This document shows positions 1-64,000 of a stretch of DNA of 64,000 nucleotides, piece by piece. This DNA comes from Rheinheimera sp. SA_1 (lineage in GTDB: Bacteria > Pseudomonadota > Gammaproteobacteria > Enterobacterales > Alteromonadaceae). The stretch covers positions 248,001 to 312,000 of the forward strand of contig NZ_LXWK01000018.1 in NCBI RefSeq assembly GCF_001669775.1. The letters are read 5' to 3'. The stretch's first letter is position 1, and each line of letters opens with the position of its first letter. The translations under genes were made by a program, and so were the position numbers. The notes under the pieces were generated by a model that was not told the origin of the DNA, made no database searches, and worked only from the letters and a program-made list of their open reading frames with translations.

Positions 1-205
1 CGGTCAAAAACTGATAACCGCAAAACACAATCGCCGCGGCCAACAAGATCGCCAGCAGATAAGCGATAATCATCAAAGGTCGTAATCCACCGTTAAAACC
101 GGAACGGATCATTGGCCCCAGCCCTTGTTCTTCACGCATCAGTTTATCCAACTGGTAAGCTTGTGCCGCCAGTTCCTGTTCAATTTTTTTATCGAAGTTA
201 CTCAT
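1..205 (-). CDS. Small membrane protein, DUF6768-like (partial, C-terminus outside window)
   Basis: The gene starts with ATG at 205 and runs off the left edge, so only about 68 residues are visible. They form a charged, helical cytoplasmic segment of about 45 residues (begins MSNFDKKIEQELAAQAYQLD) followed by a hydrophobic segment (MIIAYLLAILLAAAIVFCGY) that is a clear membrane helix. The gene lies 38 nt downstream of the sigma-factor gene in the same direction, so the two are probably cotranscribed. Proteins of this shape next to ECF sigma factors resemble the DUF6768 family. A role in holding the sigma factor at the membrane is inference; no zinc-type anti-sigma motif is visible. Confidence 0.6.
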   Translation of the reverse strand, partial: MSNFDKKIEQELAAQAYQLDKLMREEQGLGPMIRSGFNGGLRPLMIIAYLLAILLAAAIVFCGYQFLT

Positions 206-243
206 GGTTAAATCCTTATGAAGGTAATTTGAAACAGCTGTCG

Positions 244-786
244 TCAATCGTCCAGGCCCAGGCTTTCGTCACCCAGCTGTGCTTTCAGTTGTTGTCGCGC
301 CCGGTGCAATCTGGATTTCACCGTGCCAAGCGGCACTTCCAGCACTAGCGCTATTTCGGTCAGCTCCAACTGATGAAAATAATGCAGTTGCAACAACTGC
401 TGGCTGCCACCATCCAGCTCGCTCATCGCCTGATGGAGTGTCGAATATTGCGCAGCAGGTTCTGGTGCAAGCCAGGTTGCGGCCTCTTGTTCGCACAAAG
501 AATTCACCAAACGCTGACCCGCGCTTTTTTGCCAGTCCAGCACTTCCCAGCGCACTGCTTTATACAGCCAGCTGACAAACACTCTGGGGTCATCCAGTCG
601 CGATATCCGCCGACTCAATTTCAGCCAGACGTTCTGCACCAGATCATCAGCCACCACCGGATCACCTGACAACGACGTAGCAAACAATCGCAGCTTGCGC
701 TGATAAAACTGATAGAGCAGCGTCAAAGCCCGCTCATCACCGGCCTGAAACGCCAGCACTAACAAATCAAGCTGTGCTTTGGTCAT
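244..786 (-). CDS. ECF-type RNA polymerase sigma factor
   Basis: A protein of about 180 residues with the two-domain ECF plan. Region 2 lies at about residues 20-60 (YQFYQRKLRLFATSLSGDP, then DDLVQNVWLKL), and region 4 at about 130-165 has the helix-turn-helix LTEIALVLEVPLGTVKSRLH. It would direct RNA polymerase to a small regulon. The frame is open upstream to a TTG at 801, but the ATG at 786 is preceded by AAGGA, so I use it. The next gene downstream encodes a small membrane protein, a common arrangement for an ECF factor and its regulator. The promoter it recognises cannot be read from the sequence. Confidence 0.88.
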   Translation of the reverse strand: MTKAQLDLLVLAFQAGDERALTLLYQFYQRKLRLFATSLSGDPVVADDLVQNVWLKLSRRISRLDDPRVFVSWLYKAVRWEVLDWQKSAGQRLVNSLCEQEAATWLAPEPAAQYSTLHQAMSELDGGSQQLLQLHYFHQLELTEIALVLEVPLGTVKSRLHRARQQLKAQLGDESLGLDD

Positions 787-903
787 ATTTTCCTTGGGCA
801 AAAAAAACTATCGACCCACAAAAGACGAGGCAACCCAGGTTCAGGTTCGTTGATGCAGAAAAATTTTTACTGAAGTTACTTTTTCACTCCAGCCATGCTC
901 ACG

Positions 904-1983
904 TCAATCCGACAACGCAACTTGCGCCACCACTTGTTTGGCCAAGGCGCGGGCGGTGGTCCATTTACCGCCGGTGACGGTGAGTAAATGGTGTTGCCAA
1001 TGCATGCTGTATTCACGACTAGCGGTACTGACCTGATCACTGCCACCAAGCAAAGGCCGTACACCGGCGAATTCGCGCACGATGTCGTTAGTGCTGCGGG
1101 GAGTTCTAAAATAATGATTATAAAGATCAAGCAAATAACAGCGTTCGGCTTCGCTGCACACAATTGGCTCAGCCAGAGTTTGCCGCACTTCGGTGGTGCC
1201 AAGCAGTGTCAGCCCTTGATAAGGCAACACAAACACAATCCGGGCTTCACCCGGAACTTCTAACATATGACCGTACCGGCCAAGCGGTGGCAACAGCAGA
1301 TGGCTGCCCCGGACTAAATCCAGGCTTTGTGGCACTGGCAATGCCGATTGTTCTAACAGCTGATTACTCCAGGGCCCGGCCACATTCACCAGCCGATCGA
1401 ACTGCCGCCACGCACTTTCGCCTTGAAGTTGCACCGCAGCATTGGCAGTCACCGCCTGCACCGGACAATGTTGATGGATCACAACGCCCTGTTTTTCCGC
1501 CTGCGCCGCCACCCAAAGACCGAGTTGCTGGTCCTGCATCTGACCATCAAAGAACAAAAAAGCCCCCGTTAATCCTTCAGCTTTTAAACCCGGACTGCAG
1601 CGCAAAGTTTGTTCAGCATTGAGCCAACGATGGCGACCAATACCTTTGCGGGCGGATAATAAATCATACAGCCATAAACCAATTTTTAACTGCCAGCGCG
1701 GCCGGCGGCCAGCACGATAAATAGGATAAAGAATGGGTAAACGCCGCGTCAGATGGGGGGCTTTTTTAATCCACCAGCGCCGCTCCTGTAAAGATTCATG
1801 CACCAACCGCAGCTCGCCTTGCTCCAGATAACGCAAACCTCCATGCAGCAACTTGCTGGAAGCGGCGCTGGTTGCTTGCATCAATGCATCACGTTCAAAT
1901 AATTCCACCTGATGCCCGGCCAGCGCCAACTGCCACGCTGATGCCAGACCATTAATGCCACCGCCGATCACCGCTATCCGCAC
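904..1983 (-). CDS. FAD-dependent glycerol-3-phosphate dehydrogenase-like oxidoreductase
   Basis: A 359-residue flavoprotein. The N-terminus has the Rossmann dinucleotide motif GGGINGLASAWQLALAGHQV and an acidic residue (LFERD) for the FAD ribose. The segment SSKLLHGGLRYLEQGELRLV is the hallmark of GlpD-type enzymes, and TVTGGKWTTARALA near the end is the second FAD contact. Such enzymes oxidise sn-glycerol 3-phosphate to dihydroxyacetone phosphate and feed the quinone pool. It is much shorter than GlpD (about 500 residues) because the C-terminal helical domain is missing, so the substrate could differ. The start is GTG at 1983, with AGGTGA eight bases upstream. Confidence 0.8.
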   Translation of the reverse strand: MRIAVIGGGINGLASAWQLALAGHQVELFERDALMQATSAASSKLLHGGLRYLEQGELRLVHESLQERRWWIKKAPHLTRRLPILYPIYRAGRRPRWQLKIGLWLYDLLSARKGIGRHRWLNAEQTLRCSPGLKAEGLTGAFLFFDGQMQDQQLGLWVAAQAEKQGVVIHQHCPVQAVTANAAVQLQGESAWRQFDRLVNVAGPWSNQLLEQSALPVPQSLDLVRGSHLLLPPLGRYGHMLEVPGEARIVFVLPYQGLTLLGTTEVRQTLAEPIVCSEAERCYLLDLYNHYFRTPRSTNDIVREFAGVRPLLGGSDQVSTASREYSMHWQHHLLTVTGGKWTTARALAKQVVAQVALSD

Positions 1984-2288
1984 TTTGTGTCACCTGTTCG
2001 CTAAGCTATTGTTACAGCAAAGCAAATTAATTGGCATTTGTCGAATTCAGCAACAAATTGCCCGTCAGTTGCGGTATATTCATCTTGAATGGAAACAGTG
2101 GCAACGTGATTAAAAACAGCTAGAGTTGTTGAACTTGCGGTACCGCAGTGTGACAAATTCTAGATGCTGCTACCCACAACCTCAGGAACTTTATTTATTG
2201 CATCGACTGCCCGGAACTGATGTGCTGAAGTCGCAGGAAATTACTCTGACTGCTCCGCTGGCAGATGTGTTGGCAAGGACTTAACTCA
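1984..2288. other. Divergent intergenic region (about 305 bp)
   Basis: This separates the leftward GlpD-like gene from the rightward HD-GYP-like gene. It should hold both promoters. A short open stretch in the + frame (about 2110-2284, ending TAA just before the next ATG) reads as ordinary protein but has no start or RBS, so I do not call it a gene. No convincing hairpin or operator is visible. Confidence 0.4.
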
Positions 2289-3755
2289 ATGAATCAATCT
2301 CAGTTTGGCAATACTGCGGCCACTAAAAGTGTCAAAGATTTGCTGAGCAAAATATATGATGCAACACCGCGTAAAGACTCAGTGTATGAGCAGGCAGCCT
2401 ATTATTTTTCCGGTGTCGAGCAACAGGAAATTGATCTGCTCCAGGAGCGGGAAACAACCTTACAGCGCCGGCTCGATGATGCCAACAAAGGTGCACGCAG
2501 CAAACTCGAAACTGCTTTACAGGAAGTCCGCCAGCAACTCAAAGAAAAACTCCGCCAACAACAGGACAACCGGCTTGAACGGATACGGCAGTTAAAGCAG
2601 CTGGCGCGGCAACTGCTAACGTTGATCAGCGGCGATACACCACTGGAAACGCGGCAGCTGTCAGCCCGGGCTCTCGGCACTATTCAACTGTTGTCTTCAA
2701 CCCGCGGTCGCCATGTTGCGATCATCAACCAACGACACAAACATGCCTACAAAGCCATTCTGGCGATTCGGTTATTAGATCAGCTGTTAGAAGATCAACT
2801 GATTAAAAACCGTTATGTGCTAAACAAATTCAACGACAGCACCCAAGCCAATGAAGCTGGTGAAGTGCTGTACTCACCCTTTTTGGAAGAAGTGCAGCTA
2901 CCCCTGGTGATCGCACTGTTGTTGCAGGATATTGGTCTGCAACATCCTCAGGCACAACACATTTTACGCGGTGAAGATGGCACGCTCGATGAATACCGCA
3001 CTTTGGCGCCAACAGAGCGGCAGCAACTGCTGACCGTCAGTTATGAACAAAGCCAGCTTTACCTGAAAGAAGGATTGGGACTGGACACCTATGTTGGCAA
3101 CTCCAAAGCCGAGCGGGATTTGTTTGTGTACATGGAGCAGGATAAACAGAACTTTATCAGCCACTTACTAAAAAGTGCCATTCAGCCGGAAGACGGCATT
3201 GGCAACCTGTTGAAAATTCCGCAGGTCTATGTATCGGTGGTACTGCCGTCCAAAGCAAATTACCAGTATGAACAAGTCCCCAAAGTCAGCGCATTACTGA
3301 AAGCTGGTGTGACCAAGGGCTGGTATCCGGCGGCGATTGTCGACAGTCTGCTGAAAATCACCGGTTTTTTTCCACAAGGTTACGGTATTACTTACATTCC
3401 AAAAGACTCCGATAAACAGGATCTGGATCGCTACGAGTATGCCATCGTCAATGGTCTATACCCGCTGGAGCCGGAACAACCGATTTGCCGCACCGTCACC
3501 CGCAATCTGACCTACAACACCTTTGGCATTAATGTGGTGGTCAGTGCTGACAACAATCTTTATTTCCAGAGTGCGCAGCAAAAGCTGGAGAAAATGAGCG
3601 AAGAGCGGCTGAAAGAAATTCTGAGTAAGCTGGTATCAAACCTGGAAGAACGCACCACGATGGATTTAATTCCCAAGTGCTGGCATCCGGATGAGTTTTT
3701 TACCTTTTTGAAAAACCAGAATTTGTGGAACCGGGTAGATACGATCCGCAATTAA
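2289..3755 (+). CDS. Degenerate HD-GYP-domain protein (hypothetical)
   Basis: 488 residues from the ATG at 2289, which has AAGGA upstream; an in-frame ATG 24 nt earlier has no RBS. Residues about 50-110 are a charged, probably coiled-coil helix rich in Q, E, R and L. The middle resembles an HD-GYP cyclic-di-GMP phosphodiesterase that has lost its metal site: ALLLQDIGLQHPQAQHIL stands where active members have an HD pair and a Lys after G. The later piece LLKITGFFPQGYGITYI matches the usual HD-GYP C-terminus (YPxG). The HHE and GYP motifs are not visible. It is probably catalytically dead and may act as a binding or scaffold protein; that role is inference. Confidence 0.6.
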   Translation: MNQSQFGNTAATKSVKDLLSKIYDATPRKDSVYEQAAYYFSGVEQQEIDLLQERETTLQRRLDDANKGARSKLETALQEVRQQLKEKLRQQQDNRLERIRQLKQLARQLLTLISGDTPLETRQLSARALGTIQLLSSTRGRHVAIINQRHKHAYKAILAIRLLDQLLEDQLIKNRYVLNKFNDSTQANEAGEVLYSPFLEEVQLPLVIALLLQDIGLQHPQAQHILRGEDGTLDEYRTLAPTERQQLLTVSYEQSQLYLKEGLGLDTYVGNSKAERDLFVYMEQDKQNFISHLLKSAIQPEDGIGNLLKIPQVYVSVVLPSKANYQYEQVPKVSALLKAGVTKGWYPAAIVDSLLKITGFFPQGYGITYIPKDSDKQDLDRYEYAIVNGLYPLEPEQPICRTVTRNLTYNTFGINVVVSADNNLYFQSAQQKLEKMSEERLKEILSKLVSNLEERTTMDLIPKCWHPDEFFTFLKNQNLWNRVDTIRN

Positions 3756-3759
3756 TTGA

Positions 3760-4503
3760 TTAGTTGTCGGCTGCAGCTTTAACTTCGGCGGAAACCTGAC
3801 ACAGCGGCGGGGTCTCGGCAAACAATCGTCGATACGCTTGCTGTAAACGTTCCACTGTTTCAGCGGTGGTTTGCAGATGTGCCGCCAGATACAACATCCG
3901 CTCCAGTTCGGTTGCGCTGAACACTTTTCGCAGTTCGGTTTGTCCGGGATGAAGGCGGTTTTGCTGCTCGACAAAGTTTTCCGATACCAGAATTAAATCA
4001 ACTCGTTTTAATGCCAGCATTTGCCGCAACTGATGGTTTTGCCCAACGACCACCAGATTTTTAGATTCGCGAAAACCGTGCTGCAACAAATATTTGTAGT
4101 TGGCCTGCCCCTGTTCAATCCCGACAATAAAATTACGGGCTTCACTGATATCACGTGGTGCGACTTCCGGGCGCGCTGCAGCAGCATAAAATGAAATACG
4201 CATCGGACACAAAGGGACAACCCAGTTGTATCTGGCTAAACGTTCATCGGTTTGTAACAGCGAAAAAATAAAGGTTTCCGGCTGCTCATTGGCCATTTTT
4301 ACAGCTCTGGGCCAGGGTAACGCCTGAATTTCATAACCTAAACCAGCTTCAGAGAACAGCTGTTGCACAATATCGACTGACCAGCCATGCAACTGGCCTT
4401 GTGCATTCAACTGTTGATAGGGCGGAAAAATTTCTGTGACCAGTTGCACCGGCGCCGCCAGTGCTTGGAAACTAAGCCCCAGCAACCACCCATAACACCG
4501 CAT
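3760..4503 (-). CDS. Periplasmic amino-acid-type substrate-binding protein (SBP_bac_3-like)
   Basis: 247 residues with a signal peptide (cleavage probably after FQALAA) and a start preceded by AGGAAAGG. The body begins LVTEIFPPYQQLNAQGQLHG WSVDIV, the standard opening of the family 3 solute-binding fold, and continues with ALPWPRAVKMA and later IVGIEQGQANYKYLL. No ABC permease or ATPase gene is nearby, so it may be an orphan binding protein or a ligand sensor for a receptor elsewhere. It converges on the HD-GYP-like gene with a 4 nt gap. The ligand is unknown; the lobe-1 aromatic pair FPPY fits a small polar ligand. Confidence 0.78.
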   Translation of the reverse strand: MRCYGWLLGLSFQALAAPVQLVTEIFPPYQQLNAQGQLHGWSVDIVQQLFSEAGLGYEIQALPWPRAVKMANEQPETFIFSLLQTDERLARYNWVVPLCPMRISFYAAAARPEVAPRDISEARNFIVGIEQGQANYKYLLQHGFRESKNLVVVGQNHQLRQMLALKRVDLILVSENFVEQQNRLHPGQTELRKVFSATELERMLYLAAHLQTTAETVERLQQAYRRLFAETPPLCQVSAEVKAAADN

Positions 4504-4746
4504 GTACCTTTCCTGCAGGCCCCAAACTTACATAAGCATAGGATGATTTACTAAGGACGCCAGTGCCATTCAAACCTGGCTAAACCAAAGAACATCAACA
4601 ACTTAAATCATTTATTTCACATTTATGTGAATAATCTGTAGTAAGCTCAGGAACGTCAATACAGCTGTGCATTGTGACAACTGCAATCTTGGCAGGGTCG
4701 GACGCATATGTTAAATAATGTCGCTAACTGTGGTGGAGGATCAGGG

Positions 4747-6405
4747 ATGAAGATGCGAACTACAAAGTTTCGGCCATGGCGACTGTTCGTGTCCGCGGCG
4801 CTTCTGCTGACGTTGGGCTGGTGGATAGCAGACGGGACTATCTTCTCTCTGAATCCCCCTGTGACCGACAATACCCTCAGCAGCGACACAACTGATACAA
4901 GTGCGGCAAAGAAAAACAGCGGAGCAAGCACTGGCACTGTTGCTCTCGCTTCTGGCAACGCGCTAGCGACGCCGGGTAGCAGCGCTGATGTTGTAGCCGA
5001 AGCTGCAGACAGCTGTGCCAACAGCGCCGTGATGCAACATCAATTAAAACAAATCTTACAGCAACGAAAACAGCAAAGTTTTCAGTTGATCCAACAGTTG
5101 CAGCAAAATGGCACCATAGCCGCTGAAGTCGCAGTTATTATTCATCAGCTGGGCGGCGATATGCTGTTAATGGCACAACAACGCGCAGATTATCCGGCGA
5201 ACCCCAATACCCTGATCCGTTTTGAACAACAGCCACGCGCTATACCACGCGCACTGGCATTATTGGTACTAAAAGCAGCGTTGTCCCACAACTATCGGCC
5301 GGTGGTGGCTGCATTGCAGGCGGATGTAGCGCCACAACAACTGGCGTGGCATGGTCAAACTTTATTGACAGCTATTCTGGCGGCGGATCCAAATCTCAGC
5401 CCGCTGACACTGCAACAACTGATTGAAAGTGGCCTGCAACCGGTGTTTGCTGATTTGGTCGCAGCCACGGCGCTGCAGCTACCGGTCCCGCTGGTCGACA
5501 CCCTGAATATGGCCTTTACCGGCGATCGGCAGCAACTGTGGTTTCATCAGTACCGCCGCAATAATCTGACCTTACAGGCCGCCGCTGATGGCAACGTTGC
5601 TTTGTATGATTATTGGCAGGCGCAGGGTGTACCGGCGTTAATATCGGCGGCTGATTTGAATGCTTTTGATGTATTGCCATTTCCCGCCACCGAGCCTGAA
5701 CTCATAGATCGATTACCTTTGATCCGGAATTTTATCAAACAAGGTTTATTACCCCGGCAGTTCACCAGCCTGACCAGTTGGTTATTGCTGTTGCCAAAAG
5801 ACGATGCTTTGCAGCTGAGTCAGCAACTGGCCGGAACCGGGTTAAACACTGCTTCTGCAGCCACAGACCTGATGCACATAGGTTCAGCTTCTGAAATATC
5901 CGATGCCATTATAAAAACGAATCAACAATTTAAGCAGCATATCGTCATTCGACAACACTGTAACCAGCTGTATCAGCTTGGCTCTGTGTTGTTATCACTG
6001 GACGATGCCGCTCAACATTATGGCGCCGCCCTGCAAAGCCGTTTTCGGCTGAATACCACACAGATTGAACAAACTATCCAGCTGCATACACTGCAACAAC
6101 AGCTTGAATTACTGCTTGAATCACAGCAATGGCAGGCGTTTATCCGGCAAGCACAGCAACAACTTATCCTGTTGCCACCAGAGCAGCGTAGCGAATATGT
6201 ATTGCAGCAATTATTGAACTATCAAGCACCTGCCGAAGTATTGACGATGCAATTGCAGCGTCACTATCGCCACCACGGGGCTCCATCACCCGACATCATC
6301 GCTGCATTTTCACAAAGCCAAAACCCCAAACTGCAAGCACAGTTACGACGCCTGCGCTGGTGGCAACCAAGCCAACAACCTTTACACCAGGCTGGTGGCA
6401 ATTGA
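4747..6405 (+). CDS. Hypothetical membrane-anchored, Gln-rich helical protein
   Basis: 552 residues starting at the ATG at 4747, which has a strong GGAGGA six bases upstream; earlier in-frame ATGs have no RBS. A short basic N-terminus is followed by one membrane helix (LFVSAALLLTLGWWIADGTI) and a Ser/Thr/Ala-rich linker to about residue 90. The remainder is rich in Gln and Leu and is probably helical repeats, exposed to the periplasm if the anchor is orientated as expected. I recognise no family. The convergent YdjM-like gene ends nine bases away. The high Gln content (many CAA/CAG codons) is shared by neighbouring genes, so it does not mark transfer. Confidence 0.6.
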   Translation: MKMRTTKFRPWRLFVSAALLLTLGWWIADGTIFSLNPPVTDNTLSSDTTDTSAAKKNSGASTGTVALASGNALATPGSSADVVAEAADSCANSAVMQHQLKQILQQRKQQSFQLIQQLQQNGTIAAEVAVIIHQLGGDMLLMAQQRADYPANPNTLIRFEQQPRAIPRALALLVLKAALSHNYRPVVAALQADVAPQQLAWHGQTLLTAILAADPNLSPLTLQQLIESGLQPVFADLVAATALQLPVPLVDTLNMAFTGDRQQLWFHQYRRNNLTLQAAADGNVALYDYWQAQGVPALISAADLNAFDVLPFPATEPELIDRLPLIRNFIKQGLLPRQFTSLTSWLLLLPKDDALQLSQQLAGTGLNTASAATDLMHIGSASEISDAIIKTNQQFKQHIVIRQHCNQLYQLGSVLLSLDDAAQHYGAALQSRFRLNTTQIEQTIQLHTLQQQLELLLESQQWQAFIRQAQQQLILLPPEQRSEYVLQQLLNYQAPAEVLTMQLQRHYRHHGAPSPDIIAAFSQSQNPKLQAQLRRLRWWQPSQQPLHQAGGN

Positions 6406-6414
6406 TGAAATCGA

Positions 6415-7464
6415 TTACCTGCCAGCAGTTGCACTTTGCTGTAAATATTGCGCCAGACTCAGATCAGTGTTTCCCAAAGCACGTTGGTATAACCAGCGAA
6501 AAGCCCGGTCGTCCCGCGGCATCTCCAGTTGTTCGGGTAAACCACGGACTTGCTGCTGCGCATCCAGCGGCAATAAAAACCGGAAGCTATAACCAGGCTC
6601 CATGCCCATCCGCAGATCGGTTAATACCAGCGCTTGATCAGATTGCTTGGTCAGCGTGACAAAACCATGGCTGAACCAGTGCAGGCGAACCACGGCTGGT
6701 TGCTGTTGCCACTGTTGCCATAACGCCGCATCACGCGGATAGGCTTGCCAATGAATGGTTTGGGTTTTATCCAACAGTGAATAATACCCTTCGAAATATT
6801 GGCCTTCCTCAACCACCAATAAACGCCACAACAGTGTATTAAAAGGTGTTGCTGTCACCAGCAATTTGGTATTAGAACCAGCTGCGGCCGATAGGGAATG
6901 AATCTGTGATGGTAGTTGCGATTGCGCCAACGCTGTAACCTGTTGCTGCGCCAAAAGGCCAAACCCCAGGTAAGCCGTACTTAGTAGCAACCCCACACTA
7001 TTCCAGCGTAAGCTTCGTCCGGCGAGCACCAACGTTGTACCAATCAATAACGGCACCGTGTAAAGCGGGTCAATGACAAACACACTGCCGGTGCCATAAG
7101 GGTAATCGGTAAACGGCAAGCCAAGCTGGGTGCCGTAAATCGTTAACATATCCAGCAGCGGATGGGTCACCAGCACCAGCCACACTGCCAATAGGCTGGT
7201 TTTGAATAGCCCTGGCCTGCGACCGATTTTCAGCCACAGCCAAGCCAGCAGCGGCGAAATGAGCGTCAGATAAAACAGCGCATGACTTTCAGTGCGGTGG
7301 TAAGTCATATCGCTGATTGGGTCGCCGTGGGAAATCAATACATCCAGATCGGGTAAGGTTCCAACCACGGCACCCAGCAAGGCGGATTGCCATACCGGCT
7401 GTTTACGCCGGAATACCGCGACACTGACGGCCGCGCCCAAAGCAATTTGCGAAAGAGAATCCAT
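6415..7464 (-). CDS. YdjM-like membrane-bound metal-dependent hydrolase (DUF457 family)
   Basis: About 349 residues from the ATG at 7464, which has AGGAG five bases upstream. The N-terminus reads MDSLSQIALGAAVSVAVFRR. GAVVGTLPDLDVLISHGD and HRTESHALFYLTLISPLLAW carry the Asp and His residues that mark this family, and THPLLDMLTIYGTQ is the last His/Asp cluster. Four to five hydrophobic segments fill the first 200 residues, and a soluble domain of about 130 residues follows. E. coli YdjM is a LexA-regulated inner-membrane protein, but I see no clear LexA box here. The substrate is unknown in the family. Confidence 0.82.
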   Translation of the reverse strand: MDSLSQIALGAAVSVAVFRRKQPVWQSALLGAVVGTLPDLDVLISHGDPISDMTYHRTESHALFYLTLISPLLAWLWLKIGRRPGLFKTSLLAVWLVLVTHPLLDMLTIYGTQLGLPFTDYPYGTGSVFVIDPLYTVPLLIGTTLVLAGRSLRWNSVGLLLSTAYLGFGLLAQQQVTALAQSQLPSQIHSLSAAAGSNTKLLVTATPFNTLLWRLLVVEEGQYFEGYYSLLDKTQTIHWQAYPRDAALWQQWQQQPAVVRLHWFSHGFVTLTKQSDQALVLTDLRMGMEPGYSFRFLLPLDAQQQVRGLPEQLEMPRDDRAFRWLYQRALGNTDLSLAQYLQQSATAGR

Positions 7465-7557
7465 GAAGCTCCTGTTGGGTTCATTCGTTACCGGGTGGAG
7501 CCTGATAGCAACCCGGCTTGTGTTAGGATTTATGCGAGGTCTGTCACGACCCATTCG

Positions 7558-8048
7558 TCACAAAGTTTGCAATGTTTCCGCCGTCTGCTGCGCCTGAGTC
7601 TGCTTCCTGACCAGGTGTTTTAACAAGGTATAAAACAGCAGTGACAACACGATGGTAAAACCGCTGGCCCAAATCAGTTTATCCAGTGACGGATTCACCA
7701 ATAGGAAATAACCCAGCTGACCAGCAAGGTGTATAAAATAATGTCGGCGTCTGTGCCAAATAAACTGGCTCACATGCCTCCTGCCAGCAACATCAGCAAC
7801 TACCAGGCCTTGTCTGCAAAAGCTGGCGCCAGCAGTTGCACCCGCGTCCCGCGATGCGCACCGATACTGTAAATCAATGCAAAACTGGTGATCAAACTTA
7901 AAAACAGCGCCTGAATGATATAGACCGGGATCTGTTGCAGCAGCTGCATACCCAGCACAAAACCAACAAAGGCTACTGGAATAAACAACACCAGCCAACA
8001 AAGAAGTGCGCTGATAAACCAAATTCTGAAAATTGGACTGGCAAACAT
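7558..8048 (-). pseudogene. Broken integral membrane protein gene, third gene of a coupled operon
   Basis: The start codon at 8048 overlaps the stop of the preceding gene (TGATG). The first 80 or so residues are clean membrane-protein sequence (IFRIWFISALLCWLVLFIPV and more) and end at an in-frame TAG near 7801. Past that stop the same frame keeps reading as protein (LLMLLAGGM, stop, ASLFGTDADIILYTLLVSWV), and the sequence then slips into another frame to finish as DKLIWASGFTIVLSLLFYTL and a basic tail ending near 7558. So two stops and one frameshift separate the pieces of what was probably a four-helix membrane protein of about 160 residues. A sequencing error could explain some, but not easily all, of the lesions. 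Confidence 0.7.
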
Positions 8049-8485
8049 CACAACAGCACGTTAATTTCAAAGCGTCGAGGTGCGCCAAACGCCGTAGAAA
8101 AGCCAGCAGCAGCAAGCCCTTCGAGTGCCAGCTTTGGGTCAGTAATCCGATGAAAAATCTCAGGGGCTGGTAACTGTGCCAGAGTTTTTGCCACTTGCCA
8201 GTTACCAATCACCTCGGGTGGCGGCAACACATATTCGAGGCTCAACCCGCGCGCGATATCAAGTTTCAGCAACTGCACCATCTGCTCCTGTGCAGGCGCT
8301 GCGGTGACAGTCCATTGCCGCAAATCGACAATCCGGGCCCAGCGTTTTCCTGCCAGCTGCTGGCAAAAAAAGTCCAGTTCCGCGGCATATCGGGCAGTCA
8401 GTTCATCAGCATGTACACCAACAAAACTGACATACAGCGCATCGCTGCTTTGTGCGATAGTCAAAAACGGCTTTATTTGCGGCAT
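8048..8485 (-). CDS. Hypothetical cytoplasmic protein, STAS-like
   Basis: About 145 residues, starting at the ATG at 8485, which overlaps the stop codon of the upstream gene (TAATG) and has GAGG upstream. The pattern of short beta strands and helices, with ALYVSFVGVHADELTARYAA then WARIVDLRQWTVTA, resembles the STAS/SpoIIAA fold, but I cannot confirm the family. There is no signal peptide. It sits between a periplasmic binding-protein gene and a broken membrane-protein gene, with stop/start overlaps on both sides, so the three are translationally coupled. A sensing chain from periplasm to cytoplasm is a reasonable guess only. Confidence 0.6.
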   Translation of the reverse strand: MPQIKPFLTIAQSSDALYVSFVGVHADELTARYAAELDFFCQQLAGKRWARIVDLRQWTVTAAPAQEQMVQLLKLDIARGLSLEYVLPPPEVIGNWQVAKTLAQLPAPEIFHRITDPKLALEGLAAAGFSTAFGAPRRFEINVLL

Positions 8486-9312
8486 TATTCTGACCTCAGT
8501 TGATCGAGCCAATATGCTAACGCACCGGTTTGTTGTGCGGGCGCTATCCCTTGCAACACCAGCGTTTGATATTCGGGCAACAGACTGACTTTACGGATGG
8601 CTTGATTAAGACCAGCCACCACAGCCTCCCCCTGCTTGCCTTTGGAGCAGGCGAAATACACCAAATTGACCGGCTCTGCTTTCTGTATCCGATAATAGGT
8701 GAATTCCAGTCGCGCGCGACTGGCCACTTTTTGATATTCCAGTAAACCATCAATAAAACCACGTTCTAACATCGGCAGCATACTGCCCATATCTTCGCTG
8801 GAACTGGTTCTGGTGTACAAAGCACGGCTATGCCGATTCTGCGATAGCAGCAGATCAAGCTGCTCGCCATAACTACGATTCAGCTCTATTCCCAGCAACG
8901 GACCTTTCGGTAACTGCAATAACTGATGCAACGATAACTGACCCGCCCGCTGCATCGCTTGCAACCTTGGATGCCAGGCTGAGTTTTTCAGCATCACCAG
9001 CAGCAGGGCGTCTTCAACCATATAAGGTAACGTAAATAAATATTCCTGCTCGCGCGCTGCGGTCTTTTTTAACCAGGGAATACAGGCATTGCCGGAGGTT
9101 TTAATCCATGCTCTGGCACGATTTCGACTTAGACTTTCTGTGCGGTAGCTGTCCGGATAAAACGCTAGTACTTGTTTTAGCAGCAACCCTTCCGGATTCT
9201 CGCTTGACTGCGCGGCTTTTAAAATGGCTACTGAATCCACCACAATCAAAGGCTCAGCCGGCAATCGCGGACAGAGTGTCAGAATCATCAACAAAGCCAG
9301 CCACAATTTCAT
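8485..9312 (-). CDS. Periplasmic substrate-binding-like protein (TIGR02285-type)
   Basis: 275 residues with a signal peptide (LALLMILTLCPRLPAEP). The body looks like the conserved TIGR02285 group of secreted proteins related to family 3 solute-binding proteins: GNACIPWLKKTAAREQEYLF near residue 75 and NLVYFACSKGKQGEAVVAGL near 220. No transporter subunit is adjacent. It is the first gene of a tight three-gene leftward operon (TAATG, then TGATG overlaps). The ligand is unknown. Confidence 0.72.
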   Translation of the reverse strand: MKLWLALLMILTLCPRLPAEPLIVVDSVAILKAAQSSENPEGLLLKQVLAFYPDSYRTESLSRNRARAWIKTSGNACIPWLKKTAAREQEYLFTLPYMVEDALLLVMLKNSAWHPRLQAMQRAGQLSLHQLLQLPKGPLLGIELNRSYGEQLDLLLSQNRHSRALYTRTSSSEDMGSMLPMLERGFIDGLLEYQKVASRARLEFTYYRIQKAEPVNLVYFACSKGKQGEAVVAGLNQAIRKVSLLPEYQTLVLQGIAPAQQTGALAYWLDQLRSE

Positions 9313-9602
9313 TCAGTACATTCCAGCTGCAAGTCAGTCGTTACATAGATGCCGCGAAGCAGCGCAGTATGGGCCAGCGGCTTAGCCAACGTGATCTCTC
9401 ATTAGCCTAACAGAGTTTTAGCCAGGTAAAAGTCATGCACTTGAATTGTGCCACTTATGGCACCTCCCAAAAAATCGTCACCCCCTACTACCTCACAGCA
9501 ATTTATTGATTTTAAAGTAACTTATTCTTGACAGCCACAAGCTGAGCTCAGAAGATAGGAGGAAGAACTTTTCGCTGCACCAAGGCCAGGGACGTCTGCC
9601 TT

Positions 9603-11174
9603 ATGTTACAAATTCTGCATAATTATGACCTGCAATACCAACCCAATTGTTTGTGGCCCGTCGGCGAATTTCACGCTTATGAAACGCTGCAGTTTGAGCC
9701 TTTAACCGAGGCCGACAAAATTGCACTGTTACAGCAATTTCAGCCCACCTCGCCAGCGATGCAACTGTGGCAACAACTGCACTTCATCTTATTGGGAGCC
9801 GACGCCGCTGATTTCGAAATCTTTACCCGGTTATTCAGCGAGTTGCCTTTTTTGCAGCAAAACATGGTGTATAGCCAGCTGATGCGTTCTTCCTTTGTTG
9901 GTAACTCAGTTGGACTGGATCTGGCGCCGTTGTACCGGCTGACCATTGAATCATTCTGCCGCGAAAATACCGGGCGTTGCCAGGTGCAACCGCTCCAGGG
10001 CAATGGCAACGAAGAATTTGCGGTGTTTATCACTAATCAGTTTGTCTCATCGCTGCACGGACCAACGCTAACCGTGCTGAATTACGCCAGTGCTCTGAAA
10101 CAGATTGGCATGCACCCTATTGTGATTTGCACCACGTCCGTCGCCAAATCGACCCATCTGGTGTACCCAATGCCAACACCGGTATTTTTTGGCACAGTGC
10201 GCGATGAATATTTTGCCAGCAATACCTTGTTTGATCTGGATCTGAACCAAACTCAGCCCAATCCGGCCGGTTCCGCAGTTAAGTGCTGGGGACAACAATT
10301 TGATTTTATGCAAACCACACCGATGGATGATCCTGCCCATCTGGTTGATTTAGTAAACTTTATTAACCAACTAAACCCCAGATTTATTATCGGCGTTGGC
10401 GGCTTGAACCCGGTGCTGGAATTTATTGCCAAAGCACGGCCAGTGCTGAGTGTGCCTTGCGTCACCGCACTGGTGCTACCCATTTATGCGGTGCCGGTAC
10501 TGCATCGCGAGCTGACAGAACACGACCAGCAGCGAGTCGAAACCCTGGGTATCCAGCACCCGGTGCTCAGCAGCCGGTTGCCGTTTCGGCTAAGGCAGTT
10601 TGATTGTGTAAAAACCAGCAGCGTTAACGACAAAGTGCTGAAATTTGTGGTGGTGGGTTATCGGCTGGAAGATGAAATTCGTGGTGAATTTATGCAAACC
10701 ATGCTCGCGATTAAACAACAGTACCCGCAAGCGTCTTTTGTGCTGATAGGTCCAACCGCCATTGCCGATTACCCGGCAACGCTTGAGCACTGCACTTTAT
10801 TTACTGGCCGCATCAGCAATGCCATTGACCTGATTGCCGATTGTCATTTTATGCTCAATCCCAAACGCCAGGGTGGCGGCACTTCAGCGGTCGAAGCGCT
10901 AAGTCTTGGTATTCCGGTGCTTACGCACGCTTTTGGTGACGTCTACCAGTATATTGGCGACCCTTTTGTGTTTGAAACCGATGCCGATCGGCTGGCTTTT
11001 ATTCAGCAGTACCTGACCGATGCGGAATTCGCCGTGGCCTATCAGGATATTTGTCTGGAGACTGCAGCACAGGCCACAGACACAGCGGCAATAGTGCAGG
11101 AACTGTTGCTGACCTATGACGCCTATTTGCAGCAATTACAATACGATGGCAATTCCGGACTGACGGCTGCTTAG
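9603..11174 (+). CDS. Glycosyltransferase, GT-B fold (family 4-like C-terminal half)
   Basis: 523 residues. The first 130 are an all-helical domain without a clear family. Residues about 135-330 form the N-terminal Rossmann lobe (FAVFITNQFVSSLHGPTLTV). The C-terminal lobe shows VLIGPTAIADYP, then FTGRISNAIDLIADCHFMLN and GGGTSAVEALSLGIPVLTHA, the nucleotide-sugar site with the E-x7-E-like spacing of retaining GT-B enzymes. It should transfer a sugar from an activated donor in the cytoplasm; acceptor and donor are unknown. It stands alone, with no capsule or LPS genes around. The RBS is weak. The extra helical domain recalls protein-glycosylating enzymes, but that is only a hint. Confidence 0.72.
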   Translation: MLQILHNYDLQYQPNCLWPVGEFHAYETLQFEPLTEADKIALLQQFQPTSPAMQLWQQLHFILLGADAADFEIFTRLFSELPFLQQNMVYSQLMRSSFVGNSVGLDLAPLYRLTIESFCRENTGRCQVQPLQGNGNEEFAVFITNQFVSSLHGPTLTVLNYASALKQIGMHPIVICTTSVAKSTHLVYPMPTPVFFGTVRDEYFASNTLFDLDLNQTQPNPAGSAVKCWGQQFDFMQTTPMDDPAHLVDLVNFINQLNPRFIIGVGGLNPVLEFIAKARPVLSVPCVTALVLPIYAVPVLHRELTEHDQQRVETLGIQHPVLSSRLPFRLRQFDCVKTSSVNDKVLKFVVVGYRLEDEIRGEFMQTMLAIKQQYPQASFVLIGPTAIADYPATLEHCTLFTGRISNAIDLIADCHFMLNPKRQGGGTSAVEALSLGIPVLTHAFGDVYQYIGDPFVFETDADRLAFIQQYLTDAEFAVAYQDICLETAAQATDTAAIVQELLLTYDAYLQQLQYDGNSGLTAA

Positions 11175-11216
11175 GGCATAGAATGAAAAAATAAACTGGT
11201 GATTGAACCCAGCAGG

Positions 11217-11810
11217 TTAAACCGTCAGTGTTTTGCAGTACTCCACCACCTCTGCCGTCCACATCGGATCATGATGCAAGCGCTGACTGACAAACTGCAT
11301 CCCCAATTTTTGCATCACTGCAATGGATGGCTGGTTATCAGGCACCGCCAGCGCGGATAAATAGCGCAACGGCTGTTGTTGTGCCGTTGCATGCTTCGCC
11401 ACAGCTTCAGCGACGGCGTTAGCTGCTTCAGTGGCAAAACCAAAACCCCAGGACTCACGTTTAAACCGCCAGCCTAGTTCCAGATTATCCAGCTGCGGGT
11501 TTTCGGTAAAAAAGCCCATCGGTCGCACTAAAATCCAGCCAATATAACAAGCTGGCAACAGCTCACAATCAGCGCGGGTCGTGACTTGCCAGATACCATA
11601 ACCCAAAGCGGGATTTCGATATGCCAGCATTCTGGGCAGCATCCGCTGTTCAATTTGCTCCATCGTGGTACAAACACCGGCACTCAGAAACCGCATCACT
11701 TCCGGGTCCTGATCCAGCTCAAATAAGGGCTGTGCATCATCACGATCAAATAAGCGAAAACGCAGCCGCGCAGAATCGGGGACTTGCAGAATTTCTGTCG
11801 TTTGGGTCAC
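11217..11810 (-). CDS. GNAT family N-acetyltransferase (RimJ/RimL-like)
   Basis: 197 residues from a GTG start with GGAGC upstream. The fold shows the Acetyltransf_3 pattern: RLRFRLFDRDDAQPLFEL at the start, DNLELGWRFKRESWGFGFAT for the acetyl-CoA motif region and ALAVPDNQPSIAVMQKLGMQ near the end, where the Asn-Ser-x-x-Val helix packs. Members move an acetyl group from acetyl-CoA to an N-terminus or small amine. It converges with the glycosyltransferase gene and precedes yajD on the same strand with a 41 nt gap. Confidence 0.85.
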   Translation of the reverse strand: MTQTTEILQVPDSARLRFRLFDRDDAQPLFELDQDPEVMRFLSAGVCTTMEQIEQRMLPRMLAYRNPALGYGIWQVTTRADCELLPACYIGWILVRPMGFFTENPQLDNLELGWRFKRESWGFGFATEAANAVAEAVAKHATAQQQPLRYLSALAVPDNQPSIAVMQKLGMQFVSQRLHHDPMWTAEVVEYCKTLTV

Positions 11811-11851
11811 GGTTTTGCTCCGGTTGGCAGTTGCTGCAGGCTTAGATGTAG

Positions 11852-12190
11852 TTATTTCGGTTTATTCAGCAGCGCTTTGAGATCGGCAAATGGGTTATGT
11901 GTTGCCGCCGCGGTTTTCTGTTCAGAAGTGCCGCCATACATCACATACTCGTGGTATTTGTTGTGTTCATTGTCGTGGCAATAAATACACAATAATTCCC
12001 AGTTGCTGCCATCGGCCGGGTTATTGCTGTGATTGTGGTCAATATGGTGCACCGTTAATTCACGCAAATTGGAATAGACAAATTCCCGGGCACAACGACC
12101 ACAAACCCAGGGATACATTTTTAACGCTTTATCGCGATAACCTTGTTCCTGTTGTTGATAAGCCTGTGCGCCGTTGCTGGTTTTACTCAT
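11852..12190 (-). CDS. yajD: HNH nuclease YajD
   Basis: 112 residues that match E. coli YajD closely along the whole length, including MYPWVCGRCAREFVYSNLRE, LTVHHIDHNHSNN, the second zinc knuckle LLCIYCHDNEH and the C-terminal NPFADLKALLNK. The two Cys pairs bind structural zinc and the HH-N-H residues form the nuclease centre. The cellular role is not established. The start ATG at 12190 fits the family length. Confidence 0.93.
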   Translation of the reverse strand: MSKTSNGAQAYQQQEQGYRDKALKMYPWVCGRCAREFVYSNLRELTVHHIDHNHSNNPADGSNWELLCIYCHDNEHNKYHEYVMYGGTSEQKTAAATHNPFADLKALLNKPK

Positions 12191-12400
12191 AACTGTCCTG
12201 AATAACTTCTCTGATCAATACTGGTTTGCAGATGCAACAATGCACCTGGTTGGATGGTCGGATTTTAACAGCCTTCAGCAGTGAAGCAATCATTGATTTG
12301 CCTCAAGTCTTTTTTACTTCGCTATACACTGGTCGCGCCTGCTTGCTGGCAGATTTGCTGATATAGTCGGCTTCTTTTTGTGGTTTATTGAAGGTGTTTT

Positions 12401-13372
12401 ATGACAGCAGTAACTCCGCCACTTTATGCCATCGGCACCCCAGGCCAACCCTGGAGCGAGGCCGAAACCAGCTTATGGCGCTCACAGCAACAAATCAAAC
12501 GTAGTTACCAGCAACTGGTATTACAGCCATTGTTTGCCTTGCTACAACAACCGGACATCTGCGCCCAGGCTGAGTTGATTCAATACGGCACTTTGGACTA
12601 TCAACAATTTGGCTTGGGCCAATACCCATTGTATGCAGTGCGCAGTAAAGATTGGCAAACTGATAAGCCTTTAGCGTTAGTGACCGGCGGTGTGCATGGG
12701 TATGAAACCAGTGGCGTGCTGGGCGCATTAGATTTTATCGCCGGGAATTTTACGCAATATGCCAATAACAAGATGAATTTATTGGTATTGCCTTGCATCA
12801 GCCCTTGGGGGTTTGAAACCATCAACCGTTGGAACCCGCATGCGGTAGACCCCAATCGCTCATTTAATGCGGCAGGCCGAGAATCCGGAACGGCACAAGA
12901 AGCTGCCGCTGTGATGCAGTTGCTGCAACCATATTTGGCAAATGTGTTAGTGCATGTCGATTTACATGAAACCACCGATTCTGATAATAGCGAATTCCGC
13001 CCGGCCAAAGCGGCGCGTGATGGCACGGTCAATACCAACTGGAATATTCCGGATGGCTTTTATCTGGTTGACGATCTGGACAACCCGCAACCGGCTTTTC
13101 AGCGCGCAATTATTACAGCCGTTGAAAAAGTCACTCAAATCGCCCCAGCCGATGACGATGGTTGTTTAATTGGCGAACCATTGCAGCAATTTGGCGTGAT
13201 CCATTATCCGAAAAAAGCGCTGGGTTTATGTGGCGGCCTGACGGCAGCGAAGTTTGTCACCACCACTGAAGTCTATCCGGACAGCCCGAATGCCACACCG
13301 GCAGAGTGTAATCTGGCGCAAGTCACTACAGTAGTGACAGCATTGGATTTTGCGCTGACGGCCACGGTGTAA
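12401..13372 (+). CDS. M14-family zinc carboxypeptidase
   Basis: 323 residues without a signal peptide. VTGGVHGYETSGVLGALDF gives the H-x-x-E zinc pair, VLVHVDLHETTDSD the third ligand (His in DLHE), and TTTEVYPDSP a late Glu that may be the general base. PNRSFNAAGRESGTAQE holds the Asn-Arg substrate-binding pair. It resembles the cytoplasmic M14 proteins that trim small peptides or acylated amino acids rather than secreted carboxypeptidases. AAGG precedes the ATG. It ends opposite the LysR gene with a hairpin between them. Confidence 0.85.
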   Translation: MTAVTPPLYAIGTPGQPWSEAETSLWRSQQQIKRSYQQLVLQPLFALLQQPDICAQAELIQYGTLDYQQFGLGQYPLYAVRSKDWQTDKPLALVTGGVHGYETSGVLGALDFIAGNFTQYANNKMNLLVLPCISPWGFETINRWNPHAVDPNRSFNAAGRESGTAQEAAAVMQLLQPYLANVLVHVDLHETTDSDNSEFRPAKAARDGTVNTNWNIPDGFYLVDDLDNPQPAFQRAIITAVEKVTQIAPADDDGCLIGEPLQQFGVIHYPKKALGLCGGLTAAKFVTTTEVYPDSPNATPAECNLAQVTTVVTALDFALTATV

Positions 13373-13394
13373 GCAGGCTGTTTTATCAGCATGA

Positions 13395-13420
13395 CATCGG
13401 GTTTGATGCGAAACCCGATG
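13395..13420. terminator. Perfect 10-bp hairpin between convergent genes
   Basis: CATCGGGTTT, a six-base loop (GATGCG), then AAACCCGATG. It lies between the convergent M14 peptidase and LysR stop codons. There is no strong T-run on either side, so it may be a bidirectional or Rho-assisted terminator. Confidence 0.5.
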
Positions 13421-13426
13421 ACACGC

Positions 13427-14320
13427 TTATGGCATCAGCTGCGACTTTTGCTGTAAAAACTCCAGGAAAGTCTGCAGCAACGGGCTTTGATAACCGGGTT
13501 GCAACACCAGACTTAAATGGCGTCTTAGCTGCAGCGGGTTTGGCAGCAACAACAACTGACCGGCGGCAATTTCGTCCTGCACCGCCAACAGCGGCAAACA
13601 GCCGATGCCAAGCCCTTGTTTTACAGCTTGTTTAATCGCTTCTGGCCGTTGCAGTTCCAACACTGTTGCCGGCGTCCAACCAAGGCGCGTCAGCTCATTT
13701 TCCAGCACAGCACGGGTACCTGAACCACGTTCGCGCACTATCCAGCGCACAGCCTGTAAGGCGGTTGCAGCGGCTGATGGCTCCCCATCTTCAGCAATAG
13801 CGGTATGAAAGTGCGGCGAGCCAATGAGCACCAGCTGATCTTGCTGCCAGTATTGCACGCTAAATTCAGAGCTCAGCAGCGGCCCTTCAATAAAACCGAG
13901 CTGTGCTTGCTGCTGGCGTAACTGCATTTGCACTTCGCTGCTATTACAAATCTGCAGCTGAAAACCAATGTCTGGATAAAGCGTCGTAAATTCCGCCAAC
14001 AGCGCCGGCAATAGATAACATCCAATGGTTTCGCTGGCGACCAGCCGTAATTCACCGCGTGCCGGCGAAGGGTCAACCAGCTCTTGCTGCAATTGTAATA
14101 ACTGCTGCAGTTTTGGTAATAAATCGAGCGCGGCCTGAGTTGGCAACAATTGGCGGTTTTGCCGCAAAAACAACGGATAACCAAGGCGCTGCTCCAGCTC
14201 TTTCAACGCCTGGCTAGCGGCAGGCTGACTAAGGGCCAGTTTGTCGGCCGCTTTGCTTAAGCTCTGCCAGCGGCAAATCGCATCTAACAATAACCAATGG
14301 CGTGGACTGGGGTAATTCAT
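13427..14320 (-). CDS. LysR-family regulator, YeiE-like
   Basis: About 297 residues from the ATG at 14320, which places the family start (NYPSPRHWLLLDAICRWQSL) at the N-terminus; the frame is open to a GTG at 14377. The helix-turn-helix is SLSKAADKLALSQPAASQAL KELEQRLG. The effector domain begins near residue 95 (ELRLVASETIGCYLLPALLA). It is divergent from a YeiH-family transporter gene, the same pairing as YeiE-YeiH in enterobacteria, so it probably controls that gene. In E. coli YeiE responds to sulfur compounds such as sulfite; transfer to this protein is inference. Confidence 0.85.
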   Translation of the reverse strand: MNYPSPRHWLLLDAICRWQSLSKAADKLALSQPAASQALKELEQRLGYPLFLRQNRQLLPTQAALDLLPKLQQLLQLQQELVDPSPARGELRLVASETIGCYLLPALLAEFTTLYPDIGFQLQICNSSEVQMQLRQQQAQLGFIEGPLLSSEFSVQYWQQDQLVLIGSPHFHTAIAEDGEPSAAATALQAVRWIVRERGSGTRAVLENELTRLGWTPATVLELQRPEAIKQAVKQGLGIGCLPLLAVQDEIAAGQLLLLPNPLQLRRHLSLVLQPGYQSPLLQTFLEFLQQKSQLMP

Positions 14321-14407
14321 TCGATTTACCAATGCATCAAATTGAATAAATCCATTATTGTTATTTTTATCCTTCACTACAATAGCCGGATGTGAATCGA
14401 CTCAGCG

Positions 14408-15505
14408 ATGTTTCTGATGCAACCCAAATTCCAGTTACTGTTCAACCGCGCCAACTGGCAAACACAAATGCCAGCACAGATAGCGCCGCTGCTGTTGCTA
14501 GGGCTAACAGTGTTGCTGCTAGTTGGGTATCAGGTTTTTCCAGGCTGGCAATTGCGCTTCAATCCGGTATTTGCGGCTTTAATCTTGGGTTTGGCCGCGG
14601 CGTTGTTGCTGGGCTTTAACAACGCTGGACAACGCTGTTTAGCATCGCTGGCAGAACCAGCGGCAAAACAGGCGCTGGCGTTTTGGCAACAACTGGCATT
14701 ACGCCTTGGCATTGTGCTGTTTGCACTGAATATTTCCCCAACGGCCTTATTAAACATCGAACCATGGCAATTGCTGAAATTGCTTATGTTAGTAGTCATG
14801 GTCCTGGCACTGGCGTTATGGATCGGCTGCCGCTGGTTTAAATTGCCGCCGGAACTGGTGCTGTTGGTCAGTGCCGGTTTAAGTTTTTGTGGCACCTCGG
14901 CCATTTTTGCCACTCATGCTGTGCGGTCGTCATCGCAAAATTCTCAGTCTCAAACTAATCAATCAGCGCAGGGCTATCTGACTCAAAGTCTGGCGGCAGT
15001 GCTCTTGATGGGATTACTGGCGCTTGGTATTTATAGCGTTTTATTGCAACAACCATGGCTTGGCAGCGCCGACCTGGCATGGTTGATAGGCAGTACCGCA
15101 CCAGAAGTCGCACAAGCAGTGGCAACAGGCAGTCAGTTAGCCGACGATGCACCGCAGGCCATTATTGCCAAACTGAGCCGGGTCTGTTTGTTATTGCCGT
15201 TTTTATGCTGGCTTAGTCTGTTGCAGCACAAAAAGCAGCATCAACAGGATCCGTCAGGCGCAGTGGTGTTTCCATGGTTTATTTTGGTTTTTGTTGGCTT
15301 GCTGCTGTTGCAACTACTGGTGACGATCCCGGCATGGCTGCAACATCTTGCCAGCATAGTGTCACAAGGCTGTCTGGTATTTGCCATGTTGGCAACCGGT
15401 CTGCAGACCAGAGCGCAGGATTTACGCCAGTGTAGTTTACGGTTATTTAGCTTTGCCGCACTGGTCATGCTGTTGTTGTTCGGGCTGGCACTGCTGATGC
15501 TATAG
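14408..15505 (+). CDS. yeiH: YeiH-family (UPF0324) putative anion exporter
   Basis: 365 residues with about ten hydrophobic segments. The family signatures are visible: NPVFAALILGLAAALLLG in the first third, LSFCGTSAIFATHAV in the middle (the G-x-S-A-I-A type motif) and SQGCLVFAMLATGLQ near the end. UPF0324 proteins are proposed sulfate or sulfite exporters of the inner membrane. The divergent LysR gene is probably its regulator. A Ser/Gln/Asn-rich insert (about residues 178-195) interrupts the middle. The RBS is weak, and an alternative ATG lies three codons downstream. Confidence 0.82.
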   Translation: MFLMQPKFQLLFNRANWQTQMPAQIAPLLLLGLTVLLLVGYQVFPGWQLRFNPVFAALILGLAAALLLGFNNAGQRCLASLAEPAAKQALAFWQQLALRLGIVLFALNISPTALLNIEPWQLLKLLMLVVMVLALALWIGCRWFKLPPELVLLVSAGLSFCGTSAIFATHAVRSSSQNSQSQTNQSAQGYLTQSLAAVLLMGLLALGIYSVLLQQPWLGSADLAWLIGSTAPEVAQAVATGSQLADDAPQAIIAKLSRVCLLLPFLCWLSLLQHKKQHQQDPSGAVVFPWFILVFVGLLLLQLLVTIPAWLQHLASIVSQGCLVFAMLATGLQTRAQDLRQCSLRLFSFAALVMLLLFGLALLML

Positions 15506-15577
15506 CGCATACGTGAACGCGTACCATAACTTAGGCATTGCCAATTTCTTGTCGTTGTTATTGGCACTAAAGTTGCA

Positions 15578-15594
15578 AAAACTTTGCAAGTTTT
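15578..15594 (+). promoter_or_regulatory. Inverted repeat touching the start codon of the next gene
   Basis: AAAACTT-TGC-AAGTTTT ends exactly at the base before the ATG at 15595. No Shine-Dalgarno is obvious there. The dyad could be an operator or an RNA hairpin limiting initiation. Confidence 0.35.
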
Positions 15595-16140
15595 ATGTCT
15601 TTGGCCAGCATCGTGAAATTAGATCAATCCTTGTCCTACAGCCTGCAACAAATCCGTGCTGGGCAACACATCACTCAATATAAGACCACCAAGCCAGCTG
15701 ACAGCACTTTCACGCCATCGCCCAACCCGACGGGATCGACCGGCAGTACCCCGGTGACTAACCCCGGCAAACCTGTCATCAACCCCAGCACCGGTGAAGA
15801 CGACAGCACGACCACCAAACCCAGAACTAATCTCGATTTTACCCAGATGAGCCGCAGCCAGCTCAACGACTGGGTAAGCAAAGCCAAAGCCGCCGGCAAG
15901 CTCACCAGCGAGCAGGAAACCGCCTTTAAAGCACTGACTTATTCAGCAAAAACCGGCAGTTCGTCCAGCACCGAAACGCAAGACAACGAACAACTAAATT
16001 TCACCGAAAAAGCAAAACAAGGGCTACAAAGTGCAGTAAAACGCCGCGATCGCAGCGGCATTATGTTTTGGGCCAATACGTTATCGGTGATGAAAAACTT
16101 TCAGGGTGAAAAGCTGGCCACGACAGCGCCGAAGCCTTAA
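15595..16140 (+). CDS. Hypothetical protein with Pro/Thr/Ser-rich linker
   Basis: 181 residues, no signal peptide and no membrane segment. Residues 30-80 are a low-complexity linker rich in Pro, Thr, Ser and Gly. The later part is helical and charged (DFTQMSRSQLNDWVSKAKAA, then NFTEKAKQGLQSAVKRRDRS). I do not recognise the family. Codon use is like the neighbours. An inverted repeat abuts the start. It converges on the OmpA-family gene with a 66 nt gap. Confidence 0.6.
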   Translation: MSLASIVKLDQSLSYSLQQIRAGQHITQYKTTKPADSTFTPSPNPTGSTGSTPVTNPGKPVINPSTGEDDSTTTKPRTNLDFTQMSRSQLNDWVSKAKAAGKLTSEQETAFKALTYSAKTGSSSSTETQDNEQLNFTEKAKQGLQSAVKRRDRSGIMFWANTLSVMKNFQGEKLATTAPKP

Positions 16141-16206
16141 ACAACGCTTTTGCCGGAGCTTCTGTATCGGTTTTACTGTTGGCTCGGGTTCAGCCACGGA
16201 TCCAGG

Positions 16207-17679
16207 TTACAACTTTTGCACCAGCTCAACCCGGCGATTCAGTTGCTTCCCGGCAGCACTGGTATTGTTGCTGGCCGGCGCCAAAGGCCCCACACCATGC
16301 GCCTGCAACCGGCGGGCATTAATCTGATAACTGCCGGTCAGTTTGCTGACGACCGAATTGGCGCGTTGCTCGGATAATTTTTGATTGACGGCACTATCAC
16401 CTGTGTCATCAGTGTGACCCACCACATAGAGCTTTAAGCTGCTGTGTTGCTGCAATAACTTGGCAATTTCGGCCAGCGCAGCGTCCGACTCTGGTTTGAT
16501 TTCAGCCTTGCCGGTATCAAAATAAATACCGTAAATCAGCGCCTTACCAGAACTATCCAATTGCCGTTTTAACTCGCCGGCGTCGGCTTTAACTAAATCG
16601 GTTTGCACCGCTTTGGTCGATAAAATCAGCTGCTGCACCCGCACTTTGCCGTCATAAGCACCGATAAACAGCGCCACATAATGATCCTGTCCGCCGACAC
16701 TGAGCTTACTCAGCAGGTAATACGGGTTGCGATGGAAGTTGTAGACCGAGTCCTGCACCGAAATAGCTCCGCCCAAGGTTTCGGCGGCCTTGGTGTCACC
16801 ACACTCAGCCAATTTGCAAAGCGCTAGCGTGCTAAAGCCAGCTTGGTGCAGTGCATGCTGATAGTTTTCAAACACTTTCAGGCTGGATACCTGATCGATT
16901 TCATAAGTGTGGCGGGCTAAATCACCTTGTAAATTCAGAACAGGTTTACCCGGCACTGGTACTTTGAAGGTTTCAGTATCGACCTTTACAAAACCTTCTA
17001 AGTCGGCGCCCGGATAACGCGATAACAACGGATGATCTTTGGCCAGCTCGTCCGCAGAAATGGCCGCTACTTGCAGCTCTTTCACCGCTAACGCCGTGGT
17101 ATCCACTTTGATCAGGTCCGTGGCCAGTTTTTTGCCTTCAATGATCACCTGCTGGGCCCAGACATTCTCTTCATAACTGCCTACATACCAGGCCGCATAC
17201 ACCGGGCCTGCGGCGGCATCTTTTTTAGCCAGTACATAATAAGGTTTACGGAAGTAGTTATAGACACTTTCGCGAATCGACAACCCGGCGCCAATAGCCT
17301 GCCCTTCTTCATAGCCACAAGCGGCCAGCTCACAGCTGAACACTATGTTAAAACCGGAGTTTTTAAGTGCTTGCAGGTAATTTTGATACACCTGCAACGA
17401 AGAGACTTGTTTAATTTCATACAGATGGCGAGTAACGGCACCCTGCGCTGTGATACTGCTAAAAGTTTTGTCAGCAGCCACGGCGCTATTTGGCAGCTGG
17501 AACAGATCATAATCAATGTGACGGTAATATTCTGGATCAGCACCTGGGTAGGCACTAAACAACGGATGGGCTAGTTCATTTGCTTGTACTGAAGTGACCA
17601 GCAACGAGCTTAAACTCATCGCAGTTGCGACACAGAAAACAGCAGAAGTAACAAATGGGCGGGCGATCGTGAATAACAT
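16207..17679 (-). CDS. OmpA-family protein with two DUF4892-like domains
   Basis: 490 residues from the ATG at 17679, with AAAGGA upstream. A signal peptide ends around VTSVQANE. Two homologous N-terminal domains follow: the first opens HPLFSAYPGADPEYY (about 40-190) and the second HPLLSRYPGADLEGF (about 210-365); each has a Cys pair (SCELAACG and LCKLAECG) that can form a disulfide in the periplasm. The C-terminus is an OmpA peptidoglycan-binding domain (IYFDTGKAEIKPESDAALAE, then HTDDTGDSAVNQKLSEQRAN). It probably tethers the duplicated sensory or binding modules to the cell wall. Single-copy DUF4892 proteins are more usual. Confidence 0.85.
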   Translation of the reverse strand: MLFTIARPFVTSAVFCVATAMSLSSLLVTSVQANELAHPLFSAYPGADPEYYRHIDYDLFQLPNSAVAADKTFSSITAQGAVTRHLYEIKQVSSLQVYQNYLQALKNSGFNIVFSCELAACGYEEGQAIGAGLSIRESVYNYFRKPYYVLAKKDAAAGPVYAAWYVGSYEENVWAQQVIIEGKKLATDLIKVDTTALAVKELQVAAISADELAKDHPLLSRYPGADLEGFVKVDTETFKVPVPGKPVLNLQGDLARHTYEIDQVSSLKVFENYQHALHQAGFSTLALCKLAECGDTKAAETLGGAISVQDSVYNFHRNPYYLLSKLSVGGQDHYVALFIGAYDGKVRVQQLILSTKAVQTDLVKADAGELKRQLDSSGKALIYGIYFDTGKAEIKPESDAALAEIAKLLQQHSSLKLYVVGHTDDTGDSAVNQKLSEQRANSVVSKLTGSYQINARRLQAHGVGPLAPASNNTSAAGKQLNRRVELVQKL

Positions 17680-17953
17680 GCGAAGTCCTTTTTGCAAAAA
17701 CCGATGGTGTTCATAGTGTTGCGGCTGAAGATGACCGCCAGTGGCTGAATATATTATGAATTGAATATAAGGTTAAGCTGAAGTTGCATATTGGAAACGT
17801 TATCGGTACATGGCAATCGACCGCCGGGTTCAATCGTCCATGATGCCCGTAACTGGCCGTACTTGTTGTTCTGAAAACTTTATGCTTACATAGAATTTAC
17901 TTTTAACTTTACAAACTCAGCACTCGTTGCTGATCATCACAGCGGAGCCGACG

Positions 17954-18637
17954 ATGACCGAACAACATTTCCCCCTCACCGATTTTGAACGGGTCGACAG
18001 CGATACCATGCAACAACGGGCGGCGGCGCATCTGACGCTGATGCAACGCCGGCATACAGTGCGCAGTTTTTCTGACGAGCCGGTGCCGCAACAAGTGATT
18101 GAACAAGTGATTCAAATTGCCGCCGGTGCGCCAAGTGGTGCCAATCATCAGCCGTGGCATTTTGTGGCGATTAGCGATCCAATGGTGAAACAACAAATCC
18201 GCCAGGAAGCAGAATTACAGGAAGCGGGCTTTTATGGTGGTCGCGCTGGTGAAGAATGGTTGCAAGCATTGAAACCTTTAGCCACAGATGCGCATAAACC
18301 GTATTTGGAAACAGCGCCATGGCTGATTGTGATTTTCTCGCAAAAACGTGGTGGCATCGACAATAACGACAGCGACACCAATTACTATGTACATGAATCT
18401 GTGGGTATTGCGACTGGCTTTTTAATTCAGGCCTGCCATCAGGTCGGGCTGGTGACACTGACGCACACGCCAAAACCGATGAGCTTTTTAAGCAAAATTT
18501 GCAATCGCGACAACGACAACGATCGGCCTTATATGCTGCTGGTGGTGGGTTATCCGGCGGCGGACGCAACGGTGCCTGCACATGCGCTGAAGAAAAAACC
18601 GTTTGAAACTGTTTGCACCATGCTCACCAGGTCATAG
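17954..18637 (+). CDS. Nitroreductase-family protein, iodotyrosine deiodinase-like
   Basis: 227 residues from the ATG at 17954 (GGAG six bases upstream; the frame is also open to a TTG 27 nt earlier). MQRRHTVRSFSDEPVPQQVI and IAAGAPSGANHQPWHFVAIS bind FMN in the nitroreductase fold. The lid segment EAGFYGGRAGEEWLQALKPL and KPYLETAPWLIVIFSQ match bacterial homologues of iodotyrosine deiodinase rather than nitroaromatic reductases. In that group the lid Glu, Tyr and Lys clamp halotyrosine. The natural bacterial substrate is not well known. Confidence 0.85.
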   Translation: MTEQHFPLTDFERVDSDTMQQRAAAHLTLMQRRHTVRSFSDEPVPQQVIEQVIQIAAGAPSGANHQPWHFVAISDPMVKQQIRQEAELQEAGFYGGRAGEEWLQALKPLATDAHKPYLETAPWLIVIFSQKRGGIDNNDSDTNYYVHESVGIATGFLIQACHQVGLVTLTHTPKPMSFLSKICNRDNDNDRPYMLLVVGYPAADATVPAHALKKKPFETVCTMLTRS

Positions 18638-18676
18638 CAGCCAACACTAAATCAAAAACGCCGCCAGACTAACACG

Positions 18677-19699
18677 TCAGCCATTGCATAATGCTTCAGT
18701 ATTTGGCAACCGCAGTTGTTGCTCTGGCGGCTCGACCGGCACCTTCGGCGCTTGCCAGCCCAGTTTGATTTTATGCGCCAGCAACTGCGTCGTGCCCTGT
18801 AAGTTGATGTTCTTTAACTCTGACATCAGCTTGATTAATTCAGCGTCGGACAAGCTTAACGGCTCTCGGACGGCGCGTTGTCGCACCGCTTCAAAAATAT
18901 TCAGCATCAGCCTGAATTCATTGTTATTAGATTCCACCACTGCTTGTTCAATTCCCGGATATAACCGCTGATACCGCTCCCAGTCGTCCATGGTGACCAG
19001 CACATTGAGTAAATTCACCCCGGCGCGGCTTTGCGACACTTTGTTGTTCAGCCTGGCATATTGAAAAGTGGCCTGCCGCAATGCGGTGATGGCTGGTTCG
19101 TACTGTGCCAGCCGCCAATGCAAATTGCCGATACTATTCAGATACATCGGGATTAAGGTGGTAAATTTGTGTTGCTCAGCCAGCGCCAGTCCATGCTGAT
19201 AATGGGTCATGGCGCTTTGGTAATCTCCGGCAAAAGCTTCGACAATGCCCAGATTCAGCAGCAGTTTGGCCCTTGATTCCGGCGGATTGGGGAATTTATC
19301 GGCGCAATTAAACCAAAAACGGGCACCTTGCCGAAACTGTTGCTGATAAGTGACAAAACCGGCGGTTAATGCGATTTCCCCGGCAGCAATGCCTGTTGGC
19401 ACCAGCGCGTCAGCCCGACTTAAACTGTCGCGGGCTTGCGGGAACAAATTGCGTGCGGTGTAAGCCCGGGCTGCCAGCAAATACCAGTCACGCTGGTACC
19501 AGGGCGGCGCCTGCGGCAACGCACTATTCGATTGCTCAAAGTTGCTAATCACCTGCGCCGGGTTTTGCGCCAACATTGCAGCACTTCGCTGATACAACTC
19601 GGCGGTTGGCGGCGGCGCGGCATACAGTAAAGTACTGTGCCAGCTAAGCAGCATCGCAGGTAACAGCGCTATCATTTTGATGTTATTACAGAAGTTCAC
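18677..19699 (-). CDS. Secreted tetratricopeptide-repeat protein
   Basis: 340 residues from a GTG start with GAGG upstream. A signal peptide (ALLPAMLLSWHSTLLYAAP) is followed by helical repeats. Clear TPR-type units are AKLLLNLGIVEAFAGDYQSA and YLNSIGNLHWRLAQYEPAIT. No catalytic motif is visible. It is likely a periplasmic protein-binding scaffold. The + strand gene upstream is the deiodinase-like gene, which converges. Confidence 0.72.
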   Translation of the reverse strand: MNFCNNIKMIALLPAMLLSWHSTLLYAAPPPTAELYQRSAAMLAQNPAQVISNFEQSNSALPQAPPWYQRDWYLLAARAYTARNLFPQARDSLSRADALVPTGIAAGEIALTAGFVTYQQQFRQGARFWFNCADKFPNPPESRAKLLLNLGIVEAFAGDYQSAMTHYQHGLALAEQHKFTTLIPMYLNSIGNLHWRLAQYEPAITALRQATFQYARLNNKVSQSRAGVNLLNVLVTMDDWERYQRLYPGIEQAVVESNNNEFRLMLNIFEAVRQRAVREPLSLSDAELIKLMSELKNINLQGTTQLLAHKIKLGWQAPKVPVEPPEQQLRLPNTEALCNG

Positions 19700-19977
19700 A
19701 TCTACCTCGGTTCTCGCTGTCGCGCGTCCTTGCTGCTATGTCTCTGGGTTTTAGTGATGATTGATTAGCGATGATTTAGCTTCATGGCTGTTGATTCAGG
19801 TTGATTGGGTAAATCAGCCGCATCGAAAGTTTCTCAAATTCTGAAATGCCAGTTGCAGGGCTGTATGTAGCATAGCAAACACAACACAGATTGCCCGCAG
19901 CGCACTTTGCTACCGCACTGCCAAAACGGCTTATCTTCGGTTAAGGTAGCCGCAGTGAAAATAAACAGGAACTTTTG

Positions 19978-20361
19978 ATGTATAGCCAGACCATTCAACC
20001 GCGCTTTAATGAAACTGATGCCTTAGGCCATATCAATAACACTGTGGTCGCCGCCTGGTTTGAAGGTTGTCGCGACCCGCTATTCCGGCTATTTACGCCA
20101 GAATTAAACCCGGCGCAGTGGCGGTTAATTCTGGCCAAGTTCAGCGTCGAGTTTCATGCCGAACTATTTTATGGCGAACCGGTGGAGATCCGAACCTGGG
20201 TCAGCCGGGTTGGCACCAGCTCTTTTGACGTCAGCCAGCAGGCCTGGCAACTGGGCAAACACTGCGCCAGCGGCGTAGCGGTAATGGTGCATTATGATTT
20301 CAACGCCAAACAAAGTGCGGCGTTAACAGAAACTCTTAAGGCGCAGTTGCTGGCGCTATAA
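19978..20361 (+). CDS. Acyl-CoA thioesterase, 4HBT hotdog family
   Basis: 127 residues with AGGA seven bases before the ATG. The N-terminal signature RFNETDALGHINNTVVAAWF carries the catalytic Asp of the 4-hydroxybenzoyl-CoA thioesterase family (D-x-x-G-H-x-N). The remainder folds as a single hotdog domain, full length for the family. It hydrolyses an acyl-CoA thioester; the acyl group is not readable. It stands alone and converges on the SDR gene. Confidence 0.88.
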   Translation: MYSQTIQPRFNETDALGHINNTVVAAWFEGCRDPLFRLFTPELNPAQWRLILAKFSVEFHAELFYGEPVEIRTWVSRVGTSSFDVSQQAWQLGKHCASGVAVMVHYDFNAKQSAALTETLKAQLLAL

Positions 20362-20376
20362 CCAAGGTGAAAACAC

Positions 20377-20423
20377 AGCAGGTTTAACCGTAGCGACTAT
20401 TCGCAACTTTGGTTAAACCTGCT
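20377..20423. terminator. Long inverted repeat between convergent genes
   Basis: AGCAGGTTTAACC and its exact complement GGTTAAACCTGCT, separated by 21 nt. It sits between the thioesterase and SDR stop codons. A T-rich tract follows only on the minus strand, so it probably ends the SDR transcript best. Confidence 0.55.
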
Positions 20424-20467
20424 GCTGATGCTTGGGATATCTATATGGTATCTGCTCGTGCCGGCGA

Positions 20468-21256
20468 TCAGAATTCCTGCGCCACTGGCCGCAACACAAT
20501 TTCACTGATATCCACAGCCGCTGGCTGCTCCATGGCATAAGCTACAGCCCGTGCCACAGTTTCTGCCGGAATAGCTAATTGGTAAAACTGCTGCAGCGCG
20601 TCTTGACTGGCCGGATCTGAACTGCCTAATTTCAGCTCGGACTCAACGGCACCGGGCGAAATCAGCGTGGTGCGAATACTGCTGCCCACTTCATGGCGTA
20701 AGCCTTCAGTGATGGCGCGTACCGCGAACTTGGTGCCGCTATAGACAGTACCGCCCGGACTAAACACTTTGATCCCGGCCACTGAGGCGACATTAATAAA
20801 ATGGCCGCTATTTTGTTGCTGAAATACCGGCAGCGCCGCAGCAATGCCATTCAAAACCCCTTTAATATTGATGTCGATCATTCGCGACCATTCGTCAGTT
20901 TTCAACGCACTTAACGGCGCTATTGCCATATAACCGGCATTGTTCAGCATCACATCGACGCGGCCGAACTTCTGTAAAGCCAGCGCAATCAGCGACTCGA
21001 CGTCAGCTGGTTGGGTAACATCCATTTGTTGCCAGACGGCACTACCGCCAGCCGCGTGGATCTCATCACTGATCCGCGCCAATTGTTCAGTACGACGGGC
21101 GCCCAGCACCACATGGGCACCCAACGCAGCCAAATGGCGGGCGGTGATTTCACCCAGGCCACTACTGGCACCGGTGATCACCACAACTTTATTGCGGATG
21201 TTGCTGTCTGTTGCATTCAAAGCATTTGCAGCGACGATATTTGACGTTGTAGACAT
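20468..21256 (-). CDS. Short-chain dehydrogenase/reductase
   Basis: 262 residues. [20 protein letters not shown] is the NADP(H)-binding TGxxxGxG motif, [15 protein letters not shown] the NNAG strand, and the catalytic Ser, Tyr and Lys lie in [20 protein letters not shown] followed by GTKFAV (Y-S-G-T-K). It resembles the YdfG/clavulanate-dehydrogenase group that acts on small hydroxy or carbonyl substrates. The start has AGGAA upstream. It is divergent from a LysR gene that probably controls it, a common SDR-LysR pairing. Confidence 0.88.
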
Positions 21257-21364
21257 GATAATTCCTCATCTGAATTTATGGGTTGGTACTGATCTGATTA
21301 AGTACTGCCAGTAAATTGTCTGCCCACTTTGACTTCCGGTAAATGAATGTGTCAGGCTTTGACA

Positions 21365-21381
21365 ATTCCCATGTATGGAAT
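21365..21381. promoter_or_regulatory. Candidate LysR operator (ATTCC...GGAAT dyad)
   Basis: A near-palindrome, ATTCCCATGTATGGAAT, eight bases upstream of the chosen LysR start and in the SDR-LysR divergent region. LysR proteins bind dyads with a T-N11-A core; here T and A are at suitable spacing. If the earlier ATG (21347 or 21371) were the true start, the dyad would lie in coding sequence. Confidence 0.35.
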
Positions 21382-21388
21382 CATTCGA

Positions 21389-22270
21389 ATGCAAAATCAG
21401 CTGGAATTGCTACGGATCTTCTGCACTGCGGTAGAACTGCAAAGTTTTAAAGCGGCAGCAGTGCGGCTTGGCATCTCACCGCAAGTCGTCACCCGCGCGG
21501 TGCAATTTCTGGAACAACAACAAGGCGAGTTACTGTTTCACCGCAACACCCGCCAGGTGCAGGCTACAGCTGCCGCGGAACTGCTGGCGGCGCGCAGCAA
21601 ACCTTTGTTGTTGGAGCTTGATTTGCTGCTGCAAAAACCACGGCTCAACACCGCCGAAGGAGTCAGCGGCAAGGTGCGGATCGCAGCGCCGCTGGCATTT
21701 GGCCGCCAGTTACTGGCGCCAGTGCTGGCCGATTTGGCACAGCGTTATCCACAGTTGCAACTGGAGCTGATGTTTAATGATCGTCGGGTCGATGTGATTG
21801 AAGAAAAAATCGATATCGGCGTCCGGGTCGGTTTTATTCGTGACAACCGATTTATTGTCCGGCAGATTGGCGCGGTGCAGCTGGTCACGGTCGCCACACC
21901 GGCACTGCTGCAACGTTACGGCACACCAGCGGCTCCGGCCGGGTTATCGCAACTTCCATACAGCGCCTTGCGTGATCAAAATTCCGGCCGGATCTGGCCC
22001 TGGTTGTACCAAAACAATATGGAGTGGCAACCGGTACATCCGCGTTTTATCTGTGAAGATTCCGACACCGAATTTCAATTGGTGCAGCAAGGGTTGGTGA
22101 TAGCGCAAGTGCCATTGTTGCTGGCGGCTGCGGATCTGAGATCAGGGAAGTTACAGTCCGTATTGAGCCAATTCGAACCCGAGCCCTGGCCGTTATATAT
22201 TTACCGGCCACAACGCGGGCCGGTTCCGGAGCGGATCCGGGTGGTGTTTGATGCGCTCAGTACACTCTGA
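21389..22270 (+). CDS. LysR-family transcriptional regulator
   Basis: About 293 residues from the ATG at 21389, chosen because the family motif begins at once (QNQLELLRIFCTAVELQSFK). The helix-turn-helix is FKAAAVRLGISPQVVTRAVQ. The C-terminal domain VSGKVRIAAPLAFGRQLLAP marks the CrgA-like branch that often regulates a divergent SDR. In-frame ATGs at 21347 and 21371 lack an RBS. The likely target is the divergent SDR gene, with self-repression. Confidence 0.86.
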   Translation: MQNQLELLRIFCTAVELQSFKAAAVRLGISPQVVTRAVQFLEQQQGELLFHRNTRQVQATAAAELLAARSKPLLLELDLLLQKPRLNTAEGVSGKVRIAAPLAFGRQLLAPVLADLAQRYPQLQLELMFNDRRVDVIEEKIDIGVRVGFIRDNRFIVRQIGAVQLVTVATPALLQRYGTPAAPAGLSQLPYSALRDQNSGRIWPWLYQNNMEWQPVHPRFICEDSDTEFQLVQQGLVIAQVPLLLAAADLRSGKLQSVLSQFEPEPWPLYIYRPQRGPVPERIRVVFDALSTL

Positions 22271-22309
22271 CTGACGACTCACTGTCACCTTCACTGACGA
22301 CTGTTTTGT

Positions 22310-22777
22310 TCAATTTGGGGATCCGCTGCCATCGCTCGTTATATCTAACGTATTTTGTGCAGGCCACAACAGCGGCAAATTCTGCAGGCAGCGCTGCCAA
22401 CCGTCGTTATGTTTGGTGCGTACTTCTTCGCTTGGGAATTGACTGTGAGTTAGCGTTAATTCACAGCGGTTCGGCGACAGTTCGCGAAAATGCAGTTCGA
22501 CCAGGCTATCCTCGACAATATGCGAATTCCAACTAAACGCAATGTGATGGTAACGCTCGATAGCGCGGTACACGCCATAATGGCGATAGTCACCCGTCGG
22601 CAGATGCATAATCACTTCATAGTGGCCACCAACAGTAAAACTGCTTTGTACTGTACTTTTTGCTGTTGGTTGTTGTGAAGCAAACAACCAACGGCTAAGT
22701 AGCGCCGGTTGTGACCAGGCGTCGAATAATTGCCGTTTACTGCACGGCAGCACCCGTTTAATCACCACCGGATCCAT
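22310..22777 (-). CDS. SRPBCC/AHSA1-domain protein
   Basis: 155 residues of the Aha1/START-like lipid-binding fold. The N-terminus KRVLPCSKRQLFDAWSQPAL LSRWL is characteristic, and the C-terminal helix is NDGWQRCLQNLP. The start codon overlaps the stop of the ArsR-family gene upstream (TAATG), so the two are translationally coupled. Many bacteria carry this ArsR-SRPBCC pair, but a ligand is rarely known. Confidence 0.82.
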   Translation of the reverse strand: MDPVVIKRVLPCSKRQLFDAWSQPALLSRWLFASQQPTAKSTVQSSFTVGGHYEVIMHLPTGDYRHYGVYRAIERYHHIAFSWNSHIVEDSLVELHFRELSPNRCELTLTHSQFPSEEVRTKHNDGWQRCLQNLPLLWPAQNTLDITSDGSGSPN

Positions 22778-23106
22778 TAGTTAGCTCCTGTTTCTTTGAT
22801 AAAGGCCGCCAGCTCATCCAGCCGCCCGGACCAGAATTTCGCATGCATGCCAATATAATTAGCCACTTCGCGCCAGACATCAAAATGCAGATGGCAATAC
22901 AACTGCCGTTGTTGCCGGGTTTTATAGATCAGCTGCGCAGCTTCCAGCATCGCAATATGCTTGGACGCAGCACTGATATTCATCTGCACTGCTGCGGCAA
23001 GTTCACCGACTGATTTTGGGCCAGCCGCTAATTCCGCCAGCAACATCCGCCGCCGGCGATCGCTTAACGCATAAAATACTGCGTCTAACCTTTGAGCATT
23101 TTCCAT
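22777..23106 (-). CDS. ArsR-family winged-helix repressor (SdpR-like)
   Basis: 109 residues. The DNA-binding domain runs from ALSDRRRRMLLAELAAGPKS through VGELAAAVQMNISAASKHIA MLE, with the wing LIYKTRQQRQLYCHL. There are no CxC metal-binding cysteines, so it is not a classical arsenic or cadmium sensor. It heads a two-gene operon with an SRPBCC protein. A pair of inverted repeats upstream fits self-repression. The ATG has little RBS. Confidence 0.85.
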   Translation of the reverse strand: MENAQRLDAVFYALSDRRRRMLLAELAAGPKSVGELAAAVQMNISAASKHIAMLEAAQLIYKTRQQRQLYCHLHFDVWREVANYIGMHAKFWSGRLDELAAFIKETGAN

Positions 23107-23112
23107 ATTAGG

Positions 23113-23155
23113 AAACCATTTATCAAAACGATCTCAACTATAGAATAAATGGTTT
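23113..23155. promoter_or_regulatory. Candidate operator of the ArsR-SRPBCC operon
   Basis: AAACCATTTAT (23113-23123) and its exact complement ATAAATGGTTT (23145-23155), 32 bp apart from centre to centre, which is about three helical turns. It is directly upstream of the ArsR start and also upstream of the + strand SRPBCC gene at 23283, so one repressor could control both. Confidence 0.5.
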
Positions 23156-23282
23156 TAATTTCAAATAATTAGCAAGAATTATAACTTTCCAGTTTGTTAT
23201 TTCTATTTATTGTCAGAACGTTAGCATAAAAGGCAGATGAGCTTATCGCCTCATCACCACCCCAATTTCAAGGAGCATTATT

Positions 23283-23726
23283 ATGCCTAATATCTGTCTG
23301 ACTTTTGGCACCCAGGTGGCCAGCAATACAATTCAACAAGCACTGACGACAGTCGAAGGTCTCGCCAGTTGGTGGACCAACGACACCAAAGGCAATCCGG
23401 CCGCAGGCGGCGAGTTGGTATTCACTTTTGGCAATAATGGTGGTTTTGTAATGCGTGTGCTGAAAAACACGGCGGACCAAGTACAGTGGCAATGTATCCA
23501 GGGGCCGGACGAATGGCTTGGCACCCGTATCGAATTTGAACTTAAGCAACACCCAAACCACTGTCAGCTGATGTTCCGTCACGCCGGCTGGGCGGCCGAA
23601 GTGCCGTTTTTTTACCACTGTTCCACCAAATGGGCGACCTTTTTGCTCAGCCTGCGCGACTATGTCGAGCAAGGCCGCGGGCGGCCATTTCCTGACGATT
23701 TGAAAATTGAAGCCAATGGAATGTAA
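23283..23726 (+). CDS. SRPBCC-family protein
   Basis: 147 residues of a second START-like protein: ALTTVEGLASWWTNDTKG at the entrance and FFYHCSTKWATFLLSLRDYV in the long C-terminal helix. AAGGAGC precedes the ATG. It is divergent from the ArsR-SRPBCC operon and shares the inverted repeats, so the three genes probably form one regulatory unit. The ligand is unknown. Confidence 0.82.
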   Translation: MPNICLTFGTQVASNTIQQALTTVEGLASWWTNDTKGNPAAGGELVFTFGNNGGFVMRVLKNTADQVQWQCIQGPDEWLGTRIEFELKQHPNHCQLMFRHAGWAAEVPFFYHCSTKWATFLLSLRDYVEQGRGRPFPDDLKIEANGM

Positions 23727-23762
23727 GAGGAACCGAGCATTGCAACGGCGGACTAACGCCCC

Positions 23763-24371
23763 CTACAACCAACCGCGTTGCCGGGCGATCCGGGCCGCGT
23801 CAATGCGGTTGGCGGCGTGCAATTTGGTAATGGCGTCTGACAAATAATTGCGCACCGTGCCTTCGGCTAAATAGAGCATGGTGGCAATTTCAGCGGTGCT
23901 TTTACCTTCGGCGGTTAAGCTTAGCGCGCGCCGCTCTTTGTCATGTAATGGGTTGTCTTGCCCCAGTGCCAGCATCGCCAGCTCTGGCGCTATCACTTTG
24001 CCACCGGCCATAATTTTATCAATCGCTGCCAGCAATTCTGTGGCAGGGGTGTCTTTTAGCAAAAAACCATCGACGCCAGCCTGTAGCGCCCTTTTAACAT
24101 AACCAGCGCGCGAGAAAGTGGTTAGGATCATCAGCTTACAGCGCTGTTGCTGCCAGGTTGAGTCGTTTTTCACAAATTCAAGCAACTCCAGCCTACTGCA
24201 GCCCGGCATTTCGATATCGGTGAGAACGAGATCAAACACCTGCTGGCGTAAAAACTGTCGTGCTTGCAGGCCGTCTTCCGCTTCCACCACTTCATGTTGC
24301 CCGAGCAGCCGCAACAACGATGCCAGGGTACTGCGTAAAATGGCCTGATCTTCGGCAAACAAAATTTTCAT
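23763..24371 (-). CDS. NarL/LuxR-type response regulator, DesR-like
   Basis: 202 residues. The receiver domain shows ILFAEDQAILRSTLASLL, the phospho-acceptor Asp in LVLTDIEMPG, a Thr in MILTTFSRAGYVKRAL and the conserved Lys in FLLKDTPATELLAAI. The LuxR helix-turn-helix is ALSLTAEGKSTAEIATMLYL AEGTVRNYLSD. The ATG overlaps the stop of the histidine kinase gene (ATGA), so they form one two-component system of the DesK/DesR type. The target genes are not visible next to it. Confidence 0.88.
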   Translation of the reverse strand: MKILFAEDQAILRSTLASLLRLLGQHEVVEAEDGLQARQFLRQQVFDLVLTDIEMPGCSRLELLEFVKNDSTWQQQRCKLMILTTFSRAGYVKRALQAGVDGFLLKDTPATELLAAIDKIMAGGKVIAPELAMLALGQDNPLHDKERRALSLTAEGKSTAEIATMLYLAEGTVRNYLSDAITKLHAANRIDAARIARQRGWL

Positions 24372-25504
24372 GCCACCCCCTGGATAAAATCATTTTTTGG
24401 GTCGTGCGCTGCGACTTGATGCTCTGCTTTAGACGCAGCAAGCTGCAGCGATTGTGGCGAATGCTGCGGCCAGGTCAAGGTGAAACAAGTGGGCGCCAGT
24501 TGCCAGCAAAACGCGCCACCGAGTAACTGCAACCGCTCCTGAATACCGGTTAAACCATGGCCCGGCGTGATCGCCTGACACTGGCCGTCATCCTGCAATC
24601 GCAATTGCCATAGTGCGCCGTCACCATGGGCACTGAGCCATAACTCGCGGCCCTTGCTGTGTTTCAGCACATTGGTACAAAGTTCGGTGATAACCAACTC
24701 AATGTCTGGCGGACTATCGGCGGCCAAGACGCGAAGGTCGGCATCCAGATGGCAAATCCAGCCATTGCTACGCAGCTGACTGAACAAAGTCGGCACTAAC
24801 ACTTCCAGACCTTGCTGGCGATAACCACTAATCGTCTCGCGGACCAGTTGCAGACTTTGCCGGGCTAATTGTTGCAGCTCGGCCAACTGCGCCCGTGCTG
24901 CCGCTGGTTGTTCGCGATCCAGCCAGACTTCGGTTAATTCAGCTTTCCAGGCGATGGTTGCCAGACTATGACCCAGCAAATCATGTAAATCCCGGGCGAT
25001 CCGCTCCCGTTCCAGTTGCCGTGCCATTTGCTGTAACTCTTCATCCGAACGATGCTGCTGCAGCTGATGATTGAGCCGCATTTGCTCCACTAAACCCGAA
25101 ACACTGACCCCCAACACCACCACCACGGCATATCCCTGCAACCACACTGACGGGTAAAACCACCAGAACAATGCCGCTTGCCACGACAGCAGCACCAGCA
25201 TGCCAAGCGCATACCGTTGGTTGCTACACCAGAATCCAATAAAAAACCCAACATAAGCAAACATCGACATACTGCCGGAATTGAGCGGGGTGATTGCACT
25301 AGCCGTAAGCACCATGCCCGCCAGCAGCCACCAGCGTTCATGCAGTTGGGCGCTGCCAATCCGATGGAAAATAAGCAAAAATACCGCGAGCGCCAGCAGC
25401 ATAGCGGCCCAATGCCAACCATTGGTTTGTTGCTGCAACAATGGCGGTAGAAAATAAAAACCGAGATAAATCAGATAACCCCAGCGTAAAGCACCTTTTT
25501 GCAT
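24368..25504 (-). CDS. Sensor histidine kinase, DesK-like (HisKA_3)
   Basis: 378 residues with AGGAAA-type RBS. The first 150 residues have five to six hydrophobic segments as an integral-membrane sensor. A coiled linker (RMARQLERERIARDLHDLLG in part) holds the phospho-acceptor His in DLHD. The ATPase domain has the N-box ELVITELCTNVLKHSKGREL and the G-box PGHGLTGIQERLQLLGG. DesK-type kinases sense membrane properties; the stimulus here is unknown. It is the first gene of a two-gene operon with its regulator. A striking inverted repeat lies just upstream of its RBS. Confidence 0.87.
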   Translation of the reverse strand: MQKGALRWGYLIYLGFYFLPPLLQQQTNGWHWAAMLLALAVFLLIFHRIGSAQLHERWWLLAGMVLTASAITPLNSGSMSMFAYVGFFIGFWCSNQRYALGMLVLLSWQAALFWWFYPSVWLQGYAVVVVLGVSVSGLVEQMRLNHQLQQHRSDEELQQMARQLERERIARDLHDLLGHSLATIAWKAELTEVWLDREQPAAARAQLAELQQLARQSLQLVRETISGYRQQGLEVLVPTLFSQLRSNGWICHLDADLRVLAADSPPDIELVITELCTNVLKHSKGRELWLSAHGDGALWQLRLQDDGQCQAITPGHGLTGIQERLQLLGGAFCWQLAPTCFTLTWPQHSPQSLQLAASKAEHQVAAHDPKNDFIQGVA

Positions 25505-25544
25505 CAGATTTCCTCTGTTTTTGGGGGGGCAGAGTCAGTTAATT

Positions 25545-25600
25545 TTGGGGTCAGAGTCAATTGTTAACAGTTTTCTGTTAACAATTGACTCTGACCCCAA
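25545..25600. repeat. Perfect 26-bp inverted repeat (REP/RAYT-type GGGGTCAG element)
   Basis: TTGGGGTCAGAGTCAA plus TTGTTAACAG, a TTTT loop, then the exact complement. A degenerate copy of the same core (GGGGGGCAGAGTCAGTTAA) lies about 25 bp to its left. The GGGGTCAGAGTC core is typical of the palindromic repeats moved by REP-associated tyrosine transposases in gammaproteobacteria. It starts six bases after the stop of the TPR gene and may also terminate a transcript. No transposase is present in the window. Confidence 0.75.
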
Positions 25601-25606
25601 CAACAC

Positions 25607-26368
25607 TTAAGCGTCTTTTAACAACTTTTTCGCCCAGCCGTAATTTGGCGCTTGCTGTAGCGCTTGAGTCCAATCCGCTTTGGCTCCGGCCTTGTCACCA
25701 GCTTCTGCTTTGGCTAAACCGCGCCAGATATAAGCTTCAGCCTGACCCCAGCAAATGTGCTGACATGGCTGCGCAAAGGCTGCAATTGCCGCATTGGCAT
25801 GAGTTAATACGGCTTTTTTGCTGCCACCAAATAAGGTTGGCGTTTGGAAAGCCAGGATGGCCGCCGCTAATTGCACCCGTGGATTGGTCGGTTGCAGTGC
25901 CATCGCCTGCGCCAGCGCATCGTTGGATAACTTGCCATAATAAGCGCCTTTGATTGGTGAATATCCGGCTTGCAGACCGCGGCTTAATGCCAACAGCGCC
26001 AGCGCTTCTACTTTGAGTTCAGCGGCGGGTTCGCTTTGCAGCAACCCTGCTAAGCGGTCGACAGCTGCCGTTAATGCCGGTTTCATTACTTCTTCGTCGG
26101 CACGCACCGAGGCCGTCACCGCCAGTCGGTACTGGGCGTAAGCGAACAAATAATCGTCTTGCGCTTGATTGGTTTGTTGCTGTAAAGCCGAAACATCCAG
26201 TTGCTGCGCGGCCGCATCAATAGCATTCAAGCTGACGGCATTGGCTTGTTCAGCCAACACAGGCTGCGTCAAACCCAGCGCTGCCAAAAGCAACGCCGCG
26301 CCAAAAGTGCGTGTCACGGAACGGCCTGCTGCTGTGGTTGGTGATGTATGTTTGATTGTGAAGTTCAT
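25607..26368 (-). CDS. Secreted TPR-like protein
   Basis: About 253 residues from the ATG at 26368, which has AGGAG upstream. A signal peptide (GAALLLAALGLTQPVLAEQ) leads to a helical domain; the last repeat reads AYIWRGLAKAEAGDKAGAKA DWTQALQQAP, a TPR unit. A Cys pair (FAQPCQHICWG) could form a disulfide. It has no enzymatic motif. It is monocistronic and is transcribed toward the histidine kinase gene. Confidence 0.72.
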   Translation of the reverse strand: MNFTIKHTSPTTAAGRSVTRTFGAALLLAALGLTQPVLAEQANAVSLNAIDAAAQQLDVSALQQQTNQAQDDYLFAYAQYRLAVTASVRADEEVMKPALTAAVDRLAGLLQSEPAAELKVEALALLALSRGLQAGYSPIKGAYYGKLSNDALAQAMALQPTNPRVQLAAAILAFQTPTLFGGSKKAVLTHANAAIAAFAQPCQHICWGQAEAYIWRGLAKAEAGDKAGAKADWTQALQQAPNYGWAKKLLKDA

Positions 26369-26526
26369 GGTGTTGCTCCTGCAAAACGCCCCCGTGGCGT
26401 TGTTGCAGTGATTGTGCATCCAGGCTTTGGTTGAAGTTAGTGTCAGCAATCAGCAATGTGAGGTGACAATTGTCAGAACATGTGCGGCTTGCGCCACCAT
26501 CGTGGAAAGCAATCAAGGGCTAAAGC

Positions 26527-26552
26527 ACTGACGGCCAAACGCGGCCGTCAGT
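26527..26552. terminator. Hairpin downstream of katG
   Basis: ACTGACGGCC, loop AAACGC, GGCCGTCAGT: a perfect 10-bp GC-rich stem 41 nt past the katG stop. The T-run is weak (TGCTTT on the minus strand). Confidence 0.5.
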
Positions 26553-26592
26553 CTGTAAGTGGGGTTGAACTGTTTAGTGACAGGGGCAGCAA

Positions 26593-29148
<2,556 letters not shown>

Positions 29149-29832
29149 ATGAATGCCAAGCCCGGACGTCCATCTGGCGAGAATGCCACCCGAGAACAAT
29201 TATTGTGTCAGGCACGATTATTGTTTGCAGAATGGGGTTATGAGCGGGTCACCACCCGAATGATTGCACAGGCGGCCGGGGTGAATGCCGGCATGATCCG
29301 TTACTATTTTGTCGACAAAGCCGGGTTGTTTGAAGCCATGCTGCGCGAGACTATCGCCCCGCTACTGCAACTGGCGCAGCAACAAGCGCGAATTGCTGAA
29401 CTGCGCGATCCGGCCGCCGTGGTGGCCGCTTATTATCAGGTGATGACACCACACCCCTTGTTGCCGACGTTGATTTTCCGCGCCCTGCACAACATCCATT
29501 CGGCGGAACATCAGATTGTCAGCAAAGTGTTTGCAGGTTTTGTGCAACAGATGCTGCACAACATGCAGCAAGTGCTACAGGCACCTGATTTGCTGCAACC
29601 GGGCTTGCAGCCGCTCAATGCGCTATTAACCTGTTTCAGCCTGGCGATTTTTCCGTTTGTGCTGCCACCTTTTATGAAACAAGCCATCGGCCTCGAGCTG
29701 ACTCCTGAATTTCTGCAACAACTGGCGGTGCATCAACGTCATGTGTTGCAGCATGGTTTATTGCAATCACTTGCCGCTGAACCACAACCGACCGCACCTT
29801 CGCTTCCAGATACCGGAGTAAACCATGATTAA
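29149..29832 (+). CDS. TetR-family regulator (CecR-like)
   Basis: 227 residues with AGGAG upstream of the ATG. The helix-turn-helix is RMIAQAAGVNAGMIRYYFVD, preceded by ARLLFAEWGYERVTTR. The C-terminal ligand domain is full length. The stop overlaps the start of the HlyD-type gene by eight bases, so it is the first gene of a four-gene export operon, the same order as ybiH(cecR)-ybhG-ybhF-ybhS/R in E. coli. It probably represses its own operon. Confidence 0.87.
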   Translation: MNAKPGRPSGENATREQLLCQARLLFAEWGYERVTTRMIAQAAGVNAGMIRYYFVDKAGLFEAMLRETIAPLLQLAQQQARIAELRDPAAVVAAYYQVMTPHPLLPTLIFRALHNIHSAEHQIVSKVFAGFVQQMLHNMQQVLQAPDLLQPGLQPLNALLTCFSLAIFPFVLPPFMKQAIGLELTPEFLQQLAVHQRHVLQHGLLQSLAAEPQPTAPSLPDTGVNHD

Positions 29833-30799
29833 CCGAATACTGCGGCTGACCCCAGCTGCAATGGTGTGCGCGCTACTTTGTGCCTGCCAGCCGCAAGAAC
29901 CGCTATCGGCTTATGGCACGCTGGAACGGGAACGGATTTTACTAACTGCCCCAGCCACTGAGCTGGTTATGGCGGTGAATGCGACTGAAGGCAGCCGGAT
30001 TAAGGCTGGCCAGCCATTGTTGCAACTTGACTCCCACCTGCAACAGCTTAAAACCGACAAAGCCCAGGCTGAAGTGAAACGTGCCGAAGCGGCACTGGCG
30101 CTGTTGGTGCATGGCAACCGGGCTGAACAAATTGCCGCTGCTGCCGCCCGTCTGCAGCAGGCAAAAGTGCAGCAAGCCGACAGTGAGCGCCAGCTCCAGC
30201 GCGCCCGGCAAATGCGCCAGCAAGGCTTGTCCGCCCAGGCTGATTTAGATACCGCCGAATTTGCGCTGCAACGAGCTAAAGCCAATCAAGCCGATTTACA
30301 GCAACAATGGCAGGAAGTGCAGGCAGGCAGCAGACCTGAGCAGATTGAACAAGCGCGTTTTAGCCTGGAAAGCGCGCAACAAAGTTTATTGGCCGAGCAA
30401 AAACTGCTGGCCGATTTAAGCCTGGTCGCCAGTCGCGACGGTGTGTTGGAAGACTTGCCTTATCATCGCGGTGAACGGGTGCCACAAGGCGCCGTGCTGG
30501 CAGTGATCGCCGCCAGTGATGCGCCTTACGCCCGCATTTATCTGCCACAAACCGCGCTGGCCACCATTCAAACCGGCCAGCAGGTGCAAATCCAGGTTGA
30601 CGGGCTTGCTGACGCCATTGATGGCACGGTGCGCAAAATTGCCAGCGAAGCCAGTTTTACTCCTTATTTTGCCTTGCATCAGGCCGAACGCGCACGGCTG
30701 ATGTACGTCACTGAAATCAGCTTACCAGCCAATCTTGCTTTGCCAACAGGCGTGCCGGTGCAGCTTATTCTGGGAGCACAAGATGCAACTCGCGATTGA
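29825..30799 (+). CDS. HlyD-family periplasmic adaptor (YbhG-like), lipoprotein
   Basis: 324 residues. VCALLCACQPQEP contains a lipobox (L-C-A-C), so the protein is predicted to be lipidated and anchored to the periplasmic face of the membrane. A split biotinyl-lipoyl domain (VMAVNATEGSRIKAGQPLLQ and the return strand ASRDGVLEDLPYHRGERVPQ) flanks a long coiled-coil hairpin (about residues 75-200). It should link the inner-membrane ABC pump to an outer-membrane channel. The start overlaps the TetR gene by eight bases and GGAG precedes it. Confidence 0.86.
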   Translation: MINRILRLTPAAMVCALLCACQPQEPLSAYGTLERERILLTAPATELVMAVNATEGSRIKAGQPLLQLDSHLQQLKTDKAQAEVKRAEAALALLVHGNRAEQIAAAAARLQQAKVQQADSERQLQRARQMRQQGLSAQADLDTAEFALQRAKANQADLQQQWQEVQAGSRPEQIEQARFSLESAQQSLLAEQKLLADLSLVASRDGVLEDLPYHRGERVPQGAVLAVIAASDAPYARIYLPQTALATIQTGQQVQIQVDGLADAIDGTVRKIASEASFTPYFALHQAERARLMYVTEISLPANLALPTGVPVQLILGAQDATRD

Positions 30800-31730
30800 T
30801 GTGCAGGGCATGAGCCGGCGTTTTGGCGATTATCTGGCGGTGAATCAGCTGGATTTACAAATTCCGGTAGGCTGTATTTACGGTTTTCTGGGGCCAAATG
30901 GCTGTGGTAAGTCGACATCCATCCGCATGCTGACTGGCTTATTAACGCCAACTGCCGGCCAGATTGAAGTACTGGGACTGCAACTGCCACAACAGGCCGA
31001 AGCGCTGCGGCAGCAAATTGGTTATATGACACAAAAGTTTTCGTTATACGACAACTTAACGGTGCTGGAAAACCTGGAATTTGTGGCCGGTATTTATCAG
31101 CTAAAGCGGGCAGAGCGCAAAAGCCGGGTTGCTGAATTATTAAACTTGTACCAGCTGCAAGAGAAGCAAAAAGTACGGGCGGGTAGCCTCAGCGGCGGCC
31201 AAAAACAACGGCTGGCGCTGGCTGCTGCCACCATTCACCGCCCGGCCTTGTTATTTCTGGATGAACCGACTTCGGCGGTGGATCCGGAAAATCGCCGGGA
31301 GTTTTGGGAGCGGCTGTTTGATTTAAGTGACGCCGGCACCACCATTTTAGTCTCCACTCACTACATGGATGAAGCCGAACGTTGTCACCGGCTGGCGATT
31401 TTAGAGCAAGGTGAAAAACGCGCTGATGGTTCACCGGATGCGTTAATGGCCAGGATGAATGCCGATGTCTTTGAAATCAGCGGGCCGGATTTGCGTGAAA
31501 CCCGCCGGCAACTGCTGAGCTGGCCAGAAGTGCTTTCTGCCGCGCAGCTTGGTCAGCGGTTGCGGCTGCTACTGCGAAAAACCGCCCGCTGGTCGCTGGC
31601 CGATTTGAGCGCCAGACTTGGGCCTGCCTATAGTTGCGAGCCAGTCCGCCCTTCCCTGGAAGATGTTTTTGTTGCCAATACCGGAGCTGCCTATGCTGAG
31701 TCTCAGCCGCATTCACGCGATATTCCATAA
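30783..31730 (+). CDS. ABC transporter ATP-binding protein
   Basis: 315 residues from the ATG at 30783, preceded by GGGAG and overlapping the adaptor gene by 17 nt. Walker A is GPNGCGKSTSIRM, the signature motif SLSGGQKQRLALA, Walker B LLFLDEPTSAVDP, and the H-loop lies in TILVSTHYMDEAE. The C-terminal 80 residues are the extension typical of drug-efflux ATPases. It powers the permease encoded next. Confidence 0.93.
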   Translation: MQLAIDVQGMSRRFGDYLAVNQLDLQIPVGCIYGFLGPNGCGKSTSIRMLTGLLTPTAGQIEVLGLQLPQQAEALRQQIGYMTQKFSLYDNLTVLENLEFVAGIYQLKRAERKSRVAELLNLYQLQEKQKVRAGSLSGGQKQRLALAAATIHRPALLFLDEPTSAVDPENRREFWERLFDLSDAGTTILVSTHYMDEAERCHRLAILEQGEKRADGSPDALMARMNADVFEISGPDLRETRRQLLSWPEVLSAAQLGQRLRLLLRKTARWSLADLSARLGPAYSCEPVRPSLEDVFVANTGAAYAESQPHSRDIP

Positions 31731-32820
31731 AGAGCTGTTGCAGTTATCACGCGACCGCATCACCTTTGCGATGATTGTGATGATCCCACTGGTGCAACTG
31801 ATGTTATTTGGTTACGCCATCAATACCGATGTGCGGCAGGTGCCGGCGGCACTGGTCGATTTAACCGGTGGTAGCAGCACCGCGCGTCAACTGGCCGGCG
31901 ATCTGCAGGCGTCTCAAGCGGTGCACTTTCAGGGCGATTTTTCCAGTCTGCAGTCGGCCACAGCAGCGATGACCGCCGGCGATATCAATGCAATTTTGGT
32001 GATCCCGGCCGATTTTGAGCGGCGACTGGATGATCTGCGGCTTGGTCTGCAACAGCGGCCACTGGCGCAATGGATCACCGATGGCTCAGATCCGATGCTG
32101 GGTAATGCCATCGCCGCCATGCGACAAATGCCGCTGCCCCAAACGGCGCCGGTGCATCGGGAAGCGGCAGTGCCGCCAAGCGGTCTGTTTGAACTGGTCA
32201 ATTATTACAATCCACAACGGCGCAGCGCGGTGAATATCGTGCCGGGGCTGATTGCGGTGATTTTGACCATGACGATGATTTTATTCACCTCGGCCGCCAT
32301 TGTGCGCGAACGCGAGCAGGGCAATATGGAATTTCTGATCAATACGCCGATTCGCCCGTTGGAGCTGATGATTGGTAAAATTCTGCCGTATATTGCTATT
32401 GGGTTAATCCAGGTGGCAATTATTCTGGGTCTGGGCCATGGCCTGTTTGCCGTGCCGCTACCGGCGCAGTGGTTTTCGCTGTGGCTGGTGACTTTGTTAT
32501 TTATTCTGGCCAGTCTGACGCTGGGACTGCTGATTTCTACCCGCGCCCAGACTCAATTACAGGCAATGCAACTGACGGTATTTATTCTGCTGCCGTCGAT
32601 TTTATTGTCAGGGTTTATGTTTCCTTATGTCGCGATGCCAAAACCGGCGCAGTACATTGCCGAGTTATTACCTGCCACCCATTATGTGCGGCTGGTTCGG
32701 GCGGTGGTATTGCGGGATGCACACTGGACAGTGCTAACCACCGATGTACTGGTGCTGGTGGCATTTACGGTGATTGGTATGACGCTGGCAACCCTACAAT
32801 TTCGCAAACGGCTGGATTAA
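31693..32820 (+). CDS. ABC-2 type transporter permease (YhhJ/YbhR-like)
   Basis: 375 residues from the ATG at 31693, which has GGAGC six bases upstream and overlaps the ATPase gene by 38 nt. One N-terminal helix (FAMIVMIPLVQLMLFGYAIN) is followed by a periplasmic domain of about 150 residues and five more helices, with the ABC-2 segment EREQGNMEFLINTPIRPLEL MIGK between. Only one permease gene is present where the ybh operon has two, so the pump would be a homodimer. The substrate is unknown; relatives export drugs or cationic compounds. Confidence 0.88.
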   Translation: MLSLSRIHAIFHKELLQLSRDRITFAMIVMIPLVQLMLFGYAINTDVRQVPAALVDLTGGSSTARQLAGDLQASQAVHFQGDFSSLQSATAAMTAGDINAILVIPADFERRLDDLRLGLQQRPLAQWITDGSDPMLGNAIAAMRQMPLPQTAPVHREAAVPPSGLFELVNYYNPQRRSAVNIVPGLIAVILTMTMILFTSAAIVREREQGNMEFLINTPIRPLELMIGKILPYIAIGLIQVAIILGLGHGLFAVPLPAQWFSLWLVTLLFILASLTLGLLISTRAQTQLQAMQLTVFILLPSILLSGFMFPYVAMPKPAQYIAELLPATHYVRLVRAVVLRDAHWTVLTTDVLVLVAFTVIGMTLATLQFRKRLD

Positions 32821-32965
32821 TTCTGCTGAGATTATTGTCGCTGCAGTGCTGCAACTTACTCACTAGATGCACACTAGCAGCGCAGATAGTTGATGCCGAA
32901 ATCGGCAACTGACAGTACAATGCCCGAACGCATTTGTTTCATAGATCAGCAGCAGGAAAGTAAAA

Positions 32966-33958
32966 ATGGCAGCATTTGGTAGTGTATTTATGCCTGAAAT
33001 GGCAATGGCTCAATTCGATGGTAGTGCCTGGGATGCCGCAGCAATAGTCCCGGCCAACAGCATCAGCCTGCACCCGGGTGCCCATGTGCTGCATTACGCC
33101 AGCACCTGTTTTGAAGGCTTAAAAGCTTTCCGCCATGAAGATGGTTCAGTCGCCATTTTCCGGATGGACAAAAACATCGCCCGGATGCTGCAAAGCTCAG
33201 AGTTATTATCGCTCCCTAAATTCGACCCGGCCTTATTGAGCCAGATGATTATCGATATCGTCCGCCATTACGCCGCTGACGTACCGACGCCTCCGGGTTC
33301 GATGTATATCCGCCCAACCCATATCGGCACGGAGCCGGCCATTGGTAAAGCGGCAACGCCAACTTTAACCTCGATGCTGTATGTGTTGCTATCGCCGGTC
33401 GGTGATTATTTCGCCGGTGGCAGCCGCGCTTTGCGTTTATTGCTGGAAGACAACGCCCGCTGTGCGCCACATATGGGCATGATCAAAAGTGGTGGTAACT
33501 ACGCCAGCGCGTTGCAACCGACGATGCAGGCCAAAGCCAAATATCAGGCCGATCAGGTGCTGTTCTGCCCGAACGGCGATGTGCAGGAAACCGGCGCCGC
33601 CAACTTCCTGCTGATTGACGGCAACGAAATTATCACCAAAGCGCTGGATGCATCTTTCCTGCACGGCGTGACCCGCGACACGATTTTGACCTTGGCCCGC
33701 GATTTAGGTATGACGGTATCTGAGCGTGAATTAACGGTCGAAGAGCTGCTGGAACGTGCGGCCAAACCAGGCACTGAAGCGGCGTTATCCGGTACTGCCG
33801 CAGTATTGGCACCTGTCGGCACGCTGATTTATCAGGGCAAAGAAATCAAAGTCGGCACTGGTGAACCTGGCGCTACCACAGCGAAATTACGCCAGGCACT
33901 GAATGATATTCAGTGGGGCAAAGCTGAAGATAAACATGGTTGGTTGACGAAGATTTAA
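32966..33958 (+). CDS. ilvE: Branched-chain amino acid aminotransferase
   Basis: 330 residues with AGGA upstream of the ATG. GAHVLHYASTCFEGLKAFRH and MYIRPTHIGTEPAIG are the substrate-binding parts, the PLP Lys lies in MGMIKSGGNYASAL, and VQETGAANFLLIDG holds the Glu and Asn that contact the cofactor. It interconverts leucine, isoleucine and valine with their 2-oxo acids using glutamate. It belongs to the longer BCAT type (as in mammals and many bacteria) rather than the 309-residue E. coli form. A strong terminator follows it. Confidence 0.93.
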   Translation: MAAFGSVFMPEMAMAQFDGSAWDAAAIVPANSISLHPGAHVLHYASTCFEGLKAFRHEDGSVAIFRMDKNIARMLQSSELLSLPKFDPALLSQMIIDIVRHYAADVPTPPGSMYIRPTHIGTEPAIGKAATPTLTSMLYVLLSPVGDYFAGGSRALRLLLEDNARCAPHMGMIKSGGNYASALQPTMQAKAKYQADQVLFCPNGDVQETGAANFLLIDGNEIITKALDASFLHGVTRDTILTLARDLGMTVSERELTVEELLERAAKPGTEAALSGTAAVLAPVGTLIYQGKEIKVGTGEPGATTAKLRQALNDIQWGKAEDKHGWLTKI

Positions 33959-33987
33959 GCCAGTCGACTGACTACTTACACCTCACG

Positions 33988-34013
33988 AAGCAGGCATCAT
34001 GCCTGCTTTTTTT
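33988..34013 (+). terminator. Rho-independent terminator of ilvE
   Basis: AAGCAGGC, loop ATCAT, GCCTGCTT, followed by a run of T. It lies 30 nt past the ilvE stop. Confidence 0.88.
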
Positions 34014-34192
34014 ACGCCGCCTGTTAGGCAATACCAGAAACATCGTTCCTCCTTATTACAAATCTATCCAGAAAACCCTTGCGGTCAACACAAAAAAAGA
34101 ACAATATACTTGCACAATCAAGCATTGGTCAATCTTATGTGCGAACTTATGCATTTAAGAACCAGCGACTTAATATTGGCAAAGGACGATTC

Positions 34193-34612
34193 ATGGACAC
34201 ACAAAACCCCGCCGTAGATTTAGTGCTGCAAAGCGCCTTGCTCTGGTCCGGCATGATTAAAAAAGCCGATTTACAGCTGAGTGTGCATGGCATCAGCTTC
34301 AGTGAATTTTGTATTTTGCATCGACTCTTTCAGGCACCGCAACATCGGCTTAGCCGGATTGAACTGGCAAGTGCCGTTGGCCTCAGTGCTTCAGGCGTGA
34401 CCCGGTTGTTGCAACCGCTGGAAAAAATGCTGCTGGTGGAAAAAGAACAAAATGCCCGCGATGCCAGGGTTAGTTTGGTGAAATTATCCGACAGCGGCCA
34501 GCAGATTTATCAGGATGCACACCAGACCTTTGGTTTTTTTGCCAACCAGTTTATGTCGCCACTCACTTCCCGCCAGCAGGAAACGCTGGCTGAGTTATTA
34601 GCTCGGCTATAA
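34193..34612 (+). CDS. MarR-family transcriptional regulator
   Basis: 139 residues from the ATG at 34193, which follows AAAGGA; the frame is open further upstream but without a start signal. The winged helix-turn-helix is RIELASAVGLSASGVTRLLQ, with PLEKMLLVEKEQNARDARVS as the wing. It precedes a MATE efflux gene by 21 nt and is probably cotranscribed with, and represses, it. Confidence 0.85.
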   Translation: MDTQNPAVDLVLQSALLWSGMIKKADLQLSVHGISFSEFCILHRLFQAPQHRLSRIELASAVGLSASGVTRLLQPLEKMLLVEKEQNARDARVSLVKLSDSGQQIYQDAHQTFGFFANQFMSPLTSRQQETLAELLARL

Positions 34613-34633
34613 ATAAAAATAGACAGGAATGTT

Positions 34634-35986
34634 ATGACCGATTTAACCCAGGGCTCGTTACGCCGCCACGTCTGGACGATGGCACTGCCAATGATGGTTG
34701 GTATGTTTGTCCAGTCGCTATATTTGTTTGTTGATCTGTATTTCGTCTCTGATTTAGGCGCTGAAGCCATTGCCGCCGTCAGCGCTGCCAGCAATCTGAC
34801 AATGCTGATTATGGCACTGACGCAAATGCTGAATGTCGGTTGTGTGGCGCTGATCGCCCGCTATACCGGCGCCCGCGAGCACCAAAACGCCAATATTGTG
34901 TTCCAGCAGGCAATGCTGATGGGCTTGGCTTTGGCCCTGCTGACATTAGTGCTGGGATTTGGACTGAGCGGCCTTTATATACAACTGCTGACCGCGGATC
35001 CTGTGGTTCACCAGCAGGCGCAGCAATTTCTGCAGGCCTATTTGCCGGGTCTGGCTTTGATGTTTGTTTCTACCGCTATTGCCGCCGCACTACGCGCTGT
35101 TGGCGTGGTGAAACCGACCATGCAGGTGCAACTGATCACAGTGCTGTTGAATATCGTGTTGGCGCCAGTATTGATCGCCGGTTGGGGCACTGGTTATCCG
35201 CTGGGCGTATTTGGTGCAGGCCTTGCCAGCAGTATTTCGGTGACGGTCGGTGTGCTGCTGCTTTGGGGTTATTTCCTGAAAAGCGATCATTCGGTGCTAC
35301 AAGTGCCGAAACAGTGGCGCTTTGACGGCAAAGTCTGGCGGCAAATCACTGCTATCGGCGTACCGGCCGGTGGTGAATTTGCGCTGATGTTTATCTTTAC
35401 TGCATTTGTCTATTGGGTCATCCAGGACTTCGGTACTGCAACCCAAGCCGCCTTCGGCATTGGCAACCGCATTTTGCAGGCGATCATGATGCCGGCGATG
35501 GCCATTTCATTTGCGCTGCCAGCTATTGTTGGCCAGAACTTTGGCGCCGGCCAGTCCTTACGGGTCCGGCAAAGCTTCCGGATTGGTATGCAGCAAATGG
35601 CCTGGGTGATGGGACTGCTGTTTATCCTGAGTCAGCTTATGGCGCATTCGCTGATGGCGCTTTTTAGTGACGATCCTTTGGTATTGGCCGAAGGTGAACT
35701 CTTTATGCGGATCATCAGCCTGAACTGCCTGAGCGTGGTGCTGGTATTTAGTTGCTCCGGTGTTTTTCAGGGCCTTGGCAATACCTGGCCATCCTTGGCC
35801 AGCTCATTTTTGCGGGTATTTGTGTTTATCCTACCGGTGTTGTGGTTATCCGGACGCAGCGATTTTTCACCAGCGATGGTCTGGTATTGCTCTGCAGCCA
35901 GCGTTTTGCTGCAAGGCCTGTGCAGTTGTTACCTGGTGCGCTGGCAGATGCGCAGCAAATTAACCGGCTTGCAGGCTGTGGCCTGA
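34634..35986 (+). CDS. MATE-family efflux transporter
   Basis: 450 residues with about 12 hydrophobic segments and AGGAA upstream. The two six-helix halves are visible. The first opens LYLFVDLYFVSDLGAEAIAA, and the second has GIGNRILQAIMMPAMAISFA, then IVGQNFGAGQ. It is an Na+- or H+-coupled exporter of cationic drugs and dyes, of the DinF/NorM type. A MarR regulator lies directly upstream in the same direction. Confidence 0.9.
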   Translation: MTDLTQGSLRRHVWTMALPMMVGMFVQSLYLFVDLYFVSDLGAEAIAAVSAASNLTMLIMALTQMLNVGCVALIARYTGAREHQNANIVFQQAMLMGLALALLTLVLGFGLSGLYIQLLTADPVVHQQAQQFLQAYLPGLALMFVSTAIAAALRAVGVVKPTMQVQLITVLLNIVLAPVLIAGWGTGYPLGVFGAGLASSISVTVGVLLLWGYFLKSDHSVLQVPKQWRFDGKVWRQITAIGVPAGGEFALMFIFTAFVYWVIQDFGTATQAAFGIGNRILQAIMMPAMAISFALPAIVGQNFGAGQSLRVRQSFRIGMQQMAWVMGLLFILSQLMAHSLMALFSDDPLVLAEGELFMRIISLNCLSVVLVFSCSGVFQGLGNTWPSLASSFLRVFVFILPVLWLSGRSDFSPAMVWYCSAASVLLQGLCSCYLVRWQMRSKLTGLQAVA

Positions 35987-36043
35987 AGACATAGTTGATG
36001 GCAGGATACGGAAGGGGTAAACACGGATAGGCACCGGTGCCCC

Positions 36044-37525
36044 TTACTTCCGATACAACAACGCCAGCAGCTGCGTATATAACTCCTGCGCCTGCTGGTT
36101 GGGCAAAGCCGCCAGTGTCACGGTGCCATTGGCGGTGCTGAATTGGACCTGCACCAGTTGCTGCCGGCGAAAAAATAGCGACTGCGTCAACTGCACTTTT
36201 TGTACTTGCTGAAGCGGCAGCACCTGCCAGTGTTGGCCGATGCCGCCATGCCACAGGTACAACACCTGATCCTGCACCAAAAAACCGTGCCAGCGACGAT
36301 AAGCCCACCAATCTGCCAGCTGCCAAAACCCCACTACCAGCAACACTGTGACCGAAAGCGCCGCTGATGTCGGGCTGATAGCCACGATGTTGGTTTGCCA
36401 TATGACCAACAACAGCAATCCGAGCAACACCGCTGCCACCAAAAAAATGCAGCTCCAAACGACTAATAAACGCTGGAAATAGGCCGGAGCATACTGCTGC
36501 AACGACATTTGCCGGACATCTGATAACCTGACCAGCTGCTGCGCGCCCAATTGCTGATCGATGTCGGCCATGGTTTGCCCGAGCAGCACAAATTTACTTT
36601 TTCGTTCCTGTGAATTAGCAAAGCCATGAAAAACAAGTGAAAAGTGACCTAGCCACCGCGCTAGCCATGGCTGACTGATGGTCAGCATCTGCACCCTTTT
36701 GGTCTGGATCCGCTGCGACTTTTTCAACAGGGTGCCTTGTACCAGCTGCAATTGCCGGTCATCGCGCACAAAATGCTGTGGGTACAACCAAATCAGCGTC
36801 ATCAATAACAATGCCAATCCAACCAGCAGCAATACACCCAGGCCAGCCACCAGTTGCAGCTCAAAACTTTGTTGTAGTCCGGATTGCTGCAGCAGTTCCC
36901 GGCCTTGTGCCCACAGGCTTTTAAACAAGTCGCCATTCAGCTGTGATTGCACAGCGCCAAACACCGCTAGTAGGGGTAACCATAAATGTTTGTTGTAGAG
37001 CGTCGCCAACCAAATCCGGAAAAAAGGGGTAGAAGGCGCGCTGTGATCAACTTGCTCGCCGCCTTGAAGCAAAGCCAATTGCTGTGAGGTCAGGCCGGTC
37101 AGATAAAATTCCTGTTGTTGGCTGCCGGCACTATCAAGACTGACGGCATAAAGATGCAGCGGTCGAAAGTAAAAAGGCTGTTGTACCTGCAACTCCTGAA
37201 TCCGCGATTTAGCTAACTGCAAATGTTCTTTATGCAGCAATCCGCGCCGCAGCTCGATGCCTTGGGCAGTCACCCGAAACCGGGTATAACGCCAATTCAG
37301 CACTGCGCTACCGACGATTAATACCACCAAACCAGCCAGCAGATAAGGGAAATAGGCTTCAAAGCTTTTGCTAAAGGACAAATAAGCGCCACCAATAATA
37401 GCCCCGGCCCATTGCACCACAGCTTTAATCAGCAGCGGCAACAGCGCCCAAATGGAGCTGCGCTGCCAATTTTCAGATGAATGTTCCGACGTGGAAGGCT
37501 GCTCTGGTGTCTCAATGTTCGGCAT
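36044..37525 (-). CDS. PH-domain membrane protein, YdbT-like
   Basis: About 493 residues from the ATG at 37525, which overlaps the preceding gene by 14 nt. It carries three bacterial PH (bPH2) modules between paired membrane helices. The units begin near VTAQGIELRRGLLHKEHLQL AKSRIQ, near VQGTLLKKSQRIQTKRVQML, and near VLYLWHGGIGQHWQVLPLQQ. With the smaller partner upstream it forms the YdbS-YdbT pair of B. subtilis, which adds resistance to some antimicrobial peptides. The function in Gram-negatives is less clear. Confidence 0.85.
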   Translation of the reverse strand: MPNIETPEQPSTSEHSSENWQRSSIWALLPLLIKAVVQWAGAIIGGAYLSFSKSFEAYFPYLLAGLVVLIVGSAVLNWRYTRFRVTAQGIELRRGLLHKEHLQLAKSRIQELQVQQPFYFRPLHLYAVSLDSAGSQQQEFYLTGLTSQQLALLQGGEQVDHSAPSTPFFRIWLATLYNKHLWLPLLAVFGAVQSQLNGDLFKSLWAQGRELLQQSGLQQSFELQLVAGLGVLLLVGLALLLMTLIWLYPQHFVRDDRQLQLVQGTLLKKSQRIQTKRVQMLTISQPWLARWLGHFSLVFHGFANSQERKSKFVLLGQTMADIDQQLGAQQLVRLSDVRQMSLQQYAPAYFQRLLVVWSCIFLVAAVLLGLLLLVIWQTNIVAISPTSAALSVTVLLVVGFWQLADWWAYRRWHGFLVQDQVLYLWHGGIGQHWQVLPLQQVQKVQLTQSLFFRRQQLVQVQFSTANGTVTLAALPNQQAQELYTQLLALLYRK

Positions 37526-38045
37526 CAGTCTCTCCACGCGGGATCAGCCGACTCAGTTGTTCAGAGAGCGCCTGTGCCAACTGATGCTCAATATCCGCCA
37601 GCGAGGCTTCAGCATCCAGACCACCGGCGGTATACACTTTGAGCGTAGCCAGCCCAAAGCGTTTTTGCAGTGGCCCCTGACTGATGCTGACATGCTGCAC
37701 CCTTTGCAGTGGGATCAGCACCGCCTTGCGCCATAGCACACCGGATTGCAACAGAAAGTCCTGGGTACGGAGTAAAAACCGCTGATGGCGGATTTGCAGC
37801 GGCAGCCAACACCAGCTCGCGAGAAACACCAAAGCGGTGACAACCCAAAGTAGCCAAAATATCCAGTGTGAACCGCGCCACCAGTGCACCATCATTAATC
37901 CACACGCCACAACCACGAAACTTAGCAGCCACACCCAGCGGCGTTTGGTCAAAGCTGACGCCGGTAACAGCAGCCACTCGTCAGGCAGCGGACCAGACAA
38001 AGTATGGTCGTCCAGAAATCCGGTATCAAGCAGCTGGTTGGTCAT
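37512..38045 (-). CDS. PH-domain membrane protein, YdbS-like
   Basis: 177 residues: two adjacent membrane helices (about 35-85) followed by one bPH2 module with FLLQSGVLWRKAVLIPLQRV QHVSISQGPLQKRFGLA, the family signature. It is the upstream member of a two-gene operon; the next gene overlaps its 3' end by 14 nt. It is probably an inner-membrane protein with a cytoplasmic PH domain that forms a complex with its larger partner. Confidence 0.87.
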   Translation of the reverse strand: MTNQLLDTGFLDDHTLSGPLPDEWLLLPASALTKRRWVWLLSFVVVACGLMMVHWWRGSHWIFWLLWVVTALVFLASWCWLPLQIRHQRFLLRTQDFLLQSGVLWRKAVLIPLQRVQHVSISQGPLQKRFGLATLKVYTAGGLDAEASLADIEHQLAQALSEQLSRLIPRGETDAEH

Positions 38046-38311
38046 GGCAGAACCTTAATAATTTACACAGTGCGCAGCATATCGCAAAGGTTTCGCCGAT
38101 GGCTAACCCATGTTAAAAATGTTGCGAATAATGGAGTGGATTTTTTTGTATAGAGCAGGTACGTAATGACGTTTCCAGTGTGGTGACTGCAAGTAACCGG
38201 GGACAGAGGGAACCATCAGGACATCCACTTAATTCCATATTGATTAAAATGCTGTGACATTCAATCACGCCCTTTATCCATCAAAGGGCGTGTCGTTCCG
38301 ATAATCCACCG

Positions 38312-40306
38312 TTACAGCAAATTCTCAATCAAAGCCGCATTTTGGCCAAAACTGAACACATTCAGTTTGCCGCATTGTGCCATGTGGTTTTGACTGGCGT
38401 AGGGCGTGCCGGTCTGGCTGATATTGCCTTCCCAGCCCTGACCATTTTTGACAAAAGCCTTTAACTCGAACCAGCCGTTGATGGTTTTGCTGCAGTCCAT
38501 GTCGACGTCCAGCATCCAGTAATGCGCGCCAAAACGATTGAGCGGTGCGACGCCATAACCGTCAGCGGCTACGGTGCGGATGGCGCCCCAGCCTGCTGGC
38601 CAGCTGTTGGTGGTCCAGTCCAGCGCTGTGCCCTCGGCGGTGGCAGTCTGACTGGCTTCGCGACCATACCAATCCAGGTAATTGTCGTTCGCTTTCCAGG
38701 GCGCTGTGGTGGCATTTTGCAAATTGCGGTGACGAATTGGCATGGCACATTGCAGGTTGGTGGCGGTGCAATTGAGGCCAAGCTGCTGCTGAGCTGCGAC
38801 ATGATCCAGCCCACCACGGACAAACATATCCTGGCCACTTTGGGTTTGTGCCTGAATAAACACCACAGTCCGCTGATAATTACCGCTTTGCGGTGGCTGA
38901 CTGCTGCCAATTTTGGCCTGATGGTGTATGGCAAACGCATCCGATGCCGGCACGTTGGCCTGGATCCGGCCATCGGCGCCAACGCTGATCACTTCGCCAC
39001 TACAAGCGGTTTTAGCGCTGTTGAGCTGGCCTTTTAACACGTTACAGTATTGGCCCGGTGCCATGCCGGTTGGCAGCGATGTATTCAGGGCGTAACCTTC
39101 GCGGTTAATCGCCACAAAACCTAAACTGGCGCGGCCAAAGGCAATTTGATTGTTGCCGTTATCCCACCAATGGGTGGTGCGCCATTCCGCCGCAGTATTA
39201 TTGCGAAATTGCACCGCGCCTGCGATATAACCCCAGCGATGTTCACACTTCCAATCGTTGCCAAAGCAATTCAGGTTGCCGCTTTGATAAACCGCAGCAG
39301 TCGGCGGTCCTTGATCACCATTGCTAAAACCATAACTCGACATCACCTGCGGATAACCATAGGGGTAGGCCAGCATAAAGACGTTGGCCAAATCGTAGAG
39401 CCGGCCGTCTTTATACGTCACTACATTACCGGCACCGCCGTGACCTCGCTGGTTATCGTGATTGTCGACAAACACCACCGCTTGGGCACTGGGCAAAAAG
39501 CCCCAGCTTTCGCCAAAGTTCGAGAGGCTCGCCAGCCGGCCGGCTTTAAATACATTGCCCAGTTGCACTGAATATTTAAATTCGGTCACCAGGCCAATAC
39601 CGGTATATTCGTTGGCTTTGACCGCTTCGCCGCCTTGATCAATCACTTCCTGGTAAATCAACGGGCTTGAAGTTAACTTGCCTTTAATAGCGGCAATATC
39701 GGCCACCGCCATATGCTTGGCCGCATCAATCCGGAACCCTTTGACGCCAAGCGCCAATAAATCATTTAAATATGCGGCCAGGGTATTTTGCACATAAGGA
39801 GCGCCGGTGTTTAAGTCCGGTAACCCGACCAACTCACAGTTTTGCACCCGCCAGCGGTCATTGCCATAATCGCTGCCATTGATGGTGCAGCTGTTGTGAA
39901 AATCCTGCGCTGAGTACATCGGGTAAGCCCGATTACCAAAATTGGAACCGGCAATCCCGACACCACCGCCACTGGCCATATGGTTAATGACTGCATCGAC
40001 ATAAATATCCACCCCGGCTGTTTGGCAGCGCTGCACCATATTGATAAAGGCTGCACGGTCACCACTGCGGCTTTGCAACTGATAACTGACCGGTTGATAG
40101 CGCGTCCACCAGGCGCTGCCCTGAATATGCTCGGTCGGTGGCGACACCTGAATCGCGGCATAACCCTGCGGACCCAGATAATTTTCACATTCGCTGGCGA
40201 TATCGCTCCAGCGCCATTCAAACAAATGCACAAAAGTAGTTTTTTGCGCTGCAAAAGCCGGACTGACCGCCAGCAGAGCTCCGGCAGCTAATGGGATGTA
40301 GTTCAT
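38312..40306 (-). CDS. amyA: Secreted alpha-amylase, GH13 (chloride-dependent type), with C-terminal extension
   Basis: 664 residues with a signal peptide ([12 protein letters not shown]). The GH13 motifs are DAVINH (region I), GFRIDAAKH with the nucleophile near Asp194, YQEVI with the acid/base near Glu220 and FVDNHD with Asp near 284. The overall sequence ([29 protein letters not shown]) is the animal-type, chloride-dependent group known from Pseudoalteromonas. It hydrolyses alpha-1,4 links in starch. Residues about 470-664 are an extra carbohydrate-binding or processing domain ([38 protein letters not shown]). The gene is alone; a LacI-type operator lies upstream. Confidence 0.93.
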
Positions 40307-40617
40307 ATTCTTCCTCGTCGTTTGGATGTTTTTATAGTTCTGTCAGGTGCCTGTGTTGGCGTGCAGCTCTTCTTGGCTGCTGCGAAAGACCTTAGTCGCC
40401 CGCACCATGATTAAAAAACAATCAACCATTGAATACGTTTGCAGGAAATTTACATCTACTGCACTGTTGGATAATGTGCTGAAGTGGCACAGAACTTAAG
40501 TGCAAGCCACAAGTTAAGCCGCCATAAGGTTAAAATCATGTTTTAATCCTGTTTTATTTATGTCTCTTCACGATGTTGTGCCTGATGGTCAGGTTGCAAT
40601 TTCAACAGGAGAACCGT
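40307..40617. promoter_or_regulatory. Divergent amylase/esterase promoter region with a LacI-like operator
   Basis: About 311 bp. TTGAATACGTTTGCAG at 40429-40444 is a central-CG dyad of the LacI/GalR/MalR type (arms match at five of eight positions). It lies about 120 bp upstream of the amylase start, and on the other side about 175 bp from the lipoprotein-esterase start. A maltose- or starch-responsive LacI protein is a plausible binder. No such gene is in the window. Confidence 0.45.
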
Positions 40618-41535
40618 ATGAAAAAAACCATCTTTACAACATTTGTCGGCCTTAGCGCATTAGGTTTAACCGCTTGTGGTGGCGGCGGCAGCGATAGCGG
40701 CGTTGCAACCAATACACCACCACCGGTGCAAGTTGCACCAAGTGCCTGCGGCGTCTTAAAAGCAAATGAACAGTGTCTGCAGATCAATAATCGTCATTTT
40801 ATGTTGATTAGCCCGGCGGCCAAGACCGCGCCTTCGCCGATTGTGCTGGCCTTTTATGGCTCGCCGCCATCTTATGGCACACCGCAGGAACTGGACTCTT
40901 TTTTAGGTTTACATGCGCTGGCCGACAGCAAAAACTACTTAATTGCCTTGCCATTGGGTGGTCAGGATTGGACCTGGGAAAGTAATGTGCAAGAGGGCGG
41001 CAATCCAAGTGCCGATACTGCGCTGAGCCTTGCCATCATCGACAAGCTGGTAAGTGAGCACCAGGGCGACGGCAGCAAAGTAGCAACAGTCGGTTTTTCT
41101 GCGGGTGCCATGATGTCGTATCAGCTGGCTTGTCAGGTGCCACACCGGGTCAAAGCAGCTTTTGCGATATCCGGCCAACTTCGGGGCAGTCTGTCAGCCT
41201 GTAAACCGTTAGTTCCGGTGGTGCTGCACCATTTACACGGCACTGCTGACACCGATATGCCACTAGCAGGCCGGGTCGCGCAGTCAGGTAATGTGATCAA
41301 TAGTCTTGATAGCACTATCGAGCGTTTCCGTCAGATCAACGGCTGCAGCACCAATACCATCGTTAGCGATGCTTTCAAACTCACGGCGAAGGATCAATCT
41401 GCCAAAACCACCAGCTTTCAGGGTTGTATTAAGCCAACACAGTTCACGATGGTTGAAGGCGGGCAACACCATCCGGAGTATCTGAAACCAGTGTTGCATC
41501 AATTGTTAGCCACCAGCTTTACCAGCGGTTTTTAA
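40618..41535 (+). CDS. Secreted lipoprotein esterase, PHB-depolymerase/LpqC-like
   Basis: About 305 residues from the ATG at 40618, with AGGAGA upstream. A lipobox (LGLTACGGGG) marks it as a lipoprotein. It has the alpha/beta-hydrolase fold with the nucleophile Ser in VGFSAGAMMSYQLACQ, Asp in HLHGTADTD and His in EGGQHHPE. Cys residues suggest disulfides. It resembles secreted polyhydroxybutyrate depolymerases and feruloyl/acetyl esterases of family CE1. A related esterase gene follows 70 nt downstream, so this is probably an operon of two. Confidence 0.82.
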   Translation: MKKTIFTTFVGLSALGLTACGGGGSDSGVATNTPPPVQVAPSACGVLKANEQCLQINNRHFMLISPAAKTAPSPIVLAFYGSPPSYGTPQELDSFLGLHALADSKNYLIALPLGGQDWTWESNVQEGGNPSADTALSLAIIDKLVSEHQGDGSKVATVGFSAGAMMSYQLACQVPHRVKAAFAISGQLRGSLSACKPLVPVVLHHLHGTADTDMPLAGRVAQSGNVINSLDSTIERFRQINGCSTNTIVSDAFKLTAKDQSAKTTSFQGCIKPTQFTMVEGGQHHPEYLKPVLHQLLATSFTSGF

Positions 41536-41604
41536 GCCGGGATCGGATTGCTAAATTCGCGGTGGTGCGTCAGGATTATCCATCCAATCCGGAGACGATC
41601 ACGG

Positions 41605-42636
41605 ATGAATAACCTGACGAATACCCTGATGAATACCACTTGGCCAAGTAGAATGATGCAGCCGTGGTGGTGGCTGCTTTTTTTACCATGGTGCAGCATT
41701 GCAGCAACCGAACCGATGGTCGAAAAAAAGCCAGGCGCAGGCCAGCAAATAGCGGCGCTGCAACCCGGCGAATACCAGCGGAAAGTCGCCAACAACCGCA
41801 AATATTTGCTATACGTGCCGCGCTCGTTAAACGCCGGAATGAAAGCCCGAATGAAAGCCGGGAGCAACGCCAGTACAGCAGCGCCACTGGTGCTGTTTTT
41901 CCATGGCGGTGGCGGTCATATGGAACAAGCGGCCAAAGCTTATGGCTGGCGCGAAACCGCTGAGCGCGAAGGTTTTGTGCTGGCTTTTCCCAATGGTTCC
42001 AGCGCGTTTCCACGCGGTCATCTTGCCACCTGGAATGCCGGACATTGTTGTGGTTACGCCCGCGATGAAAAAGTCGATGACATCGCTTATGTGAAACATG
42101 TGCTTAAAGATATCCAGACGCAACTGCCGATCAATCCTCAGCAAATTTTCGCCACCGGCATGTCGAATGGCGGCATGCTGGCGCATCGTTTAGCATGCGA
42201 AATGGCCGACACCTTTCGCGCTGTTGCTGCTGTTGCCGGTACCGACAATACAGTGCAGTGCCAACCAAGCCGTGCTATTTCGGTGCTACATATCCATGCC
42301 CTGGATGACAGCCATGTATTGTTTCAAGGTGGCGCCGGTGAAGATGCCTTTCGCAACAAAAGCAAAGTCACTGACTTCACTTCGGTTGCTGACACAATCA
42401 AACGCTGGCAACAACGGCTGCAACTGCCCGCCACCGCCAGCCGGGTGCTGCAACAACCAGGTGTGTACAGCGATCGCTGGCAAAGCACGAATGGCCGTGT
42501 TCAACTGCAACTGGTGGTCACCGAAAGCGGCGGCCACTCCTGGCCCGGCGGCAAAGCGGTGCGTGGTAAAAAGCCTTCAACTGCGATTGATGCCAATACC
42601 TTGATTTGGCAGTTTTTTCAGGCGCAGTTGCCGTGA
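41605..42636 (+). CDS. Secreted PHB-depolymerase-family esterase
   Basis: About 343 residues from the ATG at 41605, with GGAGA upstream. A signal segment (WWWLLFLPWCSIAATEP) is followed by the CE1-like fold: PLVLFFHGGGGHMEQAA (oxyanion region), nucleophile Ser in ATGMSNGGMLAHRLACE, Asp in HIHALDDSH and His in ESGGHSWPGG. GHCCGYARDEKVDDIAYV is a family signature with two Cys. It is a paralogue of the preceding esterase with low identity. The natural substrate is probably a polyester or a feruloylated or acetylated polysaccharide. Confidence 0.85.
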   Translation: MNNLTNTLMNTTWPSRMMQPWWWLLFLPWCSIAATEPMVEKKPGAGQQIAALQPGEYQRKVANNRKYLLYVPRSLNAGMKARMKAGSNASTAAPLVLFFHGGGGHMEQAAKAYGWRETAEREGFVLAFPNGSSAFPRGHLATWNAGHCCGYARDEKVDDIAYVKHVLKDIQTQLPINPQQIFATGMSNGGMLAHRLACEMADTFRAVAAVAGTDNTVQCQPSRAISVLHIHALDDSHVLFQGGAGEDAFRNKSKVTDFTSVADTIKRWQQRLQLPATASRVLQQPGVYSDRWQSTNGRVQLQLVVTESGGHSWPGGKAVRGKKPSTAIDANTLIWQFFQAQLP

Positions 42637-42738
42637 TCAAAGCCTGTTCGCTCAGCGGCATGCCACCAAGGCACCTTTGACCAAAGCCAACATAAACAAT
42701 AAGATGGCTGCCTCCTACACCAAGTACCCGGACCCAAC

Positions 42739-43209
42739 ATGAAAATAGCTTTAATTATCATCATCATCGCCTGCATCGCCTATTACTTTTACAACAGCGC
42801 CAATAACCAGAAAAATTCAGTGGTGAATCAGGAACAAGGCAGTGTTTTCCTGGCTGAAAATGCCAAAAAAGACGGCGTCACCACCACTGCTTCAGGCCTG
42901 CAATATCAGGTGTTGCAAGCTGGCAGCGGAGACCGCCACCCAACCGCCACCAGCACAGTGCGCGTGCATTACCACGGCACGCTGATTAACGGCACTGTAT
43001 TTGACTCGTCAGTCGAGCGCGGCGAAACCATCAGCTTTCCATTAAACCGTGTAATTTCCGGCTGGACCGAAGGTGTGCAACTGATGAAAGTCGGCGACAA
43101 ATTCCGCTTTTTTATCCCGTCAGGTCTTGGTTACGGCAACCGCAGTACCGGCAAAATCCCGGCCGGTTCAGTACTGATTTTTGATGTGGAATTGTTTGAG
43201 ATCCAATAA
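42739..43209 (+). CDS. Membrane-anchored FKBP-type peptidyl-prolyl isomerase
   Basis: 156 residues. One N-terminal membrane helix (IALIIIIIACIAYYFYNSAN) anchors a complete FKBP domain: YHGTLINGTVFDSS, ISGWTEGVQLMKVGDKFRFF, IPSGLGYGNRSTGKIPAGSV, and LIFDVELFEIQ at the end. The active-site Asp, Trp and Tyr are all present. It would fold proteins on the outer face of the inner membrane. It is transcribed with the two esterases, so it may help their maturation; that link is inference. Confidence 0.9.
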   Translation: MKIALIIIIIACIAYYFYNSANNQKNSVVNQEQGSVFLAENAKKDGVTTTASGLQYQVLQAGSGDRHPTATSTVRVHYHGTLINGTVFDSSVERGETISFPLNRVISGWTEGVQLMKVGDKFRFFIPSGLGYGNRSTGKIPAGSVLIFDVELFEIQ

Positions 43210-43217
43210 AAAGCAAT

Positions 43218-43280
43218 TGGGTCAGTGTCATTGATTCGCATACCGCGAGGTATAAAGCAGAAAATCAACGACCTGACCCA
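43218..43280. repeat. Nested palindrome (REP/REPIN-like, GGGTCAG ends)
   Basis: Outer arms TGGGTCAGTGTCATTGATT and AATCAACGACCTGACCCA pair with one bulge and one mismatch. An inner hairpin ATACC-GCGA-GGTAT sits at 43240-43253. It lies between the FKBP stop and the ampC stop, so it could also act as a bidirectional terminator. It shares the GTCAG end motif with the 25545 element. Confidence 0.6.
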
Positions 43281-43300
43281 TAGCTCTTTACTTCAAATCT

Positions 43301-44467
43301 TTACTTCAAGCCTTCCAAAATCCGATAAGCCAGTTCCACCCGCTGTGCGTTCGGGTAACGTTTATTCGACAGCATTACAATGCCAACCTGCCGTGACGGA
43401 ATAAAAGCGGCGTAGGCACCGAAGCCGTTGGTTGCGCCGGTTTTATGCACCCAGCTGCTTTTTACCGCAGCGGTTGGCGGGGAAATCAAAGTCGCGGCGC
43501 TGCCTTTGACAAAATCCGGATCAGTCATCGCAGTCAGGGCTGAGAGCGGCAACGGATAATCGAGCATTTCCCAGCCCAATCCCTGGTACATCTGTCCTGC
43601 TTGAGCGTAACGTTGTTGGGCACGCGCAATTGCAGCCTTCAGCACTGGAGAACTAACCTTCTCCGGCTGCAGATTAACCTGCACCCAGCTCGCGACATCC
43701 CGCACACTAGCCTTCGCCCCGCCAGCTTCGTCCAGTAACACCCCGGTTCCAATCCGCACCGGCTTGCCTTCGTTGTAGCCCCAGGCATATTGGGTATCTA
43801 AAGCTTTGGGAACTTGCAGATAAGTCTGCTTGAGCTCCAGCGTTTTCGTCAGCCCGGCAAAGGCATCGGCATAAAATTTGCCATCAGCTGCAACCGCCAA
43901 GTGTGCAAACAGGCCAATACTGGTATTGGCATACACCCGCTGCGTACCAGGCGCATATTGCGGCTGCCACTGCTGGTAATAACTTTGCATACTGGTTTTG
44001 TCGGTGACGCTATCCGGTACAAATAGCGGCAGACCACCAGCGGTATAAGTCGCCAGATGCTGCATATTAATTTGCTGCCACTGCGGGCTGGTCAGCGCTG
44101 GCCAGTGTTTGGCGACCGGATCAGTGAGCGCAATAGCACCGCTTTCAATGGCCATCGCGCCTAATACCCCGGCGTAGGTTTTGCTAATCGAGCCCAGTTC
44201 AAACAGGGTATCTGGCGTCACAGCCGTTTTTTTGACCAGATCGGCCTGACCAAAGCTGTAATGATAGGTCTTGCCTTGCCACAACACGGCGACTGCCATG
44301 CCGGGAATTTGCTGCTGTTGCATCAGCTGGCTGACTTGCTGACTTACCGCAGTTTTTAACGCCGCTTCGTTTTCAATAACGGTTGTGCGCGCCTGTACCT
44401 GGTGGGCAGATAACAGGACCAACGGCAGCGCACACCAAAGTGCCACACGGGTTTTGCTGAAAAACAT
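43301..44467 (-). CDS. ampC: Class C beta-lactamase (AmpC-type)
   Basis: 388 residues from the ATG at 44467, which has AAGGA upstream. A signal peptide ends near AHQVQART. The class C motifs are in place: the catalytic Ser in GSISKTYAG (S-x-x-K), Tyr-Ala-Asn in RVYANTSIGLF, and Lys-Thr-Gly in VHKTGATNGFGAY. It hydrolyses beta-lactams, particularly cephalosporins, in the periplasm. A LysR gene of the AmpR type is divergent, so expression is likely induced by cell-wall fragments as in enterobacteria. Length and spacing of motifs are normal. Confidence 0.94.
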   Translation of the reverse strand: MFFSKTRVALWCALPLVLLSAHQVQARTTVIENEAALKTAVSQQVSQLMQQQQIPGMAVAVLWQGKTYHYSFGQADLVKKTAVTPDTLFELGSISKTYAGVLGAMAIESGAIALTDPVAKHWPALTSPQWQQINMQHLATYTAGGLPLFVPDSVTDKTSMQSYYQQWQPQYAPGTQRVYANTSIGLFAHLAVAADGKFYADAFAGLTKTLELKQTYLQVPKALDTQYAWGYNEGKPVRIGTGVLLDEAGGAKASVRDVASWVQVNLQPEKVSSPVLKAAIARAQQRYAQAGQMYQGLGWEMLDYPLPLSALTAMTDPDFVKGSAATLISPPTAAVKSSWVHKTGATNGFGAYAAFIPSRQVGIVMLSNKRYPNAQRVELAYRILEGLK

Positions 44468-44529
44468 AAAGATTCCTTGGCTGATTGAGTGAATAAAAGG
44501 GTTTGCCGGCGACAATTAGAGTGCGCCAG

Positions 44530-44557
44530 TTGACATCGCTGGACAAACGGTTAATTT
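44530..44557 (+). promoter_or_regulatory. Candidate ampR promoter
   Basis: TTGACA, a 16-nt spacer and TAATTT, reading toward the LysR gene, within the 125-bp ampC-ampR divergent region. Confidence 0.4.
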
Positions 44558-44592
44558 GCACATCAGCTGTTAGAAAAACTTACAGGAAAGCC

Positions 44593-45516
44593 ATGACCCG
44601 TCGCTATATTCCGCTCAAATCACTGCGCGCCTTTGAAGCCGCCGCACGGCATTTAAGTTTTACCCATGCCGCCATCGAGCTGAACGTGACGCACTCGGCG
44701 GTCAGCCAACAAGTGAAATTGCTGGAAGATCAGCTGCATTGCCCACTGTTTTTACGGGTGCCGCGTGGTCTGATGCTGACGCCTGAAGGTGAACATTTGC
44801 TACCGGTGCTGAATGAGTCTTTTGACCGGATTGCCGAGCTGTTAGATTATTTTGCTGGTCGTAAAGTGCAGGAAAAACTGAAGATTGGCGTAGTCGGCAC
44901 CTTCGCCACCGGTTTTTTGCTGCCCCGCCTCGCTGCTTTTTATCAGAAATTCCCGCATATCGAATTGCAGATCTCCACCAACAACAACCGGGTTGATGTG
45001 GCCGCCGAAGGGCTGGACTATGCCATTCGTTTTGGCAGCGGTGCCTGGCATGGCACGGCTGCGTTGTATTTATGCGACAGCCCGCTGACACCGTTGTGCA
45101 CGCCGGAAATAGCCGCCCAGCTTACGCAACCTGCGGATCTACTGAACTTCAGGCTGCTGCGCTCTTACCGGCGCGACGAATGGACCGCCTGGCTAGAACA
45201 GGCCGCTGGCCCGCAGTTGCCGCCAACCCATCCGGTGATGGTGTTTGATTCCAGCGTCACTATGCTCGAAGCCGCCCAGGCCGGCATCGGTATTGCGATA
45301 GCACCAGCACGGATGTTTAGTCATCTCATCAGTAGTGGCCGGATCCAACGACCTTTTTCGTCCGAAATCAGCCTCGGCAGTTATTGGCTAACCCGGCTGC
45401 AATCTAAAGTGGAAACCAGCGCTATGCGCGAATTTGCTCAGTGGCTCAGCGCGGAGTTGGTCGCGAGTGCAGAGCTGCGGCCAAGTGAAGGGCTGCTGCC
45501 AAACACAGAGTTGTAG
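44593..45516 (+). CDS. ampR: LysR-family regulator AmpR
   Basis: 307 residues from the ATG at 44593, with AGGAAAGCC upstream. The N-terminus RRYIPLKSLRAFEAAARHLS FTHAAIELNVTHSAVSQQVK is the AmpR/GcvA helix-turn-helix. The effector domain starts near residue 95 (KLKIGVVGTFATGFLLPRLA). It is divergent from ampC; AmpR activates ampC when 1,6-anhydromuropeptides accumulate and represses it when UDP-MurNAc-pentapeptide is bound. Whether ampD and ampG exist here cannot be seen. Confidence 0.9.
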   Translation: MTRRYIPLKSLRAFEAAARHLSFTHAAIELNVTHSAVSQQVKLLEDQLHCPLFLRVPRGLMLTPEGEHLLPVLNESFDRIAELLDYFAGRKVQEKLKIGVVGTFATGFLLPRLAAFYQKFPHIELQISTNNNRVDVAAEGLDYAIRFGSGAWHGTAALYLCDSPLTPLCTPEIAAQLTQPADLLNFRLLRSYRRDEWTAWLEQAAGPQLPPTHPVMVFDSSVTMLEAAQAGIGIAIAPARMFSHLISSGRIQRPFSSEISLGSYWLTRLQSKVETSAMREFAQWLSAELVASAELRPSEGLLPNTEL

Positions 45517-45620
45517 GCCAGGTACAACTAACCGTAAATAAACATCTGAAGACACCCATGCCACTGCAGCACCACTGCAATGCAAACGTTCCTGCTCTGT
45601 CGTTTTGACTACTCAATAAA

Positions 45621-45691
45621 TGTAACCCTGGGGCATCAAAACTACTTAACACTGATACCCTAAGGTTTCATATTGATACCTGAAGGTATCA
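45621..45691 (+). promoter_or_regulatory. Three helically phased operators upstream of the membrane protein-XRE operon
   Basis: TGATACCTGAAGGTATCA (45674-45691) is a near-perfect 18-bp palindrome. A second copy TGATACCCTAAGGTTTCA lies at 45653-45670, 21 bp away, and a weaker third copy TGTAACCCTGGGGCATCA at 45621-45638, 32 bp further. These distances are two and three helical turns, so all sites face the same side. The last copy overlaps a promoter (TTGATA, 16 nt, TATAAC, 45673-45700), so binding would block it. The XRE protein of the operon is the obvious candidate binder. Confidence 0.7.
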
Positions 45692-45717
45692 ACTTATAAC
45701 AAGCAGGAGCGTTCAGC

Positions 45718-46209
45718 ATGACCACATGGACTATCGAAGAACAGGAGAATTGCGTGAAAGCGGCCATCACCAGCGCGGCCTTTCTCAGTTGGTTAACCGG
45801 TTTTCATCTGTTAAAAGACATCACGCTACTGTGGTTTCAGCTCAGCACGGTCAGTGAGGTGATTGGTGCTGCGATCGTCCTGCCGTTGATTTATTTCATG
45901 TACAAAATGTGGCAACAACCCAAGCTGCTGTCGTATGGCTGGAGGTTGCGGGAAATATGTGGTGACTTTCCGGACGAGTATTTGCGCTGTCGTTTTCAGC
46001 GGGCGACCACGCTGGCATTTCAGTTAACCATCATGACGGCTTTTTTCGGCCATGTGGCGACGCAGCTGGTGCTGGTACATGGTCATCCGCAGTGGCTTTC
46101 CTATCAACAGGTACCATTGCTGACGGTATTCGTCGGGATGCTGAGCTTTTATCTCAGTCTGCGCAATGTGCTGGATGATCAGGACGAGCTTACAGAGGAA
46201 ACTCGATAA
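45718..46209 (+). CDS. Small integral membrane protein (hypothetical)
   Basis: 163 residues with AGGAG upstream. Four hydrophobic segments: about 18-45, 47-65, 100-125 and 135-150. No family is recognised. It is followed by an XRE gene with a TAATG overlap. Paired small membrane protein and XRE regulator genes are common in bacteria, where the membrane protein may act as the sensor or antagonist of the regulator. Strong operators sit upstream. The role is unknown. Confidence 0.7.
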   Translation: MTTWTIEEQENCVKAAITSAAFLSWLTGFHLLKDITLLWFQLSTVSEVIGAAIVLPLIYFMYKMWQQPKLLSYGWRLREICGDFPDEYLRCRFQRATTLAFQLTIMTAFFGHVATQLVLVHGHPQWLSYQQVPLLTVFVGMLSFYLSLRNVLDDQDELTEETR

Positions 46210-46436
46210 TGGACGAACAATCCCTCTACAACCGAATAGCCGAACTGCGTGCGGCCAAAGGTTTATCGCAGCAGCAACTGGCCGACGCTATTGGTGTTTC
46301 ACGTAAAACCATCAGTACCGTCGAAACCAGCAGGTTTACACCTTCGGTGATTATCGCATTACAAATGGCTCGGTTTTTTGATGTGCCGGTCGAACAGATT
46401 TTTAACTTTGCTGATTTTCAACAGGCGGAAAAATAG
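46209..46436 (+). CDS. XRE-family transcriptional regulator
   Basis: 75 residues, consisting of one Cro/C1 helix-turn-helix domain (LRAAKGLSQQQLADAIGVSR, then KTISTVETSRFTPSVIIALQ) and a short tail (DVPVEQIFNFADF). It has no separate ligand domain. Its ATG overlaps the stop of the preceding gene, so expression is coupled. It is the likely ligand of the three phased operators ahead of the operon. Confidence 0.9.
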   Translation: MDEQSLYNRIAELRAAKGLSQQQLADAIGVSRKTISTVETSRFTPSVIIALQMARFFDVPVEQIFNFADFQQAEK

Positions 46437-46669
46437 GCATAGGTCATCGCCGAATGGTGCTCACATTAATCAATAACAGCACTAAATACCGTCGTACAAA
46501 CCATCATATTCAACTGTTGTTGACCGGATTGGTCGGGTGAAAAACTCGGGATAGTTAACCAATATTGCTCCGCCCCCTTTTTATTTTTGAAATTCCCTGA
46601 AATAAAGTTGCGGCTAGCTCCCTCTGTATTATGTTGATTCAACCAACCGCAAATACAAGAAGGTGCATT

Positions 46670-48262
46670 TTGGGAAACTCAGTGAAGAGTCGGATTTTTA
46701 TTGGTTATGCCGCAATATTCCTCGTCACCCTGGTTGCAGCGGTGCTATTGCTGCAAAGTAATCGTCAGCTCATGCAGCAAGTCGGCGGATTTGTCGACCG
46801 CTCAGTGCCGGCATTACAAGCCGTCTCTGCCGTACAAAATATCACCGGGCAGCAAGTGCTGGCAGGTTATGAGTTATATGGCACCGTGCTTGAAAGCGGC
46901 AAATTTACTGCCCAACAACAGCAGATGCGGCAGGCAATACAAAGTCATCTGACAACGTTGGATAACATCGGTGGCCAGGCATTACAACAAGAGCAACAGA
47001 AACTGCAACAAGCGCTGCAGCAACTATTAAAGGTGATGCAGACCGCCCCGGTTGATTGGGATCAAGCCCGTATTGAACTGAATCTGATCAATCAAACTGC
47101 CAGTAATCTCAATCAACAACTGGAAAGCCTTGCCGCCAACATTACCGGGGATGCACAAGCAAGTACTGAAAATATCAGCAGCGCATTGTCGAAAAATAGC
47201 AGTACCGTGGTGGTGTTATTGCTGTTGATCGTATTGGTTGCCATCGGTTTTTTCCTACTGGCACAAAAGCAAATTGCCAATCCGATCATTCAGTTATCCA
47301 GCGAGTTACAACAAGTGGCTGACAGCCGCGATTTAACCCGCCATCTGCACACCGACACTGTGGCCGAAGTGAATAGTGTGGCTGCCAGTATCAATCAGCT
47401 CCTCGGCGTCTTTAAAAGCGGCATTGCCGATATTTATCAAGCGATCCGCGGTATTAATCAGGCGGTTGAATCCCTGGCGGGAAGTTCAGCACAATCCTCA
47501 AATGCCGTAGCGCAGCTCCAAAACACCATCAGTCTTCTCGTCAACAGCATGACGCAGCTGGAACAACATATGGAAGATAGTGTTGGCCGGTCGATGCATG
47601 CCGCCACTTCAGCACAGGCCGGAGCAACCGTGATGTCGCAAAGCCAAATTGAAGTCCAGCAGACTGCGGATAGTATTCGTCAGCTGTCGGGCGACATCGA
47701 AACCAGCGGCCAAATGTTATTGACCTTGCAGGTGACCGGCACCGAAGTGTCCGGCGTGGTGAAAACCATTGCCGATATCGCCTCGCAAACCAATTTACTG
47801 GCGCTCAATGCCGCGATTGAGGCCGCGCGGGCGGGTGAATCCGGACGTGGTTTTGCAGTGGTGGCCGATGAAGTTCGAACACTGGCAGTGCGGACGCAAC
47901 AATCGACCGCTGAAATCAACAAAATGCTGGCAAAAATAGTCAGCTCCATTCAGGCCGCCGTTACCAATATGCAGTCCAACCGAGAAACCGCGCAACACTC
48001 GGTCGAGCTGGCTTGTCAGTTAGTGCAAACCCTGGAAAACGGCCGCCAGCTGATCCTAACGCTGGCCGATGTCAGTCAGCAGGCCGCTGATTTGGCTAAT
48101 CATTCCCAGCAAAAAGCCAGTGAACTAAAAAATGAGATCCTGGCATTTGAACAAAATGGTCAATCGGTCAGTGCCGCTAATCAGGCGGTAGCGTCGACCA
48201 GTCTGGCGTTAACCGGACTTGCCGGACAGTTGCGCAACACGGCAGCGCTATTTAAGCATTAG
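46670..48262 (+). CDS. Methyl-accepting chemotaxis protein
   Basis: About 530 residues. The first membrane helix ([20 protein letters not shown]) is followed by a four-helix-type periplasmic domain of about 150 residues, a second helix ([20 protein letters not shown]), a HAMP domain and a cytoplasmic signalling hairpin. The hairpin tip carries [40 protein letters not shown]. It relays a chemical signal to CheA/CheW. The start is uncertain: TTG at 46670 has AAGAAGGTG upstream, GTG at 46682 has GGGAA, and the ATG at 46631 has no RBS. The ligand cannot be read. No other chemotaxis gene is near. Confidence 0.85.
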
Positions 48263-48286
48263 GAAAACCAGCTCGCCTGATATCAG

Positions 48287-48322
48287 GCTGCAAGCCGATG
48301 GCCTGAATGGCAGGCTTGCAGC
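48287..48322 (+). terminator. Hairpin after the chemoreceptor gene
   Basis: GCTGCAAGCC and GGCTTGCAGC, perfect 10-bp stem with a 16-nt loop, 24 nt past the stop. There is no T-run. Confidence 0.4.
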
Positions 48323-48402
48323 GCGGTATTCCACTAAACAGTGAAAGAAAATTGCCAGGTCGCAGGTCTGATGCCGGTGTTTCATCCATTCAGGTTATTG
48401 TT

Positions 48403-49242
48403 ATGCTGCAAGCCGCATTACTCCTTATCGCCCTGTCGGCTGCGCTAATCGCGTGGTCACTGCAAGCCGGTCAATATGGCTCTTTTACCGCCATCACTAC
48501 GTTTTATACCGAGGCGACTCCCGCGCTACTCGCCCGGTTGGCCCTTTACCAGATTTGGGTACTTTGGGCCGTCGTCATACTGGCGCTGCTTGCGCTGCGT
48601 TGGCGGCTGGCGCAGCAACTGCTGGCGATCTTGCTGCTGCTGTTTAGCATGTTGCCGTTGCTCAGTTTATTTGGCAGTCAGCATTATATTGCCGGTCTGG
48701 GTGGCTTTCCGATTATTGGCTCAGGTCAGGGCGTGATTAAATTTCTGGCGCTGCTGGTGATGGCCATTACGTTATGGCGTTGGCCCGTCGCCAAACCGGC
48801 AGAACGTTTCTGGCTGAATTTTCTGCCGGTAGGCCTGGTATTACTATGGATTGGCGGGATGAAATTCTTGCCGTTTGAAGCCAAAGGGATCGTCGATTTG
48901 GTGAGCAGCTCGCCGTTACTGAGTTGGTTATATTTGCTGGCCAACGAACAAGCGGCATCGAATTTAATTGGCATTTTTGATTGGCTGGCGCTGGTACTAC
49001 TCGCAGCCAGTTACCGCTGGCCAGGATTGTTTATTCCGGGTTTTCTAATGTGCGGCTCGGTATTTTTTACTACTCAAACATTTTTATTTAGTTTCGCTGG
49101 CGCCTGGGCATCACCGGCGGTGCTCAGTAGCAGCGGGGTTTTTATCATCAAAGATCTGTGGTTTATCGCCAATATGCTGTTGTTATGGCACGCTTGGCAG
49201 CAACGGTGGCCACGACAACGGCCCGAATTCGTGTCTGAGTAA
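48403..49242 (+). CDS. DUF417/YkgB-family membrane protein
   Basis: About 280 residues from the ATG at 48403; an earlier in-frame ATG at 48307 falls inside a hairpin loop and has no RBS. About eight hydrophobic segments. The family motif VLLWIGGMKFLPFEAKGIVD LVSSSPLLSW is unmistakable, with a second motif at WASPAVLSSSGVFIIKDLWF. The E. coli homologues (YkgB/RclC) are linked to reactive-chlorine resistance. This one is longer, with an extra N-terminal region of about 100 residues, and stands alone. Confidence 0.8.
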   Translation: MLQAALLLIALSAALIAWSLQAGQYGSFTAITTFYTEATPALLARLALYQIWVLWAVVILALLALRWRLAQQLLAILLLLFSMLPLLSLFGSQHYIAGLGGFPIIGSGQGVIKFLALLVMAITLWRWPVAKPAERFWLNFLPVGLVLLWIGGMKFLPFEAKGIVDLVSSSPLLSWLYLLANEQAASNLIGIFDWLALVLLAASYRWPGLFIPGFLMCGSVFFTTQTFLFSFAGAWASPAVLSSSGVFIIKDLWFIANMLLLWHAWQQRWPRQRPEFVSE

Positions 49243-49425
49243 AAAAGGCTCTAAAAGCAGACTTCGCGAATGGTAGGAAATTGTTAATGAATTTGCTCCA
49301 GCCCTTATTAATGCAAATAAAATAAGCCGGTTAAACGGATTCGTAATGGGCTGGCGGTTCCGTTCTGGCGAAAATTTCAACACACTGTTGCTCAATGCAT
49401 TTTAGTGGCTTGGGGACAGATTTTC

Positions 49426-50604
49426 ATGCCGACAGTGAGCAGTATCAGCAACAACAGAAAACCCATTGCACCTTTCTTGTTGTGGCTGTCCTTTTTTGGG
49501 CCTCTTTTTAGCTTATGTTTTGGCATAGCGGCATGCAGCACCGACCAAGACCAGTTTTCGGCCAGCACAAATACTGCGAGCAAAACCGCATCCGCCAGCT
49601 TTGACAATCCGATTATTAAATACAACACCACAGACCCAACCAACCAGGCGGGTGATCTTATCTATACCGCAGATCCAGCGGCGATGGTGGTCGGTGACAC
49701 TGTGTATCTCTATACCACGCATGATGAACAGTCTTTGGCAGGCAATGACTACCGCATGTACGACTACCGGCTTTGGACCAGTACCGATCTGATCCGTTGG
49801 CAGAATAAAGGCACGGTCTTTCGATACTCTGACTTTGCCTGGGCCCGCGGCAACGAAAAAACCGGCAACGCTTATGCTCATCATGTTATCCAGCGCCAAG
49901 ATGCGTCCGGCAAGCCCAGGTATTATTTTTATGCCGCAGTCGAGGGTGGCCAAACCGCCGGGGCATTTGGTTTTTCAATTGGCGTTGCCGTGTCAGATAG
50001 CCCTAATGGGCCGTTTATGGACCCGCGCGGCATGCCGATGATTTTGCTGGAAGATACCGCCAAAGATAAAGATCACAGCTGGCGCAATATCGACCCAGCG
50101 GTTTTTATTGATGATGACGGCCGGGCGTACCTGTATTGGGGCAATAAACAATTATGGTGGGTAGAACTTGAAGCCGATTTAGTCCATCTCAAAGGTGAAA
50201 GCTACAGCCTGGATGCAAAAGGCCGGATGCAAAACCGCGATACCAGCAAAGTTAAAATCCATGCTGTGGATAGCCTGCCGAATTTCGAAGAAGGCCCTTA
50301 TCTGTCAAAACATAACGGCATTTATTACCTGGTTTATGCGGCGGGGTTTCCGGAGAGTCTGGCTTATGCCACCAGCACTGCCGTGACCGGCCCTTGGCAA
50401 TATCAGGGCATCATCATGGATCCACTGCCGAACACCACCACCATCCACCCCGCCATGTTTGATTTCAACGGCCACACCTATCTTGCATATCACAGTGCCG
50501 ACTTGCCCGGCGGCGGCAATTACCGCAGATCAGTCAGCATCGACCGGGTGTATTTCAATCAGGATGGGACCATTCAGAAAATCATCAGGACGACAAAACC
50601 CTAG
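49426..50604 (+). CDS. Glycoside hydrolase family 43 protein (lipoprotein)
   Basis: About 392 residues from the ATG at 49426 (an in-frame GTG lies seven codons upstream). A long signal segment ends in a lipobox-like FGIAACSTDQ. The five-bladed propeller catalytic residues are visible: base Asp in IYTADPAAMVVGD, pKa-modulating Asp in NIDPAVFIDDDGRAYLYWG, and acid Glu in NFEEGPYLSKHNGIYYLVYA. Family members are beta-xylosidases and alpha-arabinofuranosidases that act on plant xylan and arabinan. A hydrolase resembling acetyl-xylan esterase follows 40 nt downstream. Confidence 0.88.
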   Translation: MPTVSSISNNRKPIAPFLLWLSFFGPLFSLCFGIAACSTDQDQFSASTNTASKTASASFDNPIIKYNTTDPTNQAGDLIYTADPAAMVVGDTVYLYTTHDEQSLAGNDYRMYDYRLWTSTDLIRWQNKGTVFRYSDFAWARGNEKTGNAYAHHVIQRQDASGKPRYYFYAAVEGGQTAGAFGFSIGVAVSDSPNGPFMDPRGMPMILLEDTAKDKDHSWRNIDPAVFIDDDGRAYLYWGNKQLWWVELEADLVHLKGESYSLDAKGRMQNRDTSKVKIHAVDSLPNFEEGPYLSKHNGIYYLVYAAGFPESLAYATSTAVTGPWQYQGIIMDPLPNTTTIHPAMFDFNGHTYLAYHSADLPGGGNYRRSVSIDRVYFNQDGTIQKIIRTTKP

Positions 50605-50644
50605 TCACTCAAAGCGCAATTCAGATCAAAAGGAAACCTTGAAG

Positions 50645-51625
50645 ATGAACAACAAAGGAAAAAATTGGCTGCGATCTGCAGCCGCCGTATTAACCAGCTG
50701 GCAGAGGGTTCGACAGAGCATAATTCTGGCATTTTGTATATTTACGGCGCAGGCGATGGCCCAAGCCAACGACCAGATGACACCGATCGCCATTCCTAAA
50801 CAAACTCAGGCGATAGAACTTGGCACCCCGCCACTTCCGACTCCAGAGTCCGGTGTGCTGACGCAGGAATCATGGCATACCCAATATGGCAGCCGGTTTG
50901 CGCGAAACGTGACTATTGCCACGCTGACACCATTTCTGCCAGAGCCGGGCAAAGCCAGCGGCGCCGCGGTCATTGTTGCGCCCGGTGGTGGTTTTCGCAC
51001 CTTGTCGATGGACAATGAAGGCTGGGATGTCGCCCGCGCCCTGGCCAAACAAGGCATCGCCGCTTTTGTGCTGAAATATCGGTTAACTCAAACACCAGCC
51101 GATATGGCTGACTTTCAGCGCTCGATGGCACAGATGTTTTCGCGCCGGCCACCACGGCCAGATCCGGCACAGATGTTGGTTCAGCTGGCGCCACAGCTTG
51201 AAGATGCTCACGCCGCCTTTGCGCTGGTGCGCAGTCGCGCGAGCGAATGGCAGATTGACCCGGATCGTATCGGCATGATCGGTTTCTCAGCCGGCGCCAT
51301 GCTGACGATGGCGACAACTTTGGTCGGCAAAGACGCTAAACCGGCGTTTATCGCCAATATCTACGGCCCGCTCGATGCTGTGGCCGTCCCCGCTGACGCC
51401 CCGCCGCTGTTTGTGGCACTGGCTGCAGACGACCCGCTGTTCGCCCTTGGCAAATTTGGTTTGATTGAAAGTTGGCACGCCGCGAAAAAACCGGTCGAGT
51501 TTCACTTTTACGAACAAGGCGGCCACGGCTTTGGCATGTACCCAAAGGAAACCACCAGTACCGGCTGGTTTAATGCTTATTCCAGCTGGTTAAAAATGCA
51601 CGGGATGCACAAGCCTAAAGCCTAA
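50645..51625 (+). CDS. Secreted alpha/beta hydrolase, acetyl-xylan-esterase-like
   Basis: 326 residues from the ATG at 50645. A signal peptide (SIILAFCIFTAQAMAQAND) precedes an alpha/beta-hydrolase domain: oxyanion motif VIVAPGGGFRTLSMDNEGWD, nucleophile Ser in IGMIGFSAGAMLTMA, and catalytic His in YEQGGHGFGMYPK. It is of the BD-FAE/endo-xylanase-esterase type. The 40-nt spacing behind the GH43 gene suggests joint transcription and a role in removing acetyl or feruloyl groups from xylan fragments. A typical repeat lies downstream. Confidence 0.83.
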   Translation: MNNKGKNWLRSAAAVLTSWQRVRQSIILAFCIFTAQAMAQANDQMTPIAIPKQTQAIELGTPPLPTPESGVLTQESWHTQYGSRFARNVTIATLTPFLPEPGKASGAAVIVAPGGGFRTLSMDNEGWDVARALAKQGIAAFVLKYRLTQTPADMADFQRSMAQMFSRRPPRPDPAQMLVQLAPQLEDAHAAFALVRSRASEWQIDPDRIGMIGFSAGAMLTMATTLVGKDAKPAFIANIYGPLDAVAVPADAPPLFVALAADDPLFALGKFGLIESWHAAKKPVEFHFYEQGGHGFGMYPKETTSTGWFNAYSSWLKMHGMHKPKA

Positions 51626-51662
51626 GAAGCAAGATCAGCACTGCGCCATAGGACCCGCCAAG

Positions 51663-51688
51663 GGTGGATAGGCGCAGCGCCATCCACC
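51663..51688. repeat. Short palindromic repeat (GGTGGAT...ATCCACC)
   Basis: GGTGGAT-A-GGCGC-A-GCGCC-ATCCACC, near-perfect hairpin 40 nt downstream of the esterase stop. The form is like the widespread gammaproteobacterial intergenic repeats; a related string (GCGCC...GGCGC) appears near 51793-51824. It may serve as a terminator. The rest of 51689-51876 holds no gene. Confidence 0.5.
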
Positions 51689-51876
51689 ACTTGTATATTT
51701 GCACGATTCAAAACGACCGACACCACAAATAAAACTTTGCCGAATCGTCTCACAAAGACGTTTTTTCAATAATTTAACCATCAAACCACCATGCGCCATC
51801 CCCATGGCGCAAAGGCGCTGCGCTCTACCCCCGCTTCGGATAACCAAACTGATATGAAAACCATGCAAATTTTTTG

Positions 51877-51931
51877 TTGACGGCTAAAAACCTATCTACT
51901 ACATTTGTAGAAATGAAAACTACAAACGTAG
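51877..51931 (+). promoter_or_regulatory. Promoter with two BlaI/MecI-type operators
   Basis: The promoter is TTGACG (51877-51882), 17 nt, TACATT (51900-51905). The operators CTACATTTGTAG (51899-51910) and CTACAAACGTAG (51920-51931) lie 21 bp apart, two helical turns. The first contains an exact TACA-N2-TGTA core, the consensus for BlaI/MecI repressors, and covers the -10 element. The second has one mismatch. Auto-repression of the operon follows. Confidence 0.8.
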
Positions 51932-51945
51932 TAATAGGAAAAACC

Positions 51946-52317
51946 ATGAAGCTCAGCGAATTCGAACTTGATGTGATGCAACTACTTTGGCAACACGAAC
52001 CTTGCACAGCAGCACAGCTGCATGAACGTTTGTCGCAAAGTAAAAAAGTAGCATACACCACGGTGAAAACCATCGTCGATCGTCTTGAACAAAAAGGGGC
52101 AGTTGCCCGCGCCGGCCAGCAAGGCAAATCGATTATTTATCGTTCCTGTGTGGACCAAAGTACGTTGTCAGATCAAGCGACGCCGGGGTTTATGCAAAGA
52201 TTCTTTGGTGGTGATTCAAGAAGCTTAATCGCTCACTTTATTAAGCAGGAAGAGCTAAACGAAGATGATATTGCATATTTGCAAAGTTTATTAAAAGACA
52301 AAAAACAAGCGAAGTAG
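51946..52317 (+). CDS. BlaI/MecI-family transcriptional repressor
   Basis: 123 residues from the ATG at 51946, with AGGAAAAACC upstream. The winged helix is LSEFELDVMQLLWQHEPCTA AQLHERLSQSKKVAYTTVKT IVDRLEQKGAVAR, the Penicillinase_R domain. The C-terminal helices dimerise. In the family, a partner M56 protease cleaves the repressor or triggers its cleavage; the protease gene follows nine bases downstream. The gene is not linked to a beta-lactamase here. Confidence 0.9.
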   Translation: MKLSEFELDVMQLLWQHEPCTAAQLHERLSQSKKVAYTTVKTIVDRLEQKGAVARAGQQGKSIIYRSCVDQSTLSDQATPGFMQRFFGGDSRSLIAHFIKQEELNEDDIAYLQSLLKDKKQAK

Positions 52318-52326
52318 GAAAATATC

Positions 52327-53949
52327 ATGATGGATTATTTAATGACCTGCACCGCCATTAGTATCAGTGCATGGCTTACCAGTATCTTTTTAAAAAATGC
52401 ACCGGCCAGAATAAGTTTCTATCTGCTGATGTTTGCCCTCGTCAGTTGGTTTATACCGTGGCAGCTTGTGCCTGATACTTTTACTAGCAAAGTGCAGGTT
52501 GATGCATGGTTCGACATGACACCTGTCAATCTGCAGAGTCCGGTGCTCACGGCACAAGACCAAAGGGGCGCCCAGCAACTGCTGGTTACTCAGCAGCCGT
52601 GGTATCAGCAGTTCACCTGGGGACATCTGCTTATGGTAGTTTTTGTGGTGGGGATTGCACTATTTTTGCTGCGGCTGCAAAAGTATCTGGCGACGATTAA
52701 CATGCTGAATAAAAACGCCATTCATAGCAAAAACCTCACTCCGGCAGGTCGGGCATATCCGGTGAAAGTGACACAACTAAACACGCCAGCCATCGCCACC
52801 GGTTTATTCAAACCCACCATCTGGATTGACGCCAATCTGCTGCAACGTCCTGAATTAGACTCAGTGTTATTGCACGAAACAACCCATATCAGGCAGGGCG
52901 ATATCATTTGGTTATGGCTGATTTGTCTGACCGAAAGTCTGTTCTGGTGGAATCCAATCTGCCGGCTGCTTTCTGCGAAAGCCAGGCAAGTGTTAGAACT
53001 TAGTTGTGATGAAAGTTGCTTTAAACAGTTACAACAAAAATACCAGTTTGATTTGGCCAGCTTATTATTAAAACCTTTGGCTGGTTCATCAAAACAATCT
53101 TTGGCTGGGTCGCCGATATTAAATATCGTCAACAGCAAAGATTTTAATATGCAACGAGTGAAAATGTTAAACAAGGAGAAAGTTATGAAGATAAAACATC
53201 TGGTGATATTAATGGCAGCAGTATCCGTCAGTGCTGTTGCTGCGGTGCAATTTAGCGATACTAAAACAGCAGATCCGGTCACCCAGACCGCACCATCAGC
53301 AAACAAAACAAATTTAAGCGAAGCATTTAACACGCAGCAGACAGCGTTATTACAGGCTGCAGCCAAAGCAAAAAGTGACGATCCAGCTGATTTAAAGCAG
53401 GTTGCAGCCAATATCCATGCCTGGCAGAACAATCGTACTGAGCTGACCTTGCGTGAAGAACAAACAATGAAGCTGCAAGCTTTTACGTTGCTGGCGCATG
53501 TGCAACATAAGCTTGGGCAGTTTCAGGACGTGATCACCACGTTTGAAGCATGGTACCCGGCAGGCAGTGACGTACCATACTTCCTTAGAAACTTCACCGC
53601 CATTACTTATCTGAAGTTGAATAATCCGGATCTGGCACTGAAAGAGCTCGCAATTCTGCAGCAAGCTATCGGTGAAGATATTCGTCCTGGTTCACTTTAT
53701 ATGCTGGCACTGGCTTATGCAGAAAAAGCCGATTATACCGGGGCGCTGAAGACGCTGTCCCACCCTAACGTGCTCGATAATCAGCCAACCAAGATGTTGA
53801 AATACTACATCTACAGTCAGCAAAACAATGTGCAACAGCGTGACTTGGTGAAAGCGACGTTGCCAAAAGACATCGCCAGCAAACCGGCAATTATGCCTGG
53901 AGTTGACCTCCCTGGTTCACCGCTGCTGCAATTGCTATCTACTACGTAA
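52327..53949 (+). CDS. M56-family (BlaR1-like) membrane metallopeptidase with helical-repeat C-terminal domain
   Basis: 540 residues. Membrane helices lie near 10-48, 100-117, 193-215 and 290-310. The zinc motif HETTH is at about 183-187, and the third ligand is probably the Glu in VLELSCDESCF, as in BlaR1/MecR1. Where those sensors carry a penicillin-binding domain, this protein has a periplasmic region of about 230 residues made of paired helices (TLREEQTMKLQAFTLLAHVQ, DVPYFLRNFTAITYLKLNNP) that look like TPR units. It therefore should sense something other than a beta-lactam, or act as a protein-binding scaffold. The operon partner is the BlaI-type repressor. Confidence 0.85.
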   Translation: MMDYLMTCTAISISAWLTSIFLKNAPARISFYLLMFALVSWFIPWQLVPDTFTSKVQVDAWFDMTPVNLQSPVLTAQDQRGAQQLLVTQQPWYQQFTWGHLLMVVFVVGIALFLLRLQKYLATINMLNKNAIHSKNLTPAGRAYPVKVTQLNTPAIATGLFKPTIWIDANLLQRPELDSVLLHETTHIRQGDIIWLWLICLTESLFWWNPICRLLSAKARQVLELSCDESCFKQLQQKYQFDLASLLLKPLAGSSKQSLAGSPILNIVNSKDFNMQRVKMLNKEKVMKIKHLVILMAAVSVSAVAAVQFSDTKTADPVTQTAPSANKTNLSEAFNTQQTALLQAAAKAKSDDPADLKQVAANIHAWQNNRTELTLREEQTMKLQAFTLLAHVQHKLGQFQDVITTFEAWYPAGSDVPYFLRNFTAITYLKLNNPDLALKELAILQQAIGEDIRPGSLYMLALAYAEKADYTGALKTLSHPNVLDNQPTKMLKYYIYSQQNNVQQRDLVKATLPKDIASKPAIMPGVDLPGSPLLQLLSTT

Positions 53950-54025
53950 TTGCCAGCACTTGCTTGAGCAGCGATGTTCATTACTCTGTCAAATCTACGG
54001 TTTGCCGGAGTTTTGTTATTTAACC

Positions 54026-54229
54026 TCAACTCTGACTTCTTTTTCTAAACTGCGCCGCTTTGTGGCGATTGCCGCACAGGGCCAAACTGCACCAGCGACG
54101 TTTGTGGGCTTTGGTGCGGTCGTAGAACCACAAAATGCAGTCTGGATGTTCTCATTGCCTGACCAACGCAAAGTCGCCTTCGGCCAATAACTGGGGCTGC
54201 GGCAGCAGAAACCGCCACAGGTAGCGGGC
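54026..54229 (-). pseudogene. Remnant of a CGNR zinc-finger gene, with TGA at the first zinc-binding Cys
   Basis: On the minus strand the last 41 codons read EHPDCILWFYDRTKAHKRRW CSLALCGNRHKAAQFRK and a few more, ending TGA at 54026-54028. This is the CGNR (ABATE-associated) zinc finger. Family members have a Cys directly before EHPDC-type sequences; here that position is TGA (54152-54154), in frame with upstream residues RYLWRFLLPQPQLLAEGDFA. The N-terminal part of the protein is missing. A single C-to-A or T-to-A change from TGC or TGT would give TGA. Decay is the simplest reading; selenocysteine is a remote alternative. Confidence 0.7.
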
Positions 54230-54237
54230 ACCACACT

Positions 54238-54319
54238 CAGGTGCGGTATCAGACCCTCGAAGTGCAGGGCATCGATGTGTTTTACCGCGAGGCGGGTTTA
54301 CCCCGCCGCCAGTTATTCT
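54238..54319 (+). pseudogene. N-terminal fragment of an alpha/beta hydrolase
   Basis: The + strand reads VRYQTLEVQGIDVFYREAG from 54241, the usual opening of epoxide-hydrolase/haloalkane-dehalogenase-like proteins. After a frame slip near 54297 it may continue as PPPVIL, where the oxyanion HG motif would follow, but no HG appears. The gene is truncated and has no start codon. It abuts the CGNR remnant, so a deletion probably joined two neighbouring genes. Confidence 0.55.
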
Positions 54320-54552
54320 GCGTCCGCTGACCGAGGCAGGTTGCGTCGGATTCGGCCATCCAACAGATCTTTAACCCCGGCATGTTTAAAGTGATGGGTA
54401 AAATCCAGTATGGCCGCTTCCAGCTGTTCGCCGCTGCCTTTGGGCGATTCATAACCACCGGTTGTCACATAAAACAGCTGGTCGCGCACCATCACGTCTA
54501 GCTCCATCGAACAAAGCCCAGACGCCATTGCAAACTGATAATTGATTCTCAT
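54313..54552 (-). CDS. Small hypothetical protein
   Basis: 79 residues, starting ATG at 54552. The sequence has balanced composition (ELDVMVRDQLFYVTTGGYES, LDFTHHFKHAGVKDLLDGRI). No family is recognised. It lies in a decayed neighbourhood, its 3' end overlaps the hydrolase remnant, and there is no strong RBS, so it may be a fragment. A 71-residue open frame upstream (54549-54764, minus strand) overlaps its start by ATGA but looks non-coding. Confidence 0.4.
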   Translation of the reverse strand: MRINYQFAMASGLCSMELDVMVRDQLFYVTTGGYESPKGSGEQLEAAILDFTHHFKHAGVKDLLDGRIRRNLPRSADAE

Positions 54553-54966
54553 ACTGCACCTATTCTGGTTGCATCAATAACTGTGTTTAACACAGCGACA
54601 ACTGCTGCGCTGCTGACCAACATAGCATTGGGTGAACCACAGGCGCCAATATTTGCCTGATCACGGCTGGGTGATAGGGGAAATCCAAAACCCAACTCCA
54701 ACCTTAATTCCAGCAAGACAAGTGCTGCATGAGAAATCCTCAAGCAGAATTCCAGCTTATTCATTTTTCTTCATGGTCGCGTCGGCGTATAAAGCTCAGT
54801 AAGCAGCGACATTCAGACGTATAGACTTCCAAAGCAATTGAATGAAACGAAGCTCAGACTAAATGCTGCAGTAAAAGCTGCAAAGCACTATTGGTAACAC
54901 AAGGCAAGACGAGGCAGAAAAAGCAAGCATTGCAGTTTTGCCGCCAACATTGGGGAGCGGATCACC
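54553..54966 (+). promoter_or_regulatory. MesX-MesD upstream region with tandem MetJ-like boxes
   Basis: About 414 bp with no convincing gene. AGACGTAT (54815-54822) and AGACTTCC (54823-54830) are immediately adjacent 8-mers matching the met box AGACGTCT at seven and six of eight positions. The 8-mer before them matches at four. A possible -35 (TTGAAT at 54838-54843) lies just downstream. MetJ binds tandem met boxes with S-adenosylmethionine, so the operon may be repressed when methionine is plentiful. The rest of the region shows nothing clear. Confidence 0.6.
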
Positions 54967-55944
54967 ATGAAAACTGATTTCACATTTTCGATTAAAAGTA
55001 TTTGTTTTGACGAGCATTATTCGCCGTCCGACAAAACGCGGCTGACCACCAACTTTGCCAATTTGGCGCGAGGCGACAGCCGCCAACAGAATCTGCGCAA
55101 TACCCTGAAGATGATTAACGATCGCTTTAACTCGCTGGCGCATTGGGACAACCCGACAGGCGATCGGTATGCGGTTGAACTTGAGATCGTTTCGGTGGAT
55201 ATCAATATCAAAAACGCTGGCAACGCCTTTCCGTCGATTGAAGTATTAAAAACCAACATCATTGACCGGCACACCCAGGAGCGATTTGACGGCCTGGTAG
55301 GGAATAACTTTTCGTCCTACGTCCGGGACTATGATTTCAGCGTGTTGCTGTTAGAACACAATAAAAATCAACAGCAATTTAGTATTCCGGATAATTTTGG
55401 TGAGCTGCATGGCCGGTTATTCCAGCATTTCGTCAACTCAGCAGCCTACAAAACTAACTTCAAAAAACTGCCGGTGATCTGCCTTAGTGTGTCCGATAAC
55501 AAAATCTATCAGCGCTCTGCCAATCACCATCCGGTGCTGGGGATTGAATACCTGGCGAATGAGTCGTCGTTGACGGAGCAGTATTTCAGCAAAATGGGGT
55601 TAAAGGTTCGTTACTTTATGCCCGAGAGTTGTGTCGCGCCGTTGGCCTTTTATTTCTTTGGCGATTTGCTGAATGATTACAGCAATCTGGAGCTGATCAG
55701 CACCATCAGCACCATGGAAACATTCCAAAAAATCTACCGGCCGGAAATTTATAATGCCCATGCTGTGGCGGGGCTGCGCTACCAGCCTGATTTAAAAAGC
55801 CAGCAACATTCACTGACCAAAATTGTGTATGACCGGGAAGAACGGAGCAAGCTGGCAATTTTGCAGGGTAAATTTGCCGAGGAACAATTTATCAAACCTT
55901 ATCAAAGCTTGCTTGAACAGTGGTCGGCCACTTACGCCCGCTAA
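54967..55944 (+). CDS. mesX: DUF1852 protein, accessory factor of MesD methionine synthase
   Basis: 325 residues, full length for DUF1852. Recognisable parts are KSICFDEHYSPSDKTRLTTN near the N-terminus, NLARGDSRQQNLRNTLKMIN, HPVLGIEYLANESSLTEQYF and LEQWSATYAR at the end. DUF1852 proteins are encoded next to core methionine synthases of the MesD family and were shown to be needed for MesD activity, together with oxygen. The biochemical role (perhaps making or delivering the methyl donor) is not known. No signal peptide. The MesD gene follows 57 nt downstream. The ATG is preceded by GGAGCGG. Confidence 0.9.
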   Translation: MKTDFTFSIKSICFDEHYSPSDKTRLTTNFANLARGDSRQQNLRNTLKMINDRFNSLAHWDNPTGDRYAVELEIVSVDINIKNAGNAFPSIEVLKTNIIDRHTQERFDGLVGNNFSSYVRDYDFSVLLLEHNKNQQQFSIPDNFGELHGRLFQHFVNSAAYKTNFKKLPVICLSVSDNKIYQRSANHHPVLGIEYLANESSLTEQYFSKMGLKVRYFMPESCVAPLAFYFFGDLLNDYSNLELISTISTMETFQKIYRPEIYNAHAVAGLRYQPDLKSQQHSLTKIVYDREERSKLAILQGKFAEEQFIKPYQSLLEQWSATYAR

Positions 55945-56001
55945 TTCAAATAACAGTTCATACAAGAATCCAAACAACATTCTATTAAAATTCAGCGCGG
56001 T

Positions 56002-57057
56002 ATGATGATGAATACGAAGACAAAAAAACTATTACCTACCTCCACTGCCGGCAGTTTACCCAAGCCACTCTGGCTAGCAGAGCCCGAAACCCTGTGGTCG
56101 CCGTGGAAACTCCAAGGCGAAGAACTGACCGATGGCAAAAATGATGCACTGCGCATCGCCATGCAAGAGCAACAACTGGCAGGGATTGATATCGTCAGTG
56201 ATGGTGAGCAAACCCGGCAGCACTTCGTCACCACATTTATTGAGCACTTAAACGGGGTCGACTTTAGCAAACGCCAGACCGTACGGATTCGGGATCGCTA
56301 CGACGCCAGCGTGCCAACAGTCGTTGGGCCAGTCTCCAGGACCAAACCGGTGTTTGTCGAAGATGCGATGTTTTTGCGCCAGCAAACCGATAAGCCAATT
56401 AAATGGGCGCTGCCTGGCCCGATGACGATGATCGATACCTTGTACGACGATCATTATAAAAGCCGGAAAACGCTGGCCTTCGAATTTGCCAAAATCCTCA
56501 ATGAAGAAGCCAAAGAATTAGAAGCCGCCGGGGTTGATATCATCCAGTTTGATGAACCAGCTTTTAATGTGTTTTTTGACGAAGTAAACGATTGGGGCAT
56601 CGCGGCGTTAGAGCGCGCTATTGAAGGCCTGAAATGTGAAACCGCCGTGCATATTTGTTATGGCTACGGCATCAAAGCCAATACCGAATGGAAGAAAACG
56701 CTGGGGTCAGAGTGGCGGCAATATGAAGCCGTGTTCCCGAAACTGCAAAAATCCGCCATTGATATTATTTCGTTGGAATGCCATAACTCGCAGGTGCCGC
56801 TGGAACTGCTGGAATTGATCCGGGGTAAAAAAGTGATGGTGGGCGCTATTGATGTGGCCAGCAATGTCATTGAAACGCCTGACGAAGTGGCCGCGACGCT
56901 GCGTAAAGCGCTGCAGTTTGTTGATGCCGACAAGCTATATCCTTGCACCAACTGCGGGATGGCGCCGCTGTCACGCCAGGTGGCCAGAGACAAGCTGAAG
57001 GCGCTTAATGCCGGTGCAGAAATCGTCCGGCAAGAACTGTTGGCAGCTGCCAGATAG
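56002..57057 (+). CDS. mesD: Core methionine synthase (MesD, MetE C-terminal-domain-like)
   Basis: 351 residues matching only the catalytic half of MetE; the folate-binding N-terminal half is absent. The zinc ligands are visible: His and Cys in AVHICYGYG (about 217 and 219), Glu in IISLECHNS (259) and Cys in CTNCGMAPLSR (about 318). WALPGPMTMIDTLYDDHYKS and IIQFDEPAFN bind substrate. It methylates homocysteine to methionine. MesD enzymes work without methylfolate and cobalamin but need the DUF1852 partner and oxygen. The methyl donor is unknown. Three ATG codons in a row open the frame; the exact start is uncertain by one or two codons. Confidence 0.92.
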   Translation: MMMNTKTKKLLPTSTAGSLPKPLWLAEPETLWSPWKLQGEELTDGKNDALRIAMQEQQLAGIDIVSDGEQTRQHFVTTFIEHLNGVDFSKRQTVRIRDRYDASVPTVVGPVSRTKPVFVEDAMFLRQQTDKPIKWALPGPMTMIDTLYDDHYKSRKTLAFEFAKILNEEAKELEAAGVDIIQFDEPAFNVFFDEVNDWGIAALERAIEGLKCETAVHICYGYGIKANTEWKKTLGSEWRQYEAVFPKLQKSAIDIISLECHNSQVPLELLELIRGKKVMVGAIDVASNVIETPDEVAATLRKALQFVDADKLYPCTNCGMAPLSRQVARDKLKALNAGAEIVRQELLAAAR

Positions 57058-57274
57058 CATTCCAACTTCACCTGGTCGCGAGCCAGTTAGAGCGCCATTA
57101 AGTTGCAAGATTGCCTGTGATATTCCGGCGCACTACCGCTATCGCGGTGAGTGACACCCTACGGTAAATATCAAAATTTATGTGTAAAACAAGGGTGGAC
57201 TCGACCCTGCGCCAAGCGCTGGGGCAGTCCGCCATTGGCAGAGCACCACCTTTATTGACAAGAAGTAGTCGTTT

Positions 57275-58105
57275 ATGAATGTCATCGAATTTGCACATAC
57301 CCACCTTGCCAGCGTTTTGGCATTAGCCGCTACCGGTGTCTTCGCCGGCCTGCTGGCCGGTTTATTGGGCGTCGGTGGCGGAATCGTCATCGTACCGGTA
57401 CTGTTTTTTCTGTTCCAAAGTTTTGGCGTATCCACCGATTCCGCCATGCTGGTTGCCACCGCCACGTCACTGGCCACCATGATCCCAACCTCGCTCAGTT
57501 CCATTCGTTCGCACCGGCAACAAGGTAATGTTGATTTTGGCTTACTACAACGCTGGTCGCCCTTTATTGTCGCTGGTGTGTTGGCCGGAAGCTGGTTAGT
57601 AACGCGAATAGACGGCAACTGGTTAACGCTGCTATTTGGCGTGATTGCGCTGTTATCTGCACTCAATATGCTGTTTCGAACTGGCAAACCGGCGCTGTTT
57701 CCACAACTGCCCGGGAAGTCAGCGCAGCGCTTGATGGGCAGCGGCATTGGTTTCTTTAGTTCCATGGTCGGGATTGGTGGCGGTACCATTTCGGTGCCAT
57801 TACTGACGCTTTACAACTACCCGGCACATAAAGCCGTTGGCACCGCGTCAGCCATCGGCTTGCTGATTGCGCTGCCAGGTGCACTCACGATGTTAGTGCT
57901 CGGCAACACCCCAAACGACGCGCCCGTCGGCACTGTTGGTCTGGTTAATCTGCTGGGGTTTTGTTGTATCGTGCCACTCACCGTCTTGTTCGCACCGGTC
58001 GGCGCCGCCCTGTCCGCCCGGTTGGATGCAGTTAAACTGAAAAAAATCTTCGCGATTGTGTTGCTGTGCACTGGCGGACGAATGTTAGGGCAGTTGTTGT
58101 TTTAG
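57275..58105 (+). CDS. TauE/SafE-family sulfite exporter-like membrane protein
   Basis: 276 residues with eight hydrophobic segments in two repeats. The signature GLLAGLLGVGGGIVIVPVLF opens the first repeat and GIGFFSSMVGIGGGTISVPL the second. Family members move sulfite, sulfoacetate or other organosulfonates out of, or into, the cell. It lies 218 nt after mesD on the same strand, perhaps a separate unit. Its presence beside a sulfur amino-acid gene pair is suggestive but not proof of a link. Confidence 0.88.
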   Translation: MNVIEFAHTHLASVLALAATGVFAGLLAGLLGVGGGIVIVPVLFFLFQSFGVSTDSAMLVATATSLATMIPTSLSSIRSHRQQGNVDFGLLQRWSPFIVAGVLAGSWLVTRIDGNWLTLLFGVIALLSALNMLFRTGKPALFPQLPGKSAQRLMGSGIGFFSSMVGIGGGTISVPLLTLYNYPAHKAVGTASAIGLLIALPGALTMLVLGNTPNDAPVGTVGLVNLLGFCCIVPLTVLFAPVGAALSARLDAVKLKKIFAIVLLCTGGRMLGQLLF

Positions 58106-58123
58106 CCATAGAAACTGTAGAAA

Positions 58124-58146
58124 CTGGGGTCAGATCAAAATTAAAC
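58124..58146 (+). repeat. Short GGGGTCAG-type repeat remnant
   Basis: ACTGGGGTCAGATCAAAATT, sharing GGGGTCAG with the 25545 element. No inverted partner is seen nearby, so it is probably a decayed half element. Confidence 0.4.
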
Positions 58147-58239
58147 ATTCGCTGCGCCGGCTGAGCGTGGCAAAAAGCACTGTATGCTCCTGAAATAGCA
58201 GGAAGAAAATAGTATGATGAACCAGGAAAACAACAAGCG

Positions 58240-58875
58240 ATGAAAACCCCAAAAACTGTAACAGCGCTGGAAGATTTTGGCCGTGTTCAACTGTCACCTT
58301 CATTTTTTATGCGGGATTTTTTGTATTCAGAAATTTCGCAAATTGAAGGGATCCCAAATGTGCCTGATCATCCGGAAATTGCCATTGCAGCGGGCCGCGA
58401 GCTTTGCCAGCGACTGCTTGAACCACTGCAGGCGAAATTCGGCCGGATCAGTATTCGGTCGGCTTATCGTTCACCCGCAGTCAATGCCAAAGGGGCAGAA
58501 AACGGCAATCAATACAATTGTGCCCGCAATGAAGCCAATTATGCCGGCCATATCTGGGACTATAAGGATGAAGAGGGTTGCATGGGCGCCACCGCCTGTA
58601 TCGTCATTAACGCTTTTCTGCCTTATTACGAACGAACCGGTCATTGGCAAGCACTGGCCTGGTGGATCCATGATCACCTACCGGAATACTCCAGCATGTA
58701 CTTTTTCCCAAAACTGGCTGCCTTTAATATTTCATGGCACGAACGCCCGAAAAAGGTGATCAAAAGCCATATTGAATTAGGCAAAGGCATCCTCACCAAA
58801 CCAGGTGAAGCAAACTTTGCAGCTGACCATCGTTCGGAATATGCGCAAATGTTAAAAGAGCTGGGTTTGTCATAA
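58240..58875 (+). CDS. M15-like zinc peptidase-domain protein (hypothetical)
   Basis: 211 residues. SIRSAYRSPAVNAKG is the S-x-x-R-S-x-x-x-N motif of the D-Ala-D-Ala carboxypeptidase/M15 fold, and ANYAGHIWDYKDEEG holds a His-x-x-Asp pair in the usual zinc position. A second His lies later in FNISWHERPKKV. The protein has no signal peptide, so it would act in the cytoplasm, which is odd for a peptidoglycan peptidase; phage endolysin-type and conserved solitary members exist. Activity is unproven. Confidence 0.6.
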   Translation: MKTPKTVTALEDFGRVQLSPSFFMRDFLYSEISQIEGIPNVPDHPEIAIAAGRELCQRLLEPLQAKFGRISIRSAYRSPAVNAKGAENGNQYNCARNEANYAGHIWDYKDEEGCMGATACIVINAFLPYYERTGHWQALAWWIHDHLPEYSSMYFFPKLAAFNISWHERPKKVIKSHIELGKGILTKPGEANFAADHRSEYAQMLKELGLS

Positions 58876-59135
58876 GTTTGAACTCTGAGCCTGCGCTCAG
58901 AAATAAGGCGGACCGCGGCGCTCCAAAACACACCGTAACGCCTATGGTCATTTACAAACAAATCACATCTCAATAGACTAGAATAAAATTTTTGCAACCT
59001 AAACCCTGCCTTGATAACTATATCCGCCAGATTAAAGTTGTTGCCTGAATTTTTCCACTGAGTGCAGAAAGCCCACATGTCCATCGAACAGCTGCAAACT
59101 GCTGTTCGTTCATATTCATTAAACGAGGATTGTTA

Positions 59136-59843
59136 ATGCAAAAAGTATTCGTTTTATTGGTATTGTTGTTGAGCTCAAACATAGCAAAAGCAGCAATCAT
59201 CGATTTTCACTGGAACGCAGGCTGGCAGGATATTTTCTCTGGCTATGTAGATACTAAGAAAAACTCATTATTTATCAATAAATTTCACGCCTGGACACCA
59301 GGTCTGAATCACTATTCGAGCCCGTTGTTACCAGACTTTTCTGATACCAGCTTGTTTCCGAATAATGAATGGGAACTACGTGCCATTACGGCAGATGGTT
59401 CTGGTTATGATATTGAAGATAATTGGAACGGTATGTTTGGAGATACTTGGGGCTTTGCTTCTGATCTGTCGCTAGACGAAATCAAATATACTAACGGTAT
59501 GGTCCCCAAACATGAGTTTTTCGGATTTTATGCTGGTATCGGGATCACCAAAATGCATTTTAATCTCACCGGGCATTATTCTTATTACCCGACAGGGGCT
59601 TCCAGGTTGTACGACAAGCAACGAATCAGTTCAGCCTATTCGTTTCTTGCCATATACAGTTCATTTCCTTTCGTGCCTGAGCGGGTAGAAGAATTTACCG
59701 GACCTGTAGACATTGTACACTCCAGTGGTTCACATACTATCCAGCACAGAAACACAGTATCAGAATCATCCCCGCTGCTGATGTTGTTATGCGGTGCTTT
59801 GCTGTTAGCCGTCAGAAAGTCGCTGCTGAAAACTAACAGATAA
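59136..59843 (+). CDS. Secreted protein with PEP-CTERM-like C-terminal sorting signal
   Basis: 235 residues from the ATG at 59136, with GAGGA six bases upstream. A signal peptide (VLLVLLLSSNIAKAA) starts a Tyr/Phe/Ser-rich extracellular domain. The C-terminus has SESSPLLMLLCGALLLAVRK SLLKTNR: a short hydrophilic stretch with Ser-Ser-Pro, a hydrophobic helix and a basic tail, as in PEP-CTERM/exosortase substrates, although the exact P-E-P triplet is replaced by S-S-P. Exosortase is not encoded here. The function is unknown. A strong terminator follows. Confidence 0.7.
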   Translation: MQKVFVLLVLLLSSNIAKAAIIDFHWNAGWQDIFSGYVDTKKNSLFINKFHAWTPGLNHYSSPLLPDFSDTSLFPNNEWELRAITADGSGYDIEDNWNGMFGDTWGFASDLSLDEIKYTNGMVPKHEFFGFYAGIGITKMHFNLTGHYSYYPTGASRLYDKQRISSAYSFLAIYSSFPFVPERVEEFTGPVDIVHSSGSHTIQHRNTVSESSPLLMLLCGALLLAVRKSLLKTNR

Positions 59844-59860
59844 CAGCAAATGCTAAAATG

Positions 59861-59891
59861 AAAAAGCCCTCAGCTAATTGAGGGCTTTTTT
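59861..59891. terminator. Bidirectional Rho-independent terminator
   Basis: AAAAAGCCCTCA, loop GCTAAT, TGAGGGCTTTTT plus T. It separates the PEP-CTERM-like gene and the convergent lipoprotein operon; A and T tracts flank the stem on both strands. Confidence 0.92.
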
Positions 59892-59952
59892 GTCAGTGCC
59901 AACGAAGCGCCTTGCCCGCCGGCACTCCACTGTGTTTACAACTGTCGAACCG

Positions 59953-60624
59953 TTATTGATTTGATTTTTCTTTGCCATGCTTTGGTGAGCGCGGGCCATA
60001 TAACAAACCGTTGCGCGCTTCTGGCGATAACAAACGGGCGGACGCTATGCCAGCAATCTCAAAGCCGGTGTCCAAAGCGGTTTCCAGAATCTGCGTCACT
60101 GCCGCTTCGACCAACATCCCGACGACACCAAAGCCGTTGTTATTATTGTTTTGTTCGCTGCTGGCAGCACGGGCACTGCCTTGCCATAAGATTTCATTGG
60201 TTTTGTTGTCAACGAGTTTCGCCTGCACCACCACTACAGTATCACTGGAGAGTACGGCGTAAGAGGTGCCGTACTGCTGCACTTCGATATACATCACCGC
60301 ATCCGCACCAAAGATCTCATGGAGCTTCTTTGCAGAAACCGCATGGATGTCTTCGGCAACAGTCAGACCGTTGTTTTTAAAGGTTTCATCCACCAGCGCC
60401 ACCGGAAACACATAATAACCAGCTTCCGCCAGCGGCACTGTCACATTCGCTAACACCCCATAAGGCGCAATGACTTCAGTGGTATGGTTGATCGGCGGCA
60501 ACACCAAAATTGACTTTGGATTGCTCTGCTTAAAAGCGGTGTAATCCATGCCGGTTGGAACCGTTGCACAACCGGTCAGAATGATGGCTATCGCTAAAGC
60601 GGCAAATAATTGAATGTTTTTCAT
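59953..60624 (-). CDS. GNA1162/DUF799-family lipoprotein
   Basis: 223 residues. A lipobox (IAIILTGCATVP) makes it a lipoprotein. The DUF799 core is visible: SILVLPPINHTTEVIAPYGV, FPVALVDETFKNNGLTVAED, and WQGSARAASSEQNNNN. The neisserial homologue GNA1162 is a surface vaccine antigen with a fold like TolB or CsgG-associated partners. The ATG overlaps the end of the DUF4810 gene by four bases, so it is the third gene of a coupled operon. Confidence 0.9.
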   Translation of the reverse strand: MKNIQLFAALAIAIILTGCATVPTGMDYTAFKQSNPKSILVLPPINHTTEVIAPYGVLANVTVPLAEAGYYVFPVALVDETFKNNGLTVAEDIHAVSAKKLHEIFGADAVMYIEVQQYGTSYAVLSSDTVVVVQAKLVDNKTNEILWQGSARAASSEQNNNNNGFGVVGMLVEAAVTQILETALDTGFEIAGIASARLLSPEARNGLLYGPRSPKHGKEKSNQ

Positions 60625-60986
60625 GATTTACCTGCTTTCGCATTTTTCAGTAAAAAGTCGATAAATTGTGCCGACTCCGGATACAGCGCTTTTTCTTTGC
60701 GTAAATAAGCAACACCCGTCTCCATCTGACCACTTTCAATATACAAGTAGCCTAAGTGAGCATTCAGACCCGGACCCACTGGCAGATTTTTCGCAGAACT
60801 CTTAGCGATGGTTTTTTCCAGCGCTGCAATTTCCTCAGTCACCGACGAATCTTCGTTTTTAAAGTGCGCGTAGACAGCATCTTGATAAGCGCCGTAATGA
60901 TAGAGCGGCTTGGTTGTTTGGCAGCCGCTTAGCGTTGCCACGGCCACGACCACTGCTAAAAATTTTAGCCTCATCACCATTGGCAT
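60621..60986 (-). CDS. DUF4810-family small lipoprotein
   Basis: About 120 residues; ATG codons at 60986, 60980 and 60974 are possible starts (an in-frame start at 61013 would overlap the upstream gene). A lipobox (VAVATLSGCQTT) and the family core YHYGAYQDAVYAHFKNED and LNAHLGYLYIESGQMETGVA (TPR-like) are present. Its 3' end overlaps the GNA1162-type gene by four bases. It is part of a conserved three-lipoprotein operon. Confidence 0.87.
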   Translation of the reverse strand: MPMVMRLKFLAVVVAVATLSGCQTTKPLYHYGAYQDAVYAHFKNEDSSVTEEIAALEKTIAKSSAKNLPVGPGLNAHLGYLYIESGQMETGVAYLRKEKALYPESAQFIDFLLKNAKAGKS

Positions 60987-60997
60987 CAAAGAGGGTC

Positions 60998-61693
60998 TCA
61001 CTGCGGTTGCCATTGGTTATTTTGGATGCCTTCCACCAGTTTGTTTACTGCTTCGCGCATGGCCAAATCTAACACTTTACCGTTGAGGGTAGCGTCATAG
61101 CTGGCAGTGCCGCCAAAACCAATCACTTCACGATTTTCCAGACTAAATTCACCGGCGCCCATTACGGAGAACACCACAGCTGAGGTTTCTACATCCACAA
61201 TATTTAACGCAACTTTGGCATATGCCACTTGCTCTTTGCCTTTGCCGAGCAGACCAAACAATTGTTTGTCGCCGGTTTGTTTACGGCCAAATTCAGTGAC
61301 ATCACCGGTCACCACATATTTAGCCCCAATTACTTGTTGATTGGCGCCGGCAAACTGCGCTTCTTGTGCTAATTCGGCCATATTGGCGCGGTCCATCACC
61401 AAAAAACGATTGGTTTGTTGTAAGTGGGTCAACAGAATGGTTTTGGCTTGTGACCCCAGCTGGTCGGTTTCAGCGTTAAAAATACCATTTTGGAAGTTGG
61501 AGCGGTTTTGGAATTTGCCAACCACCAGTTTGCTTTTTGGGCCTTGGTAAGCCTGATAGCTGGCGTTTACTTTTGGCGCTTCAATAGTGCGGGACGATTC
61601 ATGAGCACTACAACCAGCCAACACAATCAGGGGCAGTAACAATGCGAATTTGCGGGATAATTTGAGGGGTAATTTATGGAACGTACTTTTCAT
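60998..61693 (-). CDS. CsgG/HfaB-family lipoprotein
   Basis: 231 residues with a lipobox (LIVLAGCSAHES). The CsgG-like body: KLVVGKFQNRSNFQNGIFNA, LLTHLQQTNRFLVMDRANM, YVVTGDVTEFGRKQTGDKQL and DLAMREAVNKLVEGIQNNQW at the end. CsgG itself forms the outer-membrane curli pore, but this protein is shorter and lacks the typical pore hairpins as far as I can see. It is the first gene of a three-lipoprotein operon with DUF4810 and GNA1162 families. The complex is likely envelope-associated, function unknown. Confidence 0.88.
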   Translation of the reverse strand: MKSTFHKLPLKLSRKFALLLPLIVLAGCSAHESSRTIEAPKVNASYQAYQGPKSKLVVGKFQNRSNFQNGIFNAETDQLGSQAKTILLTHLQQTNRFLVMDRANMAELAQEAQFAGANQQVIGAKYVVTGDVTEFGRKQTGDKQLFGLLGKGKEQVAYAKVALNIVDVETSAVVFSVMGAGEFSLENREVIGFGGTASYDATLNGKVLDLAMREAVNKLVEGIQNNQWQPQ

Positions 61694-61957
61694 TTAAATG
61701 TCCTTTTCACGTAAAAATGGCGGTAATAACTACAAGCTATCCACATTTAACTGCAAGAATTTTAGACGCAGCCTGAACAAGCCAGACTTTTTTTCGCCGG
61801 CTTTTTTCGTACCAGGCGCACGGTTTGCAAATGCTGTGGCTGCAAGCAGCACTTTGCAGCGGATTAACCCGGCAATGGAGTCGTTCTAATGTGATAAATC
61901 TCCCCGAAGTTTCCCCCCCAAAGGAGGTTGTGACGGGCAATCCTGTTTTTAGGGCTA

Positions 61958-62692
61958 TCAACCTAATACAGTACGTAACGCCCTTTGCACTTCAGCACTG
62001 CTACTGCGTGGCGACAAACGCAAGGTTCTGTAACTGTCCCCACGGAAACTGCGGTCCACTTCAACCACTAGTAACATATCGGCGCCGTCGGGCAAAAACG
62101 ACAATTCCACTTCTTTCACCCCCGACAACCACTGGCGCGGGCGGAATTCAAATTCCTGATAACAGCCAACTTTGCTGCGTTTACCTGGCACTTGCAGAAA
62201 TCCTTTTTCCACATCTACTTTTTGCAGCTGATAACCCAAAGCCAGCATCGCGTCGATGCAATTGAGCATCAGCGGAGTGGCATCTATGCGCAATAAATCG
62301 CTGTCGGTCGGATCCAATGCCATATCAATATCGGCTTCGCTGGTTAACCAGACCTTGCTCACTGTGTGATGTGGCAAATGCGTCACCGGCAGCTCGTCAA
62401 CTAAGCGCAATTCAAACGGCAACTGATGCCGCGCACCAGGCTCCACCAGCATGGCATCGGCCAACCGAAAACGTTGCAAACAAAAATTCTGATAAAACTC
62501 GCCGTTGTCGGCTTTGACCTTCACCCGTGTCATCAACGCTAAATCAAAACCATTAATTTGCTGTGCCACAGCACCACCCAGGATCTGAATTTGGCCTTTC
62601 AGGCTACCACCAGGCACACACTGATTTGTCTGCAGTTGGGTATCAATCTTACAAGCGCCAATACCGGCTGAAGCAAGGAGTTGTTTGAACAT
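61958..62692 (-). CDS. Spo0M-family (sporulation-control/arrestin-like) protein
   Basis: 244 residues from the ATG at 62692, with AAGGA seven bases upstream. The arrestin-like N-terminal half has IGACKIDTQLQTNQCVPGGS LKGQIQILGG and the family motif FELRLVDELPVTHLPHHTVSK VWL in two parts; the C-terminus is beta-rich (SGVKEVELSFLPDGADMLLV). The family was named for B. subtilis sporulation, but it is common in non-sporulating gammaproteobacteria, where the role is not known. It is monocistronic. Confidence 0.85.
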   Translation of the reverse strand: MFKQLLASAGIGACKIDTQLQTNQCVPGGSLKGQIQILGGAVAQQINGFDLALMTRVKVKADNGEFYQNFCLQRFRLADAMLVEPGARHQLPFELRLVDELPVTHLPHHTVSKVWLTSEADIDMALDPTDSDLLRIDATPLMLNCIDAMLALGYQLQKVDVEKGFLQVPGKRSKVGCYQEFEFRPRQWLSGVKEVELSFLPDGADMLLVVEVDRSFRGDSYRTLRLSPRSSSAEVQRALRTVLG

Positions 62693-63158
62693 CTGATAAT
62701 CCTTATTAATGAAGAGTTTTCCCTGCGCCCTATTTATGGCCAAAGCGCAGTTTTGACAAGCACTACCAGGGTTTTAATTGTTAACAAATGTGACATGTTG
62801 GGGAAACATCAAAAGCTGAGGGGGCGAACTTGCGACACTGTGAAGCAATCGCATCACGTAGCAACAAGGGTTCGGTCACAGCTGCAACATCGACACAGGA
62901 CCGCCTGCCCACAGTTCCATCATTGGATAGCGACACGAATAACCAGCAAATCAACCTTCGTTGGTCAGTGCTTTTTCGAAAGTAAAAACAAGTTTCGAAA
63001 TATCACGAATTTATCATTTTTTTGCCTTATGTCTGTTTTGTTTCTGTGCATTCCTGCGCCTAGGCTGCAATGACCGGCCCACAACCCACGCACAGAGGCC
63101 GGAATATTCAGCAGCAAAGCTGCCATAAAAATCTTCCGATGCAACAAGGAACAACATA
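62693..63158. other. Intergenic region before the M6 protease (466 bp)
   Basis: No gene is supported. Two TTTCGAAA palindromes at 62974-62981 and 62993-63000, 19 bp apart, sit about 160 bp before the protease ATG and could be an operator. The rest is unremarkable. Confidence 0.4.
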
Positions 63159-64000
63159 ATGAAAATCCACTTACCTGGGCTGGCGCTTGCGCTGAGCTTA
63201 GTTTTACCTGTGAGTCAGGCAGCGGTACCTTTTGTCGATCAAACTCTGCAGTTTCGTCAACCCAATGGCCAAAAGTTGACGATTTATTTATCCGGCAACA
63301 ACTATTTTGCCGAGCAGCGCCTGGCCGATGGCAAACTGGTGGTCTATGACAATAACCTCAAAGGTTATGCTTACGCCGTGGTGAGCATGGATGGCAGTGA
63401 ACTGCAATCCACCGGGCAATTGGCGCAAACGCCTATCAGCAAACAGAGCGACACCGGTTTATTGCAAAACCAGCAACAGGGATTAAGCCCGAAGGCCAAA
63501 GCAGCGTTAGTTAAGCAAGCGCAACAAACACTGCTTGGCAACGAGGAGCCTCACCTGCATGGTCCGCAACATCTGACCGAGGGTTCCAGCAAGGCTGCCG
63601 ATACCAATCCTCTGGCGCTGCCTTCAACAGTTCGAGGCCTGACTGTTATTATTCAGTTTCCAAATCAAACCGGTACCATCAGCAAAACCCAGGTGGAAAG
63701 TTTCCTCAATGATCTGACTTACACCGGTTTTGGCAATGCGCAGTCCGTGCGCGGCTATTTCCAGCAGGTGTCTGGCAACAAGCTGGATTACCAAAATACC
63801 GTCACCCGGTATTACACGGCAAAGAAAAACAAAAGTTATTACACCGACAACAGCCTATCGTCGTCCGTGCGTTCGCAGGAACTGATCAGCGAAGCACTGA
63901 ACTGGCTGGAATACACCGAAGGTTTTAATTTTTCCACCCTGACCACCAACAGCAGCAAACAAATCCTCGGTTTGAATTTCTTTTATGCCGGTGAAGCAGA
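63159..64000 (+). CDS. Secreted M6-family metalloprotease (partial, C-terminus outside window)
   Basis: ATG at 63159, with AAGGA upstream; 280 codons are visible and the gene runs off the right edge. A signal peptide (LALALSLVLPVSQAAVP) is followed by a pro-region and the start of an M6-type domain: LTVIIQFPNQTGTISKTQVE SFLND, YTGFGNAQSVRGYFQQVSGN KLDYQN and TRYYTAKKNKSYYTD. The HExxH zinc motif should lie beyond the end. These proteases are released outside the cell. Confidence 0.82.
   Translation, partial: MKIHLPGLALALSLVLPVSQAAVPFVDQTLQFRQPNGQKLTIYLSGNNYFAEQRLADGKLVVYDNNLKGYAYAVVSMDGSELQSTGQLAQTPISKQSDTGLLQNQQQGLSPKAKAALVKQAQQTLLGNEEPHLHGPQHLTEGSSKAADTNPLALPSTVRGLTVIIQFPNQTGTISKTQVESFLNDLTYTGFGNAQSVRGYFQQVSGNKLDYQNTVTRYYTAKKNKSYYTDNSLSSSVRSQELISEALNWLEYTEGFNFSTLTTNSSKQILGLNFFYAGEA

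Follow-up and report, generated by a model that had tools for sequence, protein, structure and literature searches.

A MesX-MesD operon in Rheinheimera, very probably for methionine synthesis without folate or vitamin B12, and its genomic context

Introduction

Can two adjacent genes from Rheinheimera make methionine with neither folate nor vitamin B12, and if so, what supplies the methyl group? The genes, mesX and mesD, lie in a 64-kb stretch of DNA (hereafter "the window," meaning the whole stretch that we analyzed). Making methionine with neither cofactor bears on bacterial nutrition. The MesX-MesD system was published in 2021 (PMC7857596, by Price and colleagues), and the same gene pair had appeared earlier under other names: as the "MetE1 group" downstream of pfam08908 in 2011 (PMC3228920) and as "PF08908-metE2" in 2014 (PMC4239095). 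According to the 2021 paper, the synthase needs MesX and oxygen and is independent of MetF and of cobalamin; mesXD from Sphingomonas koreensis allows Escherichia coli to make methionine without methylfolate or cobalamin, and only if oxygen is present. The 2021 description did not include the methyl donor, and we found no later answer in the literature that we searched.

The operon in the window is one more member of a system that is already known in kind, and the added value lies in its context. We describe a MetJ-type site upstream, a transporter gene that recurs beside the operon, and a reason for caution in counting MetF.

Results

The gene pair encodes MesX and a core methionine synthase

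A sequence-only reading of this DNA had proposed a DUF1852 gene and a MetE-like gene that are 57 nt apart, and we found both open reading frames (ORFs) exactly there. mesX (54967..55944, + strand) encodes 325 amino acids and mesD (56002..57057, + strand) encodes 351; each begins with ATG, and 57 nt separate them. The assignment of the first gene to DUF1852 held up: its product matches PF08908, which Pfam now names MesX ("putative oxygenase MesX"), over the whole profile (587 bits, E = 8.9e-177). The product of the second gene matches the methionine synthase model NF006589 (690 bits; the cut-off is 392), the catalytic domain Meth_synt_2 (PF01717, 132 bits), and the protein in PDB entry 3RPD (685 bits), while two full-length MetE models give 116 and 110 bits against cut-offs of 541 and 930. 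For matches with such scores, chance can be excluded.

MesD corresponds to the catalytic half of MetE only. The absence of the folate-binding half, as originally proposed, was upheld: PF08267 reaches 19.5 bits (the cut-off is 27), and even this match lies inside the catalytic domain, which is the sole above-cut-off domain in the 351 amino acids. The preceding gene is mesX. MetE shares the zinc- and homocysteine-binding catalytic domain with MesD but carries its own folate-binding N-terminal half and needs methylfolate, whereas MesD lacks that half and belongs to a separate clade.

By motif position, the zinc ligands of MesD are H217, C219, E259, and C318, so the His, Cys, Glu, and Cys that had been called intact are all in place. 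The homocysteine-binding residues, also by motif position, are S18, E69, and D184. MesD aligns with 342 residues of 3RPD without a gap, and these three residues fall at chain positions 25, 76, and 191. Price and colleagues name Ser22, Glu73, and Asp188 as substrate residues (PMC7857596). The 3RPD numbering appears to run 3 behind the chain sequence, because all three residues then match. 3RPD is described as a B12-independent methionine synthase and is the MesD structure that Price and colleagues cite; we saw no functional difference between it and the MesD of the window.

We built a maximum-likelihood tree of 29 proteins: MesD from the window, 20 other proteins encoded next to mesX, four MetE catalytic domains, and four short MetE-like proteins (374 amino acids). 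The 21 MesD proteins lie together to one side of a branch (support 96/86), and the MetE domains and the short MetE-like proteins each form their own group (both 100/100). The tree thus separates MesD from MetE and from the short MetE-like proteins that are not MesD; grouping with full-length MetE or with a non-synthase MetE-like protein was what the sequence-only reading had named as evidence against it. Two sequences were left out of the tree: a false row with a branch length of 10 (ORF L037:11753-12847) and a long row, L131, which is a real protein encoded next to mesX (PF01717, 111 bits). Across the catalytic domain, MesD is 24–26% identical to four MetE proteins from the family.

Together, the profile matches (PF08908 and NF006589) and the MesD clade confirm the identity of the operon. 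The operon is typical of the system described in 2021 and has the same families, adjacency, catalytic residues, and folate-less architecture as MesD-MesX of Acinetobacter baylyi and S. koreensis (PMC7857596). This two-gene unit very probably makes methionine by using oxygen and neither folate nor vitamin B12.

Methionine synthesis genes in the genome and the family

The genome (5.16 Mb in 22 contigs, estimated to be 100% complete) has one match to MesX, whose nearest named relative is from Rheinheimera riviphila (92% identical). It has one match to Meth_synt_2, which is MesD, so there is no MetE. A MetH activation domain is found in an ORF of 876 amino acids. By eye, the preceding ORF of 359 amino acids looks like a split MetH's homocysteine half, and the next ORF looks like metA. 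MesD is the genome's only synthase of the MetE/MesD type, and the other synthase that we found is a split MetH of the cobalamin type.

Of 118 genomes from the family, 51 have MesX, and exactly these 51 have MesD. metE is present in 3 of the 51 genomes with mesX and in 23 of the 67 genomes without it (Fisher's p = 2e-4, ignoring kinship), the pattern to be anticipated if MesXD stands in for MetE. In a separate study, N2O, which poisons MetH, was tolerated by two isolates that carry MesD: Acinetobacter sp. Root1280 and Rhizobium sp. Root491 (PMC13059711).

In the Rheinheimera genome, we found no match to MTHFR (MetF) at E = 0.001. There is a distant MTHFR-like protein of about 320 amino acids (G000:C1:1443489-1444448, or L095:1501-2460). 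Three of these MetF-like proteins were scanned and scored 16.5–22.3 bits, and the Pfam cut-off is 24. The MetF-like protein is present in 37 of the 118 genomes: 67 genomes have MetF only, 35 have the MetF-like protein only, two have both, and 14 have neither. The two types are nearly exclusive (Fisher's p = 3e-16, again ignoring kinship). In this family, the MetF-like protein appears to take the place of MetF, and the absence of MetF from the Rheinheimera genome is probably only apparent. In 2011, metF2 was predicted in the same situation (PMC3228920), as was metF-II in 2014 (PMC4239095). The MetF-like protein is probably the same as these, to judge by the shared situation.

We therefore rejected the idea that this bacterium has no methylfolate for want of MetF: with a distant MetF-like protein present, a missing MetF does not show that methylfolate is missing. 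Also, six genomes (G021, G039, G083, G092, G101, and G109) have MetE without a full-length MetF. The idea that genomes with mesXD are more often without MetF was not supported either (25 of 51 versus 24 of 67, p = 0.19). Counts of "no MetF" by the standard Pfam model can overstate the lack of methylfolate among organisms with MesXD.

The 14 genomes with neither type of MetF include five with MetH and mesXD, one with MetH and MetE (this genome is 85% complete), and eight without MetH, MetE, or MesX. The five (G035, G049, G050, G085, and G113) have only a truncated relative of MTHFR, in frames of 251–265 amino acids, and are better candidates for methylfolate-free synthesis of methionine. The eight (G010, G026, G028, G059, G070, G072, G102, and G104) are small, at 2.4–2.9 Mb, and gave no match to MetH, MetE, MesX-MesD, or MetF of either type; these bacteria may be auxotrophic or may get to methionine in some other way.

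MesX matches 209 records in a plasmid collection (some of them chromosome-sized), two records in a phage collection, and two viral contigs. At the DNA level, there was no match in an E. coli collection. One genome has fragments of a second, broken MesX (L121 and L122, at G197:C1:2175963-2176446) and an intact copy elsewhere (L120).

Regulation upstream of mesX

We compared 85 loci, with near-duplicates kept: the window, the 80 best matches, and four more that we picked out of our survey of the family. We searched the window for two tandem copies of AGACGTCT, which we take to be the met box consensus, with up to three mismatches. The sole match is at 54815..54830 on the + strand, 137–152 nt before the start of mesX, with the boxes AGACGTAT and AGACTTCC. 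By chance, 0.06 matches were expected, and 5 of 100 shuffles had at least one. The site scores 13/16, which was reached by none of 2,000 shuffles of the region upstream of mesX. The same genome encodes MetJ (G000:C1:771756-772040), so both sequence-level marks of a MetJ regulon, at least two tandem met boxes and a MetJ gene, are present. No sigma-70-like promoter was called beside the site. MetJ probably represses the operon at high levels of S-adenosylmethionine.

A tandem met box scoring at least 12/16 is found in 19 of the 85 loci, as compared to about 0.1 expected; 15 of these 19 loci have a MetR site as well and four do not. MetR-type sites (ATGAA-N5-TTCAT) that score at least 9/10 lie upstream of mesX in 67 of the 85 loci, versus 3.25 expected from shuffles. 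Upstream of mesX in the window, the MetR box is missing: the best score is 7/10, the commonest score in shuffles. The nearest relative (L004) and another locus from the same genus (L089) are like the window in having the tandem met box without the MetR site (7/10), and a third locus from the genus (L090) has neither. In 23 of the 85 loci, a gene from one cluster of LysR-type regulators is no more than four ORFs away from mesX; one member of the cluster scored 191 bits against the MetR model, whose cut-off is 382.

Control by MetJ would be a modest extension of what was known, as the 2014 study, which placed PF08908-metE2 in MetR regulons in agreement with the many MetR-type sites here, also lists metE2 as a genome-specific target of MetJ (PMC4239095). 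In contrast, the 2011 study describes the MetE1 genes as lacking met boxes (PMC3228920), and here 19 of 85 loci, including the window, have a strong tandem match. The MetJ-type operator, the missing MetR box, and the transporter gene described below are additions to the sequence-only reading.

We found no riboswitch between 54000 and 57500 of the window at E values up to 1. When 12 other loci were searched at the gathering threshold, only L119 had one: in this locus, from another class of the phylum, a cobalamin riboswitch (L119:1176-1374, 128 bits) lies directly 5' of mesX-mesD.

Flavin reductases and a transporter beside mesXD

In some lineages, mesXD has a flavin reductase as a neighbor. 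We found one from PF01613 in plasmids of Acinetobacter and Paracoccus and one from PF03358 in a plasmid from the Comamonadaceae; a neighbor of mesXD in Cellvibrio is 69% identical to the Acinetobacter flavin reductase. A flavin reductase is listed in 3 of 10 annotated regions, whose gene tables are incomplete. In Acinetobacter baumannii, vitamin B12 lowers expression of the DUF1852 gene by approximately 8 log2 units; for a flavin reductase gene whose locus number differs by two, the decrease is 2.5 (PMC12892962). The systems of PMC7857596 also have a putative flavin reductase nearby, whereas nothing like the three that we tested lies beside the operon in the window, and just one of the 85 loci has such a gene. 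A general reductase may supply the flavin, or MesX may not use flavin after all.

Downstream of mesD, the window encodes a transporter of the TauE/SafE (TSUP) family, which we propose as an associated component (57275..58105, + strand; PF01925, 178 bits). This gene and the MetJ-type operator distinguish the window from the systems in PMC7857596, whose main text mentions no TauE, transporter, or permease. Nothing in the literature that we searched combines TauE, methionine synthase, and flavin reductase, and within that literature the link between TauE/SafE and mesXD is unreported.

In 39 of the 85 loci, a TauE/SafE gene is found no more than 2.6 kb from mesX. It is upstream and divergent in 24 of them, downstream on the same strand in eight, and downstream and convergent in seven. 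We searched the loci (about 1.18 Mb in total) with a profile built from the mesXD-linked copies and nine further TauE proteins. All 39 of the TauE-like ORFs are within 2.6 kb of mesX, with no further copy elsewhere in these loci. The mesXD-linked copies, along with two from Acinetobacter and one from Cellvibrio, sort into three groups that have diverged from one another, with 15, 24, and 3 proteins (support 96/88, 100/100, and 100/99). Those in the window's group are 73–84% identical to the window's copy, and the upstream group is 33–37% identical. In Acinetobacter and Cellvibrio, the gene order is mesX-mesD-flavin reductase-TauE. TauE is listed in 2 of 10 annotated plasmid regions (the gene tables are incomplete). 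We considered whether TauE was gained beside mesXD several times independently. Repeated gain is not established by the tree: two label changes are required by its starred branches and three occur in the best tree, but one gain with losses could produce them, and several branches are long.

The window's TauE protein has relatives in 89 records of the plasmid collection, and we examined 8 of the 60 that were listed. Two of the eight adjoin mesXD. In five of the other six, a gene of the GGT family is adjacent to TauE or one gene away, and the sixth has an M20 peptidase-like gene nearby. Four of the five GGT-like proteins score below the cut-off of the GGT model, and they might be oxamate-type amidohydrolases, which is an assumption of ours. 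The closest examined relative outside of mesXD, among the matches listed, is 61% identical to the window's copy. One of its neighbors passes a model for allantoate amidohydrolase (540 bits; the cut-off is 479); another is annotated as belonging to the alanine-glyoxylate aminotransferase family and is below the cut-off of every model that it matched; and a GGT-like gene is also nearby. A role with sulfite or organosulfonates, as the name TauE might suggest, is not preferred because TauE is a family label and because the six relatives away from mesXD lie beside GGT-like or M20-like genes.

Proposed mechanism and alternatives

We are confident that a working MesX-MesD operon is the best explanation of the locus as a whole. 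In the mechanism that we propose, MesD, like MetE, would activate homocysteine in the form of a zinc thiolate. MesX would make or carry the methyl group in an oxygen-dependent reaction that probably also depends on reduced flavin, and MesD would receive the methyl group from MesX, with neither methylfolate nor cobalamin being used. We infer that the copy in the window is active, that it uses flavin, and that MetJ binds upstream of it. mesXD may be dispensable, since the genome also encodes MetH and a MetF-like protein.

Across 118 sequences of MesX (down to 60% identity), 86 of the 325 positions are invariant, and these include one cysteine (C172), one histidine (H188), and ten aspartates and glutamates. 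The structure alignment drew on 63 of the 80 best-match loci (L055 was dropped for a stop in the stretch and the others by choice). A fold search with MesX gave no confident match that would point to an oxygenase. Price and colleagues raise the idea that MesX carries the methyl group on a side chain (PMC7857596); if so, then C172 is the natural candidate for the carrier.

A somewhat unlikely alternative is that MesX is a non-heme iron oxygenase instead of a reduced-flavin enzyme, with flavin reductases being incidental or serving to reduce the metal. The requirement for oxygen (PMC7857596) fits this too, and H188 (conserved in 118 of 118 sequences), H148 (117 of 118), and the ten acidic residues are enough for one facial triad. 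However, of the ten histidines, a single one is unchanged in all of the sequences checked, so that a cluster of several histidines would be hard to accommodate, and flavin reductases of two families (PF01613 and PF03358) adjoin mesXD in some lineages. We think it most improbable that MesD instead uses methylfolate (or methyl-cobalamin on the split MetH) and that MesX merely modifies or protects it. Methylfolate is probably available, given MetH and the MetF-like protein, but the folate-binding half is missing from MesD, and the five candidate genomes named above have mesXD with neither MetF nor a MetF-like protein. Furthermore, MetF of S. koreensis mattered less than mesD and mesX did, and mesXD restored the growth of a metF deletion strain of E. 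coli (PMC7857596).

For the transporter, there is a sizable minority chance that TauE/SafE is a passenger, kept by shared gene order and unconnected to methionine synthesis. The gene is absent from 46 of the 85 loci. Within the genus, it is present in the window and L004 only: it is missing from the Rheinheimera loci L010, L015, L028, and L031 and from the same-genus loci L089 and L090. Many loci are from related genera, one gain with losses could account for the tree, and MesXD functions in E. coli with no transporter added (PMC7857596). Against this are the clustering of every TauE-like ORF near mesX, the three arrangements and three diverged, well-supported groups, and the gene order that Acinetobacter and Cellvibrio share. 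On the reading that we prefer, the neighboring TauE/SafE may handle a substrate or by-product of MesX, and its recurrence, along with that of flavin reductases, is a new lead on the source of the methyl group. A more specific version, in which TauE/SafE is a third functional part that exports the two-carbon acid left by keto-acid chemistry of MesX and MesD, is very improbable as a whole, and each of its parts is conjecture: MesX with reduced flavin and oxygen might activate the methyl group of a keto acid (pyruvate would be the simplest); insertion of oxygen might give, for instance, monomethyl oxalate; and MesD might then methylate homocysteine, with TauE/SafE exporting the leftover oxalate or glyoxylate. 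Export of a by-product came to mind because the closest examined relative of TauE outside of mesXD adjoins genes where two-carbon acids could arise.

Other genes in the window

By eye, two other gene sets stand out near the operon. Upstream (51874-53949), a gene resembling a BlaI-type repressor is adjacent to one resembling a BlaR1-type membrane peptidase. At 59953-61693 on the - strand, a run of three small genes looks like a CsgG-type lipoprotein set.
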